DNA of 64,000 bases from assembly GCA_037447655.1 (NCBI GenBank), contig JBBHKE010003327.1:39302-103301 (forward strand). The letters run 5' to 3'. The notes beneath the pieces were generated by a model. That model ran no database searches and was not told where the DNA came from. It saw only the letters and a list, made by a program, of their open reading frames with translations. Positions 1-64,000 of this stretch are shown one piece after another (within the stretch, counting starts at the first letter, position 1; every line of letters starts with the position of its first letter). This stretch comes from Zygnema cylindricum (Eukaryota > Streptophyta > Zygnematophyceae > Zygnematales > Zygnemataceae). The position numbers were made by a program, and so were the translations under genes.

Positions 1-3000
1 GTTCCGGCTGTTATCTCAGAACAACAAGGAGGACATCAGCGGGAGATCTTACCAAAAGGGAGTTGAAAGTCAGGTGTTGCAGAAAGACACCACGCTTCAG
101 GTGTCACCGGATGGCATCACATCGAGTAGTTTCGCCTCAGAATGGCTGGAAACCACGACAAAGGAAATCTACGGAGAGATCACAGAGAGTGCTCCAAATC
201 AAATAAGTACTTTATCATCAACAATCTGCAAGGAGGACGAGACAAACGTCCTGCAAGAAAACGCCACAATGATCGCCAGTCACGCAAAGCAAATGGAGAC
301 AGATTCCACATTAACAATGCACGTTGATACAGGAAATCAAGCGACAAAGGACTGTAGCACCAGCGAACAAGAAGTTCAAAATATTGCAGCGAACAAGAAG
401 TTCAAAATATTGCAGGTGTACGGGACACGACATCAACAAACGGAAGGAATCAAATTCATTTCAAAGAGGAAGAAAAAGGGGAAGTAGACTCAGAACCATA
501 CCTTAAGAATCCTGTAAAAGCGAGAGGCAATCCCAAGCGAGATGACAATAGAGGTGGTGGTAGAGAGAGAACCAAAAATACCCTCTCGGTCATCGTCGCG
601 CTAGGTCGCACGGACAGTGTCCTAGGAACTAGCTCAAATGACAAGATAGTCCAAGATCTGCATAGAGAGAGAGAGATCGAAAATCAGTTTTATGATAGTA
701 AAACTCATGCAAAAAGTGGAAAAATGGCAGAAAGAACCCGAAGGTAGCAAACCACATGCTGGATATCTCACAAAACCCAAGAGTCAAGGGGACTTAGACA
801 GCGGAAGCATTAGTGAGCAAGGTGTAGAGAGAAGACAGAAAAAGAAAGAAAAACATAACATAGAAAAGAAAGAAATGAAGATGTAAAACAGTGGGAGAAA
901 GGAGAAAGAATCAAAAGATAAAGGAGTGAATTCACTAACCTGCAGATACACCACCGGAAGTGCAGATGACGAGGTCGGCCTAGACCACCACCTCCACTCT
1001 CGAATACCCACCTCTATCAATGGGAGGAAGATTGTTTCGGCATTCGAATTTCAGAAAAATCTGTCAAAAACGCCACAGGAGAAAGCAATAACAGTTAGTG
1101 AGTCGGCGAAATTGGTGTCCACTTTGACACAAACGCCAAGAGAAAACAAAGAGGATCAAGAAGGACTCAAGCACGAGCCCGATCACGAGTACAAAGAAAA
1201 CACTATCAATTTTGAGAATCTTGGAGCATTTAGGTCAATCAGAAGGACGAATGTCCCAAAAGCGGCAAACGGTGTCTTACCTCAAGCACGGAGGACATGG
1301 CAGAAAAAGATGGAGAGCGTACAGAAGCCATTCGGCTCTCCTAATGCCTCATCCCTTTGAGATGGAGGAAGTGGACCTGCATAGAGAAGTCCACGAGTGA
1401 CATCGGCTCTCCTAATGCCTCATCCCTTGGAGATGGAGGAAGTGGACCTGCATAGAAAAGTCCACGAGTGACATCAGATGTCAAAATCAGCAAACCCAAA
1501 AAATCTGCCACAACTCAATCAAGTGGAGAAGATTGGAGGTCAAGAGGTAAAAATCAAGAAAACTCTCAGTGCAGATTTTCCGCATGCAAAAGAGCCAAGG
1601 AATGCAAGCCTAAGGAGAGGATTAGTTGAGAAATCACCTTACAGTTTAGAGATAGTGGGAGATTCCGGATCTCCACCACTACGTACTCCACAGAAATCCA
1701 TCAAGTTCACCATCAAATCTGCGATCACGAAAGTCCAAATGTCAAACCAGATGCTAGAGGAGGTCAAAGAGGATAAAGGAGTGTTAAAGTACGAATCATT
1801 TAGAGATGCGTTGCTGGGAAATTTCACTGGAAGAGAAACAATCAAGCAAGCAGCCAAGGAAGGAGTAAGTTACACTCACCTTGAGAAGGAAGAAAATCCG
1901 GAGAGCCGGCCCTGATTAATCCACATTCGAGTCCATGCGCCAAGCAAGTGCAGATGGAGCGTCCACCCATAAAGAACACAGCGGAACGCGTGGAGGAGCA
2001 AGAGGAAGAAATCCTAACCCTAATTCCTAACCCCACCTCAATGTCCATTTTCAGCACGACGGCTTCGAAAGGAAACAAAGGAAGGAAGAGAGGAGGTGTA
2101 GCTTCGGCAAGGAAGCTTAAGGAGAGGAGGAAAGTGCGAAAGGAAACGCTAAGGGGAGCACGAGAACTTAGAGAGGAGGAGAGGGGCGAACAGATAGCAG
2201 ACAGGGAAAATTGGGAAATTATCCTAACCCTAGAAAAGTTGGCATAAGTACACTTGATGCCAACTCAAAGTACAACTTCGCACGAAGTGAAGATACCTTC
2301 CCTAAATCGCGGCGAAGGCGCACGATTGAAATCGAACCTTCACTCATGACCCTTGATCTAAATCTTAAGTGTACATCAAAGTACAACGAAGTCTCGACCA
2401 AATGAGACTTCGCCATATAGGCCGCCGGAAACGCATACGACGTCACGACACCAAAGTTTTTCATTCGTGGGCAACGACATATTGGGCGACAAGTCATACG
2501 TGAAACGTAGGATTGGCGACAACCATGCGAGTTACAATCCGCAATCGCAATCCACACCATTGTACCGAAATCAAGGAACAGCGAGCGTCGTTCGATTTCA
2601 CTGACAAATTTCACGCAGGTACATCAAAATGTTTCAACGGACGAGGACCACCCTGAATTATCAACGGTCGAAAACCATCCAGTTGGAGACGTACGAGGTA
2701 CATTCGAGGAAACGTTAAAACCCATGCTGAAGTTATCGATTCCACGATCTTGAAAATTTACAAAACCAGAGATCAACGGATATGGGAGTCTCGAGCTCAC
2801 AGACGAAGCGGATGAGCTCCACGTGTCTAATGACGAGGGAATCACATCGGATTCCAATGTTTACATGAAAAACTTGTCAGCATGCGACGACACAATTTCA
2901 CATGCGAAAGTGGGAGGAAATTTCATACCTTCCAAATTTCACGTCGTACAGGTTCACAGTTCGAACGGACACGCGGCTATTTCCTTTGGTACGGATCAGT

Positions 3001-3301
3001 GCAACTTATGTATCTACGGGCGACTTCTAATCGACCCAAAGTTATTCCAAAGTGATCTTTTACACGAACCCATATCGCCGCAAACTCGAGTGGGAGTGTT
3101 GATTTTATTAGCGATTTTGGGCAATATCGGGTATCGCCGATTTTATGTGATTGGTGTCACATCGCCGATTTTGTGTGATCGACGTCACATCGTGGAACAG
3201 TACCATTTATACGAACGGATGTCACGATTTGGACGACATGGAGTCATACCATTGTTAGAATCATGCAGTTGTAAATAGTCAGATCCAAGTGAACAAGCAT
3301 G
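1..3301 (+). mobile_element. Internal region of a non-coding (LARD-like) LTR element 'I', 5' end outside the window
   Basis: The stretch ends directly at an LTR (3302-3725) homologous to the LTR of element H, so it reads as the internal region of an LTR retroelement. It holds only short, Lys/Glu-rich open frames (for example 926-1360 and 1478-1915). No protease, integrase, RT or RNase H motif was seen in any frame. The frame at 1478-1915 has a pattern of a 'TP..S.K' stretch followed by 'Y..F.DALL' that loosely recurs in element G near 20.1-20.2 kb (KTYKDALL). Short tandem duplications occur at about 370-415 and 1333-1474. I infer a large retrotransposon derivative mobilised in trans; it could instead be a decayed gag. 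Confidence 0.5.
1333..1474 (+). repeat. 71-bp tandem duplication
   Basis: Two adjacent copies of a 71-bp unit (1333-1403 and 1404-1474) differ at only a few bases; both begin CGGCTCTCCTAATGCCTC. It lies inside the non-coding internal region of element I. Similar short tandem duplications occur in element G. Confidence 0.9.
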
Positions 3302-3725
3302 TGTAGACATCATTTCATTGGACCACATAAGAGAGTGCATTATTTATACAGACTGCATTAGAATACAAATAGGCACTCAGAAGAGACAAGAGACATCCTT
3401 CATCCATTAATGCAAGAATAGCAGTTCTGAAATAGTCAAGTGAGACAAGGAATAGAATTTGGCTTTATTAGAGAAAGTCTTTTGTAACATTGTCCTAAAA
3501 GGACCATTTATTAAAGCTACCGCTTTCCTACAATTCTATTTTGTATCTTTGCCTACTTTATCTGTTTGCTAATTATATCCCTTTCTAATCTTTCCTATCT
3601 CTCTTGTCCAAATACTTTGTGACTCCCTAAGCCCCTCTGCGTGTATTGATCTGTGGCCGGTCAAAGCTATCCGTGATTACGAGGAACTCTCCTCGTTAGT
3701 TCGGATGACCAACCCAAAGCGACTA
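3302..3725 (+). repeat. 3' LTR of element I
   Basis: The block starts TGTAGACATCATTTCATTGG and aligns along its length with the LTR of element H on the other strand (45678-46038 plus 58221-58275, starting TGTAAATATGATATGATTAG). Shared landmarks are a GGCTTTATTA segment, a GTCCT..AGGAC inverted repeat followed by a TTAAAG/CGCTTTCC stretch, and a final GGATGACC. The exact 3' end (about 3723-3725) is uncertain because no target-site duplication could be paired. Confidence 0.7.
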
Positions 3726-3882
3726 ACTTTTCATCAATGAAATACGTCGTCCACTCACTTAACCCTAAAATTATTTTCCTAATCAAGGTTGCAAAAGGAG
3801 TATTACTGGTTTTCAGCTTTCGGTCATCATGGAAAAAAAGTTACCTGCAAACTATTATCACACACTAATATTAATAACTAAA

Positions 3883-3940
3883 TGTGTGTGTATGTGTGTG
3901 TATATATGTATATACATATACATATACATATAGATATACA
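3883..3940. repeat. TG/TA microsatellite
   Basis: An alternating purine-pyrimidine run, (TG)n passing into (TA/CA)n. It is a simple-sequence repeat with no gene attached. Confidence 0.9.
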
Positions 3941-3945
3941 ACACT

Positions 3946-4720
3946 AATATGTTACAATATGTTATCATATGTTATAATAAATACATCATAATATTAACAA
4001 TAAATATTATAAATGCATTATAATTTATTATACATACATTAAAAACAAATAATATTACGGCCACCATGAATTGGCACAAACAACTGATCTCATTTCACTA
4101 TAATATTTGTAAAATATTTGCTTAAATGTTTTTGTTTTCAAGTAATTTGAGTATTTTAAGTATGTTTCGCAACGTGGCTCGTCATGGGTCACTTAATTAA
4201 ATAGTGCACAATTTTATGATTTCGGGTCAAAAAAACACTAATTAACATTTTTTAGAGAAATGTTATCAACTCTAATACCCATGGGGGGTGTACTGGGCCT
4301 GTCCTTGATACCTCTGGTCTAAACAAATGCATTGACTCTAAAGAAAAATACCGGAGACTTATTACTCGAACTGGTCCACTATTTTAAACATTAAAACGTT
4401 CTTTTTCATATACTTTTACATTCAAACGTCCGGATGTATTTCAATAAATCTCTTTAAATGTAAAAAAACAAGACATGTCACTCTTTAACTGGTGTGTTTT
4501 TTAGGATAAATTAAAGTGTTCTCTTTCATATAAAAACTCAACAACTTCACAAGAGAATTTCGATTCCAAAATAACGAAACAGTAATTTTACATTTGAAGT
4601 CTTGAAATAAATTACATGGTAAAGATCTTCGATATACACTCGACCAAAAGAACCATACAATCTAAAGTACAATAAAAAACGCAAAATTGAAAAAAAGAAA
4701 AAGGAAAAACAAGGCCTTTC
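3946..4720. other. AT-rich spacer
   Basis: This is AT-rich, low-complexity DNA between the element I LTR and the last exon of the monooxygenase gene on the minus strand. The 3' UTR of that gene must begin here if the gene is expressed. I see no further gene, RNA or repeat. Confidence 0.5.
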
Positions 4721-4895
4721 TCAAACACATTGGGTTCCTTCATACGCAAGAAAGTAGTCGTATAAAGTTGCCGTATCTGTTTTGTATTCGATAGGAGGTT
4801 TTTTCTCATACGCCCTTTTAGTAAACGCCATACTTTGTGTGGAAATATTTTTCAATCGAGGAATGCGAATATCCTCATATGCTTCCAAAGCATCC
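4721..4895 (-). CDS. FAD monooxygenase, terminal exon
   Basis: After a T-rich tract ending in AG on the minus strand, the exon reads (G)-DALEAYEDIRIPRLKNIS and runs to a TGA at 4721-4723, about 57 codons. ALxAYExxRxPR is the usual C-terminal helix of FAD-dependent monooxygenases, following the DAAH/GQG block. It enters in a phase needing two bases from the previous exon, whereas exon 5635-5736 leaves one. Either a small exon was missed or there is a frameshift. Confidence 0.65.
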
Positions 4896-7800
4896 CTAAA
4901 AAAAAAAAGAAAAAAAAGGAGGAAAAAAACCGAAAAGTAAAAAAAAAGTTCAGGAAAGTTCGAATTGGATGGCTATTTGCATTCACAAAACTAGAGAAAC
5001 CGAAGGTTAGTAATATCCCGTAGGAGGCAAAGGGGAAGACGGAGGAAAATGAGGAATGTAAAACTAACAACATCGAAAAATACCAAACAGGATTTGATAG
5101 AGTATATATGAATAGTTATTACAGTCAAGAGATTATCAGTGTGGCGTTTTAGTGTTTTTGCTTCTAATTCAGTTCGAAATGACGTTCAAATATTTTTAAT
5201 TTTAATTTTGATTCTAAATATTTTAAAGAGTTAGCGTTAGGGAAAAAAAGTTAGTATTGTTAGCGCTATTTTGTGGTCAGACGAGAAAAAAAAACCAACA
5301 CCAAATTTGTGTTGTTAACACTAATAATGATAACCGGTGTACATTGGAAGAGGGTAGAGAAGAAAAAAAAGTACTTTTTAGGGTATATTAGGGCTTTTCT
5401 AAGGTTTTATACATATGTCAGCATAGCGTACGGATATATCATATGATATTCAGAGAAACAATGGGACAAAAGAAGACAAGCAAGAAATAAAAAGGGCTAT
5501 AGGCTCGTTGCTTAATATGAGAGACAAATAAAAAATAGGAAGAGACAGAGTACGAAAAAGATACCGAATCAAGGAGGGAAACACGGAGAAGAAAACGAGA
5601 TAAGAGACGAGAAAAAAACCCAAAAGAATTTTACCGGAGATTATTTTTGTCGATAGTTGAGCTGCGAGTTCCCATCCGTCTTCGAAAGCAGCATTTGCTC
5701 CTTGACCGGATGATGGAAACAGAGCATGTGCTGCATCTGTTTTTAAAAAACAAAAACAAAAAAAAAATTAGACAAAGAAAAATGATAAAAATGAAAAAAA
5801 CGAAAATAGAAAATAAAAAACAAAAGAAAAAAACCCAAATGAGGGCCGCAACACAAAATGCACCGTTGCCGGTAAACAAAAAAACAGAAAAGATGTAATT
5901 CTTGAAGGGTTTGTAAAGCTTTGGAAGTCCTTAAGAAACGTATCGATATTCTGAAAGATCCCCGTTTACTGTTACATATGCGGGTTTACTAAATGAAACA
6001 ATATTTACTAACAAACTCCGTGACTTTTGACAACTATACCACTTATTGTAATAGAGCCTGGAAGAATAAAAATAGGATAAGACTGCATGATTATTCGTGT
6101 GTCAGAAGAGGACTTGGGCAGATATCCAAATTCCATATATGTTTCCTCCGGTAATTAATACGGTCCAGAGTGAGAAGTCTAATTGCAAAGTGAAAATAAC
6201 AAACCCCAAAACTAGCTTTGTCAATACTATTTAAGTTGAATATTATAGCCATTCAAAAATTCCTTTTGCTACAAAAGATCCAAAATTCTGGTCGATCTTA
6301 AGAAGAGTCCTCCTTAACTTTCCATAATTCTGAACAAATTCCTCGGTACCAAGTTCAAAGAAAGAGGTTTAAAAAAAAAACTTTAAATATTCCTTTTGCT
6401 AATTTTTAAGTGCATAGAAAACACTAGCCTAGACTACCAAATGTAGTATGCGGAATCAATTTCCGAGTCTTCGCCGCTGTCAAACTGTGACAAAATAAAA
6501 TAACGGAATAAATATTTTCCTTGAAAAAACCATAATCATATTTTTAAATTAGCCATATTTTCAGTCGAAACACGACAAGAAGAAAGATAAAAACTCCTTG
6601 ATCTCAATTGCCGTACTTAGACCAATGTGAAATCAAAAATAACGTTCAAAATTTTACATATGTATTATCTCAAAAAGCAATTCAATGCTGTGAACTTTTC
6701 TACCCTCTACTATTGACATACATTTCTTGATGTGAAGTTTTTTATTGACATTTCACTGAATTCCCAATTCATTCTCCACCTTTTCATTTAGGCTCGATAG
6801 AGAACCTTTTGTTTTGAATCACTCTTCCTCATTTTTCTCTCACATCCATCCTCTTACCATGTTTTTTAACCCTTTCAAGTCATCGAGAATTATCCCTTCA
6901 TATGACATTTGTGTTCATTTATTTTAACATTTGTTTTAATTTTCTCATCAATCATTTTTTTCCTCAGCAGTCTTTTTTTAGTCACTTTCCAAATCCATTT
7001 TCTCACATCTTTCCCTTTCATTTTGCAAAGCTTATTTTCAACCTTTGTTTTTCCTTCTACACAAGGCTTCTTAAACTTTTAACAACTCAATCAAAGAGCA
7101 TTTTTTGTTACATAACATGTGTTCACTTAGATCACATTTTGTTCTTTCTTGTACATTGGACATTTTCTCGAAATTTTTCCCTGTTAAATTTCTTATCCGA
7201 ATTTCCCTATTCGATCCGATTTCGACATTATAAAAAAATATTTTCTACTTCACTCAAGGCCCTGTTCTCCCCTTCAATCGCTTTCTAATTTCTTTTACCT
7301 CCCCTATCATTCCCCCCTTTTCACAACTACAATTGAATGGGAGCATTGGAGTACACATTTAGTTGTGTAATTAGCGGAACGACATTTTTACTTGTACCTT
7401 AGGGTACGGCCCCATGTGGCTAAATAAGGGATTTTTCTGTCGTTTTCCTCAAAAGCTTAGTGCCGTCTTGTTGAAGTTCCAACCGTACGAAGAAATCGCA
7501 ATGCGTCATCTTCGAACTTAGGATGTACGACAAGTTGTCGTATTGTGTTTTTTCGACCCACAGTCACGTCATTTTCAAAATTATCCTAAAACACATAGAC
7601 GATGTATTTTAAATAAAGTAACACCTCTTTCACGAATAGAAAAACAGATTCGCACGTGAAAAAAGTTTCCAAAAGTTTTTGACAACAAGAAAAAGCACAC
7701 GGTTATTTCTTTTTGTCCGCTTGCATTTTGTGCGGATTTTTTTTGCAGGGGTCACAAGGCTGCAATGCCATTTCACGAAAAGATGAAAAATCTGCGAATG

Positions 7801-10800
7801 CACCACTGACTCTCGCGCCTCTCTTACCTTGTTCACTTTTCCTCTCTTTCACTCAAAACTTCACTACTTCGAAAGACTAGTAGAGGAAGGCACTGAGGAC
7901 GACTGCATGTGCACAAACCAAGTCACACTGGGAAGAATCCAGCAAACACGCCCAAAAAAAAAAAAAAAAAAATTGAAGGGGCCTCAAGAATTGAATTTCC
8001 ATTCATGGCAACCGAATAGGAGAGGCAAACACAAAAGTATCTTATTCAGCCATGGCTGGAAAACTGTACGTCTACGATGTCATGCAAAGACATGCGACGT
8101 ACCAAAATGTTTCAAAAAATACGGTGTCTTGCGACGTTCTAAAACGTTTCAAAAAATACGGTGCGTCAAGACAAATTGTAGACGTTGTCAACCATCACCG
8201 GCATTGTCGACGTATAGAATTGTCACAGCCTTAAGTAACAATTTTGTTGTTAGGGTACTGCCCCATGTAGTTGTAACTTATCAAACTTACTTTGCATATT
8301 AGCGCGGATAAGGCGCACCCGGATTTCAAGTGTCTCTCTATGTTTACTCAAAATTGTTACTTAACTTTGTGACGATTGTATACGTCAACAATACCCGTGA
8401 CGGCTGTCACCTTCTACAATCTGTCTTTGTCGCTCGGTTTTTTTTCAAAATTTTTTGAAGCGTTGCAAGTCACATCGTAATTTTGAAATGATTTGGCATG
8501 TCGCATGTCATTGCATGACATCGTAGACGTACAACTTTGCCACCGTGCCTGTACAACATGCCTTTGCGTAAACCTCTCTTGTCTTGCCGCCATGACTTCG
8601 CAGGTTTTTCACCTTCGCAGATTTCTCAACTTTGCGTGAAATGACACTGCACCATCGAGACCCCAGCAAAAAAAAACCGTACAAGGTGCATGCGAACAAA
8701 AACGAACAGCCTTATACTTTTTCAGTGGTCAAAAACTTTTGAAAATTTTTCACACGTGGGACTATGATTTTCTATTCGTGTAAACGGTTTTACTTTGCTT
8801 AAAACACTTTGCCCATGATAAGTTTGAAGATGACGTGACAGTGGGTCGAAAAAACACAATACGCCAAATTTTAGTCTATCCTAAGTTCGAGAATAACGCA
8901 AATTGTACTCTACAAATTTGCGATTTCTTTGAACGGTTGCAATTTCGGCATTACGGCGCTAAGTTTTAAAAGAAAACGACAGAAAACAACCCGAACTTAG
9001 CCACATAGGGCCGCATCGTCACACATTGGCACTCTTGAAAACAGTGTACGGAGAATTTTCGCTATAATATAAAGTAAGTTCGTTAAGTTACAATTACATG
9101 GGGCTGTAACCTTAGTTTTGTAAACAATTTTCGAGACGGTACACTGGTTTCCGTTTGTTATAAACCGGTTCATGAAAAATCATTTTTTATGTACTTTCTG
9201 TTCACACCCTATTCACACCTTGTAATTAGTATTGTGTGACAACAACTTTTTATCGATAACCGATATATAACCTTTTTTGTTGCATCGATAATCGATATAT
9301 TACACTCTATATTTCATTGGTACCGTTCTGTATTCTAATGAAAGTGTCGTACCCCAACATAGTTATTTTTTTTTAAACACCCTCCTTTGCGATTGAGCAC
9401 CTCTCCCTCCCACAAGAGGGATATGTTGGATTGGCACGTGATTCCCAGTTCAATACGGGGTAGAATGTGATACGTCACACTCGAAGCCGCCTAAAATAAA
9501 TAGGTACGGACCTGCTAGGCTCTACATCAAGCAAGTGTCGCAATGGTTAGTGCACTTACAGCTCAAGTCATGTGGCACAGTTGTTAGTACGCTAATAGCT
9601 TAAGTCAGAGGTCCCAGGTTCGAGCCCTGGCCGGCTCACTTTTCCCTAGTATGGGACATACCGAATCCCGGATTTCAAGGAAATCAACATGGTATTGGAG
9701 CCAGGGGGATTGCAGATGGTGTGACCGGCCTTCCCGTGAGGGGGGTTGTTAGATTGGCACGTGAATGCCGGTTCAATACGGGGTAGAATGTGATACGTCA
9801 CACTCGAAGCCGCCTAAAATAAATAGGTACGGACCCGCCAGGCTCTACATCGAGCTGGTGGCACAGTGGTTTGTGCGCTGACAGCTCAAGTCAGAGGTCC
9901 CACGTTCGAGCCCTAGCCGGCTCACTTTTCCCTAGTATGGGACATACCGAATCCCGGATTTCAAGGAAATCAACAGGATATATCGGTTATCGGTGGTTAT
10001 CTATTATTAGTGCTCATATATCAACATTTAATTGCGATAATTGACAATAACGAGTTGATCTACTCTTCTGAACCTTTATGGATAACAGTTATCGATATAT
10101 GGGTTACCAAACTTATCGTCGATAGTAAATTCAATGATGCACAACACTTGTTGTAATCATGGTATTTAATCGTCACATAGCTTAGCGAACCGTCGCTTCA
10201 TCCTTTTTAGATTCTTCTCGTTGACTTTTGTCATTTATTTTTTGCTTCCACTTTACCATTTCTTAACCTGGGACAATCACAACCTACATCATGTGCCATG
10301 ATTCTTCTTCCTCTCCTCTTTGATCTCTTTCTTCAATTTCTTCTCTTTTGCCCACCAAGCCCTTACCTTCTAGATCTACCCCCCTCGGAGCCTCACTTTC
10401 ATCTGAAAACAACAACACAACAGGACCTGATCTCTTCCTCTCCCCTTAACCTTTTTGACGAAAATCCTCTCCCTCTACTCCCTCGGAACCTCACTTCCGT
10501 CCGACAACAACCGAAGGATCCAAACCTTTTTTGTCACAGTCACGAACCCCGATGTAAGTTTCCTCCCTCTCTCCATAGAGGTCCATGTGGGAGGACGAGA
10601 GGGAGGATGTGGAGTAAGAGATGGAGGTGGAAGGATAGGGCTTTTGTTATTGCTAGAGAATCTCACCTCCAAGAAGCGCTACTCTTCCATAGACCCAACG
10701 CTCTAAAACCGGCATATCTAAAACCCTTCGCTCTATAATTTCCTCCAGTTCAATAACCTGCAAAAATCCCATTTATTTTTCCTAACCGGTCAGTTTTTTG

Positions 10801-10993
10801 ATGCGGAGGTTTACTAAAACGCCAAAAGACAACAACAAAAAAAATGGACGCAATAATGGTGCCAGTATATACTTCTTTGGAGGTCAAAACGTCCTTAAAA
10901 AGTGATTTCCTCCATACTCGATGTAAAAATTGTCCATGAGAATTGATGGTAAAAAACTTAAAGATTTGAATATGGTTCACTACTGTGTAAATG

Positions 10994-11024
<31 letters not shown>

Positions 11025-14000
11025 GAGAGAGAGAGAGAGGGGGGGAGAGGGAGAGGGAGAGGAGATTGGAAAGGGGAGAGGGAGAGGGATAGGGAGTGGA
11101 AATGGGAGAGAGAGAGAGCGAGGGAGAGGGAGAGTGGGAGGGAGAGGGTGAGGGAGAGGGAGAGAGGGAAAAGAGAGAGGAGGAGAGAGAGAGAATAATG
11201 CAATGCCATATTTTTAGACTTTCGCCTACCCAATTTGTATACCTCAGTCAAAATTATAGCTTACCTCCAACACGTTGAGAGCTAATTCCCAACCTTCAAA
11301 TAATTCCTTAAGACGTTCTTTGGCTTCTTGTCCATTCTTTGACCGTTCTTTGGCCAAGTCTCCTCTAAAGGAATCCAAAACCGTAAATGCCGCATATAAA
11401 TATCCCATTCCAGAATCCCCAAAAAGAGCCGTACGGCCCTCACCCAAAAAGGTTGCAGATATCCTTTTTTCAACATCTGCCATTTTGCAAAGTAAATGGG
11501 CAAGTCTTCGCAACTCTTTTTAAGTTTTTTAGCATTAATTTTAAACTCTACAAACTTGGTTCACACAAAGCATGTATTTGTATTTGTCAATTTTTACTGT
11601 CATATTGCAAAGTTGCATCGTGTACTATTTTCTCAGTATATAATAGGGTACACAAGATGATCCTAGTTTTGAATGTTAATTTGGGCGTCAGATACACTAA
11701 CGTGTGGTACACCTCTTACACATTATGATTCTTGGGATCGTATTTATTTCAAACTGGAAGTAGTTTTCGAATAACAACGACAAAAGAAAACTCGGTCATG
11801 AGATAGTGTGGCACAAACACACAAATAAAAGAGGCCTTGTCCAAATGTAAAACTTCCGGCTTGGAGGAGTGGGAGAGGGAGAGGGAGAGGGAGAGGGAGA
11901 GAGAGAGAGGGAGAGGGAGAGGGAGAGAGGGAGAGGGAGAGGAAGAGGGACAGCGAGAGGCTATGGAAGGAGAGTGAAGCGGGTCTAGGGATGACTGCTA
12001 GCTAAACTTTGTGGACAAACAACTTTACAAACACACCAAAAGTGAAACCTAGCTCCCAATAAGATATGACAAGGTTTGGGCCCTTTTGTTAAATTACACA
12101 TTAACTAGGGTCTCCGAGTGTACGTACCGGATGAGAATATCGGTCGAAGGGAATGATGGCTCTCCAAACAGCCCTCCCGTTGTCGCGAATAGGGGACTCG
12201 CCTCCAACCACTGCCTCCCTAACTTTGGAGCGAATGCCATCGGCCCCTATAAGTAAAGGAGTCTGCGAAACCACATAACTAGAAAATGAAGTCGAGAAAG
12301 ATTAATTGTTCAAAAAATAAAGTTCGCAAAATTGATTCAGTTAAAAAAATGAAGTTCAATTGATGAAGTTCAGAAAATGAAGTTGCTAAAAATCTGTGAG
12401 GTACATTGTGGAATCGGGCGCAGATCGATTTGGCGCTTTAGCGGACCGTCACTTATGTAGAGGATTTGCTATGAAAGTTCTTGTTGAAGTTTGCGTTGTT
12501 GAATGTACTTTGGCACCTTTGTGTCAGTTTGTTGCGTCGTTTGATTGTTGCGCACAGTTTGCGCGCGTATAGTACACCGTGTATCGCTATCAGTGTTAAT
12601 AATTTTTTACCACTCAAAGCATATTTTCTCCACACACTTATCCGTTCACTTTGAGATTATCAATCGGAAGGTGGGAATCTTACCTTTCAATCGCAACCGT
12701 CAAATCCATAATCCGACAAGCATATACGGAGAAAAGATGTTTTAGGTGACAAAAAAAACATTAACACTCATAGCGATATACGGTGTATTGTACCATTGAG
12801 TCGTCGTTGAATGTAATTTTAGTACCTTTGTGTAGGTTTGTTGCGTCGTTTGATTGGTGCGCGCATTTTGCGCTCGTGTAGCAACCTTTCTTACTTGCAG
12901 AAAAAAGTAGACTTTGACTTCAAGACTTAAGGTTGTAGATGGAGGGGAGTGAAGCGCTCATTTTTTGCTCGGGAGAAAAGCTTTGAGTAAAATATTGTGG
13001 ACATTTCCCGGATGGTCTCTCTCTCTGTGGTCAATTGCTTCAACTTTTTTGTGTGTATTCTATCTTGGTTTCTCGATCCATCAAAATGAATTTGAAAAAA
13101 AAATGTTTCTATGTATATAAGTCCTGACTATTGAGCAATAAATCTGCTTCCCTCCATATTATCGGAATAATGGTGTCCAAAAGTCAGGGTTCTTTCCAAA
13201 TTCTCTAGATGTTATTGATTTTATGCAAAGCTGTAAAGAAAAATCTCTTTCAGGAAGAAAATGGAATAGACCCAAGATTTCAAAGTGCAATAAAGAATGG
13301 AGGAAGAAAATAATGGGATGTTTCTTATTTGGAGGCAAATATTGCTTATCCGCCTATTTGAGACAAGAAAGGAAGTGACAAAATTATGCAAAGCGTCAAA
13401 ATGGAACAAGCGAAACGAAACTAAAAAAAGAGAACAAAAAAAACAAAAACAAAAGCAACTAAGAGAAGAACAAACGGGAGAAAAGAAAAAGAAAAACCGA
13501 AGCTGATTGGAACACATGAGAACAGAAAAGAAAAAAGGACGAAAGCAATTCGTAAACCTTATTTCTCACCTCCACAAACTTCTCCTGTCTTTCTTTTGTA
13601 AATTTTGCAATTACTTTGTCTTCTTCCTGCAATCACATACATTCCAGCCAATGGTATCCCTTGTTCAGAAAATGACAAATTGTCTTTTGTGAATTTGCGA
13701 TTACTTTGTCTTCAGAAAATCACAAATTTGCCTTTATGCAGATACCCGCATTGGAAAAATTACAAACCAGACTTTTATCTGCACTTGTATGGATGACGAT
13801 ATTTACAACTTTATGGGACACTCACCTTAGGATTGCTACACAGAATGAAGTTTTATTACAACTTTAATTGAGCAATGTTCAAACAATTGGTTGGAAAAAA
13901 GTACCACTGGACTTTTATTTGCACTTTGTGTGGTTCAATGACTGTTCTCTTATCTATATGTACCTTATCGAAACTTTTTATGATTACAACACTCACTATC

Positions 14001-15127
14001 GTAAAATAAGCAAGAAGAAAGATGGCGGACGGCTTGAGAATGGAATTATGGATCTTTAAGGTTTGAAGCCCATTACCATTATTGTCCTCAATTCGTTTTT
14101 TAGGGTTTTTTAGGATTATTTGGGGTTTTTTCGTTGACAGCTCAAGTTCATAAGGGAGTTTTGAAAGGTGAACCAAGCAAAGCTGCTTCCAATACACAAT
14201 TTCTTGCAAAATGTAACTCATTTGGATGACGTATTCCAATATTAGGATAAATTAGTAATGGCAACACATTTAATTTATAAACTTGATAACACAAGGACCA
14301 CCAATGCCGGTAATTAGCGTGGAATTATTTATAAAAATGAAAAATTCAAATGGATCCTCACAACCTGCTTTTCACAAGATTCGACAACATATTCTAAGTC
14401 CTGACAAACATCAGGAAATACATTCATACATATGTATTTAATTTTTAACATTATAAATTGTAGAATAACTTCTTAGTGCAATAATCCATGAAACAAAGAT
14501 TTTCTTTTTATAGCAGAAATTTACACAATTTGTAAGGTTTGAAAAACATCACAACAACAAAAAATAAATGCGAACTTCAATATTTTACTCCACTAACCTC
14601 TTCGATTCCCACAAGCTCATAGCCTGTGTGAATTCAACTGGGAGGAAGAGACTGGTACATAATGTTAAGAACCTCCCTCCATCGAATCGTAAGCATCGGG
14701 TAGCCATATATTTCTTCCATTTTCGTAGTAACTTCCGCATTGTTTACTAACTCTCCTCCTGGAGTGTAGTAATGACTGACAGGATTGGGAACTCCGGCTG
14801 CTTTGAGCTGTGAAGTACATCTTGATTTGTTATTAGAGTACAGGAATTGTTAGAGTGGGGCTTAAAACATAAGAAAGTAAAGGTGAACCAAAGAAAACCA
14901 GCCGTAGCGCAAAATTATTCAAAAGGCTTGTCATCAACCTCTATACATGTAAGAAAAACCTGAAAAACCTCTCTAATGGCATTAAACGTATAAAGACACG
15001 TTGCCCTTTTTTTCTTACCTTTGAGACAACAGTAGGGTCGGCCAATGCGAGAGCTCGCATTCCATTTGGGAACAGTGAAATCACTGTTCCTTCTCCCCCC
15101 ATAATGGACGGATTTTTTTTCATACAC
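4721..15127 (-). CDS. FAD-dependent monooxygenase gene, incomplete and possibly a pseudogene
   Basis: Six exons on the minus strand, read by eye, spell the ordered motifs of a group A flavoprotein monooxygenase (PHBH/zeaxanthin-epoxidase-like fold): LFPNGMRAL, then LLIGADGIRSKVR, then an ELFEGW segment, then DAAHALFPSSGQGAN, then a C-terminal ALEAYEDIRIPRLK. The family hydroxylates or epoxidises small substrates using FAD and NAD(P)H. Exons are 15019-15127, 14598-14807, 12128-12262, 11265-11513, 5635-5736 and 4721-4895. The splice phase fits across the pairs 15019/14807 and 12128/11513. Not found: the N-terminal GxGxxG exon, a short exon before LLIGADG, and the exon or exons joining ELFEGW to the DAAH block. 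One in-frame TGA (14634-14636) and an unmatched phase before the last exon suggest decay. The introns are long and full of transposons. The substrate cannot be inferred. Confidence 0.7.
5635..5736 (-). CDS. FAD monooxygenase exon with the DAAH...GQGAN flavin-binding motif
   Basis: The minus strand shows an acceptor (ACAG) at 5737-5740, then AT-GCA-GCA..., which completes a GAT codon to give DAAHALFPSSGQGAN followed by AFEDGWELAAQLS, and a GTAAAA donor below 5635. This is the second FAD/ribityl-binding motif (GD..H...P..GQG.N) conserved across the family. The preceding exon, which should end with the G of Gly-Asp, was not found. Confidence 0.8.
5737..7398 (-). other. Intronic AT-rich DNA of the monooxygenase gene
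   Basis: This lies between the DAAH exon and the inverted-repeat element. It is AT-rich with poly-A/T runs and no convincing exon. A weak exon-like stretch near 6435-6475 (minus strand, AG acceptor, short open frame, GT donor) did not match the family. On the plus strand 6740-7310 is pyrimidine-rich with a meaningless Phe-rich frame. Confidence 0.4.
7399..9115. mobile_element. Long inverted-repeat (foldback-like) element
   Basis: The outer arm, from about 7399 (TTAGGGTACGGCCCCATGT) to about 7820, is matched in reverse complement by about 8580-9030. Both arms carry a GTATTGTGTTTTTTCGACCC block. An inner arm 8048-8240 pairs with 8346-8555 (shared TGTACGTCTACGATGTCATG). A third copy of the terminal motif at about 8251-8305 pairs with the right end 9060-9115. 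Arms are diverged but colinear. No transposase frame is present. The whole block sits in an intron of the monooxygenase gene. The superfamily is not assigned; Mutator-like long TIRs or foldback are possibilities. Confidence 0.6.
9424..9689 (+). repeat. TRIM 5' LTR
   Basis: This 266-bp LTR matches 9747-9975 apart from scattered substitutions and an extra block of about 37 bp. The extra block is a partial duplication of the 5' half of the tRNA-like sequence. Ends are TGTTGGATTGG and AAATCAACA. Confidence 0.9.
9529..9638 (+). ncRNA. tRNA-like sequence in TRIM 5' LTR, 5' half duplicated
   Basis: The 3' half keeps a perfect T arm (CCAGG-TTCGAGC-CCTGG, 9614-9630), CCGGCTC as the 3' acceptor strand (9631-9637), and TTTT at 9640-9643, a pol III terminator. 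The 5' half is present twice (GTGTCGCAATGG... and TGTGGCACAGTTG...). The B box GGTTCGAGCCC is intact. The duplication probably prevents a normal cloverleaf. Confidence 0.7.
9690..9702 (+). other. TRIM primer-binding site
   Basis: TGGTATTGGAGCC begins immediately after the LTR. It resembles TGGTATCAGAGC, the usual plant PBS complementary to the 3' end of initiator tRNA-Met. This differs from the copia elements here, whose PBS matches the anticodon arm. Confidence 0.8.
9735..9746 (+). other. TRIM polypurine tract
   Basis: CGTGAGGGGGGT lies immediately before the 3' LTR, the expected position for plus-strand priming. Confidence 0.7.
9747..9975 (+). repeat. TRIM 3' LTR
   Basis: This is the 229-bp unduplicated form of the LTR, starting TGTTAGATTGG and ending AAATCAACA, followed by the GGATA target duplication. 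Confidence 0.9.
9852..9924 (+). ncRNA. tRNA-like pol III unit in TRIM 3' LTR
   Basis: The sequence folds as a tRNA. Acceptor GAGCTGG pairs with CCGGCTC (one G-U) and is followed by A. The A box TGGCACAGTGG fits TRGYNNARNNG exactly. D-stem GCAC/GTGC and anticodon stem CTGAC/GTCAG enclose the 7-base loop AGCTCAA. The B box CGTTCGAGCCC has one change, and its T stem has two mismatches that are intact in the 5' LTR copy. TTTT at 9926-9929 would terminate pol III. Position 33 of the loop is not U, so it is probably not a working translational tRNA. Confidence 0.75.
10158..10990. other. Intronic DNA, CT-rich on the plus strand, no exon seen
   Basis: Positions 10298-10738 give an open frame on the plus strand, but it is driven by pyrimidine-rich sequence. 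It contains an internal near-repeat (CTCGGAGCCTCAC near 10384 and CTCGGAACCTCAC near 10482) and resembles no family. I treat it as non-coding intron of the monooxygenase gene. Confidence 0.4.
10991..11193. repeat. (GA)n/(GGA)n polypurine tract
   Basis: About 200 bp of almost pure purine on the plus strand, starting as perfect GA repeats. On the monooxygenase sense strand it is a polypyrimidine tract just downstream of the donor of exon 11265-11513. Open frames through it (Arg/Glu/Gly repeats) are artefacts of the repeat. Confidence 0.95.
11265..11513 (-). CDS. FAD monooxygenase exon with GEGRTALFGDSG and ELFEGW
   Basis: This 249-bp, 83-codon exon on the minus strand begins after an AAAGAG acceptor with TTG CGA AGA (LRRLAHLL) and ends TTG GAG before a consensus GTAAGC donor. 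The segments GEGRTALFGDSGMGYLYAAF and ERLKELFEGW match the middle of the substrate-binding domain of zeaxanthin-epoxidase-like proteins. There, a 'G.G....P...G..YW.A' strand is followed by a '..K..L...F.GW' helix. Phase 0 at both ends fits the preceding exon 12128-12262. Confidence 0.75.
11868..11950. repeat. Second (GAGAGG)n purine tract
   Basis: GGGAGA/GAGAGG repeats, like the tract at 10991-11193, lie in the intron between exons 11265-11513 and 12128-12262. Confidence 0.9.
12128..12262 (-). CDS. FAD monooxygenase exon with GADGIRSKVR
   Basis: This exon is 135 bp, exactly 45 codons. The minus strand shows a TTTCGCAG acceptor, then ACT CCT TTA CTT ATA GGG GCC GAT, reading TPLLIGADGIRSKVRE. 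It ends RYSHP before a GTACGT donor. (L/I)(I/V)GADG.(H/R)S.VR is the DG fingerprint that binds both FAD and NAD(P)H in group A flavin monooxygenases. The downstream AVWRAIIPFD is the usual 'WRG..P' strand. Phase 0 at both ends. Confidence 0.85.
12496..12886. repeat. Direct repeats flanking a MITE
   Basis: A segment of about 77 bp at 12496-12572 recurs at about 12808-12886 (shared TTTGTTGCGTCGTTTGATT and TTTGCGC). The two copies bracket the MITE at 12575-12785, which suggests insertion in or beside a tandem duplication. Confidence 0.75.
12575..12785. mobile_element. TA-flanked MITE with CACCG terminal inverted repeats
   Basis: Left TA|CACCGTGTATCGCTATCAG and right CATAGCGATATACGGTG|TA are inverted repeats of about 26 bp with few mismatches, bounded by TA on both sides. 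At 211 bp it is non-coding. The interior is similar to about 15570-15660. Ends of the same TACACCG/CGGTGTA type occur at 5339, 58864, 59338-60571 and 63876. TA target and short TIRs suggest a Tc1/mariner-like source; this is inferred. Confidence 0.75.
12887..14597 (-). other. Intron of the monooxygenase gene; one exon not found
   Basis: Between the exon ending GYELVGIEE (14598) and the exon starting TPLLIGADG (12262), the family needs roughly 20 more residues. I found no convincing short exon. The region is AT-rich and has poly-A tracts at about 13430-13495. Confidence 0.4.
14598..14807 (-). CDS. FAD monooxygenase exon, carries an in-frame TGA
   Basis: 210 bp, 70 codons in phase 0. The minus strand has a TTCACAG acceptor and reads LKAAGVPNPVSHYYTPGGEL, then IYGYPMLTIRWREVLNIMY, then an LPPS-stop-IHTGYELVGIEE segment, before a GTTAGT donor. 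'R..L...L....P' followed by '(I/L)..G..L..(I/V)' is the usual order in this family. The stop TGA is at 14634-14636; reading is clearly coding on both sides. A C-to-T change of an Arg codon is the simplest explanation. It could be a pseudogene lesion or a sequence error. Confidence 0.8.
15019..15127 (-). CDS. FAD monooxygenase exon, first recognised (SLFPNGMRAL)
   Basis: 109 bp on the minus strand. A TTTCCACCAG acceptor is followed by one base and 36 codons containing IMGGEGTVISLFPNGMRALA and ending ADPTVVSK before GTAAGA. The 'G.GI.L.PNG.RAL' stretch normally follows the N-terminal GxGxxG Rossmann segment and 'V.E'. It joins in phase to exon 14598-14807 (VSK|LKAAG). The upstream exon with GxGxxG was not found up to 17 kb, where a retrotransposon starts. 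Confidence 0.8.
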
Positions 15128-16738
15128 CTGGTGGAAAGTGAGTACAGAATGCAATTTTTTTTGACTTTTTTCATTTAATATGCTGAAACTCGAATACTCG
15201 TTACACGTTCTTACAAAACAAGTCGAAGAGAAGCCTAAGCGATGGTAGATGCGACAAGGGACATTCAATTTCTTAACTTCGTTGTTCATGCTGACTTGAC
15301 AACATTGTGGACACTAAAATTTCAGTGTTCTATTTCTCGATTCAATGGTGTTCAAAATTAGAATTGAGAGCTCAGGGTGGGTTTCAATAGAAATGAGGTT
15401 AGATGCGTCATCGTTATCCTCGTGAAAGTTGGTTGTTCATTGAAAGATAAGAGAAAAATATGAGTCTATTACAAGAAGATGGGACGAGTGCATATTTCGA
15501 CGATCAATGTGTCCACTATCTATTCCTATTTGCGTGATAAATCAACTTTTCTACTCGCACAAGTGTCCATTTGGAGACCGCCAATCAGAAGGTAAGAATT
15601 TCACCTTCCATAGCATCCGTTGGATTAAAAATCAGACAAGTGCGCACGGATCAAATTTATTATAAAGGCAACAAAAAACTGATAGCTGTTTGAGGTGTGG
15701 TGTACCACATTGGATATTTTCGGTTTGATGTTCGACAATTGATAAGGGACATTTCAAAATTAAATTTGTAATTTAGTGTTTGTCTATTTTTTTCAGTTGA
15801 TAGGCCACAATGTCAAACAATCTACTTTTCAAAATACCATTCAATGTGTAACCAAGTGAGAAAATGGTCCACCTACAAGCCACTCCAGGGCTCAAAAGAG
15901 CTAAAATATATTTTCTGCTAATTGTGCAAAAAAAGAATATTGTGAACAACATATTTGGTCCGCAAATTGAAGGTACAATTGCCATCACATACTTACGCCC
16001 TTTTAAAGCTTTTAACTCCATTTATATGAATCCCCTAAAATCATCATAGCACCAACACCAGTAAAATCATGCTCTTAAAAGTTTACTTTCAATAATTATC
16101 AGGTTGAATTTTTTTTGTCCACCAAGAAGTGCAGTTATAAATGTGGCAAATCACATATACAGTTTTCAACTACACAGACTCTTTAATGGCATCCTTCATT
16201 TCCTCCTTTGTTTTTTTTTTGTATTCTATCAAAAACAAGAAACCGATCAGCATGAACATCACAGTGGACGGTGTCCAAATGTAAAATGGTCCACTTTGAA
16301 ATGTCATTATCACATGATCATCAAAATTGCGATCTACTGGGAGCCAATCAAGGCCCAGGGGATAGGAGAGAGTGTCCAGAGGAAGTACAATAGTGCCAAC
16401 AAAAAATATATGCTCAAGATTAATGGATTTAATACTCAGACACCATTGCATACATATAGAATGAATGAAAACAAATATTATTGATACTAAATAATAATCC
16501 GAACTTGTTTTTATTTCACATTCACTGTGGTTCTGACTGCCAGTTACCTCATAAGGAGACGTTGGTTTGAAAAAACGAGAAACTAAACAAAAAAATGATC
16601 AGTTCTTGAAACAGTCAAATCTTGTCATTCACTAATGTTACAACATGCTAAGCATTCTTGTTTTTAAATTTTTTGTCTTCCTTTTTCATTTCTTTACTGG
16701 ACAGAAGACCGACAGAAATCACAATAAACTGTTCGTTT
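15128..16738. other. AT-rich DNA, no exon seen
   Basis: This should contain the start of the monooxygenase gene, but no GxGxxG exon was recognised. A stretch at about 15570-15660 (CAATCAGAAGGT...GCACGGATC) is a diverged copy of the interior of MITE 12575-12785, ending near GGTG|TA at 15702. Confidence 0.4.
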
Positions 16739-16930
16739 TTAGCGATATTTGGCAATCCATTTGTACCGGTGGACTTTATCGATTCGAATATTTGTGGCGT
16801 GATGTGACGTGACGCAATGAATCGAAGTGTACGAAATCTGACGGCGATTCCGCCAACCTTTATTTCGAGTACCAATTATGCCAGAATAAAGGAGCGACAC
16901 ATTTTGGTGGAAAACGACAAAGGGCAATAT
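16739..16930 (-). repeat. Dispersed repeat R1, copy 1
   Basis: Read on the minus strand, this matches 58490-58690 on the plus strand (TTGTCGTTTTCCACCA, then AATAAAGGTTG, then TCAGATTTCGTACACTTC). It is a non-coding repeat and no ends were defined. Confidence 0.65.
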
Positions 16931-16967
16931 CTCATTGCACCACTTATTTAGTCATTTCATCACAGGG

Positions 16968-17413
16968 TGACACACAGAAAGGCATAAAGTGCATCATAGC
17001 ACTTTAGAACATTATCTCGCATCTCATGAAAATATCATGCAGATCACTCTCAGACTCAGATTATTTCAAGATCATCATAGAAAGCATCAACTTTATTGAT
17101 CAAAACTCTTTGTACATTCTTTATTAGGATCTTATCTTAGAACATTAGGAAGGAGATTGTAGCTTTATTAGAGTTAGTTCGTAGGAACAATTTGTATTCC
17201 AATCGGGGCTCACTTTGGCTTACGCCTTTTGGCCCCTTGACTATAAATACATTGCCTAAGGTGCTCAAACCTATCTATTCTATGGATTTGTTCCTATGCT
17301 TCTCCCATTGCTATCTACTTAGTGGTTCTCACAGGCTAAGACTCGTTGTGCTAGACTACATGTGTTTATAAGCCTAAGTGCGCACTAGCTTTAATGTCCC
17401 TGTAAATTTATCA
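16968..17413 (+). repeat. 5' LTR of element G
   Basis: The end is sharp: ...TTTATCA followed directly by GGTTATGGGCCCAC, the same PBS that follows the LTRs of B and D. A TATA-like CTATAAATA is at about 17241. The start at TGACACACAG (16968) is a guess from the TG rule. No 3' LTR was identified. Confidence 0.6.
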
Positions 17414-17427
17414 GGTTATGGGCCCAC
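17414..17427 (+). other. Element G primer-binding site (half-tRNA type)
   Basis: GGTTATGGGCCCAC directly follows the LTR and is complementary to the anticodon stem-loop of initiator tRNA-Met (GUGGGCCCAUAACC). Confidence 0.8.
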
Positions 17428-20400
17428 AGCCCCTAGTCTAACTGAACTCTAACTAACTAGCTAATAGGGAGTCGAGCCGAGAAAAGTCTTGCAGATCCGT
17501 GGAACAACTCCAGTGAAACTGAGTTCGCTTCCTGCAAAGACCAGTGGCAAGAGAAAAGAAAGAGGATCAGATGCTGAGAGAGAGAGAGAGAGAGAAATTT
17601 GGCCCCAGGACATTCAACAAGTGAAGGGGTTATTAGAGATCCAAAAAGGGAGGAGATAAGCTGACAGAACATCAAAAATGGGAGTAGCCGCGAAGGAAGA
17701 GATTCTAAAATCTTTGATGACAACCAGATACCGACGAAGGAGTCCACTAACAACTACATCGGCTACTACCTTAGTCTACTTGATGATGGTGATGCAATCG
17801 ACATCGACCTCCCTAATGGATTCAAATATCACATTGCTAATCATATCCCTCCCGGATAAAGTGATGAAGCAAGTCACCGAGATCCGAGGACGTTGACATG
17901 GAGCGCTGCAAGTGAGGAGTTGGCGAGAATCAAGGCCAACACCGAATCAGAGTCACTCAGCGATAAGGACTCGATAATCTCCACCAAGGCACCGGCTGCA
18001 AGTGAAAAAAGAGAAGGGGTCATAAATCTGCAAGTAAGTGACACAACCAAAGAGGAGAGACACCTCCACCATGAAAAGGATGGAAGTCTCGCAGAGGAAT
18101 GAGGCACGCACTAGGCATGCAAGGAGGGGAGATTGTCAGATGGTTACAGAAAATCCAAGCAAGGAAGTCAAAGGTGACCGATGCAACTCGGCCACACAAC
18201 AACGAGATCGGACCAGATCCGAAGACTGTAGACAGAACTACAACACTAAATCAGAGCAATCAAACTCATCGCTAGTGAAAAGAGTGAAGATGGGTTGGAT
18301 GGGTTTGCTACAGAGTCAAGCATCATGGCTTACCAGAGATCGGAAGATGATGAGGAGCTTAGCAACACCGAAGACAGTGAGAAGGCGGTGACTCCACAAA
18401 AAATGAAACGACGCACAGAAATCTGCAAACAAGAGGCAGAAAGTCCAAGACTAGAGCGTCAGTAAACATAAAGTTTGGCCCGATTCGATGAAAGGAAAGC
18501 ATGGTCATAGAAAAAGGAGTGCCATTTCATAGTGACAAGCTAGGAAAAGGTGGGAGGAGAGAGGCGTGGATGAAAGGAGGGGAATACTCACAAAGGAGAC
18601 TTTGTCATCGAGTGACAAGGATCAGCCCCATGCATCAAAAAACCAGATCCAGTCACGTAAACCACCAATGTCAACAGATCCCAAGAAGGAATCCAAGGCA
18701 TGTGAATAGAGAAACCAAGCAACAAAACAAGAAAGAGTGTCAGTAAATCTGAGAACTGAAAACAATGCAATAATCCTCAATGGAAGCAAAGACAAGGAAA
18801 AAAACAAGTCAAATGCTTTAGTAGAAAACAGAAAATCTGAACAGAGTTCAAGAAGTAGTTTTTCAGAAACAAGTTGCATTAAAGACATTGGAGGCAGGAA
18901 GACTAGATTCAAAGGTAGATAGTAAGCGCATAAAAACTCTCATTCTAGAGGTCATGGAACTCACCAAGTAGAAAGAGTCAAGACGGAACAAAAGACTTGA
19001 AGAGCAATAATGTTAGAGGTAGCCATCCAACTAAGAGCGGTCATATAAACTGAGTAAAAGTTCACATGGACTAAGTGAAGGTTCACATGGACTAAGGTAG
19101 AGAGGACGAAAGGATCAATCTGCAAGACAAAAGTCAAAAGGGTCACATCCAGACTCACGAAGGTAGTGGAAACAAAGTGGAGGTCAGCAGGGGAGAGAAG
19201 TAAATGAGGGACAACTCCAAGACAAACCTAGTGGGAAGAAACTTAGTGGAAGGATTACAGAAAGATCAAAGAAGTAAAATCACAAGTCAAACACTAGGAA
19301 ACAACTACAAAGGTCATAGGGCATTCAGCAGCAGTGGGAGTCACAGAGTTCGTAGTACAGGTACAAAGGACTCACCAAAAGGAGCTCACATCATGAGGAC
19401 TCCAAGGAGACGCCGGACGAGTCAACCGCACAAGCTCAACATCTCCAGTAAAGGCGCTCGCTCTACCACCGAATGATCATAGATCAGAGGACGACGAACC
19501 AAGGGAGTTAAAACTGCAACAAAGAGGAAGAATGACGAACCAAGGGAGTTAAAACTGCAACAAAGAGGAAGAATGATCAGAAAAAGGTACTCTCGCAGAA
19601 AAATAGTTTGGAAGAAAACGTGCAAAAGACATCAGGAAAATGAAAAGACTGAAATCAAAATTGAAAATCTTTTAGATGTTCAGCCAGCTGATGCAGCAGT
19701 GCTATCAGCTGAAGAGGAGACAATGAGAAAAGACTTACCATGCCACCATCAGAGAGGGAAGAAAATTGAGGATTGGCCAAAGGCGAAGTCCACTCCCAAA
19801 GGCGAATTCGAAGGACTTCCACCTCCAAGAGGAATTCCTACTGCCGTGAAGAAGGCAAGTTCTGCAAATCGGAGAGAAAGAGGGGAAAGGTTAGAAAACA
19901 AATACCTAATCACAAAGGAAAGCCCAAATCAGATTTCAATTAGCGCTTGTCACTCAGATCTTACAAAACTCTTCAACTCACACTGCGTGAGCAGCATGCA
20001 ACAGAAGCAGAACAAAGACACCGAAAGAATGGAAGAAACCTTACCAAGTTTTAAGAGGGAGTTTGGAGTCAGTGGGAGCAAGTTCGAGGAGAACACCCAC
20101 AAACAACTCCAAAGAGCCAGTGAAACTCAAACTTGTCATATCAGTGAGTATGGCAACAGGAGAAGAACCGAAGGTTGAGACTCGCAAAGTCAAAACATAT
20201 AAAGATGCATTGTTGACCAGAACTAACACACTTGGGAAAAATTGGATGCGAAGGACAAAATTCTTACCTCAATGTTAGGAATGCCCTTTCAAAATCATCC
20301 GCTTCAAAGGACTTCACATACGGCCGAAGCTCAGGAGGTCACGATCATGAGTGGAGAGCACTTGAAAACGCCAAGCACAGCGGAAGGCGTGATGGGAAAG

Positions 20401-20900
20401 AACAAAAATATTAGTTTCAAATTCCAGTCCCTATGTCAAAATTAGGTCAATGTCTAATTTCGCAAAACAGAAAAATTGGAAGCTCAAACTTAACAACAGA
20501 TAGGAAGACATCAGTTAGAATCCGTAGGTCAAAAGATTCTAAAGATGAAAGAGACTTCAATGAACCTCAAAAAGAAACTTCAAAGCAAACACTCAAAAAG
20601 AAAATAGGATACACGAGGTGACCTTAGAGAATAGCTGCCAAAAAGGAGTACAAAGGAGGATTAAGATACATCTCAAATTGTAAGAGTTGAGTAGCCAAGG
20701 AAATTTTTACCTCAAAGAAAAATCCCACGTAAAAAATATAGCGGAAGCCATGGTCGAGGAAACAAAAGGAAGAATTCCAATCGCCATTAAGAAGAACCTA
20801 AACCTTAGCCTTCAAGAAGGCGTGCTAAGATGTGGCAGCCTGAGGAGAAATGAGGAGATAGACTAAACCCTAAATGAGATACCAGAAAAAAAAAAAAACA
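17428..20900 (+). mobile_element. Element G internal region, LARD-like
   Basis: About 3.5 kb follows the PBS with no protease, integrase, RT or RNase H motif. It is broken into short frames rich in Lys, Glu, Arg and Ser. A gag-like stretch may survive near 17840-17990 (VMKQVTEIRG then TWSAASEELARIKANTE). The longest frame (19573-20178, 201 aa) has no recognised domain. A 'KTYKDALL' stretch at about 20190 resembles one in element I. Tandem duplications are present at 19493-19574 and around 19055-19100. The region runs into the truncated LTR of element A. Confidence 0.55.
19493..19574 (+). repeat. Exact 41-bp tandem duplication
   Basis: GACGAACCAAGGGAGTTAAA... occurs twice in a row (19493-19533 and 19534-19574) with no difference seen. 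Confidence 0.95.
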
Positions 20901-20964
20901 GGGTTATCTTAAAGGCTTTGTGTGAGCTGCCTACTCTAAGGACCTATGAGGTCTCAAAGATGTA
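20901..20964 (+). repeat. Element A 5' LTR remnant
   Basis: It matches the last 64 bp of the B 5' LTR (GGGTTATCTTA...AAAGATGTA). Upstream homology stops at a run of 13 A (20886-20898), so most of the LTR is lost. Confidence 0.8.
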
Positions 20965-20979
20965 GGTTATAGGCCCACC
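20965..20979 (+). other. Element A primer-binding site, mutated
   Basis: GGTTATAGGCCCACC differs by one base from the intact GGTTATGGGCCCACC of B and D. Confidence 0.8.
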
Positions 20980-23900
20980 TTCTAGGGTGCCAATCTTTAA
21001 TGGTACTGGCTTCATATAGTGGGAGAGTATGATGATAGGAGCTCTATGTGAGAAAAGGTTTTGGGGAATAGTGAGTAGACGGGTGAGGCATCTATCCAGT
21101 CTTGGCAGCCCTCTAGAGTTTGGAGGAAGGAGATTCACCAGAGATGTAGATCCATCTCCAACATAGGGAACAAAAGAAGGGAAGGTAGTGGACATAGGAA
21201 AAGAGAAAGAGACTATTACATTGATAGCAACCGTTTCGGCATTCATGTCACCAATTTCGAGGAACGAGGAGAATGATATGGATACATGTGACTACAACAA
21301 TATGGCGACAAAGCACTTTCTCCTCCGCCATCTTACTGAAGGGCTTGCATCTCCTCATTTGCAGGTAGAGAGCCCTTCCGATCTTTGGGTGGCTCTCATA
21401 GAGATGTACTGAAGTGGTACAATTCAACAATAACAGTTGGCTAATCATAAAATTAACGCATATGTATACAAGGGGGGGAAGATGTTGGATTTTTGTAATG
21501 AGCTCGCAACACTTTTCATGGAGCTAGAGAGTGTTGGACAAGTTGAAACTGAAAAGATAAAGGTTAACTGCTTGCTCATGAAGTTACCAGATGAGTTCGA
21601 GAACATAATCAACCGTGTGTAGGACTTGCTAGACTCAAAGTGGATATGGAATTCAGTGGTAGGGATGATTCTCGTTCAGGAGAACACGATTGAGATCCGA
21701 AGGGGAGGAAAGAGTGGGCAAGCCTTGGCAGCTGGGACCGATTGGAGGAACAACGATTCTAGGAAACCGGTCGGAAATTATAGAAGGGGGGGGCAAAAAA
21801 ATCAGACCAAGGAGTTTGGACCAAAGGCTCCCAAGGGTTTGTGTTATTTTTGTAAGAAACCAGGGCACTATATGGCAGAGTGCACTAAGTTAACCGAACT
21901 TCGATTAAAAGAGGGGCAGATTGGTGGACCTCCAAGAGGAAAGAAAAAGGCTTTTGTGACTCACGTATACAAGGAGGAATCGGAGGATGAGGACGGTGAG
22001 CTCTTGTTAGATGAGGAGTTGGAGGCAAAGACCGAGGTCGAAAATTCCTCGAAAGCAAAAGTGTGTTTTTGGAGGTTTTAAAGGTGAAGGAGGTTGGATT
22101 GTGGATTCCGCTGCCTCCGTGCACATGTGTAAGGATAAACACATGTTCACTTAGATGAGAAAGATTCCCACCGTAGAGATAGAGTATGGGTGAGAGGGTA
22201 TTCACTACTACTATTGTAGGATCGGTAGATGTGAAAGTCTTAGTGGAGGGAAAAACATCCATAGTGACATTCTCTAATGTGTTGTTTATTCCTTAGTTAA
22301 ATAAAAACCTCATCTCAACGTCTATGTTAGATGATAAGGGATTTGAGACTAGCACTAGGAAGGGAACCTTCACTGCTAGCTTTCAAGAGGAAGTTTATTT
22401 CACTGCTGAAAAAGGTAGCGAAGGGATATTTAGACTGATTTTAAGCAATGAAAATAAGAAACTTTACTATTCTGGTGTTCATTATATTATGTTGTGGCAT
22501 AAGATGCTTAGATATGTGCATCTAGATAAGTTGAAAGAAATGAAAAAGATGGGAATAGTGGAAGGAATTCAGTTTGATGAAAGTGAAAACCTAAGTGACT
22601 GTAGTGGTTGTGCTCAAGGTAAGGCACACATATTACCCTTCCCAAAGGAATCCACTTATAAAGGGGAAAAAGTGTTAGACTTGGTACACACTAATATTTG
22701 GGGACCGGCCAAAGTGCCCTCAGCGGGTGGTAAAAGGTTTATGATGACAATCACTGACGATTGGTCTCGATACTGTAGAGTGTATTTTTTGAAAAATAAA
22801 TCAAAGGCCCCACAAGTTTTTAAGAAATATAAAGCATGGAGTGAAAAACTCCATGAGACCCCTATTAAGAGAGTAAATAGTGAAAATAAGGGAGAGTATA
22901 CCTCCAATCAGTTTGAGGATTTTCTAAGAGAAGATGGAGAACAACACCAAAAGATAGTTCCAAAAGATCTTGAGCAAAATGGTGTAGCGGAGTGGTTAAA
23001 TAGAACACTAAGTGATAGTGCTAGGAGTATGCTCTCAGATAAGAAGATAGGAAAAAGATTTTGGGCCGAAGCAATGAACTGTGCAAATTATCTCAAGAAT
23101 AAAGTTCTTACTTCGGCAGTAAAAGGCCAAACTCCTTATGAGAGATGGACCAGCCAAAAACTAGATGTTACACACTTAAAGGTTTTCGATATTGAAGTAT
23201 TCAGTCTACACACAGATGGGTCAATTTGAAGTTGGATCCGAAAGGAAAACCAGGATATCTGCTAGGATATGATGAAGATGTAAAAAGATATAGTGTATGA
23301 TCTCAAGAGAGAAGATATAATCCTAGTAAAGAATCTAGTGGTCATGGATGAAAGGAAATATATAGATCCATTTAAGCATACAAAGGCAATCAAAATCAGA
23401 TTTGAGTTAGAAAATTCTGATGACTTTGAGCTTCCTAACTATCTACGTTTTCGAGAAGATGATGATCTTGCATGTTCAAATCAAACCGAGGAGGATTCAG
23501 CCGTGGAACCCCTAATGCCAACTCCAACGGAAGCGGAAAACGTGGTGGAAATAAACCCGAAATCGAGGGATAGGGGAGACGTCGAACTATTCGAAAGAAT
23601 CCACGAGAGCCATCCATTCCGACATCCGAGTTTGAGGGTGGAAGGAGAAGCAGCAAAAGACTGCAAGAGAAACAAGTTAACATCAAGGTAACCAAACTGT
23701 CTCATCTAGATGAACCCCACACTTATGGTGAGGCGATGAAATGTCCTCGGAGGAACTGGTGGAAGACAACCATTAATGAGGAGATGGCTTCGATTATAGC
23801 ATCCTATAAGTGGTAATTAGCTGTCCCTTTGATAGGAAGCCAATCGGGTGTAAGTGGGTATTTAAATTGAAATTTAACCCGGATAACACCATTAAGCGCT

Positions 23901-24888
23901 ACAAGGCTCAATTAGTGGCAAAGGAATTTACCCAAAAAAAGGGAATTGACTACAAGGAAACTTTTGCTCCGGTCGTCAAGTTTCCCTTTGTTCGGATTCT
24001 TCTCAGTATGGCGGTAGCACAAGACATAGAAGTGCATCAGATGGACATCAAGACGGCCTTCCTACATGGAGAGTTAGAAGAGGAGATTTTTATGCGACAG
24101 CCCAAAGGATTTGTGGAGCAAGGGGAAGAGAGCAAGGTATGTCGATTGATCAAATCTTTGTATGGGCTGAAATAAGCGCCCTATCAATGGAACAAGAAGC
24201 TCGATGAGTTTCTAACAAGCTAGGGATATATTCGGATCACCTCAGATCACTCAATTTATTTTTTTGAAGATGAGTAAGGAATAATTTTTATTGCAATTTA
24301 TGTTGATGATTTGCTTATTTTAAGTAAATCTATGATAAAATAAATAAGTTGAAAAATGATCTAAAAGGAAGATTTGAGATGAGGATATAGGAGAAGCAAG
24401 GTATATTTCGGGAATCTAAGTACAGAATGACATAGATAGAAAGATAATATGATTAACTCAAAAAGAGGCCATTGGAAACATGTTAGAAAGATTCCAAATA
24501 GACAAGGCTAATAATTGTACCACTCTTATGGAACTAAAAAAGGGAAGTGAGGGGAGTGTGGAAGAGGGAGTTATAATCTTGGAGGATGAGGTAGAACAAG
24601 AAAAGAAAAGATTTATGTAGACCATCCCTTATAAACAAGTAGTGGGCAGCCTAATATATTTTCTGAGTTGTACTCGTCTGGACATATTCGCAGTTGTAGG
24701 AGTACTAAGTAGGATTTTGAATGCTCCCACTAAGAAAGATTGGGAGGCATCTAAGAGAGTCCTTAGATATCTCATAGGTACTACAGATATATGGCTGCAT
24801 TTGGGTGGGAACAATACTGACATCACCACTTGCACTGATGCCACCTATAGGGATGCTCTTATGAGGAGATGCACGTCAAGGTATATAT
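20965..24888 (+). pseudogene. gag-pol: Element A gag-pol remnant (gag to RNase H start)
   Basis: Gag has a perfect CCHC knuckle (CYFCKKPGHYMAEC, about 21840-21885). The protease site reads DSAAS where DSGAS is expected (about 22102). Integrase has the HHCC region and a catalytic core with H-T-N-IWGP and S-E-N-K in place of the usual Asp residues, so two catalytic Asp are lost. RT keeps YVDD near 24300. Nonsense codons include 21410 (TGA), 21431 (TAA), 21620 (TAG), 22152 (TAG), 22294 (TAG) and 24275 (TAA), all at the same codons in B. A deletion after YVDD is also shared with B. RNase H begins (TCTDATYRDA) and is cut by F at 24888. Confidence 0.85.
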
Positions 24889-25867
24889 TGTTGTCCATAG
24901 CCTATTTCAGCGACGGATTACTCACGGAAACACCCACATACTACCTCAAACACAGCTGTGAGTCAGATAGCACAGATTACTCCACAATAAATAGAAACAC
25001 TTCAAACTGCAACAATATGCAGTTTACCATATACAATGTAAACTCCCAAAGTTAGGCCAAATCCACTAAGGCATCTAGAAGACATAAGCTCCAGAGTTTC
25101 ACAAAAACAATTGCCAGCTTAACAAACTAACCACTTAGACTGCTCACAGAATCTCACAAAGATACAGAAATACAATGTTACTTCACACACATATAGATTA
25201 TTTATCATAGAATAACTCCACAAAGTTTCATATGAAAGCACCAAATAGAGTGATCACACCAACTAGACACCAACAGGTCAAAGATGTAGAAAACAGTCTG
25301 CCATTGCTTTGATAAACCTGACTACGATACATAAAATAATCTAAGTCCTACAAGTTATACTCAGACTACTGAATGTACGGAGGCATACCAGCCGTACGGT
25401 ATCTACTCTAATAAACTAATTAGTCAAAAGGACAAAACTATGTTTTACAGAATATTTACACCGCACTCTTCGTATGTCAGAAACCAAGCTACCGCTAAGT
25501 AACTACTAAGCTACCACTACTGTACAATCATCACTGCTCGAAAACTATCCCATCCATATTATCCGTAGCAGCGCTAGCTGCGTTGGCTGCACTTGTCCGT
25601 ACGGATCATAAAAATAGCGGCAGCTGTGTTGACTAAACTGCGTCGTAGCTCAGCAGTACCGGCAACGCCTATTTCAATATTTTGTTTTGATATATCGGAT
25701 CGCTTCACGATCCGCCATCCATTTTTAGTGCCTGTTCACACCACTTTTATTATATTCGTAAGTTCGCTCCCCCAATCCGTGAATCTATTCGAGCTTCCAT
25801 ATTAAATCCACTTAGTAGTTATGCACAAAATGTCTCGTACGCACGAAACTAACTTTTCAAAACAACA
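24889..25867 (-). repeat. Element F 3' LTR
   Basis: 979 bp, in the plus direction TGTTGTCCATAGCC...TTTTCAAAACAACA. It aligns throughout with 28386-29358. It contains a 23-bp near-palindrome at 25375-25397 (GTACGGAGG...CAGCCGTAC) that is identical in the LTRs of element C, and GCTGCG-rich stretches like those of E. The polypurine tract TTTTTAGGGGAG (minus strand) adjoins at 25868. Confidence 0.9.
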
Positions 25868-26695
25868 CTCCCCTAAAAATTTAGTTTCGTGCACCCAAAA
25901 AAAATATGCAGCGTGTAATGCTATGTTGCTACGCTGCGCTAGGTCGATATCGCAGCGCAGTAAAAGTGCAGCGTGTACTGATATGCTGGAATGCTGCGCT
26001 AATTTTGACATCGCAGCCCAATACGAATAAATTATATAGCCTGTACTCCTATACTGCCATGCTGCGTTATTTTGACATCGCTGCTCTAGCAGCCGCTCCT
26101 CTTTATCCTTAACTTCTTCCTTACAGCCTCATCTACTGAGACACAGCTTTCAAACTCAACACTCCCCTCAAGCTTCAGACTCAGTAGTCCATTCTGTATG
26201 CAAATATATATACTCTAACAAAAACAAGAATGCAAAAATATTTAGAGATTAAGAATTCTTTTTTTCAACCTCCACTACTCATCATTCTAAAATTTAGCAA
26301 GGCCAACACATCACTATTGCTTATGCTAACGTCGACGTTTCCCATCATTTGCCTTCTTGAAAACTGCAACCGTGGAACATTCGTCCTGAAAAAAAAACGC
26401 CAGACTGTCCATTCACTGATTTTATAACACTCTTCAGTAAATCCGAATTTCCACTCGCAATCGTCACTTAGCTATGTTATCAGATTTGTTGAAAATCGTT
26501 TTTCTACACACTTTTATCAAACAATTGCTGCACATTCTCCCGTGTTAGATACTTCCACGCCATCCATTTCCTTATATATATGTTACTGACCCTACAGTAC
26601 AAACTTCTCATAAAGTGTCCTGTTACGTCGTTTAAGTCTCCCCATTTATCCATTACACATTCTCTCACTGTTCCCGGTTGCACTCTTTGGTGTGA

Positions 26696-27211
26696 TCAAT
26701 TTTGTGACATGTGTCTTCTCCAACCGTTTTTCCGCAATCTGTCTCTTTTTCTAGTTTTCTTATCGCTTTTTGATCTGTTCATAGACGTTGTAATTTTTCC
26801 ATGGTTTCCTTTCCCATTACCTCTATAAAGTGTAGTTTTCCTCACTAATTCTTGGTCTTTTACCATAGATTTGCCACTTCTCTTAAGTGTAAGTATTTTC
26901 AATATATTAATTCTGATTCTCTTTTCATTTAGCTTCTCTTTCCTCTTCCTATTATTTTTTCTTATATTCGATATTCCTCCAAATTTATAATTTTTTTCGC
27001 TCTCATGAACCTTCTTCCGTAGCCTCATGTTCCTAACAATTTTTGTCGGTTTTTCGTTGAGTTTAATAATTTTTGAACCCACAGTATTTTCCTCTTCTGA
27101 TTTTAAGTCCCCATTTTGTGTAAATTCACTCTTTCCTATCTCATCATCTTCTCTTTCCTTTTCTCTAAGTTCTGATTTCATTTTAGTGTTCTCTTTTTCT
27201 ATATTTTTCAA
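26696..27211 (-). CDS. Element F second ORF, Lys/Glu-rich, unknown
   Basis: A 171-residue open frame downstream of gag begins MKNIEKENTKMKSELREKER. It is very rich in Lys, Arg and Glu and probably coiled-coil or disordered. No domain was recognised. It sits where protease-integrase would start in an autonomous element. It could be a real accessory ORF or only an AT-rich remnant. Confidence 0.35.
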   Translation of the reverse strand: MKNIEKENTKMKSELREKEREDDEIGKSEFTQNGDLKSEEENTVGSKIIKLNEKPTKIVRNMRLRKKVHESEKNYKFGGISNIRKNNRKRKEKLNEKRIRINILKILTLKRSGKSMVKDQELVRKTTLYRGNGKGNHGKITTSMNRSKSDKKTRKRDRLRKNGWRRHMSQN

Positions 27212-27265
27212 CCACTTTTAATATGACTTCTTTAACTCCCCTTACTTCAGGATTCTCCTCTCCCT

Positions 27266-28411
27266 CTACGTCATTCTCACAAACCAATTATCACAAGAAT
27301 AAGTCACATATACCGAGTCTTTCCCACTCTCATCTTTTTCCTCACTATTTTGAGTAATAATAAATTTTCCAGTTTCTTCCGCTTCCATGTGCCTTTCACT
27401 TCCTTCGACTTCTCTTATTGTAGTTGCCTCTTCCTTTAGTAAGTTTGTGTCACTCACCAATATATCATAAGAGATATTGACAGTAACCGGATCCTTTTCT
27501 GTCACCTCTTTCTCCTCATTCCGAACAACACAGAAGGTTGGTAAATAAATAAATTCGTCAACACACGGTGCATGCCTTTTGTTATCTATCGAGTCTTGTC
27601 CCTCGCTCACGAAAGCACTTGATTCCTTTCTTGTTGGGGGTCGGACTAGGTTGTTGTCCCATCCATCTCTAAAATTTCGTGTAACACATGCACTTTTATA
27701 CGATGGACATACCCTGAAGGTTTGTCCTAAATCATTACAGTAAAAACAATTATTAGGCCGATCTCCGAACTCACTATTACCTTTACTTTTTTGAAACTGA
27801 GATTTAGATTCCTTTATATTCCTTTCACTTGATAAAACCTTTCTATTAGCTTCTTCATCTAGAACAACTCGTCTAGCTACAGTTAAACTCCAATCTTTTT
27901 TATCAATTGAAGTCAATCGATCCAATGCACTCTTATATTCTTTAGGTAGACTTCTCATTAGCAAGATAGCTTGTTGAGCATCTGTAAAGTTTCCTCTTGC
28001 CAAATCATTTTCTGCAAATAATACTTGAAAGTGAATACAATGTTTCTCCATACTACCTCCTACATACTTGTGCTCAACAATTTTGGTAACACTGCTAAGC
28101 CAATGATATAAAGACGTCTTTGCATACATACATTCTTTGCTCTTCCATAATTCAGCTGCCCTTTTAAAACTTAGGTATGACATTACAAAATCCTCAGTGA
28201 AGGAATTCTTGATAACCCTTAGACACTCATGATTTTTCCTTTTCCATCCATTTGATGTTTCGGCCAAGGTACCGTCCACCACGTCAATTAGCTCCATCAT
28301 CTCGAAGTAGCTCTCGAGCGCACACTTCCAGTTGTGATATTTTGATCCATCAAATATAGGTAGCCATGGGTGTGGGCCCATAACGTGTTGTCCATAGCCT
28401 ATTTCAGTCAT
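27266..28411 (-). CDS. gag: Element F Gag, 381 aa, intact frame
   Basis: Copia-type gag (UBN2/Retrotran_gag_2-like). Residues 9-30 carry HVMGPHPWLPIFDGSKYHNW, where the coding sequence runs over the primer-binding site. The middle has HKYVGGSMEKH and LLMRSLPKEYKSALD. A zinc-knuckle at about 222-235 reads CFYCNDLGQTFRVC, with Gln where the His of CCHC should be. The ATG at 28411-28409 lies inside the 5' LTR, and the first eight or so codons are LTR sequence. After the knuckle comes an acidic tail rich in Glu and Ser with no protease motif. The frame is uninterrupted although the element is otherwise non-autonomous, which suggests recent function or selection. Confidence 0.8.
   Translation of the reverse strand: MTEIGYGQHVMGPHPWLPIFDGSKYHNWKCALESYFEMMELIDVVDGTLAETSNGWKRKNHECLRVIKNSFTEDFVMSYLSFKRAAELWKSKECMYAKTSLYHWLSSVTKIVEHKYVGGSMEKHCIHFQVLFAENDLARGNFTDAQQAILLMRSLPKEYKSALDRLTSIDKKDWSLTVARRVVLDEEANRKVLSSERNIKESKSQFQKSKGNSEFGDRPNNCFYCNDLGQTFRVCPSYKSACVTRNFRDGWDNNLVRPPTRKESSAFVSEGQDSIDNKRHAPCVDEFIYLPTFCVVRNEEKEVTEKDPVTVNISYDILVSDTNLLKEEATTIREVEGSERHMEAEETGKFIITQNSEEKDESGKDSVYVTYSCDNWFVRMT
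28372..28385 (-). other. Element F primer-binding site
   Basis: Minus strand CGTTATGGGCCCAC directly follows the LTR end CAACA. It is complementary to the initiator tRNA-Met anticodon arm except for the first base. Confidence 0.8.
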
Positions 28412-29358
28412 GGATTACTCACGGAAACACCCACAGACTACCTCAAACACAGATGTGTTTCAAACAGCACAGATTACTCCACAATAAACAGAATCACTTC
28501 AAACTGCAACAATATGCAGTTTACCATTTACAGTGTAAACTCCCCAAAGTTACAGGCAAATCCACTATGGCATCTAGAAGATATAAGCTCCAGAGTTTCA
28601 CAAAAACAATTGTTAGCTTAACAAACTAACCACTTAGACTGCTCACAGAATCTTACAAAGATACTCAAATACAATGAAAATTCACACACATATAGATTCT
28701 ATATCATAGAATAACTCCACAAAGTTTCATATGAAAGCACCAAAGAGAGTGATCACACCAACAAGACACCAACAGGTCAAAGATGTAGAAAACAGTCTGC
28801 CATTGCTTTGATAAACTTGACTGCGATACATAAAATAATCTAAGTTCTGCAAGTTATACTCAGAGTACGGAGGCATACCAGCCGTACTGTATCTACTCTA
28901 ATAAAATAATTAGTCAAAAGGACAAACCTATGTTTTACAGAATATTTACACCGCACTCTTCGTATGTCAGAAACCAAGCTACCGCTAAGCAACTACTAAG
29001 CTACCACTACCGTAGAATGATCATTACTCGAAACCTATCCTATTCATATTATTCGCAGCTGCGCTAGCTGCGCTGGCTGCGCTTGTTCGTATGGATCATA
29101 AAAATAGCCGCAACTGTGTTGACTTAACTGCGTCGCTGCTCCGTCTTTCCGGCGACGCCTATTTCAATATTTTGTTTTGACATATCGGATCGCTTCACGA
29201 TCTGCCATCCATTTGTTAGTGCCTGTTAAAACCACTTTAATTATATTCGTACAAACGCTCCCCCAATCTGTGAATCTATTCGAGCTTCCATATTAAATCC
29301 ACTTAGCAGTTATTCACAAAATGTCTCGTACGCACGAAACTAACTTTTCAAAACTACA
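28386..29358 (-). repeat. Element F 5' LTR
   Basis: 973 bp, partner of 24889-25867. In the plus direction it starts TGTTGTCCATAGCC and ends AAACTACA. It includes the same conserved 23-bp near-palindrome at 28865-28887. Confidence 0.9.
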
Positions 29359-29463
29359 TGTATTGTATGTGGGTGATCGATGGAAGCTGAGTACATGGCC
29401 TCTTGCTATGCTGTAAAATAATTAATGTGGGTCAAGTCCTTGCTTGGTGAACTTTGTCATCTT
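29359..29463 (+). pseudogene. pol: Element A RNase H fragment between F and E
   Basis: These 105 bp (GTATGTGGGTGATCGATGGA... to ...GAACTTTGTCATCTT) continue the element A sequence after F and align with 56804-56900 of B. It encodes the 'EAEYMAS' part of RNase H. ATCTT at its end is the E target site. Confidence 0.85.
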
Positions 29464-30302
29464 TGTTGTTCTACAACCACCGGTGCAGGTGGAGGAGCAG
29501 CAGTAGTAGTAGAAGTAGACATGATACACTCTCAGAAGCTATCAAGAATCCTACCAACCAGCTGTTCTTAAGTGCTCACCAATTCTTATACAAGCATCCA
29601 AACCTCACAAAACTCTATCAGAATATAGAGTAGCATAAACACTGACAACTCCCAAAGTTTCAGCACAATTGACCCGACAACACTCTAGATATAATACTCA
29701 GAAGTTTCCCAAAAACTGTCTGCAGTTTTACTACTTGGAAGTCTGGATCCATAAAAATGTTGTAAGTCCTAAGTCTTATACTTTCGGTGTTCTACCGCCG
29801 ATAACAGTGTACCTGAGAGGTACGTCTAAAATCAACCCACCTACTGAGATCTACGTGTCCTTGATCGTGCCAACCCAATCTATCATTGTACAGTCAATAT
29901 TACTTAGAATCTAGATTAAGTGTTTGTACAAATACTTGTCGGCTAAGTCACTTGTGATACTCTTATGAATCTCGTCCGTTGACTAGATTCATATCAATCG
30001 CAGCTGCGTTGTCCCGTACCGGATCACATTTACATCACCCGCGGCTGCGATTTCCTGCACCGAATCATATCCAAGATAGTAGCAGCTGCGTTGTCCGTAC
30101 GAATCTTATCCAACGTAACCGCAGCTGCGTTTGTCCTGTCTGTGTCGCTGCTTCGCTGCTGCGCTGCTCTGCTGCTGAGCTGCTACGCAGCTCTGCTGTA
30201 TAGTAGCTGCGTTGCTCTTCCGTATAGCAGCTGCGCTGCTGTCTGTATAGTTGCTGCGCTGCTGCGGTGCTCTGAGACTGAAAGCTTTTCAAAAAGACAA
30301 CA
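29464..30302 (-). repeat. Element E 3' LTR
   Basis: 839 bp. The half nearest the internal region in this copy (29990-30290) is a cluster of GCAGCTGCG and CTGCGCTGCTG repeats mixed with GTCCGTACG. The PPT GCTTTAGGGGAG (minus strand) adjoins at 30303. Confidence 0.92.
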
Positions 30303-30388
30303 CTCCCCTAAAGCTTTAGAATCAGTATACCAGCGCAGCTGCGGTGATAAACTAGCGCAGTATCGCAGCATAGCAGTATAGCAATTAG

Positions 30389-31030
30389 CTATTCACTTAA
30401 TCCCACTGCTTCCCTACAATACTTCAGCTTAGGAGCAGGAAGAGCTTTAGTGAGCATATCAACAATCATTTTTGCATCTGGTAAGTAACATAATTTAATC
30501 ACTCTAGAGAACACTTTTTCTCTTACAAAGTGTAATCGTACATCCATGTGCTTGCTTTTGAAGTGATGACTCGGGTTAGAAGCAATGGCAATGGCAGCCT
30601 GGTTATCACACCAGATCACCTGCGGACCAACTTGCATGTATCCTAGTTCTTGTGACATGGATTTTACCCATAAGAGTTCTTTGAGGGCCGAGCTTGCTGC
30701 CATATATTCCGACTCCATTGTTGACTGTGCTGTCACCTTTTGAAGTTTGCTGCTCCAACAGCAAGTACCGTTCCCAACTTGTAGAACGAATCCCGTGGTA
30801 GATTTCCGGCTTGGCATGTCGCCATAGCTTGCATCACTCCATGTTTGCAGCTTGACTTCTCCTCCGCCTAGAGTGAGTTTGAGATCTTTAGTTTTTGCCA
30901 AATATCTTAAGACTCTCTTTGCTGCATCCAGATCAGATTTTCTCGGATTTTCTAGACTCCTACTCAGTACCCCGACTGCTGCAGCAATGTCAGGACGGGT
31001 ACAGTTCATGAAGTATATTAAGCTTCCCAC
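30389..31030 (-). CDS. pol: Element E RT end and RNase H
   Basis: 213 residues. GSLIYFMNCTRPDIAAAVG is the RT-connection segment, followed by RNase H with TWSDASYGD, ESEYMAASSALKEL and WCDNQAAIAI, so the D-E-D acidic residues are kept. It continues through KHMDVRLHFVREK to the copia C-terminus MLTKALPAPKLKYC. It is in frame with the upstream piece across TAG 31034-31036. Confidence 0.85.
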   Translation of the reverse strand: MGSLIYFMNCTRPDIAAAVGVLSRSLENPRKSDLDAAKRVLRYLAKTKDLKLTLGGGEVKLQTWSDASYGDMPSRKSTTGFVLQVGNGTCCWSSKLQKVTAQSTMESEYMAASSALKELLWVKSMSQELGYMQVGPQVIWCDNQAAIAIASNPSHHFKSKHMDVRLHFVREKVFSRVIKLCYLPDAKMIVDMLTKALPAPKLKYCREAVGLSE

Positions 31031-31033
31031 TAT

Positions 31034-31960
31034 CTATCTAAAAGGTATTATTGCCATAGGATCATTCTCCCCTGATTCTAAATACTCGCTAACAATGACA
31101 CCTGGTTCTGTCTCTTCTCCGTCTAACTTCTGCCGAAACTCCATTGGAGTTAAACATATTTTTGCCCCCCGCATTCCGTACTCATCTAGCATGTTTCTAA
31201 TAGCCTCTTTTTGAGTCAATTTTATTATTTTCTTATTTCTGTCCCTCTCTACCTGGATACCCAAAATATATTTTACCTCACCGAGGTCTTTCATCTCGAA
31301 CCGTGAGTTTAGAGCAGTTTTGATTTTGTTAATTTCAGCCATTAATTTGCTAATTAATAGCAAATCATCTACCTATACCGCTATATACACTATCCCATTT
31401 TCACCCTTTAGAACGTAGACAGAGTTATCAGAACTTATCCTTTGAAATCCTAGACTAGTCAGGAATTCATCAAGCTTTAAATTCCACTGTCTCGGGGCCT
31501 GTTTTAGGCCGTACAAAGATTTTAGCAACTTGCATACTAAGTGCTCTTTTCCTGGTTCCACATACTTTTCAAGCTGCTGCATGTAAATGGTCTCTTCTAG
31601 TTCTCCATGCAAACAGGCCGTTTTTACATCCATCTGATGAATTTCCATATCTTCTATAGCAGCTAGGGACAGCAAAATCCTAACTGTTGGAAATCTAACA
31701 ACCGGAGAAAATGTTTCTTCAAAATCGATTCCTTCCTTTTGATTGTACCCCTTTGCCACAAGTCTGGCCTTATAGCGTTCAATGGTGTTATCGGGATTTA
31801 ACTTCACCTTGAATACCCATTTGCTGCCAATCGCTTTTCGGTCTGGAGGAAGGTTCACGAGCTCCCATGTTTGAGCCTCCATGATCGACTTCATTTCGTC
31901 GTTTGCCGCCTCAATCCAGTGATTCGGCTCTGGTGTTGAGAAGGCCTCTTGGATGGTCAA
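31034..31960 (-). pseudogene. pol: Element E reverse transcriptase, broken at YVDD
   Basis: RT core with [57 protein letters not shown] and [15 protein letters not shown]. The catalytic motif reads IAV-stop-VDDLLLISK: the Tyr codon of YVDD is TAG (31373-31375). A second TAG (31034-31036) replaces the Gln before the GSLIYF segment. This copy cannot encode an active RT without readthrough. Confidence 0.85.
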
Positions 31961-32080
31961 GGGCTCCCCTGAGACTGCCGAGTAGGCAAAGTGAGAGCTT
32001 GCTTGCAGGCGACTGCTTGATCTTCTTCCCCCCGGAAATTCTGAGGCTGAGATCGTCGAATGCCGCGCATTGCGCTGATT

Positions 32081-32170
32081 GCGCTGGTTGCGATCCGTGT
32101 CTTGCGGGTTGCGCTGGTTGCGATCCGTGTCTTGCTGATTACGCTAGTTGCGATCCGTGTGTATTGACTG
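32081..32170 (-). repeat. Three 30-bp tandem repeats inside E pol linker
   Basis: GCGCTGGTTGCGATCCGTGT recurs at 32081, 32111 and (mutated) 32141. In the minus frame each unit gives ten residues containing TDRNQRN. The third copy carries CAG to TAG at 32144-32146. Confidence 0.9.
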
Positions 32171-32896
32171 ATCTTGGTTTGTCTGGACCCGAAGTTGGTG
32201 AGGAAGTTGGAGAGAGTCTGTTTCCGGAGTCATTACCAGAGTTTGTGGAATCTGCGGGACAATTTCCTGCATGCAATCTAAGATGACATACTCCTGTACT
32301 TTTTGTTGCTTTTGCTGCTCTGTCATGTGAAATAAATCTATGGAGTCTAGTTCATCCTTAACAATGATGTTTCTAGCTACAACTATTTTCTGCCTTTCTA
32401 ACACAAAGACTCTATAACCTTTCGAGTGATCATCATATCCTAACAGAATACCCGGTAATCCCTTCGGTTCCATTTTCCATCTATCTGTAGACGTATCCAA
32501 TATATAGCATTGACTACCAAAGACCTTGAAATGGCTAACATCTAGTTTGCTACCTGTCCAGATTTCGTAAGGAGTTGTTTCTACCGATCTTGATCCTATC
32601 CTATTTTTAATATAAACTGCACAATTTAGAGCCTCAGCCCAGAATTTCGGATCCACATTTTTATCTGCGAGCATAGATCTAGAGCTTTCCGTGAGAGTTC
32701 TATTCATTCTTTCCGACACCCCATTTTGTTCCGGTGAATATGGAACAGTCAATAGATGACTAATGCCTTCCTCGAGTAAAAAGGTTTCAAACTCTTTTGA
32801 TGTATATTCACCACCATTGTCCGATCGGAGCTGCAAAATAGATGAATTATGAAGTTTTTCAGCCCATGCTTTATAGTGTTTGAAGTGACACTTCAA
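32144..32896 (-). CDS. pol: Element E integrase core and C-terminal region
   Basis: 250 residues. [15 protein letters not shown] supplies the second catalytic Asp and SPEQNGVSERMNRTL the Glu of DD35E. GSKLDVSHFKVFGSQCY and GYDDHSKGYRVF are the copia GKGY-like C-terminal motifs. It is offset from the upstream gag-integrase frame near 32.88 kb, so one frameshift separates the first integrase Asp from the rest. Confidence 0.85.
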   Translation of the reverse strand: MKCHFKHYKAWAEKLHNSSILQLRSDNGGEYTSKEFETFLLEEGISHLLTVPYSPEQNGVSERMNRTLTESSRSMLADKNVDPKFWAEALNCAVYIKNRIGSRSVETTPYEIWTGSKLDVSHFKVFGSQCYILDTSTDRWKMEPKGLPGILLGYDDHSKGYRVFVLERQKIVVARNIIVKDELDSIDLFHMTEQQKQQKVQEYVILDCMQEIVPQIPQTLVMTPETDSLQLPHQLRVQTNQDQSIHTDRN

Positions 32897-34601
32897 TCTT
32901 CTCCTTCATGAAGTAAACTTTTGTAAACCTTGAGAAATCATCTGTGAAGGTGACCATATATTTCATCCCTCCGGCAGAAGGAACCTTCGCCGCACCAAAG
33001 ACATCCGAATGAATTTGTTGTAAAAGTTTCGTCGACCGATGCTCAGACTCCTTAGGAAATGGCAATTTGTGGATTTTGCCTAAAGCGCAACCATTGCAAG
33101 TCTTGACCGGCCCATTTGTGATTGATACACCCTCTATCTTTCCAACAACAACCATTTTCTTCAAACTATCATAGTTGACATGGCCTAATCTTTTATGCCA
33201 CAACTCATCTGAGTGCAAAACACCGGAGTACAAAACATCATTTTCTTTTGTATTAGCCATATCCATGCGATACATCTTGCTACTATCTCTAGTACCTGTA
33301 ACTGCAACCTTGCCGTTTTTGCTAACAACCTGCCGACCGTTTTTCAAACTAACTTCAAAGCCTTTACTCTCAACCAACGACGTAGAAAACATATTTTTCT
33401 TAAAGTCAAGCACAAATAAGACATTGTGAAGAGTCCTTTCAATTGCTTTTCCATCCACATCAACTAGCAATGACACATCACCCATTGAATGAGTTGGGAC
33501 ACTCATTCCACAAGCATAATAAATATTTTTCTCCGGCGTGGCTTTCAGATTTTTGAAGATGGCCTTGTTCCAACACATATGCGCTGACGCTCCTGTATCC
33601 ATAATCCATCCAGGGTCCTTTGCGCCTTCCATTGCTGCCGCCATAGCGAATAGATCCGTGTCGTCCTCCTCAGAAAATGTCAGAGTTTCTTCTTGGAGTG
33701 ATGAAGAAGCTGAAAACAGTGCATTTCCACGAGGTGTAGGCCTCGTGAAGCTTTTGTAAAACTGACTTTGTTGCCATCTCGGCCTATATAAACTGGAATC
33801 GTTAGCTTGTTTAAGTTTAGGACAGAATTTGTATCCATGACCTCTCTCACTACAATAAAAACATGCATTGTTTAATTTTCTATTTCCCCCCAGATTAAAC
33901 TGTCTGAATTGGGTAAACTGATTACTTTGCTGATTAAATTGACCTTTCTTTCCAAATTCTGAATTTAAAGCCTCTACTTGCTCAACATTGAGGATGTTAG
34001 ATGTAGCTTCCTCCTCTAATAAAATATTGATCGCTAATTGTAAAGTCCAGCTAGCTTTATCTTTTTGTTTGAGCATGTCAGATGCTCCTTTCATACTACG
34101 AGGGAGACCCCGCATGAGCAATGCTGCCTGTTGAAACTGAGGAAACACCCCACCGGCACAAGCATGTGCATCTACAAGAATACGAAATTTGTTAGAATAT
34201 TCAGCCATTGTACCGCCAGTGTACTTATAGTCCCAAATTTTTCCAGCCAATAGAAGTTCTTCGTGAACATTAGCCTTTTCATAATCACTTTTAATGGATT
34301 TCCAGATATCAATTGTTTTTTTCATTTTTATCCGAGACATAGCTAAGTCCTCAGATATACAAAATTTCAAAATAGAACGAGCCTGCGTATTTTTCTTAGA
34401 CCATGACGGATCAGATTCATCCAAAGAACCATCCAATATATCCAAAAGATTGACATTTTCAAAATGTGTCTCCACCATATCCGCCCAATAAACATACTTA
34501 TCCCCGGAAAAGATAGGAATTCTTGATGACAGGCCCATAACTTGTTGTTCTACAACCACCGGTGCAGGTGGAGGAGCAGCAGTAGTAGTAGAAGTAGACA
34601 T
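32871..34601 (-). CDS. gag-pol: Element E Gag-protease-integrase N-terminus, 576 aa
   Basis: Starts MSTSTTTAAPPPAP, with the ATG and first codons inside the 5' LTR; EQQVMGLSSRIPIF is encoded over the PBS. Gag carries YKYTGGTMAEYSNKF and LLMRGLPRSMKGA. A perfect CCHC knuckle, CFYCSERGHGYKFC, lies at about 247-260. The protease active site is WIMDTGASAHMC at about 332-343. The integrase zinc region [14 protein letters not shown]...CNGCALGK is at about 465-510, and IHSDVFGAAKVP gives the first catalytic Asp. The frame is lost at the 3' end near 32.88 kb. Confidence 0.9.
   Translation of the reverse strand: MSTSTTTAAPPPAPVVVEQQVMGLSSRIPIFSGDKYVYWADMVETHFENVNLLDILDGSLDESDPSWSKKNTQARSILKFCISEDLAMSRIKMKKTIDIWKSIKSDYEKANVHEELLLAGKIWDYKYTGGTMAEYSNKFRILVDAHACAGGVFPQFQQAALLMRGLPRSMKGASDMLKQKDKASWTLQLAINILLEEEATSNILNVEQVEALNSEFGKKGQFNQQSNQFTQFRQFNLGGNRKLNNACFYCSERGHGYKFCPKLKQANDSSLYRPRWQQSQFYKSFTRPTPRGNALFSASSSLQEETLTFSEEDDTDLFAMAAAMEGAKDPGWIMDTGASAHMCWNKAIFKNLKATPEKNIYYACGMSVPTHSMGDVSLLVDVDGKAIERTLHNVLFVLDFKKNMFSTSLVESKGFEVSLKNGRQVVSKNGKVAVTGTRDSSKMYRMDMANTKENDVLYSGVLHSDELWHKRLGHVNYDSLKKMVVVGKIEGVSITNGPVKTCNGCALGKIHKLPFPKESEHRSTKLLQQIHSDVFGAAKVPSAGGMKYMVTFTDDFSRFTKVYFMKEKIEVSLQTL
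34531..34542 (-). other. Element E primer-binding site
   Basis: Minus strand AGTTATGGGCCT directly follows the LTR end ACAACA. Ten of these bases match the initiator tRNA-Met anticodon arm complement (GTTATGGGCC). Confidence 0.8.
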
Positions 34602-35366
34602 GATACACTCTCAGAAGCTATCAAGAATCCTACCAACCAGCTGTTCTTAAGTGCTCACCAATTCTTATACAAGCATCCAAACCTCACAAAACTCTATCAG
34701 AAAATAGAGTAGCATAAACATTGACAACTCCCAAAGTTTCAGCACAATTGACCCGACAACACTCAAGATATAATACTCAGAAGTTTCCCAAAAAACTGTC
34801 TGCAGTTTTACTACTTGGAAGTCTGGATCCATAAAAATGATGTAAGTCCTAAGTCTTATACTTTCGGTGTTCTACCGCCGATAACAGTGTACCTGAGAGG
34901 TACGTCCAAAATCAACCCACCTACTGAGATCTACGTGTCCTTGATCGTGCCAACCCAATCTATCATTGTACAGTCAATATTACTCAGAATCTAGATTAAG
35001 TGTTTGTACAAATACTTGTCGGCTAAGTCACTTGTGATACTCTTATGAATCTCGTCCGTTGACTAGATTCATATCAATCGCAGCTGCGTTGTCCCGTACC
35101 GGATCACATTTACATCACCCGCGGCTGCGGTGTCCTGCACCGAATCATATCCAAGATAGTAGCAGCTGCGTTGTCCGTACGGATCTTATCCAAAGTAACC
35201 GCAGCTGCGTTTGTCCTGTCTGTGTCGCAGCTTCGCTGCTGCGCTGCTGCGCAGCTCTGCTGTATAGCAGCTGCGCTGCTCTTCCGTATAGCAGCTGCGC
35301 TGCTGTCTGTATAGTTGCTGCGCTGCTGCGCTGCTCTGAGACTGAAAGCTTTCCAAAAAGACAACA
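34543..35366 (-). repeat. Element E 5' LTR
   Basis: 824 bp, partner of 29464-30302. The main difference is a shorter CTGCTGCGCTGCT stretch at about 35220-35280, consistent with slippage in the GCAGCTGCG-rich part. Confidence 0.92.
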
Positions 35367-35640
35367 ATCTTAAGAGTGGTGTTCAAAAAGTATTTTGCGA
35401 TAATCAGGTAGCTATTGCCATTTCTACCAATCCTAAACAGCATTTTAAAGCAAAACATATGGACATTAGACATAGCTTCGTTAGGGAAAAAGTAGAAGAC
35501 AAAATAATGAGTTTAGAATATAGACCAGATAGTGAAATGGTAGCAGATATGATGACCAAACCTGTGCCTTCTCCCAAACTATTTTTTTTACAAGGAGAAG
35601 TGTGGTCTGAAATTAAAAGGTGACTATAAAATAAAGGGAG
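35367..35640 (+). pseudogene. pol: Element A RNase H C-terminus and polypurine tract
   Basis: After the ATCTT duplication the frame reads VFCDNQVAIAISTNPKQHFK and MVADMMTKPVPSPKLF, the end of copia RNase H, colinear with 56900-57160 of B. A purine run ATAAAGGGAG ends at 35640 just before the 3' LTR. Confidence 0.85.
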
Positions 35641-35860
35641 TGTAGAAATTAATGGTTATTTTTAGTATTTTCTAGGTCTAAATTAATTATAGAAAAAAAG
35701 TCACGGCAATCTGCCTCTAACTCCTCTATTCAGCTCCCACACTTGTTGCAGTCACATAACGTTGAAGAGGGAGATAGAGCCATGGCTCCATGTGCTATCC
35801 AGAGAGACACAAACAGGTGTTTTAGAAGATTCACTTAAGAGGTACCTGTCAGACCCAGAA
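35641..35860 (+). repeat. Element A 3' LTR, truncated
   Basis: TGTAGAAATTAATGGTTATT... aligns with the first 220 bp of the B LTRs and stops at about 35860 (AGACCCAG). Beyond it the DNA belongs to element H. Confidence 0.85.
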
Positions 35861-37789
35861 TCATAAAATGGTTAGTACTTTCATTAACAAGTTCATTTTT
35901 TCCTTTGGAAAATCCTTGTCTCAAACCTTCCTCTGTTAAGGTTTCATTTAGGTTTATGTCTAAGTTTTTTCCTTTTCTCTTCGGACTGCCATAGGTTAGC
36001 ACGTCTTTTAGGAGACTAAGGCTTAGGTTTTCCTCTACATCAATAGCGTTGAGAATTCACTATTCATTTTGCCTAGCCACGGCTTATGCTGTACATCTTG
36101 ATAGGGACCTTTAATCCGCGGCTCTCTTTGATGTTTCTCCTTCTTCTGAATTCGGTGAGGTGAGCTTTTCTTTTGCCCTCAACCCTTGTTTGACTGCATC
36201 TATGTGAATCCCCTCTAAACCTTTCTTTGCCAAATGTTAGTTTAGGTGAACTATCTACCCCTTTCTATTTAGCAAATGCTATTAAGGTCTTATAAATTGA
36301 GGTCCTATCACTGAGTTCTCTTGAGTATTTTACATCTTTCAATTCTATTAACTCTTGGGTTGTTTTAGATGTCTTTCCAATATTTTCTTTCTTTGCATTT
36401 TGACTTTTAAATTTCATAGCATTGAAACTCGACTAACTCTAAGACATTGAGGATCGACGACTAACACCTTTGACTTCTCTCATCATGTATTCCTCTGTGC
36501 TTTGCTGATGTTCTCTTTTTGAAATAGTGGCCGACTGAACTTTGGCCACATCTGGAGCCCTTAGGGATGGTGGATTTTGGGGGACTTTACTTATAGTAAG
36601 ATGAGATAAAAATCCGATTGAATGCTTCCCTACCAATCATGTTTTTTCTATTTTCTTGATATTAGTCAGTAATGCTTCTTTAAAAGATTTGGTCTCCCAC
36701 ATTTTTAACTTCGGTTCCTACTCTCTCAAGTAGACTAATCTTTCACTTACTTTATCAATTTTTTCTTCGACCGGTTGTTTGGGACGACAAGTGGAAAACA
36801 CTTGTGAGGCTTCTCCCACTTTCTTTCGAATCTCTTTCCTCCACTGAATGCAGATTCCTTACCGGCGCCCCCGATGGTAGGAGTTCATTCAATTGGTGGA
36901 TTTCATTCTATTGAGGATATTTCATTGAAGATGTGAGTCGTTTCCCTCGCCAAATCCGTCCTCTCCCTCGCTAGATCAGTTAACGGTGAGTTTGTGTGCT
37001 TTCTCATCTCTTTCTCTCTGTGCGATTTAGTCTTAGCTGCAACTCTATGCGAAATTAGCTTGCTCTTAATTTGAACTTCTTTCCTCACTTTCCAATATTT
37101 AGTTGTTGGTGTGAGTAGATCTGATGCATGAATCTTTTGCGTTTCTGGCCGAGTAACTCACATGCATTTGACATGCATTTCACCTGTTTTGCAGAGCATT
37201 CTTCCGTCTTTGATGACTTAGCTCTCGCATTATGATGGTCGTCGTTGGTGAGAAAGGTGGAGGTGGAGGATACCAAACCTCTTTTGGATTGGACGCCAAA
37301 GTGGATTGGACTGGAGGAACGCTCAATTTTGACTCCCTTCTCAGATGGTGAGTTACCATTTTTGTTACCTTTGCTCCCACTTCTCTCATAAACTTTGAGG
37401 TTGATGACCTTGCTGATAGATTTCATGAGTGACACTCGTTGATTACCTCCCACTTTTTCGTTGTCTTTGTACTCTTTCAGTTTGCTTTGTACTCCATGCT
37501 TGATCTCCTCCTCTCAATGTTCTATTGCTGACACGTTAAAACTATTTATTCTATTTTGGAGATCAGTGTTGTTACTCTCAGTATCTTGGCCGACATGACA
37601 CCTATCTGCGATCATGGGACCGCATGTAGCCACTCGGCTACCAATGATCTTCGAAACTCGTTAGATCGCGTTGTTCTTGATAACCTCCATTTGGAGAGCG
37701 TAACTAAACCCCTTTTCGTTGATCCTCCTTGATTATTTTTTCTTAAAATCAACTATCATGCTGTATGATTCGATTTCGCCATTGCCTGC
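35861..37789 (-). mobile_element. Element H internal region, distal part
   Basis: This DNA ends at CCTGC, the D target site, and resumes at 44216, so both stretches are one older element read on the minus strand. It contains only short frames (for example 37085-37453, Lys/Ser-rich) and no pol motif. The far LTR was not found; the left boundary with element A at about 35860 is a truncation junction. Confidence 0.5.
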
Positions 37790-38831
37790 TGTTGAAATAA
37801 GTAGTTTTAGTATATTTTCTAGGTCTAAATTTATTAGAAAAGAAAATGTAGGCAGCCTGCCTCTATCTCTTCTCTCTCTCTCGCCCCCATACTTGTTGCA
37901 GTCACTGAAGGAGAGAGAGAGAGAGCAATGGAGCCATGGCTGCCTCAACTCCATTGGAAGGAATAAAGAGTGGCTTAAGTCACTCTCAACAAAAGGTTGA
38001 GTCCGGCAGGACTCGAACCCCCGACCGGCAGAGCGCGGCGTAGCCGTTAGCTCTAACCAGTCTGTCGTAGAAGTCTGTTAGGAGATATAGGGTTTCATTA
38101 CTATTTAAACTATTCTAATGTACTAGATTCATTTAACTGGAACCCTTAACGCCACACATAGATACAGTTCTACAAAATACGAAGTACTGTACTTGTTTGA
38201 AATGGATATCGCGCATTTTGTTTCGACAGCAAAACAAATATCGCGCAAGTATTTATTACGGCCTAGATTGAATTTCGCGTCAAATCTAACGGCGCGCATC
38301 ATCGCCGAAATCCCGGAATGGTCATTTTGGCATTTAGTGACGTGGCATGACCTGGCGCCACGTGGGAAGACATCATTCGGTCGCGGGAATTGCGAGGAGC
38401 GTACGGTCGAGTGGAAAGTGGACACGCGTCCACTTAATGGCCTTGTCGTACAGAGGCCGTATAGAAAGTACATCGGCAGTAGTACTTTCTAGTACTATAC
38501 AGTTTTGTGATTGGTTCGTACAGGGAGTAGATAGGAGCTGTGAGAGGGAATTAGGAAAAACTAGGACTTAGGAAAATTTAGGTAGATAGTCCTCTCTCTC
38601 TGAGAGTTTGTATAAATTGGCATCTTTGCCACCCTATAACTTATCGGCTGGTTGGCCATTTTCAGTGATTCTTTTTGCTACGGACTCAGGGGAGTCCAGG
38701 CTGCACAAGGGTGCAGTCAAATTGTCAGTTTGCCTTCTTGGGCAGAAGTGGTCGTGGCTTAAAGTGGGTTAGTTACACACTATCTAGAGGCATCCTGTAT
38801 TCTGTAGTCCAATGGAGGACACAGAATTGCA
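37790..38831 (+). repeat. Element D 5' LTR
   Basis: 1042 bp. It contains a GA/CT microsatellite pair, an antisense tRNA-like module (38000-38070), a GGCCGTATAGAAAGTACATC block (38456) shared in form with the B LTR, and at 38812 the gag ATG, 20 bp before the LTR end. Confidence 0.95.
38000..38070 (-). other. Antisense tRNA-like module in D 5' LTR
   Basis: The minus strand reads ...GACTGGTTAGAGCTAACGG, then after an anticodon-arm-like stretch GGGGGTTCGAGTCCTGC. GGTTAGAGC is a typical tRNA D-arm 3' side and GGTTCGAGTCC a perfect B box (38009-38019). A closing acceptor stem was not found. The 3' LTR copy (43386-43454) has lost one base of the B box. The same module, diverged, is in the A/B LTR. 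Confidence 0.55.
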
Positions 38832-40353
38832 GGTTATGGGCCCACCTTCTAGGGAGCCCACCTTCAATGGATCTGGGTTCATCTATTGGGAAGCCATGCT
38901 GATGGGAGCTTTGTGTTAAAAACGATACTGGGGTATCGTCAGTGGACAAGTGAAACGTCCACCTTCGGGAACTCCACCAGGATTTGGGGGAGTAAGGTTT
39001 TCTGCAACAACGGCTGCCTCAGCGGAAGAGGCAGATGATGGGGACAGCAGTGTGTCCGAAAAGGAAAAAGGGAAGGAGACACCCCTCACTCTTATTGCCA
39101 CAGTATCGGGAGCGGCGACCGTGAAGACCGTGGAGAACGATACTCAAATGTGGGAGGATGTAAACATGGCTGCCAAGAACTTCATTCTGAGGCACCTCAC
39201 TCAAGGTTTGGCCACTCCTCATCTTCACATTTACAAGGCGGAGGAGTTGTGGGAGAGTTTAGTGGAGATTTATAGAACTGGAACTATTCAGGAGCTCCAG
39301 TTGGTTGAGCAAAAGCTATTGAGTTACACTTACAAAGGAGGAAAGATGTTAGATTACTGTAATGATCTTTCTTGTTTGTATATGGAAATGGAAAGTGCCG
39401 GGTGGACAGGTACAATGAAAAATGAAAGTTAACACCCTTATCATGAAATTACCAGATGAGTTCGAAAACATAGTGTACCGAGTACAGGGAATGCCTGATA
39501 GTTCATGGAAATGGAACACAGTAGTCAGGATATTTGTGCAGGAAAACACAATGGAGATTAGGAGAGGAGGAAAGAGCATTCAAGCTCTAGCAGCAGTGGG
39601 GACCGATGGGGGAAGGACTCGAAGAAACCTTAAAGAGGGGAAAGAGATAATTCTGGGGGACAGAGGCCCCCAAAGGGTCTTTGTCATTATTGCAAAAAGC
39701 CGGGATACTTTATTGCAGATTGTGTCAAGCTATCAGAGCTGAGGCTCCAAGAGAACCGTGGAGGAGGTTCTTCCGGAGGAAAGAAAAAGGCACTTGTGGT
39801 TACAAAAGTGTCAGGAGAAACCGAGGATGAGTCATCTGAGGAGGATGGGGAGCTTCTTCTTGATGAGAGTCTAGAGGAGAAGGAGATCCCTCGGAGGCAG
39901 AAGTGTGCCCTTGGAGCAATTCGGGAAGCTCCACAGGAAGGATGGATCATCGACTCAGGTGCATCCATGCATATGTGTCGTGATAAAGAACTCTTCACTA
40001 AGCTAAGAAAGATTCCTACTGTAGAGATAGAGTATGGGGATGGGAGAGTGGTTAATACAGATCTAGTGGGATCAGTAGATCTGAAAGTCTTAGTAGAGGG
40101 TAAGACTTCTATACTTACATTCTCAGATGTACTTTACATTCCTCAGCTGAGTAAAAATCTTGTCTCTACGTCTGTGTTAGATGACAAAGAGTTTGATACT
40201 TTCACCAGAAAGGGAGTCTTTACAGCTAAGTATAGGAATGAAGTTTACTTCACAGCAGATAAGGGTAGTCAAGGAATGTTTAGGCTTAACCTGAGTAATG
40301 AAAAGAAGAATGCTTATTATGTTGGTATTCCTAAGGTGATGATTTGGCATTAG
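38812..40353 (+). pseudogene. gag-pol: Element D gag-protease-integrase N-terminus with few lesions
   Basis: Starts MEDTELQVMGPPSREPTFNG in the LTR. TAA at 38917-38919 interrupts the first frame. One frameshift lies between about 39400 and 39425 and a compensating one between about 39580 and 39670. The zinc knuckle (39690-39735) reads CHYCKKPGYFIADC, with Tyr for the knuckle His. The protease active site is WIIDSGASMHMC. TAG at 40351-40353 separates IWH from RLGHVHFD of the integrase zinc domain. The segment 39796-40353 and the 934-codon frame are in the same frame apart from that TAG. Confidence 0.85.
38832..38846 (+). other. Element D primer-binding site, half-tRNA type
   Basis: GGTTATGGGCCCACC begins at the base after the LTR. 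It is complementary over 15 bases to the anticodon stem-loop of cytoplasmic initiator tRNA-Met (GGUGGGCCCAUAACC), so a primer ending there would be about 39 nt, as in Drosophila copia. It is also gag coding sequence (QVMGPP). Confidence 0.88.
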
Positions 40354-40356
40354 CGG

Positions 40357-43161
40357 TTGGGGCATGTGCATTTTGATAAGTTGAGGGAAATGAAAAAGCT
40401 TGGGGTAGTAGATAGCTTTCAGTTTGAGGATAATGAAATGATGGATGATTGTAGTGGTTGTGCTCAAGGTAAGGCTCACAGACTTCCCTTTCCTAAAGCC
40501 GCCACATATAGAGGTGAGAAAGTGTTAGATTTAGTCCACACAGATATTTGGGGACCTGCAAAAGTACCTTCGGTTGGAGGAAAGAGGTTTATTATGACAA
40601 TAAGTGATGACTGGTCTAGATACTCTAGAGTCTACTTTCTGAAAATAAAGTCTGAAGCATCAACTTACTTCAAAGAATATAAAGCTTGGAGTGAGAAGTT
40701 GCATGAAACCCCCATTAAGAGGATAAGGAGTGATAATGGGGGGGAATATACCTCTAACGAGTTTGAGGAATATCTGAGAGATGAGGGAGTGCAGCACCAG
40801 AAAACTGTACCATATAACCCGGAACAAAATGGGGTAGCTGAGAGGTTGAATCGAACACTAGGAGATAGTGTGCGCAGTATGTTGGCAGATAAGAAAATAG
40901 GAAAGAGATTTTGGGCAGAAGCAATGAACTGTGCCAACTACATTAAGAACAGAGTCCTTACCTCAGCTGTAAAGGGAATGACACCTTATGAGAGATGGGT
41001 TGGAAGGAAACCAGATATCTCACACCTTAAAGTATTTGGTAGCCAAGTTTACAGTCTTGACACGGATAGGAAAAACTGGAAACTAGATGCTAAGGGAAAA
41101 CCTGGATACTTTGTGGGATATGATGAGGATGTTAAGGGATATAGAGTCTATGACTTAGCAAAGAAAGATATCATTCTGGTCAAACACTTAGTTGTCATGG
41201 ATGAAGGGAAGTCATTTGACCCCTTCAAATATACAAAGAAGATAACGATCAGATTTGAGTCCGAAAGTGAGGAGAACTCGGTCGTTCCCGAAAAAGACAT
41301 GAGTGAAACCGTGATTACAGATTTAGGGGAGATCAAAGATACAGGAGACTCACCGGAAACCTCACATACTCCTATGGACTTCGAGGAGATAGAAGAAGTG
41401 GGACAAGATACGGTTTTTATGGACAGGGGAGCCGATGAGACAGTAAGAAGAAATCCAAGACTTCCATCCATTCCAGCTTCAAAGTTTGAGGGAGGAAGGA
41501 GGAGCAGCAAAAGGATACACGAAAAACAAGCTGCCCATAAGGTAACTAAGCTATCTCACCCAGATGAGCCTCAGTCTTACTTAGAGGCAGTGAATAGTCT
41601 AGAGAAAGAAAGATGGATTAGAGCCATAAATGATGAGATGGCTTCTATCATGGAAGCAAATACTTGGGAACTAGCGGATTGCCCTCCAGACAGAAAACCT
41701 ATTGGATGTAAATGGGTATTTAAACTAAAACAGAACCCAGATAATACAATTGAGAGGTATAAGGCTCAATTGGTAGCGAAGGGGTTCACCCAAAAAGAGG
41801 GGATTGACTATGAGGAGACCTTTGCTCCAGTTGTTCCGTTCCCATCGGTAAGGATTCTCCTCAGTTTGGCCGCAGCGGAAGACATGGAAATACACCAGAT
41901 GGACATTAAGACTGCTTTTCTTAATGGTGAGTTAGAGGAAGAAATTTTTATGAGGCAACCCGAGGGGTTTATGGAAGAAGGAGAAGAGAGCAAAGTCTGC
42001 AGGCTCATAAAGTCCTTATATGGACTGAAACAGGCTCCGAGACAGTTGAATAAGAAACTAGATGAGTTTCTCACCGATCTGGGATACATCCGGATGAGCT
42101 CTGACCATTCTATCTATATGTTTGAAGATGAGAATGGTGTCATTTTTATTGCAATTTATGTGGATGATCTGCTTCTGTTAAGTAAGTCTTTGGAGAATAT
42201 CAATAGGCTAAAGAAAGATCTTAGGGGCAGATTTGATATGAAGGATTTAGGGGAGGCAAAATATATTTTGGGGATCCAAATGGAGAGAGATAGGGGGAAG
42301 AAGATTATCATACTTACTCAGAAAGAAGCAATAGGTAATATGCTTGAGAAATTCCAGATGGAAAATGCTAACAGTTGTACCACTCCCATGGACTTGAAAA
42401 AAATAAGTGATGGGAGTGTAGAAGGAGGAGTGATGATCTTAGACGATCAGATGAGTCCAAATGAGAGAGAGTTCATGAAGTCTATCCCTTATAGACAGGT
42501 CGTAGGAAGCTTAATCTATTTTATGAATTGTACCAGGCTGGACATAGCGGCAGCAGTTGGTGTACTCAGTAAGAGTCTTTATGATCCTAGGAAGAGGGAT
42601 TGGGAGGCAGCCAAGAGATTCATGAGATATCTGGTGGGAACTAGAGAGTTATGGTTGCATTTGGGCGGGGAGCACACTGACATCACTACTTGGAGTGATG
42701 CCAGTTATGGGGACGCACGTATGAGACGATGCACTTCTGGGTATGTGTTGTATGTTGGGGAAGGTGCTTGCTGTTGGAGCAGTAAGCAACAAAAGGTGGT
42801 TGCTCAGTCCACTATGGAGGCTGAGTACATGGCCTCATGTTCTGCTGTGAAAGAGTTGATGTGGGTTAAGTCCTTACTGCAAGAACTGGGGTATATGAAA
42901 GAGGGAGTGCATGAAGTTTTTATTTTTGATAATCAAGCGGCCATAGCAACTGCAGCCAATCCAAAACATCATTTTAAGGCTAAACATATGGACATAAGAT
43001 TAAGTTTTGTAAGAGAAAAAGTGGAGAATAAAATAGTGAATATTGTATATAGATCTGATGAGGAAATGGTGGCTGACATGATGACAAAACCTGTGCCCTC
43101 TCCAAAGTTAAAATTTTGTAGGGAAAAATGTGGCTTAAAAGAAAAATTAAAATTAGACTAG
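40357..43161 (+). CDS. pol: Element D integrase-RT-RNase H, 934-codon open frame
   Basis: Integrase: second half of the HHCC finger (CSGCAQGK, about residue 35), catalytic core [17 protein letters not shown] and [11 protein letters not shown] giving all three acidic residues, then GYDEDVKGYRVYD. RT from about residue 430: [63 protein letters not shown], and intact YVDD at about 600. RNase H from about 775: TWSDASYGD, MEAEYMAS, FDNQAAIA, ending MMTKPVPSPKLKFCREKCGL. All catalytic residues visible are kept. The polyprotein would normally start upstream in gag, but TAG 40351 precedes this frame. It could supply enzymes in trans to related defective elements if expressed. Confidence 0.95.
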   Translation: MGHVHFDKLREMKKLGVVDSFQFEDNEMMDDCSGCAQGKAHRLPFPKAATYRGEKVLDLVHTDIWGPAKVPSVGGKRFIMTISDDWSRYSRVYFLKIKSEASTYFKEYKAWSEKLHETPIKRIRSDNGGEYTSNEFEEYLRDEGVQHQKTVPYNPEQNGVAERLNRTLGDSVRSMLADKKIGKRFWAEAMNCANYIKNRVLTSAVKGMTPYERWVGRKPDISHLKVFGSQVYSLDTDRKNWKLDAKGKPGYFVGYDEDVKGYRVYDLAKKDIILVKHLVVMDEGKSFDPFKYTKKITIRFESESEENSVVPEKDMSETVITDLGEIKDTGDSPETSHTPMDFEEIEEVGQDTVFMDRGADETVRRNPRLPSIPASKFEGGRRSSKRIHEKQAAHKVTKLSHPDEPQSYLEAVNSLEKERWIRAINDEMASIMEANTWELADCPPDRKPIGCKWVFKLKQNPDNTIERYKAQLVAKGFTQKEGIDYEETFAPVVPFPSVRILLSLAAAEDMEIHQMDIKTAFLNGELEEEIFMRQPEGFMEEGEESKVCRLIKSLYGLKQAPRQLNKKLDEFLTDLGYIRMSSDHSIYMFEDENGVIFIAIYVDDLLLLSKSLENINRLKKDLRGRFDMKDLGEAKYILGIQMERDRGKKIIILTQKEAIGNMLEKFQMENANSCTTPMDLKKISDGSVEGGVMILDDQMSPNEREFMKSIPYRQVVGSLIYFMNCTRLDIAAAVGVLSKSLYDPRKRDWEAAKRFMRYLVGTRELWLHLGGEHTDITTWSDASYGDARMRRCTSGYVLYVGEGACCWSSKQQKVVAQSTMEAEYMASCSAVKELMWVKSLLQELGYMKEGVHEVFIFDNQAAIATAANPKHHFKAKHMDIRLSFVREKVENKIVNIVYRSDEEMVADMMTKPVPSPKLKFCREKCGLKEKLKLD

Positions 43162-43174
43162 AAAATAAGGGGAG
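43160..43174 (+). other. Element D polypurine tract
   Basis: AGAAAATAAGGGGAG lies immediately upstream of the 3' LTR; the equivalent AAAATAAGGGGAG precedes the B 3' LTR. Confidence 0.85.
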
Positions 43175-44215
43175 TGTTGAAATAAGTAGTTTTAGTATAT
43201 TTTCTAGGTCTAAATTTATTAGAAAAGAAAATGTAGGCAGCCTGCCTCTATCTCTTCTCTCTCTCTCGCCCCCATACTTGTTCTAGTCACTAAAGGAGAG
43301 AGAGAGAGAGCAATGGAGCCATGGCTGCCTCAACTCCATAGGAAGGACTAAAGAGTGGCTTAAGTCACTCTCAACAAAATGTTGATTCCGGCAGGACTCG
43401 ACCCCCGACCGGCAAAGCGCGGCGTAGCCGTTAGCTCTAACCAGTTTGTCGTAGAAGTCTGTTAGGAGATATAGGGTTTCATTACTATTTAAACTATTGT
43501 AATGTACTAGATTCATTTAACTGAAACTCTTAATGCCACGCATAGATACAGTTCGACAAAATACGAAGTACAATACTTGTTTGAAATGGATATCGCGCAT
43601 TTTGTTTCGACAGCGAAACAAATATCGCGCAAGTATTTATTACGGCCGAGATTGAATTTCGCGTCAAATCTAACGGCGCACATCATCGCCAAAATCCCGG
43701 AATGGTCATTTTGGCATTTAGTGACGGGGCATGACCTGGCGCCACGTGGGAAGACATCATTCGGTCGCGGGAATTCCGAGGAACGTACGGACGAGTGGAA
43801 AGTGGACACGCGTCCACTTAATGGCCTTGTCGTACAGAGGCCGTATAGAAAGTACATCGGCAGTAGTACTTTCTAGTACTATACAGTTTTGTGATTGGTT
43901 CGTACAGGGAGTAGATAGGAGCTGTGAGAGGGAATTAGGAAAAACTAGGACTTAGGAAAATTTAGGTAGATAGTCCTCTCTCTCTGAGAGTTTGTATAAA
44001 TTGGCATCTTTGCCACCCTATAACCTATCGGTTGGTTGGCCGTTTTCAGTGATACTTTTTGCTACGGACTTAGGGGAGTCCAGGCTGCACAGGGGTGCAG
44101 TCAAATTGTTAGTTTGCCTTCTTGGGCAGAAGTGGTCGTGGCTTAAAGTGGGTTAGTTAAACACTATCTAGAGGCTTCCTGTATTCTGTAGTCTAATGGA
44201 GGACACCGAATTGCA
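43175..44215 (+). repeat. Element D 3' LTR
   Basis: 1041 bp, near-identical partner of 37790-38831; ends GAATTGCA followed by the CCTGC duplication. Confidence 0.95.
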
Positions 44216-44220
44216 CCTGC

Positions 44221-45677
44221 ATGTGTCATCTACGATTAAGGCTAAGAGGTTTTCTCCTCTACAAGGTCTGATGTTTTGTTTACATCCTTTGGGTGCTCTG
44301 TAGTAAGTTTTCGTATGCCACCTTTTGTGGGTTCACGTCGTGCTGAGGCGTTGCGGATGAGCATGGTGTCGTTTTTAGACACCCAATCTCTAACTTCCTT
44401 ATAATAATTTTTCTCTCTTATCTCCTCTTGCGATAGAAGATCATCAACTTTAGGATCTCAGTTCTTGTGAGAGCTCCCTTTTGAGCTAATATGGCTCTTT
44501 GTGCTTCAGTTGTGTTTAATCTTTGCACCCGTTGCTCCAGCAACCTTTGCAAAGCTGTCTATACAACGTTTCTATTCAATGCTTTCATTCATTCTCTACA
44601 AGGTTAGAACTCCAATTTTGTCCTTTCTTACTTGACTCCTCTGTCATGGGCTGGATGGCGTCCCACCCACTGAACCTTTTGACTTTGCAATATGTAGGTT
44701 TGCGGACGGAACTCTCACCCATCTCATTTAGTGGCTTTATGAGAAGATAGCGAACAGAGAAATTGTCACATGCACTCGGCTAATACTCATGACGACTCTC
44801 TTTACATTCTTTCCCCAAAATGGTGAGTTCTTCCTCCCATCTCTGTGGCTGATTTTATCTTTGTTTAGCTTCCGCTTTTAAAAAAAGGCTCTCGTGTGAA
44901 ACTATGGTGCAATTTGGAATTTTGGCTTGCAATGGAATTTTTGGAGATCTTTCTGTTCCTAACTTTCTCTCCTCTTTTATCAATAGTTTTGCCTATCTCC
45001 TCTTTGCTATATTTGTCTTTTATCTAAGTGTTGGAATTGCAAACAGAGTCTTTGTGATCTGGGTTCTAAAGAGTTTGTTTTGTCTTTACCTTGTCACATT
45101 TTTTGTCACTAACTTGACTGCATAATTCCTTGACACCAGGCTCAGAGTTTGAGGCCTTTGCCTGCATCACCACTTCGGAGGAGCCTCTTGTAGCAATAAA
45201 CTTCTCGACAACCTCCTCCCACTTTCACTCCTTCCTCTCATGGCCCTCCAATAAGGTGAGAACCGTTGTGAACTTATGAGGTAGGAACAACAATAGAAAT
45301 GAAATCTTAATAACATTTGGAAGGTGGATATTAGATGATTCTGCATTGACTAAGTTTTCCTAAAAATCGGAAACGTTTTCTTGGAGGGTTATCGTATCAT
45401 CCTAGACTGTGTGAGTTAGCAATCGAAGCAGTCTGGCCCATACTGTCCTAGATGATTTTTCAGTTGTCTTCTCTGTTAACCTCTTGAACCGTTGGAAATT
45501 GTTTTCCAAGGTTTTCCCTTCAGTCGCATCCAATTCTCGGATCTGATTTTCTTCTCTCATTGTTGTTGCGAAACCCCCGATTCTTCTCCTCTACTCTCAA
45601 CCTTCTTAGGATGGTTGTTACTTTCTACTCCCAGAATTTCAAACTCCCTTGGGCACCCTATTGGTGGGCCCATAACG
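44221..45677 (-). mobile_element. Element H internal region, proximal part, with PBS
   Basis: On the minus strand the PBS GTTATGGGCCCACC (45663-45676) adjoins the LTR end GCGACA and opens a short frame MGPPIGCPREFEILG that soon meets a stop. A broken gag-like reading may continue (for example TTVLTLLEGHERKE). No pol motif was seen before the D insertion or beyond it. It is LARD-like or a heavily decayed gag. Confidence 0.55.
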
Positions 45678-46038
45678 TGTCGCGCTTGGTCGGTCATCCG
45701 AGCTAAAGGGAAGAGTTCCCCGTAACCACTGACAGCTTAGACTGGCCACAGAGATGAAACGAGCAAAGGGGCTATGGGAGTCACAAAAAAATAGAGATAG
45801 GAAAGACGTAAAGTACGAAGAGATATGTAGGAGACAAGATAGAAAGAGTAGAATCTTAGGAAAAGCGGTAGATTTGATTACTGGTCCTTTGAGGACAGAA
45901 TGTTATAATGTGGACTTTTTAATAAAGCCAAATTTATTCTACTCTTGTCTTACTCTAAATGTCTGTCTTGCTCTGCTAAATTGATGGATGAAGGTATTCT
46001 ACTGTCTACATTGCTTTGTCTTTTCTATACAAACAAAG
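45678..46038 (-). repeat. Element H 5' LTR, part 1
   Basis: The minus-strand LTR ends ...GACCAAGCGCGACA at 45678. It is homologous to the element I LTR (3302-3725). It is split by element B after CAAAG (46034-46038). Confidence 0.75.
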
Positions 46039-47110
46039 TGTAGAAATTAATGGCTATTTTTATTATTTTCTAGGTCTAAATTAATTATAGAAAAGAAGCC
46101 AAGGCAGTTTACCTCTAACTCCTCTTTTCAACTCTCACACTTATCGCAGTCAAAGAAGGTTGAAGAGGGAGATAAAGCCATGGTTGCTTGTGCTATCTAG
46201 AGAGAAACACGCAGGAGTTTTAGTACATTCACTAAAAAGGTACCTGACAAACCCAGGATTTGATCCTGGTACCTACCGTCTGCCAATCTACCCGGTAACC
46301 CTTAGCTTTATCCTACAAGTCTAAGATCGGTGTTGAGACATATAGGGCTTGACAGATATATAAACTGTCACGCGTGAACAAATTCATTTAGCTGAAACTA
46401 TAGATGTCGCGCATGGAAACAGTTTTGTAGAGTACAGATTACGATAGCAATACGAAACGGATATTGCTCATTTTCTTTTGACAGCTAAACAAATATCGCG
46501 CAATGATTGATGACGGCTACGATTAAAATCGGGTTTTGATCGGACGGCCACGAAGGATGCCGAGATCGCGGAATAAGGTTTTGGCAATTTCGGTCACCGC
46601 CACATCGATTGACACGTGGCAAAATAACATTGGATGACGGCATCTCCGGTAATTACAGGATCAAGTCGAAGTATGACATGTGTGGACTTGTTGGCCATGT
46701 CGTAAAATGGCCGTACAGAAAGTACACCAACACCTATACCTTTCTAGTACACCGACACCTATACCTTTCTATACGATACAGTATTTTGATTGGTACCGTA
46801 CTTCAATAGATACAATTTTAGAGAGAGGTAGGACTTAGACAAATTTGGTAGATAGGAACCTCTCTCTTAAAGAGCTTTTGTACAAATGGTCATTTTTGAC
46901 CCTGTATAACATACTGCTCAGGGGAGCAAATTCAAAGATTCTTTTTGCTATCGACTCACGAGAGTCTTCCCTTCATAGGGTGAAGGTGGTCAGAGTTTTT
47001 GTCTTTCAGGGTGGCACTTATTCTTGCTGAAACACAAAGGGGTCGGGGTTATCTTAGAGGCTTCGTGTGAGCTGCCTACTTTGACGACCTATGGAGGTCT
47101 CAAAGATGCA
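46039..47110 (+). repeat. Element B 5' LTR
   Basis: 1072 bp. It contains GGCCGTACAGAAAGTACACC (46711), like the block in the D LTR, and TACACCGACACCTATACC partly repeated nearby. On the minus strand it carries a tRNA-like module with a perfect T-arm hairpin (46253-46269). Confidence 0.92.
46240..46330 (-). other. Antisense tRNA-like module in B 5' LTR
   Basis: The minus strand reads TAGACTTGTAGGATAAAGC...then CCAGGATCAAATCCTGG, a perfect 5-bp T-stem with loop ATCAAAT fitting the B box. It lies at the same LTR position as the D module (CAGACTGGTTAGAGC...GGTTCGAGTCC). The B 3' LTR copy (57384-57470) is degraded. Confidence 0.5.
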
Positions 47111-47125
47111 GGTTATGGGCCCACC
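47111..47125 (+). other. Element B primer-binding site, half-tRNA type
   Basis: GGTTATGGGCCCACC starts directly after LTR end GATGCA; it is identical to that of D. Confidence 0.88.
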
Positions 47126-50100
47126 TTCTAGGGTGCCAATCTTTAATGGTATTGCCTTTATATAGTGGGAGAGTATAATGATAGGAGCTCTATGTGAGAA
47201 AGGGTTTTAGGGAATAGAGAGTAGACGGGTGAAGCCTCCCTCCAGTCTTGGAATCCCTCCAGAGTTTGGAGGAAGTAGATTCACCAGAGATGTAGATCCA
47301 TCTCCAAGAGAGGAGACAAAAGAAGGGAAGGTGGTGGACAGAGGAAAACAGAAAGAGACTATTACATTGATAGCAACCGGTTCGGCATTCATGTCACCTA
47401 TTCTGAGGAACGAGGAGAATGATATCGATACATCTGACTACAACAATATGGCGGCAAAGCACTTTATCCTCCGCCATCTTACTCAAGGGCTTGCATCTCC
47501 TCAATTGCAGGTAGAGAGGGCATCCGATCTTTGGGTGACTCTCATAGAGATGTACTGAAGTGGTACAATTCAGCAATAACAGTTGGCTAATCATAAAATC
47601 AACGCATATGTATACAAGGGGGGGAAGATGTTGGATTTTTGTAATGAGCTCGCAACACTTTTCATGGAGCTAGAGAGTGTTGGACAAGTTGAAACTGAAA
47701 AGATAAAGGTAAACTACTTGCTCATCAAGTTACCAGATGAGTTCGAGAACATAATCAACCGTGTGTAGGACTTGCTAAACTTAAAGTGGATATGGAATTC
47801 AGTGGTAGGGATGATTCTCGTTCAGGAGAACACGATTGAGATCCGAAAGGGAGGAAAAAGTGGGCAAGCCTTGGCAGCTGGGACCGATTGGAGGAACAAC
47901 GATTCTAGGAAACCGGTCGGAAATTATAGAAGGGGGGGGCAAAAAATCAAACCAAGGAGTTTGGACGAAGGGCTCCCAAGGGTTTGTGTTATTTTTGTAA
48001 GAAACCAGGGCACTATATGGCAGAGTGCACTAAGTTAACCGAACTTCGATTAAAATAGGGGCAGATTGGTGGACCTCCAAGAGGAAAGAAAAAGGCTTTT
48101 GTGACTCAGGTATACGAGGAGGAATCGGAGGATGAGGACAGTGAGCTCTTGCTGGATGAGGAGTTGGAGGCAAAGACCGAGGTCGAAATTCCTCGAAAGC
48201 AAAAGTGTGCTTTTGGAGGTTTTAAAGGTGAAGGAGGTTGGATTGTGGATTTCACTGCCTCCGTGCACATGTGTAAGGATAAACACATGTTCACTTAGAT
48301 GAGAAAGATTACCACCGTAGTGATAGAGTAAGGGGATGAGAGGGTAGTCAATACTACTATTGTAGGATCGGTAGATGTGAAAGTCTTAGTGGAGGGAAAG
48401 ACATCCATAGTGACATTCTCTAATGTGTTGTTTATTCCTTAGTTAAACAAAAACTTCATCTCAATGTCTGTGTTAGATGATAAGGGATTTAAGACTAGCA
48501 CTAGGAAGGGAACCTTCACTGTTAGCTTTCAAGAGGAAGTTTATTTCACTGCTGAAAAAGGTAGCGAAGGGATATTTAGACTGATTTTGAGCAATGAAAA
48601 TAAGAAACTTTACTATGCTGGTGTTCATTATATTATGTTGTGGCATAAGAGGCTTGGATATGTGCATCTAGATAAGTTGAAAGAAATGAAAAAGATGGGA
48701 ATAGTGGAAGGAATTCAGTTTGATGAAAGTGAAAACCTAAGTAACTGTAGTGGTTGTGCTCAAGGTAAGGCACACATATTACCCTTCCCAAAGGAATCCA
48801 CTTATAAAGGGGAAAAAGTGTTAGACTTGGTACACACTGATTTTTGGGGACCGGCCAAAGTGCCCTCACCGGGTGGTAAAAGGTTTATGATGACAATCAC
48901 TGACGATTGGTCTCGATACACTAGAGTGTATTTTTTGAAAAATAAATCAGAGGCCCCACAAGTTTTTAAGAAATATAAAGCATGGAGTGAAAAACTCCAT
49001 GAGACCCCTATTAAGAGAGTAAATAGTGATAATAAGGGAGAGTATACCTCCAATCAGTTTGAGGATTTTCTAAGAGAAGATGAAGTGCAACACCAAAAGA
49101 TAGTTCCAGAAAATCTTGAGCAGAATAATGTAGCCGAGTGGTTAAATAGATCACTAAGTGATAGTGCTAGGAGTATGCTCTCAGATATGAAGATAGGAAA
49201 GAGATTTTGGGCCGAGCAATGAACTGTGCAAATTATCTCAAGAATAAAGTTCTTACTTGGGCAGTAAAAGGCCAAACTCCTTATGAGAGATGGACCAGCC
49301 GAAAACCAGATGTTACACACTTAAAGGTTTTCGGTAGTCAAGTATTCGGTCTAGACACAGATGGGTCAAATTTGAAGTTGGATCCGAAAGGAAAATTAGG
49401 ATATCTGCTATGATATGATGAAGATGTTAAAAGATATAGAGTGTATGATCTCAAGAGAGAAGATATAATCCTAGTAAAGCATCTAGTGGTCATGGATGAA
49501 GGGAAATCTGTAGATCCCTTTAAGCATACAAAGACAATCAAAATCAGATTTGAGTCAGAAAATTCTGATGACTTTGAGCTTCCTAACTATCTAGGTTTTC
49601 GAGAAGATAATGATTTGCATGTTCAAATCAAACCGTGGAGGATTTAGCCGTGGAACCCCTAATGCCAACTCCAACCGAAGTGGAAGACGTGGTGGAAATA
49701 GACGCGGAATCAAGGGATAGGGGAGAAGTTGAACTATTCAAAAGAATCCACGAGAGCCATCCATTCCGACATCCGAGTTTGAGGGTGGAAGGAGAAGCAG
49801 CAAAAGACTGCAAGTGGAACAAGTTAACAAAAGGTAACCAAACTGTCTCATCTTGATGAACCCTAGACTTATAGTGAGGCAATGAAATGTCTTGAGAGGA
49901 ACCGGTGGAAGACAGCCATTCATGAGGAGATGGCTTCGATTATGGCATCCAATACGTGGGAATTGGCTGTCTCTCTAATAGGAAGCCAATCGGGTGTAAG
50001 TGGGTATTTAAATTGAAACTTAACTCGGATAACACAATTGAGCGCTAAAAGGCTCAGTTAGTGGTGAAGGGATTTACCCAAAAAGAGGGAATTGACTACG

Positions 50101-50664
50101 AGGAGACTATTACTCCGGTCGTCAAGTTTCCCTTTGTTCGGATTCTTTTTAGTATGGCGCCAGTAGAAGATATAGAAGTGCATTAAATGGACATCAAGAC
50201 GGCCTTCCTACATAGAGAGTTAGAAGAGGAGATTTTTATGCAACAGCACGAAGGATTTGTGAAGCAAGGGGAAGAGAGCAAGGTATGTCGATTGATCAAA
50301 TCTTTGTATGGGCTGAAACAAGCGCCCCAGCTATGGAACAAAAAGCTCAATGAGTTTTTTACAAGCTACGGATATATTCGGATCAGCTCAGATCACTCAA
50401 TTTATTTGTTTGAAGATGAGTAAGGAATAATTTTTATTTCAATTTATGTTGATGATTTGCTTGTTTTAAGTAAATCTATGATAAAATAAATAAGTTGAAA
50501 AATGATCTAAAAGGAAGATTTGAGATGAATGATATAGGAGAAGCAAGGTATATTTTGGGAATCTAGGTAGAGAATGACAGAAGTAGAAAGATAATATGAA
50601 TAACTCAAAAAGAGGCCATTGTAAACATGTTAGAAAGATTAAAAATGGACAAGGCTAATAATTA
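47111..50664 (+). pseudogene. gag-pol: Element B gag-pol remnant, gag to RT
   Basis: Same layout as A. CCHC knuckle region at about 47990-48030. The protease site reads DFTAS instead of DSGAS. Integrase keeps HTDFWGP and NSDNKGEYTS but has a 1-base loss near 49215 (frame ends FWAEQ). RT pieces include [16 protein letters not shown]. Shared with A: TGA 47556, TAA 47577, TAG 47766, TAG 48296, TAG 48440 and TAA 50421, plus the same small deletion after YVDD (about 50470-50500). It ends at AATTA, the C target. Confidence 0.85.
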
Positions 50665-51504
50665 TGTTGTTCTGAGACAACAGCCGGAACCGAAGACGAT
50701 GAGGATGCCGGTGTAGTCATCTCGGAACCAAACCAAGCAAGAAACTTTCACAAAAACCGGTCTGAAAAACAGCAACTTCAACAGTTGATAAAACCCAAAC
50801 CAGATACACAATAGCTCTGAAAATCTACCACAGTGTAGATAATATCAAGATGAACATACACACAAAATTAAAAGTAATTCTGCTAACAGATCTGTGAGAT
50901 ATGCACAGATAAAAATTCCAAAAACAGGCTGTACAGTTTTTGACTACAAAATGTTCATACCTTCAAAGTTATCTAAGTCCTACTAATATACACCGAAGCC
51001 TATGCTGCTGAACGTACGGAGGCATACCAGCCGTACAATAAATACCTGCGGCTCGAACCGAACAAGGTACGTCATACAAAAAGATTCCTTTACTAATCAA
51101 CTAACCACACAAAGACAAAAATCTACTTAACTAGATATTTACAAAGGAGTAGGATTCTATATGCCACGTCATTTGTCGTGTATATGGCTCACACAGACCA
51201 GTATTTGTCGGCGGTCTCCCTCAGCCGCGTACATATCACATTCGGCACCGTAGACAAATCTCCATGTGCCATTTTGTCTTCAAGAGTATATATGCACAAA
51301 CAATCGGATATTCTGGAGTGTCCTCTTTCTTGTAGTGACTTGTGTCTCGGGAGTGTATACAAAGGTGTACTCCCTACCGATCTAGTGGAACATCAATTAT
51401 GGTGTGTAATGAAACGAACTTACAACCAAACATATGCTAATTCGTGAAACTCTCTCTCCCTCACACTCGAGGCATAGAGAGGACTAAAGCTTTCCAAAAC
51501 AACA
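50665..51504 (-). repeat. Element C 3' LTR
   Basis: 840 bp. It contains the 23-bp near-palindrome at 51014-51036 (GTACGGAGG...CAGCCGTAC) identical to that in the F LTRs. The PPT TTTAGGGGAG (minus strand) adjoins at 51505. Confidence 0.93.
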
Positions 51505-51527
51505 CTCCCCTAAAGCTTTAGACTCTT

Positions 51528-52148
51528 CTAGCCACTTAAGCCACATGCCTCTCTGCAAAACTTTAATTTAGGTGCAGGTAACGGTTTAGTCATCATGTCA
51601 GCAACCATCTCCTCATCTGGTAAATAACTGAGTTTCAAAACTCTTCCCATAACCTTCTCTCTCACAAAGTGTAGCTTGATATCAATGTGTTTGCTCTTAA
51701 AGTGATGGCTAGGGTTAGATGCAATAGCAATGGCAGCCTGATAGTCACACCACAATACTTGAGGTCCAGATTGCATAAGCAAAAACTCTTGAAGGAGAGA
51801 CTTTACCCAAAGTAGCTCTTTGACGGCTGTGCTAGCCGCCATGTACTCAGCCTCCATAGTAGACTGAGCTGTCACCTTCTGAAGTTTGCTGCTCCAGCAG
51901 CATGTCCCACTTCCAATCTTCAAAATGTATCCACTAGTAGATCGTCGGCTTGGCATATCTCCATAGCTCGCATCGCTCCATGTCTGAATTTTTACTTCCT
52001 CTCCACCGAGAGAGAGTCGGAGGTTTCGAGTTCCTGCAAGGTATCGAAGAACTCTCTTTGCCGCCTCCCAGTCTGACTTCTTTGGATTTTGCAAACTTCG
52101 GCTTAAGGCTCCAACAGCTGCTGCAATCTCCGGACGGGTACAGTTCAT
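51528..52148 (-). CDS. pol: Element C RNase H
   Basis: 206 residues from MNCTRPEIAAAVGALS through TWSDASYGDMPSRRSTS, MEAEYMAASTAVKEL and WCDYQAAIAIASNP (Tyr for the Asn next to the catalytic Asp), then KHIDIKLHFVREK and MMTKPLPAPKLKFC. Joined to the upstream RT frame across TAG 52173-52175. Confidence 0.85.
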   Translation of the reverse strand: MNCTRPEIAAAVGALSRSLQNPKKSDWEAAKRVLRYLAGTRNLRLSLGGEEVKIQTWSDASYGDMPSRRSTSGYILKIGSGTCCWSSKLQKVTAQSTMEAEYMAASTAVKELLWVKSLLQEFLLMQSGPQVLWCDYQAAIAIASNPSHHFKSKHIDIKLHFVREKVMGRVLKLSYLPDEEMVADMMTKPLPAPKLKFCREACGLSG

Positions 52149-52172
52149 GAAGTAGATGAGGCTTCTGACTAT

Positions 52173-52601
52173 CTACCTGTAAGGAATGGAGGACATAAAA
52201 TCTGCCTCCCCTGACTCCAAAGAGTCATCAATCACAACCCCACCATCTAATTCTTTCGCTTTTATTTTCTGTCTGAACTCCATGGGAGTAGCACTTCCCT
52301 TTGCCTCTGACATGCCGAACCTTTCAAGCATGTTTCCAATGGCTTCTTTCTGTGTCAAATAAATTAGTCTTTGTTTTCTATCCCTTTCTACCTGAATTCC
52401 CATAATATACTTAGCCTCCCCTAAATCTTTCATTTCGAACCGGGAATTTAGAGCTGTTTTTATTTTGTTAATTTTATTAATGGATTTGCTTAGCAACAAC
52501 AAATCATCAACATAAACAGCAATATATATCACTCCATCTTCCCCTTCCATTACATAAACTAAATGATCTGAACTGATTCTAGTAAAGCCAAGATTTGTCA
52601 A
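52173..52601 (-). CDS. pol: Element C RT palm segment with intact YVDD
   Basis: 142 residues. IYIAVYVDDLLLLSKS is intact, followed by ALNSRFEMKDLGEAKYIMG and LTQKEAIGNMLERFG. It ends SSIPYR-stop: TAG at 52173-52175 occupies the same codon as TAG 31034 in E. Confidence 0.85.
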   Translation of the reverse strand: MTNLGFTRISSDHLVYVMEGEDGVIYIAVYVDDLLLLSKSINKINKIKTALNSRFEMKDLGEAKYIMGIQVERDRKQRLIYLTQKEAIGNMLERFGMSEAKGSATPMEFRQKIKAKELDGGVVIDDSLESGEADFMSSIPYR

Positions 52602-52625
52602 AAAATCATCCAGTTTTAGGTTCCA

Positions 52626-54344
52626 CTATCGTGGAGCCTGCTTCAGACCATAAAGGGACTTCAACAATTTACAAACCATATTTTCTTTCCCTTTTTCTAC
52701 ATATCCCTCTCGTTGCTTTATATATATAACTTCCTCCAAATCCCCATGAAAGAAAGTTGTTTTCACATCCATTTGATGCAATTCTATATTTTCTATTGCT
52801 GCTAAAGATAAGAGAATCCTAACAGTAGGAAAACGAACTACAGGTGAGAACGTCTCTTCATAATCAATGCCCTCTTTCTGGCTATACCCCTTAGCAACAA
52901 GCCTGGCCTTATATCTCTCAATGGTATTATCGGGATTCAACTTTAACTTGAATACCCACTTACAACCAATCGCTTTTCGATCCGGTGGAAGTTCCAGAAG
53001 CTCCCAAGTTTGAGCCTCCATAATTGACTTTATCTCGTCATTTGCCGCAGCAATCCACAGATCTTTTTCCGGAACAGAGAAAGCTTCTTGAATGGTAAGA
53101 GGCTCCCCTGTGATTGCAGAATAAGCATGATCCACTCGGTCACCTCTTAGCCGGCTGCTTTGTCTTCTTCCCCCCGGAAAATCTGAAGCGAGAATTGTTA
53201 GTCCCCGACGCAGTCTTGGAGGAGGAGGAGGAGGAGGAGGTGGTCCGGTAGTAGTTGCAATAGTAGGTGGATCAGGCAGCCCCAAAACATGTGGTAGTTC
53301 AGATGTAGATGAAGAAACCGTTGTTTGCTTGAAAGGAATCTGCTCAAGGATGACATATTCCTGCAATTTTTCTGCCTTTTCCGCCTCATTCATGCTAAAA
53401 ACATCAACAGATTGACTTTCTTCTTTGATTTGAATATTCTTAGCAATCTGAATTGTATTTTTCTGAGGATTATACACTCTATATCCTACGGACTCATCAT
53501 CATAGCCCAAAAATATCCCAGGTACAGATTTTGGACTTAATTTCCAATTTGGAATGTTATCCAACATAAAACACTTACTTCCAAATACTCTAAAGTGACT
53601 AACATTCGGCTTTCTTCCTGTCCACATTTCATAAGGTGTTTTATCCTTCACAAATCTAGTTTCTATTCTATTTTTAATGTAAGAAGCACACTGAAAAGCT
53701 TCCCCCCAAAATTTCGGATCTACATCTTTATCCATCATCATAGACATAGCACATTCAGTCAAGGTCTTATTGAGTCTTTCAGCCACACCATTCTGTTCCA
53801 GAGTGTAAGGAACAGTAAACTCATGAGAAATTCCATTTTCTTTCAAGTATTCAGCAAAGGCATTTGATACATACTCTCCACCGTTGTCAGATCGCAAAGC
53901 AAGGATCGATTTTCCGTGAAGTTTCTCCGCCCAGATCCGGAAATGCTTGAAATGTGTGAAGACCTCGCTCTTCTCCTTCATAAAGTACACTCGGCTGAAA
54001 CGTGAGTGGTCATCAGTGAATGTAACAAGGTATTTACTTCCACCAAGGGAAGGAACTTTGGCCGGTCCCCATACATCCGAGTGGATAAGGCCGAGAAGGT
54101 CCTTTGCTCGATAATCTGAAGTCTGTGGTAGGGGAAGCTTATGAAGCTTTCCTAGAGCACAACCATCACAAACATGGGATTCCTTTTCACCAAGCTTGAC
54201 ACCTTCTATCATATTAGTCTTCACCATCTTTTCAAGCCTCTCATTATGAACATGCCCAAGCCTTTTATGCCACAAAACATTTTCGGAAAGGACACTGGAG
54301 TACACAAAATCAACTTTATTAACCAGGTCCATCCGATACAACAT
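52626..54344 (-). CDS. pol: Element C integrase and RT N-terminal part, 572 aa
   Basis: The zinc domain has [14 protein letters not shown]...CDGCALGK, then [29 protein letters not shown] and [11 protein letters not shown], giving D, D and [18 protein letters not shown] and [12 protein letters not shown] follow. A linker holds nine consecutive Pro residues. RT starts at about 430 with [20 protein letters not shown] and [13 protein letters not shown], ending [12 protein letters not shown] before TAG 52626-52628 (usual Gln). Catalytic integrase residues are all present. Confidence 0.9.
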
Positions 54345-54772
54345 GTTTGGGCCTCTAGTTCCACTAAGGCTACTCTCCCATCTTTGCTTACTATCTTTTT
54401 GCCTTTGCTCTGAAGAACATCAAAACCTTTTCTTTCTGCTACTGAGGTAGAAAACAAATTTTTCTTAAATTTAGGCACATATAACACATCATGCAAAGTT
54501 CTTTTTACAGCTTTGCCATCTATCTCACAATTCAGATCTATGCTACCTTTAGCATTAGCTTCCACCGTGGCACGACAAGCATAAAAGATTTGACGAGTAG
54601 GGATAGGTGTCATATCCTTGAAATACGATTTGTTCCAACACATATGGGAAGAACTTCCGGAGTCCATAATCCACCCGAGATCTTTCTCTCCCTCCATCAT
54701 CTTTGCCATAGCAAAGAACTCGGTGTCATCAGTTTTAGGAAAACTAACAACCTCTGATTTCTCCTTCTCCAT
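54221..54772 (-). CDS. pol: Element C protease region
   Basis: The frame contains [18 protein letters not shown] (D-S-G active site) and [19 protein letters not shown], the retropepsin-like copia protease. It overlaps the integrase frame out of phase, so a frameshift lies near 54345. TAG just above 54772 separates it from gag. Confidence 0.85.
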
Positions 54773-54910
54773 CTAGTACACCGACTCCTCTTCCTCCGCT
54801 GAAAAAGCTGCGGTTTTGCTCGGAGGTTTCGGTGTAAATGGAGCTCCTCTCACCTTCCATCCTTTGCGATAAGAACTTGTTTCACACGCTTTTATATACA
54901 AAGGAAAAAA

Positions 54911-55645
54911 CTAGTACAAATGACCATTATTATAGCAATAGACACACTGTTCATATTGCTGAAAGGACTGATTTCCTTGAAATCTATTATCTCTCTGAAA
55001 CTGAGCATTGAAAGCTATAGCTGGCTTTCCAAAATTAAATGCCACCTGATTCGCTTCTTCTTCTAGCACATACTCTATAGCTGTAGCTAGATTCCACTGT
55101 GTCTTATCCAATTTTTTTAGTTCATCATAGGCACCTTTATACTCACTAGGAAGCCCCCTCACTAAAATCATTGCTTGGTGATACTCAGGAAATGAACCAC
55201 CTGAACATGCATTTTCAGCAACTAAAAGTCTGAATTTATTGCAATATTCTGCCATGCTTCCGCCTGTATACTTATATTCCCAGATCTGTCCAGCAGTTAT
55301 AATCTCATGTTGTGCATTAGCCCTAAAATATGTCTTTTTCAAAGCATCCCAAATCTTTATTGCTTTAGAAGCGTGAATGTATGTCATATGCAGCTCCTTA
55401 GATATCATTAATTTTATCAAATGAAGATCCTGCTCATTCTTTTGATCATAGGTTACATCAGTTTCTACCATAGATCCATTAACAACATCAAAAAGCTTTA
55501 CTTGTACAAAATACGACCTTACAAGATCTGCCCAATACAGATATTCTCTCCCATCAAAAACCGGAATTCGTGAAGGCGGGCCCGTGACCTGTAGTTCTGA
55601 GACAACAGCCGGAACCGAAGACGATGAGGATGCCGGTGTAGTCAT
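54911..55645 (-). CDS. gag: Element C Gag, 244 aa, truncated at the zinc knuckle
   Basis: MTTPASSSSSVPAVVSELQ starts inside the 5' LTR; QVTGPPSRIPVFDGREYLYW spans the PBS. YKYTGGSMAEYCNKFRLLV and LVRGLPSEYKGAYDEL are typical copia gag. The knuckle begins CVYCYNNGH and is cut by TAG 54911-54913 before the last Cys. Confidence 0.9.
   Translation of the reverse strand: MTTPASSSSSVPAVVSELQVTGPPSRIPVFDGREYLYWADLVRSYFVQVKLFDVVNGSMVETDVTYDQKNEQDLHLIKLMISKELHMTYIHASKAIKIWDALKKTYFRANAQHEIITAGQIWEYKYTGGSMAEYCNKFRLLVAENACSGGSFPEYHQAMILVRGLPSEYKGAYDELKKLDKTQWNLATAIEYVLEEEANQVAFNFGKPAIAFNAQFQRDNRFQGNQSFQQYEQCVYCYNNGHLY
55577..55589 (-). other. Element C primer-binding site, degenerate
   Basis: Minus strand GGTCACGGGCCCG directly follows LTR end ACTACA. 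Against GGTTATGGGCCCA it has changes at three positions, one of which could be a G-U pair. Confidence 0.65.
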
Positions 55646-56429
55646 CTCGGAACCAAACCAAGCAAGAAACTTTCACAAAAACCGGTCTGAAAAACAGCAA
55701 CTTCAACAGTTGATAAAACCCAAACCAGAGACACAATAGCTCTGAAAATCTACCACAGTGTAGATAATATCAAGATGAACATACACACAAAATTATAGGT
55801 AATTTTTCTAACAAATCTGTGAGATATCCACAGATGAAAATGCCAAAAACAGGCTGTACAGTTTTTGACTACAAAATGTTCATACCTTCAAAGTTATCTA
55901 AGTCCTACTAATATACACCGAAGCCTATGCTGCTGAACGTACGGAGGCATACCAGCCGTACAATAAATACCTCCGGCTTGAACTGAACAAGGTACGTCAT
56001 ACAAAAAGATTCCTTTACTAATCAACTAACCACACAAAGACAAAAATCTACTTAACTAGATATTTACAAAAGAGTAGGATTCTATATGCCACGTCATTTG
56101 TCGTGTATGTGGCTCACACGGACCAGTATTTGTCGGCGGTCTCCCTCAGCCGCGTACATATCACATTCGGCACCGTAGACAAATCTCCATGTGCCATTTT
56201 GTCCTCAAGTGTATATATGCACAAACAATCGGATATTCTGGAGTGTCCTCTTTCTTGTAGTGACTTGTGTCCCGGGAGTGTATACAAAGGTGTACTCCCT
56301 ACCGATCTAGTGGAACATCAATTTTGGTGTGTAATGAAACGAACTTACAACCAAACATATGCTAATTCGTGAAACTCTCTCTCCCTCACACTCGAGGCAT
56401 AGAGAGGACTAAAGCTTTCCAAAACAACA
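55590..56429 (-). repeat. Element C 5' LTR
   Basis: 840 bp partner of 50665-51504, with the same 23-bp near-palindrome at 55939-55961. Confidence 0.93.
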
Positions 56430-57174
56430 AATTATACCACTCCTATCCAACTAAAGAAGGGAAGTGAGGGGAGTAAGGAAGAGGGAGATATAATCTTAGA
56501 GGATGAGGTAAGACCGGAAGAGAAAATATTTATGCAGACCATCTTGTACAGACAAGTAGTGGGCAGCCTAATATATTTCATGATTTGTACTTGTTCGAAC
56601 ATAGCCGCAGTTCTAGGAGTACTAAGTAGGAGTCTAAATGCTCTCACTAAGAAAGATTAGGAGGCAGCTAAGAGAGTCTTTAGATATCTCATAGGTACTA
56701 GAGATCTATGGTTGCATTTGGGTTGGAACAATACTGACATCACCACTTTGAGTGATGCCAGCTATGGGGATGCTCCTATGAGGAGATGCACGTCAGGGAG
56801 TGTATTATATGTGGGTGATGGATGGAGGCTGAATACATGGCCTCTTGCTCTGCTGTAAAAGAATTAATGTGGGTCAATTCATTGCTTGGTGAACTTCGTC
56901 AACTTAAGATTGGTGTTAAAAAAAGTATTTTGCGATAATCACGTAGCTATTACCATTTCTGCCAATCGTAAACACCATTTTAAAGCAAAATATACGGACA
57001 TTAGACTTAGCTTCGTTAGGGAAAAGGTAGAAGACAAAATAATCAGTTTAGAATATAGACCAGATAGTGAAATGGTAGCAGATATGATGACCAAACCTGT
57101 GCCTTCCCCCAAACTATTTTTTTGTAAGGAGAAGTGTGGTTTGAAATTAAAAGGTGACTAAAAAATAAGGGGAG
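56430..57174 (+). pseudogene. pol: Element B RT end, RNase H and PPT
   Basis: This continues B after C. It includes the VVGSLIYFM region, SDASYGDAPMRRCTS (about 56750), EYMAS (about 56835), VFCDNHVAITIS and MVADMMTKPVPSPKLFF. Small frame breaks are present. PPT AAAATAAGGGGAG ends at 57174. Confidence 0.85.
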
Positions 57175-58220
57175 TGTAGAAATTAATGGTTATTTTTAGT
57201 ATTTTCTAGGTCTAAATTAATTATAGAAAAGAAGCTGAGGCAATCTCCCTCTAACTCCTCTCTTCAGCTCCCACACTTGTCGCAGTCACTGAAGGTTGAA
57301 GAGGGAGATAGAGCCATGGCTGCGTGTGCTATCCAGAAAGACATTGGCACGTGTTTTAGTAGATTCACTAAAGAGGTACCTGACAGACCCAAGATTTGAC
57401 CCTGGTACTTACCGTCTTCCTATCTAGGCAGTAACGTTTAGCTTTATCTTATAAGTTTAGGATTGGTGTTGAGACATATAGGGTTTGACAGATATATATA
57501 TAAACTTTTACGCGTAAAAAAATTCATTTAACTGAAACTGTAGACATCGCCCATGGAAACAGTTTTGAAAAGTACGGATTACGGTACGAACACGAAACGC
57601 ATACCACGCATTTTGTTTCGACAGCGAAACAAATATCGCGCAATGATTTATGACAACTACTTTTAAAATCCTGTTTTGATCGGACAGCCGCAAAGGATGC
57701 CAAGATCGTGGAATAGGATTTTGGCGGTTTTCGGTCACCGCCACATCGATTGACACGTGGCCCGACAACATTGGATTACAACATCTCTGGGAATTACAGG
57801 AACAAGTCCAGATATGACATGTGTTGACTTGTTGGCCATGTCATACAATGGTCGTAGAGAAAGTACTCCGGAACGTGTACCTTTTTGTAGTATTTTGATT
57901 CGTGTCGTACTTCAATTGATTGAGTTTTAGAGAGAGATAGGACTTAAAAAAAATTGGTAGACAGGACCCTTTCTCCTAGAGAACTTCTGTACAAAAGGTC
58001 AACTTTGACCCTCTATAACTTACTGCTCAGAGGAGCAAATTCAGAGATTCTTTTTGCTATTGACTCAAGGGAGTCTTCCTTTCACAGGGATGAAGGTGGT
58101 CACGGTTTTTGTTTGCCAAGGGGGCAGTTATTCTTGTTGAAACACAAAGGGGTCAGGGTTATCCTAGAGGCTTTGTGTGAGCTGCCTATTCTGAGGACCT
58201 ATGGAAGTCTTAGAATTGCA
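57175..58220 (+). repeat. Element B 3' LTR
   Basis: 1046 bp, visibly more diverged from its partner (46039-47110) than the D or C LTR pairs are from theirs. Ends AGAATTGCA, then CAAAG. Confidence 0.9.
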
Positions 58221-58275
58221 CAAAGAGTCTACACTAAATGCACACCTAATGTGGTCTAATCATATCATATTTACA
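58221..58275 (-). repeat. Element H 5' LTR, part 2
   Basis: Read on the minus strand it begins TGTAAATATGATATGATTAGACC and continues, after removal of B, into 46033-45678. Compare element I: TGTAGACATCATTTCATTGGACC. Confidence 0.7.
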
Positions 58276-58344
58276 TATTGAGAGTCCATTGGGAATTGCC
58301 TTACACCTGTACACAATTCCGTACACAAAGCATTCATTAAACAT

Positions 58345-58700
58345 GTAGTCGTTCGGTTCAAATCTGTACGTTCCAATTTATTGCGTCATGTCACGCTATA
58401 CATATGTAAATTGATAATCTCGTTAGAATCGATGGATTGCCGAAGATCGTCTAAAACTAGCAAAAATGAATGATTGTGTGGTGTAATCAAATGTTGATGT
58501 TTTGTCGTTTTCCACCACAATGTGCCGCTCCTTGATTTTGACACAATCATTACACAAAATAAAGGTTGCGGAATCGTTGTCAGATTTCGTACACTTCCAT
58601 TGGTCGCGTCGCGTCTCGTCATTAATATGCGAATCAGTGTAATCCGTCGGTACAAATGAATCGCCAAAGATCGCACAGAACCAACATAATTAACACTTAT
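58345..58700 (+). repeat. Dispersed repeat R1, copy 2, with internal duplication
   Basis: 58490-58690 matches 16739-16930 on the opposite strand. Within it, about 58350-58450 and 58590-58690 are related to each other (GTCATGTCACG / ...AATCGCCAAAGATCG). No coding frame. Confidence 0.6.
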
Positions 58701-58873
58701 TCGGTCGCAACTTTTTTTTACCAAAAATGAAAAAATAGATTTAACAACATTATTTATGGACGTGGACTACAATCCGCCATGTCTCCTTGCACTAAATCAG
58801 TATTGTTAACTATAATTTCGCATTAACACTAATAAATCTATTACGCTTATAACGATGAGCGGTGTAGTTTTTT

Positions 58874-59036
58874 GTGACCTTGTCGATGATAATTGTTTTG
58901 TGACATTTTGACGTTATGCTCAACTTCAACGTCATTAATTCAATAACTTTGTGACATTGTCGATGATTATTGTTTTGTGACATTATGACGTCATGCTCAC
59001 TTGTGACAACTTCGACGTCATTGATTGAATAACTTT
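58874..59036 (+). repeat. Two tandem copies of a 77-bp unit
   Basis: TTGTCGATGATAATTGTTTTGTGACAT recurs 77 bp later with minor changes. The unit holds TGACGT/ACGTCA sites, with a full TGACGTCA in the second copy. It directly follows a GCGGTG|TA MITE-type end at 58864. Confidence 0.8.
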
Positions 59037-59337
59037 GAATTTCGTTTTTTCTATTCTTCTCCCTCGACTCGCCATCAAAATATGTGCAAAGGTATTGTGG
59101 TCAACAGAATTATTTTTCAAAACTCTTTCATTTCATCTATATTGTTGTGTTCTAAAAGGTTCTAAAAAGTGTGAAATGAAACTGATAGGGGGAGAGGTTG
59201 AGGGAAAAGCGACGACTGCATAAACTTCTACAAAGAACCAATGAATGAAAGTGGGGTTCGGAGACCCTTCGCAGTTTTTTCCCGTACATGCGCTTGACGG
59301 GCAATGAAAAAAATAGGTAGTATAATACAATACTGTA
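59037..59337. other. Spacer, nothing recognised
   Basis: Short frames on both strands without motifs; bounded on the right by the palindromic MITE. Confidence 0.4.
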
Positions 59338-60571
59338 CACCGCGAATCGTAATTAGAGTAAATTACTCTAATTCGGTCGCTCGAAATTTCGACTCTATTA
59401 CATCAAATAGAGTAAACGATTCTAATTTTTTCATTATTCTAATTTAGGTAAGTTTAATTAGCGTAACAAAATTGTAATATAGGTTCGTTACAAATAGTGT
59501 GGAGTACGGACAACATTCAACCGTGCAAAATTGTACTTTTTAAAGTAAAAAGGTACAAATAATGATTTAATACAATCGGGCTCGCACGTGAAATCGCACT
59601 AAACGAAAAATCAATCACATCGAAAAAAAGCTGTTCGCATAACTCTCGTCCGTCGACAGCATCGTCGTCAGTGTGAACATTAACTGACATTCAGCGCGAC
59701 AAATAATACTAGCGTCATAATGACGTCAAAACTATACGGACTGACAGGTTTTGTACGTCTACGTAATTTAGTGTTTATAATTTCAGCGCGGATATTTATT
59801 GCCGACATAACCCAATATAGAGTACTTAAATAAATTAGAGTAAACTTCCTCTGTGAAAAAGTTCTATCACATAAATTAGAGTTCATTACTCAAATTGTTT
59901 TTTTTTGTTTTTTTACTCTAATTTTTTCATTACTCTAATTACGATTCGCGGTGTAATTTATGTGATAGAACTTTTTCACAGAGGAAGTTTACTCTAATTT
60001 ATTTAAGTACTCTATATTGGGTTATGTCGGCAATAAATATCCGCGCTGAAATTATAAACACTAAATTACGTAGACGCACAAAACCTGTCAGTCCGTATAG
60101 TTTTGACGTCATTATGACGCTAGTATTATTTGTCGCGCTGAATGTCAGTTAATGTTCACACTAACGACGATGCTGTCGACGGACGAGAGTTATGCGAACG
60201 GCTTTTTTTCGATGTGATTGATTTTTCGTTTAGTGCGATTTCACGTGCGAGCCCGATTGTATTAAATCATTATTTGTACCCTTTTACTTTAAAAAGTACA
60301 ATTTTGCACGGTCGAACGTCGTCCGTACTCCACACTATTTAAAACGAACCTATATTACAATTTTGTTACGCTAATTTAAGTTACCTAAATTAGAATAATG
60401 AAAAAATTAGAATCGTTTACTCTATTTGATGTAATAGAGTCGAAATTTCGAGCGACCGAATTAGAATAATTAATTCTAATTACGATTCGCGGTGTAGAGT
60501 TCATTACTCTAATTGTTTTTTTTTGTTTTTTTACTCTAATTTTTTCATTACTCTAATCACGATTCGCGGTG
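59338..60571. mobile_element. Palindromic MITE dimer (long inverted repeat)
   Basis: A 540-bp arm (59338-59877) is repeated in reverse complement at 59954-60494 with few differences. A segment of about 76 bp (59878-59953) separates the arms and recurs in the same orientation after the second arm (60495-60571). Ends are TA|CACCGCGAATCG and CGATTCGCGGTG|TA. The unit 59338-59953 alone also has perfect terminal repeats (TACACCGCGAATCGTAATTA). RNA from either strand would fold into a hairpin of over 500 bp. No coding frame. Confidence 0.9.
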
Positions 60572-60893
60572 TACTCTCCCTCCTACTAAAATTTCTCCAC
60601 TCGTGTGGCGCGTGCGTGGCCCATTTTTCCATTCGTTGTTCGAGTGATTAGTCACCTAAAATCACCCCTCGAGGTGATTTCGATAAAAAAAACCGATGAT
60701 CTGGATTCGCGTGCCCGAGAGTCGAAAAAACGAAAAAGACAAAATGAGAACATAAGACGACAAACATGGGAGTACATTCGAAGTATCAAGATAACGCTCA
60801 TTGTATTGTGGTAATTGCAATTTTTCCGTACGGCAAAAGATTTTTTCGTTGAGGACTTAATTTTGGAGGAAATCAAGAAAACGAGGGAAAAAA

Positions 60894-61786
60894 TAGTGTT
60901 GTGTATCGGTAAAAAACTTATCGCGATAACACCGATACCGATAGTTATCGGTTATCGAAAGGTAAGAGATTCCGATATATCGGTCTGGGACAAACAAATT
61001 CCATATCGGCGATAACTTCAAAAATATATAGTATGCATACAATAGTACTTTATAACATACTGTATTATTTTATTGATTTTATATAGCGTGGTATGCCACG
61101 TATAAAAACCTGTTCCGTTACCGCTTAACTGCAATTTATTACGGATAGCGCAGCATATAAACGTTGGCCGGTTAATTGAACAAAACTTTTACGGCGACGT
61201 ACGTAATTTTACTAAAAAACTGGTGAACATGGAACTGGAAAAGGACGGCGGACACAAAAGTACAACGGAAGCAAAATAACATTATACGCGCCGCCGGAAT
61301 CGAACGGACGACTTGGAGTGAGAAAACACGAGCGGACGGGTCAGCGTGAGCGCCGGCATCCCGGAATGGCTCTTTTGGCAGCTTATGCCAAAAAAGTCGG
61401 CAGATTCACACGTGGCATGTCCCAGTGGATCTCAGGAATAAAAGGACAAAGCCATGGCGTCGGATGTGAAAGGTACATCGTTTTTACTGGATCCGTATCA
61501 AAACCGTACAGATCTCATGGCGGCTACTGTACTTTCTGTGTTTGTACACGTCCGGGGAATAAGACGTACAGTTGGGTGTACATGCCGTACAATTATCTGT
61601 ACGGCCCGTACAGTTATCGCCGATAGTTATCGTTATCGGCATTATCGCCGATAAGTACCCGATATTATCGGCTACTTATCGGCGATAAGACCGATGTCGA
61701 TATATCGTACCAATAAATCGATTATCGGAAACCCGAAAAAAGGCCCATATCGGTTATCGGCAAATCCTTACCGATACACAACACTA
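60894..61786. mobile_element. hAT-like non-autonomous element with captured LTR-like DNA
   Basis: The perfect 19-bp TIRs TAGTGTTGTGTATCGGTAA and TTACCGATACACAACACTA flank 893 bp. Flanks share GAAAAAA (60887-60893 and 61787-61793). Subterminal regions are full of ATCGGCGATAA/CCGATA repeats. The middle (about 61130-61620) is colinear with part of the D LTR (CCCGGAATGG..C.TTTTGGCA, ACGTGGCATG, GTACAGA). No transposase frame. Confidence 0.8.
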
Positions 61787-63290
61787 GAAAAAACCCAATA
61801 CTTTAACACATGGCACATACAGTAACACTAAAATCTGGCAGGCTGTCACACCCTAGATCACGATTGACCATATCTAGTCTAAAAGTCAACGATAGATCCA
61901 AAGCAGTTTGGGGTCCAAAAACGAGCCTCTCAATTCAATGTATTACCCTCAAACCGCGAACCTTCGATTTTATCTGCCGACGCGGCCCCTTCAAATATTC
62001 TCCCCGAGCCGTGGCCCTTTGACTCGACACCTGCCGAAGCGCTACCCGGCCCGGTGCCAGGTCGGGCGTGTCCGTACAGATTTGTTTTCGGCGCATTCGG
62101 GCGTGGACAATTGGACGCCTGATGTGTAACGGCAACCTGCTGCCGAGTCAATGCTACAGTACTCATCCACTACGTGACAACATATTGTCCTCGTCGTTGT
62201 GCCTTTTCTTAGGATCTCTTTTTTGTTGAGGTACAATTTTGGTTGTGTAACTAGTGAAAATGTACTTTTCAATGTTGTACCGTACTGCGCATGTCATTTT
62301 CAGTGCGGTTGTGGCTCCCTGTCTGTTCAACGTTGATTCATGTATTTTGTTTTGTTTGTGTACGAACGCCCTTGTTATTATCGGGGCACAATTTGTAATC
62401 ACTGTTTTTTGTCCTGTAGCTTGCCGACCCATTATATCGTCGACTCCGTCCGTCGCACTTTTTTCACTAATTATTATAGTTGTTCACACCGTTTAGTGCG
62501 AACGATAAATCACGACGAACTATAAGTGACGAACGCATTGAACGTTTTGAAAAAATCGTAAAAATCGATACTGAATTTTCGTCGGTACTATTCCGTACAT
62601 GTAAACAAAAAAAGAATTTTACAATGTAACGCAGTTTGTACATTTTTCTTACATTTCCGTATCTTTTCGTTATAGTTCGTACATTTTTTGTACAATTCCG
62701 TACATTTCCGTAAAATTCGTGTTCAGTTTCCGAATATAGAGTACTACGAAGTGCAACGTATCTTTTCGTCAAATTCCATACATTTACCGTACAAAACTGT
62801 ACAGCTATCATAAAATACCGTACATTTCTAGTAAATTAGCAGTTCAGTTTACCGGACAGAAAGTACATCGATTTTTTACTATTTTTTCAACAGTCACAAA
62901 TTATACGTTTCATTCGGGAAAAAGTAAAAAATCACACGATTTGAACAACAGCGCTAATTATAAATTCTTGGTATGGCGTTGTGCACATTTACCATAACAA
63001 TTGTCAATTTGTGATTCTTTCGTCATAGATTCCATAAACGTAATGTTACTTTTAGGTGATTGATCACCGCATGCATTATTTTGGTTGCGCGCAACCATAT
63101 GCCAGCTTGTCAAAGATCGAACATTCTAGGTACGCATGGGTACAAGTTTGAATAACGTTGATTTTAGATTTGAAGGTCATATACGTTTGGACACCTTTAC
63201 ATAGACGTCGAACTCGCGAAACACACACGAAACGAACCTGCAAATAATTACCATTCAACATCGTGAAAACCGGAGCCTGCCATTTCGGGT
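61787..63290. other. Intergenic DNA without recognised genes
   Basis: A GC-richer stretch (61980-62150) gives overlapping frames on both strands but no domain. 62570-62880 is littered with CCGTACATTT-like motifs. Nothing else could be supported. Confidence 0.4.
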
Positions 63291-63299
63291 AACCAAGAT

Positions 63300-63560
63300 G
63301 AAACTTGGGACCACGGTGGTATAATTCAGCAGAGGAAACTCAAGTCCAGACTCAGATTCGTCACGAAGTGCAGAGAATTAGACAAAATAGGAGAGAGAGA
63401 GAGATTAATAAGCATTCACATGTAAAACAAGATAGAAAAGGCTTTTAGGCTTTTATCCATTATAAAAGAGGAGTAAAACAAAAGATGTAAATCTGGACAA
63501 TTTGTCCCTATCAATAAAGCATTATCGCTTTCCTTGCCTTTGTGTATGATAATTCTATGT
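63300..63560 (+). repeat. LTR-like fragment
   Basis: A TATA-like TTATAAAAGA (63461) is followed by GGACAATTTGTCC, AATAAAGCATTATCGCTTTCC and a T-rich end. That order matches the R region of the element I LTR (GTCCTAAAAGGAC, then TTAAAGCTACCGCTTTCC). Ends were not defined; a solo LTR is possible. Confidence 0.45.
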
Positions 63561-63875
63561 TTGCAAAAACGAACTACTTAAGCCTAAGAGCAAGCAAATA
63601 ATCTAAGTGACAGTCCAATGAATGAATGCCACGTGTCTAACCCGACAACCTACAATAATACGCCTACAATAATGCACCTGCAGAGGCGTTGACACACAAA
63701 CCCACCCAAAATAGTGTACCCTAAAATATCGCGGATCAAAATGGTTACGATTCGATTTTGCGTGAAGCCGAAATCAGTATAGTACTGAATCGGAATTATT
63801 GCCTTGCGTCGCACGGAAAACAACACTCCCACTCCATTCTGTGGCGATTGTTCTATAGCTATGACCGAGAGTGTA

Positions 63876-64000
63876 CACCGCGCATCCTTATTAGTGTCAA
63901 AGTTTAAATAGTGTGGAAGTAAATATACCGTCATTGACGCTAATTAAGATTTTTTTTTTTTTTTTAAAAGGTGTATTCTAATTTCGGCGTTTATGCTAAT
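63876..64000 (+). mobile_element. Left end of a TA|CACCG MITE, cut by the window edge
   Basis: TA|CACCGCGCATCC begins a segment sharing AAATAGTGTGGA with the arms of the palindromic MITE. The other end is beyond 64000. Confidence 0.5.

Follow-up and report, generated by a model that had tools for sequence, protein, structure and literature searches.

Does the tRNA-like sequence in each LTR of a short retroelement belong to that element, and what might it do there? The question is raised by positions 9424–9975 of the window, i.e. the whole 64,000-nucleotide stretch of DNA analysed here. We conclude with considerable confidence that a Helenus-type TRIM, now partly decayed, occupies this locus and that it belongs to a family of non-coding LTR retrotransposons whose LTRs carry a tRNA-like block. 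Below we describe the copy and its family and examine how the block may be used, how constant it is and how closely it resembles a tRNA.

The initial annotation had proposed a TRIM with TG...CA LTRs, a PBS, a polypurine tract and a GGATA duplication. All of these were confirmed. The LTR pair and its interior span 552 bp with TG...CA ends (all features are on the plus strand), and perfect copies of GGATA flank them at 9419–9423 and 9976–9980. Both LTRs start with TGTT and end with CAACA. The coordinates and parts assigned initially stood, but equal LTR lengths did not: the 5' LTR (9424–9689, TGTTGG...CAACA) has 266 bp, the 3' LTR (9747–9975) 229 bp. A 37-nt tandem duplication accounts for the greater length of the 5' LTR; it lies in the tRNA-like part of this LTR (9529–9638), which is thereby extended. 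The two units (9535–9571 and 9572–9608) lie in the D-arm and anticodon-arm region and are identical at 27 of 37 positions. Outside the duplication 17 of 229 positions distinguish the two window LTRs. In the 3' LTR the tRNA-like part (9852–9924) comprises 73 nt including a discriminator-like A. The internal region (9690–9746) has 57 bp, a length at which no protein of its own can be encoded. It contains a PBS of the initiator tRNA-Met type (9690–9704) and a polypurine tract, GAGGGGGG (9738–9745). Palindromic motifs like CGATAACCGATAT are repeated on both flanks of the TRIM (9240–9310 and 9985–10125) and again at 61660–61790; perhaps they constitute another small repeat family. A weak likeness to LTR positions 53–112, mostly directly upstream of the tRNA-like part, was seen on the minus strand at 62105–62046. 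It was set aside as no LTR anatomy was visible there.

The genome (353 Mb, 2,689 contigs) was searched with the whole element. The search returned 886 first-look candidates; the best 40 were scored and yielded 46 matches including the window's own. The matches other than the window's own were covered by fetching 37 loci. Together with the window these hold 41 arrays with at least two LTRs. The usual element is about 515 bp long, without the additional 37 nt of the window copy. PBS and polypurine tract were present between the LTRs in an alignment of 46 internal regions, in which the tract is G-rich. The majority PBS is TGGTATCGGAGCCAG, some copies have the variant TGGTATCAGAGCCAG, and both presumably fit the 3' end of plant initiator tRNA-Met. 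Perfect 5-bp duplications were found in 20 of the 41 arrays, two of which, both at locus L035, have AGTTT in common and may represent one insertion that was copied. Several of the 21 arrays without a perfect duplication are truncated at one end. The two L035 copies (621–1134 and 7374–7887), each with the AGTTT duplication, are about 6.75 kb apart and have equal match values, which suggests either an assembly effect or duplication of the segment following insertion. Adjacent LTR pairs were identical in 3 of 41 cases and ranged down to about 78% alike with gaps counted; therefore, the family has had both old and recent mobility. At 4 of the 37 loci (L019, L030, L041 and L043) three or four LTRs stand in tandem. 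IMG/VR contained no exact match to a 27-base LTR pattern.

For the analysis of the LTRs we aligned those matches that reach query positions 10 and 220, i.e. 81 of 88. Left out were two from L037 and one each from L029, L031, L041, L044 and L045. Conservation was counted over 79 rows, the two window LTRs being omitted.

How might the block be used? The block in each LTR would most likely be an internal pol III promoter of type 2. The A- and B-box patterns applied here follow the general pol III consensus. Of the 81 LTRs, 74 have the A-box pattern, 60 the B-box pattern, 75 a run of four or more T and 54 all three; the longest T run was exactly four in 73. In the window the 3' copy has an A box, TGGCACAGTGG (9859–9869), a B box, CGTTCGAGCCC (9903–9913; sibling column majority GGTTCGAGCCC), and a T4 (9926–9929) as a possible weak pol III terminator. 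The B box had been called near-consensus; at 9903 it has a C, and 72 of the 79 sibling LTRs have a G there. The 5' copy lacks the A-box pattern and is followed by TTTT at 9640–9643. The window copy is partly decayed. An A/T-rich, TATA-like stretch at 9815–9827, 25–37 nt 5' of the tRNA-like part, may serve as a promoter aid; the column at position 9820 has G in 42, T in 33 and A in 4 LTRs.

This stretch is also the starting point of the best-surviving alternative. As in ordinary TRIMs, pol II may transcribe the family from 9815–9827, starting near 9850, and the block would be a passenger in R. We consider this rather unlikely, yet several observations are in its favor. The whole block was no less variable than the remaining LTR (Mann-Whitney P=0.52, non-CpG columns), and stem columns were more variable than loop columns (5.7% vs 3.0%, non-CpG). 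A further point against the pol III model is that the B box (5.4% column variation) was similar to U3 (6.4%). Because of these three findings, selection on the promoter or the fold is not demonstrated. Further, the T4 directly 3' of the block would impede a full pol III transcript, and the accessible part of PMC10853983 describes Cassandra-related TRIMs in which TATA boxes replace the 5S promoter. Against a passenger role, the columns of the A box (2.7%) and the T4 (1.9%) varied less than U3. In addition, 11 compensatory double changes were counted in the cloverleaf compared to a mean of 4.9 in shuffles, of which 2 out of 500 reached 11, an excess that is inflated by kinship among the copies. 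Single pair-keeping changes showed no excess (55 vs 57.8 in shuffles). The A/T-rich box does not decide between pol II and pol III because two rodent pol III genes also require TATA-like boxes, at -31/-24, according to an excerpt of PMC10137851.

The initial annotation had suggested that the element may make a pol III transcript. From the arrangement of the parts the following cycle can be proposed, with moderate confidence in its pol III step. Pol III would start near the equivalent of 9852 in the 5' LTR, read through the weak T4 of this LTR and stop at the T4 of the 3' LTR. The product would be an RNA of about 364 nt, both ends of which consist of one 78-nt tRNA-like R region. Initiator tRNA-Met would prime from the PBS, the R repeat would serve strand transfer, and the polypurine tract would prime the second strand. 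Finally, a borrowed integrase would insert the DNA, creating the 5-bp duplication. We infer the use of pol III, the start and stop sites and the helper. Besides the variability of the block, other points weigh against this model. Of the 81 LTRs, 21 depart from the B-box pattern. In addition, the T4 of the 5' LTR should itself halt pol III, i.e. the model would require termination that is leaky at exactly T4 strength. In yeast five T are the minimal and six the efficient pol III terminator, as given in the accessible part of PMC9278858; the T4 of the block is below this minimum, a yeast standard which may not be that of plants. The read-through-then-stop scheme would parallel Cassandra, in which the transcript starts in the 5' LTR and stops in the 3' LTR according to the introduction of Kojima (PMC10886601).

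The family would have been mobilised by proteins of an autonomous element, most likely a Copia. A helper of this type would agree with the 5-bp duplications and with the PBS of the tRNA-iMet type. Copia-like frames are many in the window and in neighbouring loci (recognised by eye and through the relatives of one frame). A Copia element on contig C1393 (556422–561714, loci L064/L066) has the PBS TGGTATCGGAGCTAG and LTRs that are 93% alike. Compared with U3, block, U5 and interior of the TRIM it gave no match at E≤0.01; the type of PBS is the sole feature which it has in common with the TRIM family. Another locus, L061, contains an exon of a sugar-phosphate translocator, the named relatives of which include plant glucose-6-phosphate translocators; this marks the host as a plant.

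Is the block a constant part of the LTR? Across the 37 fetched loci and the window it was overlapped by 86 of 88 LTR matches. The two matches without overlap are a 32-nt U5 scrap (L041) and one LTR of L037. The position of the block was constant in 81 of 81 near-full LTRs, a few of which carry small internal deletions; this set is biased toward block-bearing LTRs since the query itself carried the block. Because block-carrying queries favour such LTRs, a search with U3 only was run (907 candidates, best 40 scored). Outside contig C270 it produced 21 previously unseen U3 matches, and 19 of these loci were fetched, the remaining two being C984 and C1164:21457. At 19 of 19 loci the block begins directly 3' of U3 (85 bases were read). 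At L076 it stops after 32 nt, and at L081 the sequence diverges near position 69. The converse search, with the tRNA-like 80 nt as a query, gave 824 candidates, the best 40 of which were scored (all at least 95%). Among them the U3 match on C984 was found to have the block. Of 13 tRNA-like hits without a partner 8 were fetched, and all 8 sit in LTRs of the TRIM family, one of them truncated; a more distant free copy would escape a search in which the best 40 candidates were scored.

Hence the check for further LTR copies proposed in the initial annotation showed that the block is kept. LTRs without it were exceptional: one of the L037 LTRs and, within a single tandem array of contig C270, two that are shrunken. 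The block was present in copies down to about 74–79% identity. These data support that the tRNA-like unit is a feature of the family and not a one-off insertion. It had been considered initially that the unit might be an unrelated SINE which inserted once before duplication of the LTR. This was not borne out by the family-wide occurrence. Similarly, it is very improbable that a young SINE or a tRNA gene landed late in one LTR and is present in only part of the family. The block-free LTR in one divergent copy, L037, would agree with such an event. A single late SINE insertion was rejected, however, on the basis of the 86 of 88 LTR matches and the 19 of 19 U3-selected loci that carry the block; its presence in copies down to the identity given above and the placement of all 8 unpaired hits examined likewise argue against it. 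Small tandem duplications inside the block recur, at 9535–9608 of the window, at L021 and L094, and at three of the 19 U3-selected loci (L075, L083 and L092). Perhaps reverse transcriptase slipped while copying a structured R region.

The L037 copy is the most divergent one. In its LTR at 665–797 U3 is joined straight to U5 and the tRNA-like block is absent. The 50 bases past U3 share 35 identities with the last 51 LTR bases of the window; none of 2,000 random pieces of the window scored as high. In the second LTR of this copy the block is present, and the match ends at position 181. Because the other LTR of the copy carries the block, a deletion is the simpler reading of the block-free LTR. 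A bolder reading appears doubtful to us: the block would be exactly the R region, a pol III unit whose weak T4 is passed in one LTR and heeded in the other, hence a single module acting as promoter, terminator and strand-transfer repeat, and the block-free LTR of L037 would be a survivor from before its capture. If this were true, L037 would show the origin of a Helenus lineage directly within one genome.

How tRNA-like is the block? The 3' copy had been described as cloverleaf-like with a TTTT stop. ARAGORN read 9852–9925 as a tRNA, and the TTTT is present at 9926–9929. The Rfam tRNA model RF00005 did not agree: it had no match at gathering score in the whole window, and within 9400–10000 the 3' copy was not matched at E≤10. 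In the same interval the 5' copy reached 17.2 bits, which is under the gathering score. Other Rfam matches in the window that were under the cut-offs were to microRNA models only, mostly in one stretch near 3.9 kb. The sibling copies resembled tRNAs much more closely. In 15 sibling loci (36 LTR matches) RF00005 matched 28 times with at least the gathering score, and 14 of these matches scored 54.6 bits. Therefore, the resemblance to tRNA is not due to chance, and a chance cloverleaf was rejected. This substantiates the claim of a tRNA-like sequence in each LTR. With ARAGORN, 35 of 37 loci yielded one or more tRNA calls. In the majority block 21 of 21 stem pairs form, and 92.8% of 1,267 pair cells pair (61 distinct sequences). 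Among the predicted folds of the majority block the best is not a cloverleaf; it is ahead of the cloverleaf by 0.2 kcal/mol.

Does the block act as a working tRNA? Among the 79 sibling LTRs, 72 have G at position 33 and 5 have A; 2 have a gap there and none has U. To our knowledge, U at position 33 is near universal among tRNAs. Because it is never found in 79 LTRs, a working tRNA is unlikely. Accordingly, a cluster of functional tRNA-Glu(CUC) genes that by chance sits in repeats is extremely improbable and was rejected on the missing U33. In its favour, ARAGORN calls tRNA-Glu at most fetched loci, every stem of the majority block pairs and many copies score high in Rfam; against it, the block also occupies a constant place within TG...CA LTRs.

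Several known elements share parts of this anatomy. Ordinary plant TRIMs, SMARTs and retrozymes also have short LTRs, a PBS and a polypurine tract and are non-coding, but lack a tRNA-like block. Retrozymes carry hammerhead ribozymes. With tRNA-derived SINEs the family has the tRNA-like pol III head in common, whereas LTRs, PBS and polypurine tract are absent in SINEs. The latter are mobilised by LINE proteins via target-primed reverse transcription. Cassandra is likewise a non-coding TRIM with a pol III promoter module in its LTRs and a methionine PBS, according to the accessible parts of PMC7215508 and PMC10853983. Tandem LTR arrays, as at the four loci above, are reported for Cassandra (PMC7215508, in the part available) and also for Helenus LTR-11_DR (PMC10886601). 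The Cassandra module, however, is derived from 5S rRNA and that of the family here from tRNA; 5S rRNA of Rfam had no match in the window or in the 15 sibling loci.

The closest likeness is to Helenus. The initial annotation knew of no described TRIM with a tRNA-like LTR. This was mistaken: in 2024 Kojima gave the name Helenus to TRIMs with tRNA-derived sequence in their LTRs, with hosts among fungi, animals and one plant, and proposed the term TRIMp3 for those TRIMs that have a pol III promoter (PMC10886601). Helenus is also mentioned in a 2026 meeting report (PMC12859917, as excerpted). Helenus elements are non-autonomous with two LTRs, generally below 1000 bp, and the lengths stated range from 311 to 1263 bp (PMC10886601); the window copy with 552 bp and most others with about 515 bp are similar. 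As in Helenus, each LTR has a tRNA-derived block with A and B boxes, and a PBS and a polypurine tract lie between the LTRs. The fungal and plant families of Helenus have 5-bp duplications as do the arrays reported here, and for the fungal families a Copia helper was proposed, which is favoured here as well (PMC10886601). In Helenus-1_SMo from Selaginella moellendorffii the LTRs have 120 bp and the interior 85 bp (PMC10886601), compared to 229 and 57 here. As for box conservation, the A and B patterns are kept in most LTRs of our family, with the block as a whole no more conserved than the LTR. In Helenus the predicted structures argued against a tRNA function, and few families could encode a tRNA (PMC10886601); in contrast, many copies here match the Rfam tRNA model well, though without U33. 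The placement with Helenus is supported by structural features, and the comparison was by description, not by sequence. It is a placement in a structure-defined group for which Kojima expects several origins (PMC10886601). Kojima also proposed that Helenus arose by capture of a SINE (PMC10886601). The capture of a SINE-like head by an LTR element, as suggested in the initial annotation, is plausible for the present family. In the accessible part of the open-licence full-text literature no further plant family of the Helenus kind was found.

In summary, the elements form a new plant family, well supported, of a type described in 2024. Kojima named one plant family of tRNA-bearing TRIMs; to this the present one, some copies of which were inserted recently, can be added. 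If the host is not Selaginella, the present family represents a second host lineage among plants. Thus, plant LTR elements of the pol III type extend beyond the 5S-bearing Cassandra. Because of the cloverleaf in the LTRs, predictors of tRNA genes may count such LTRs as tRNA-Glu genes.
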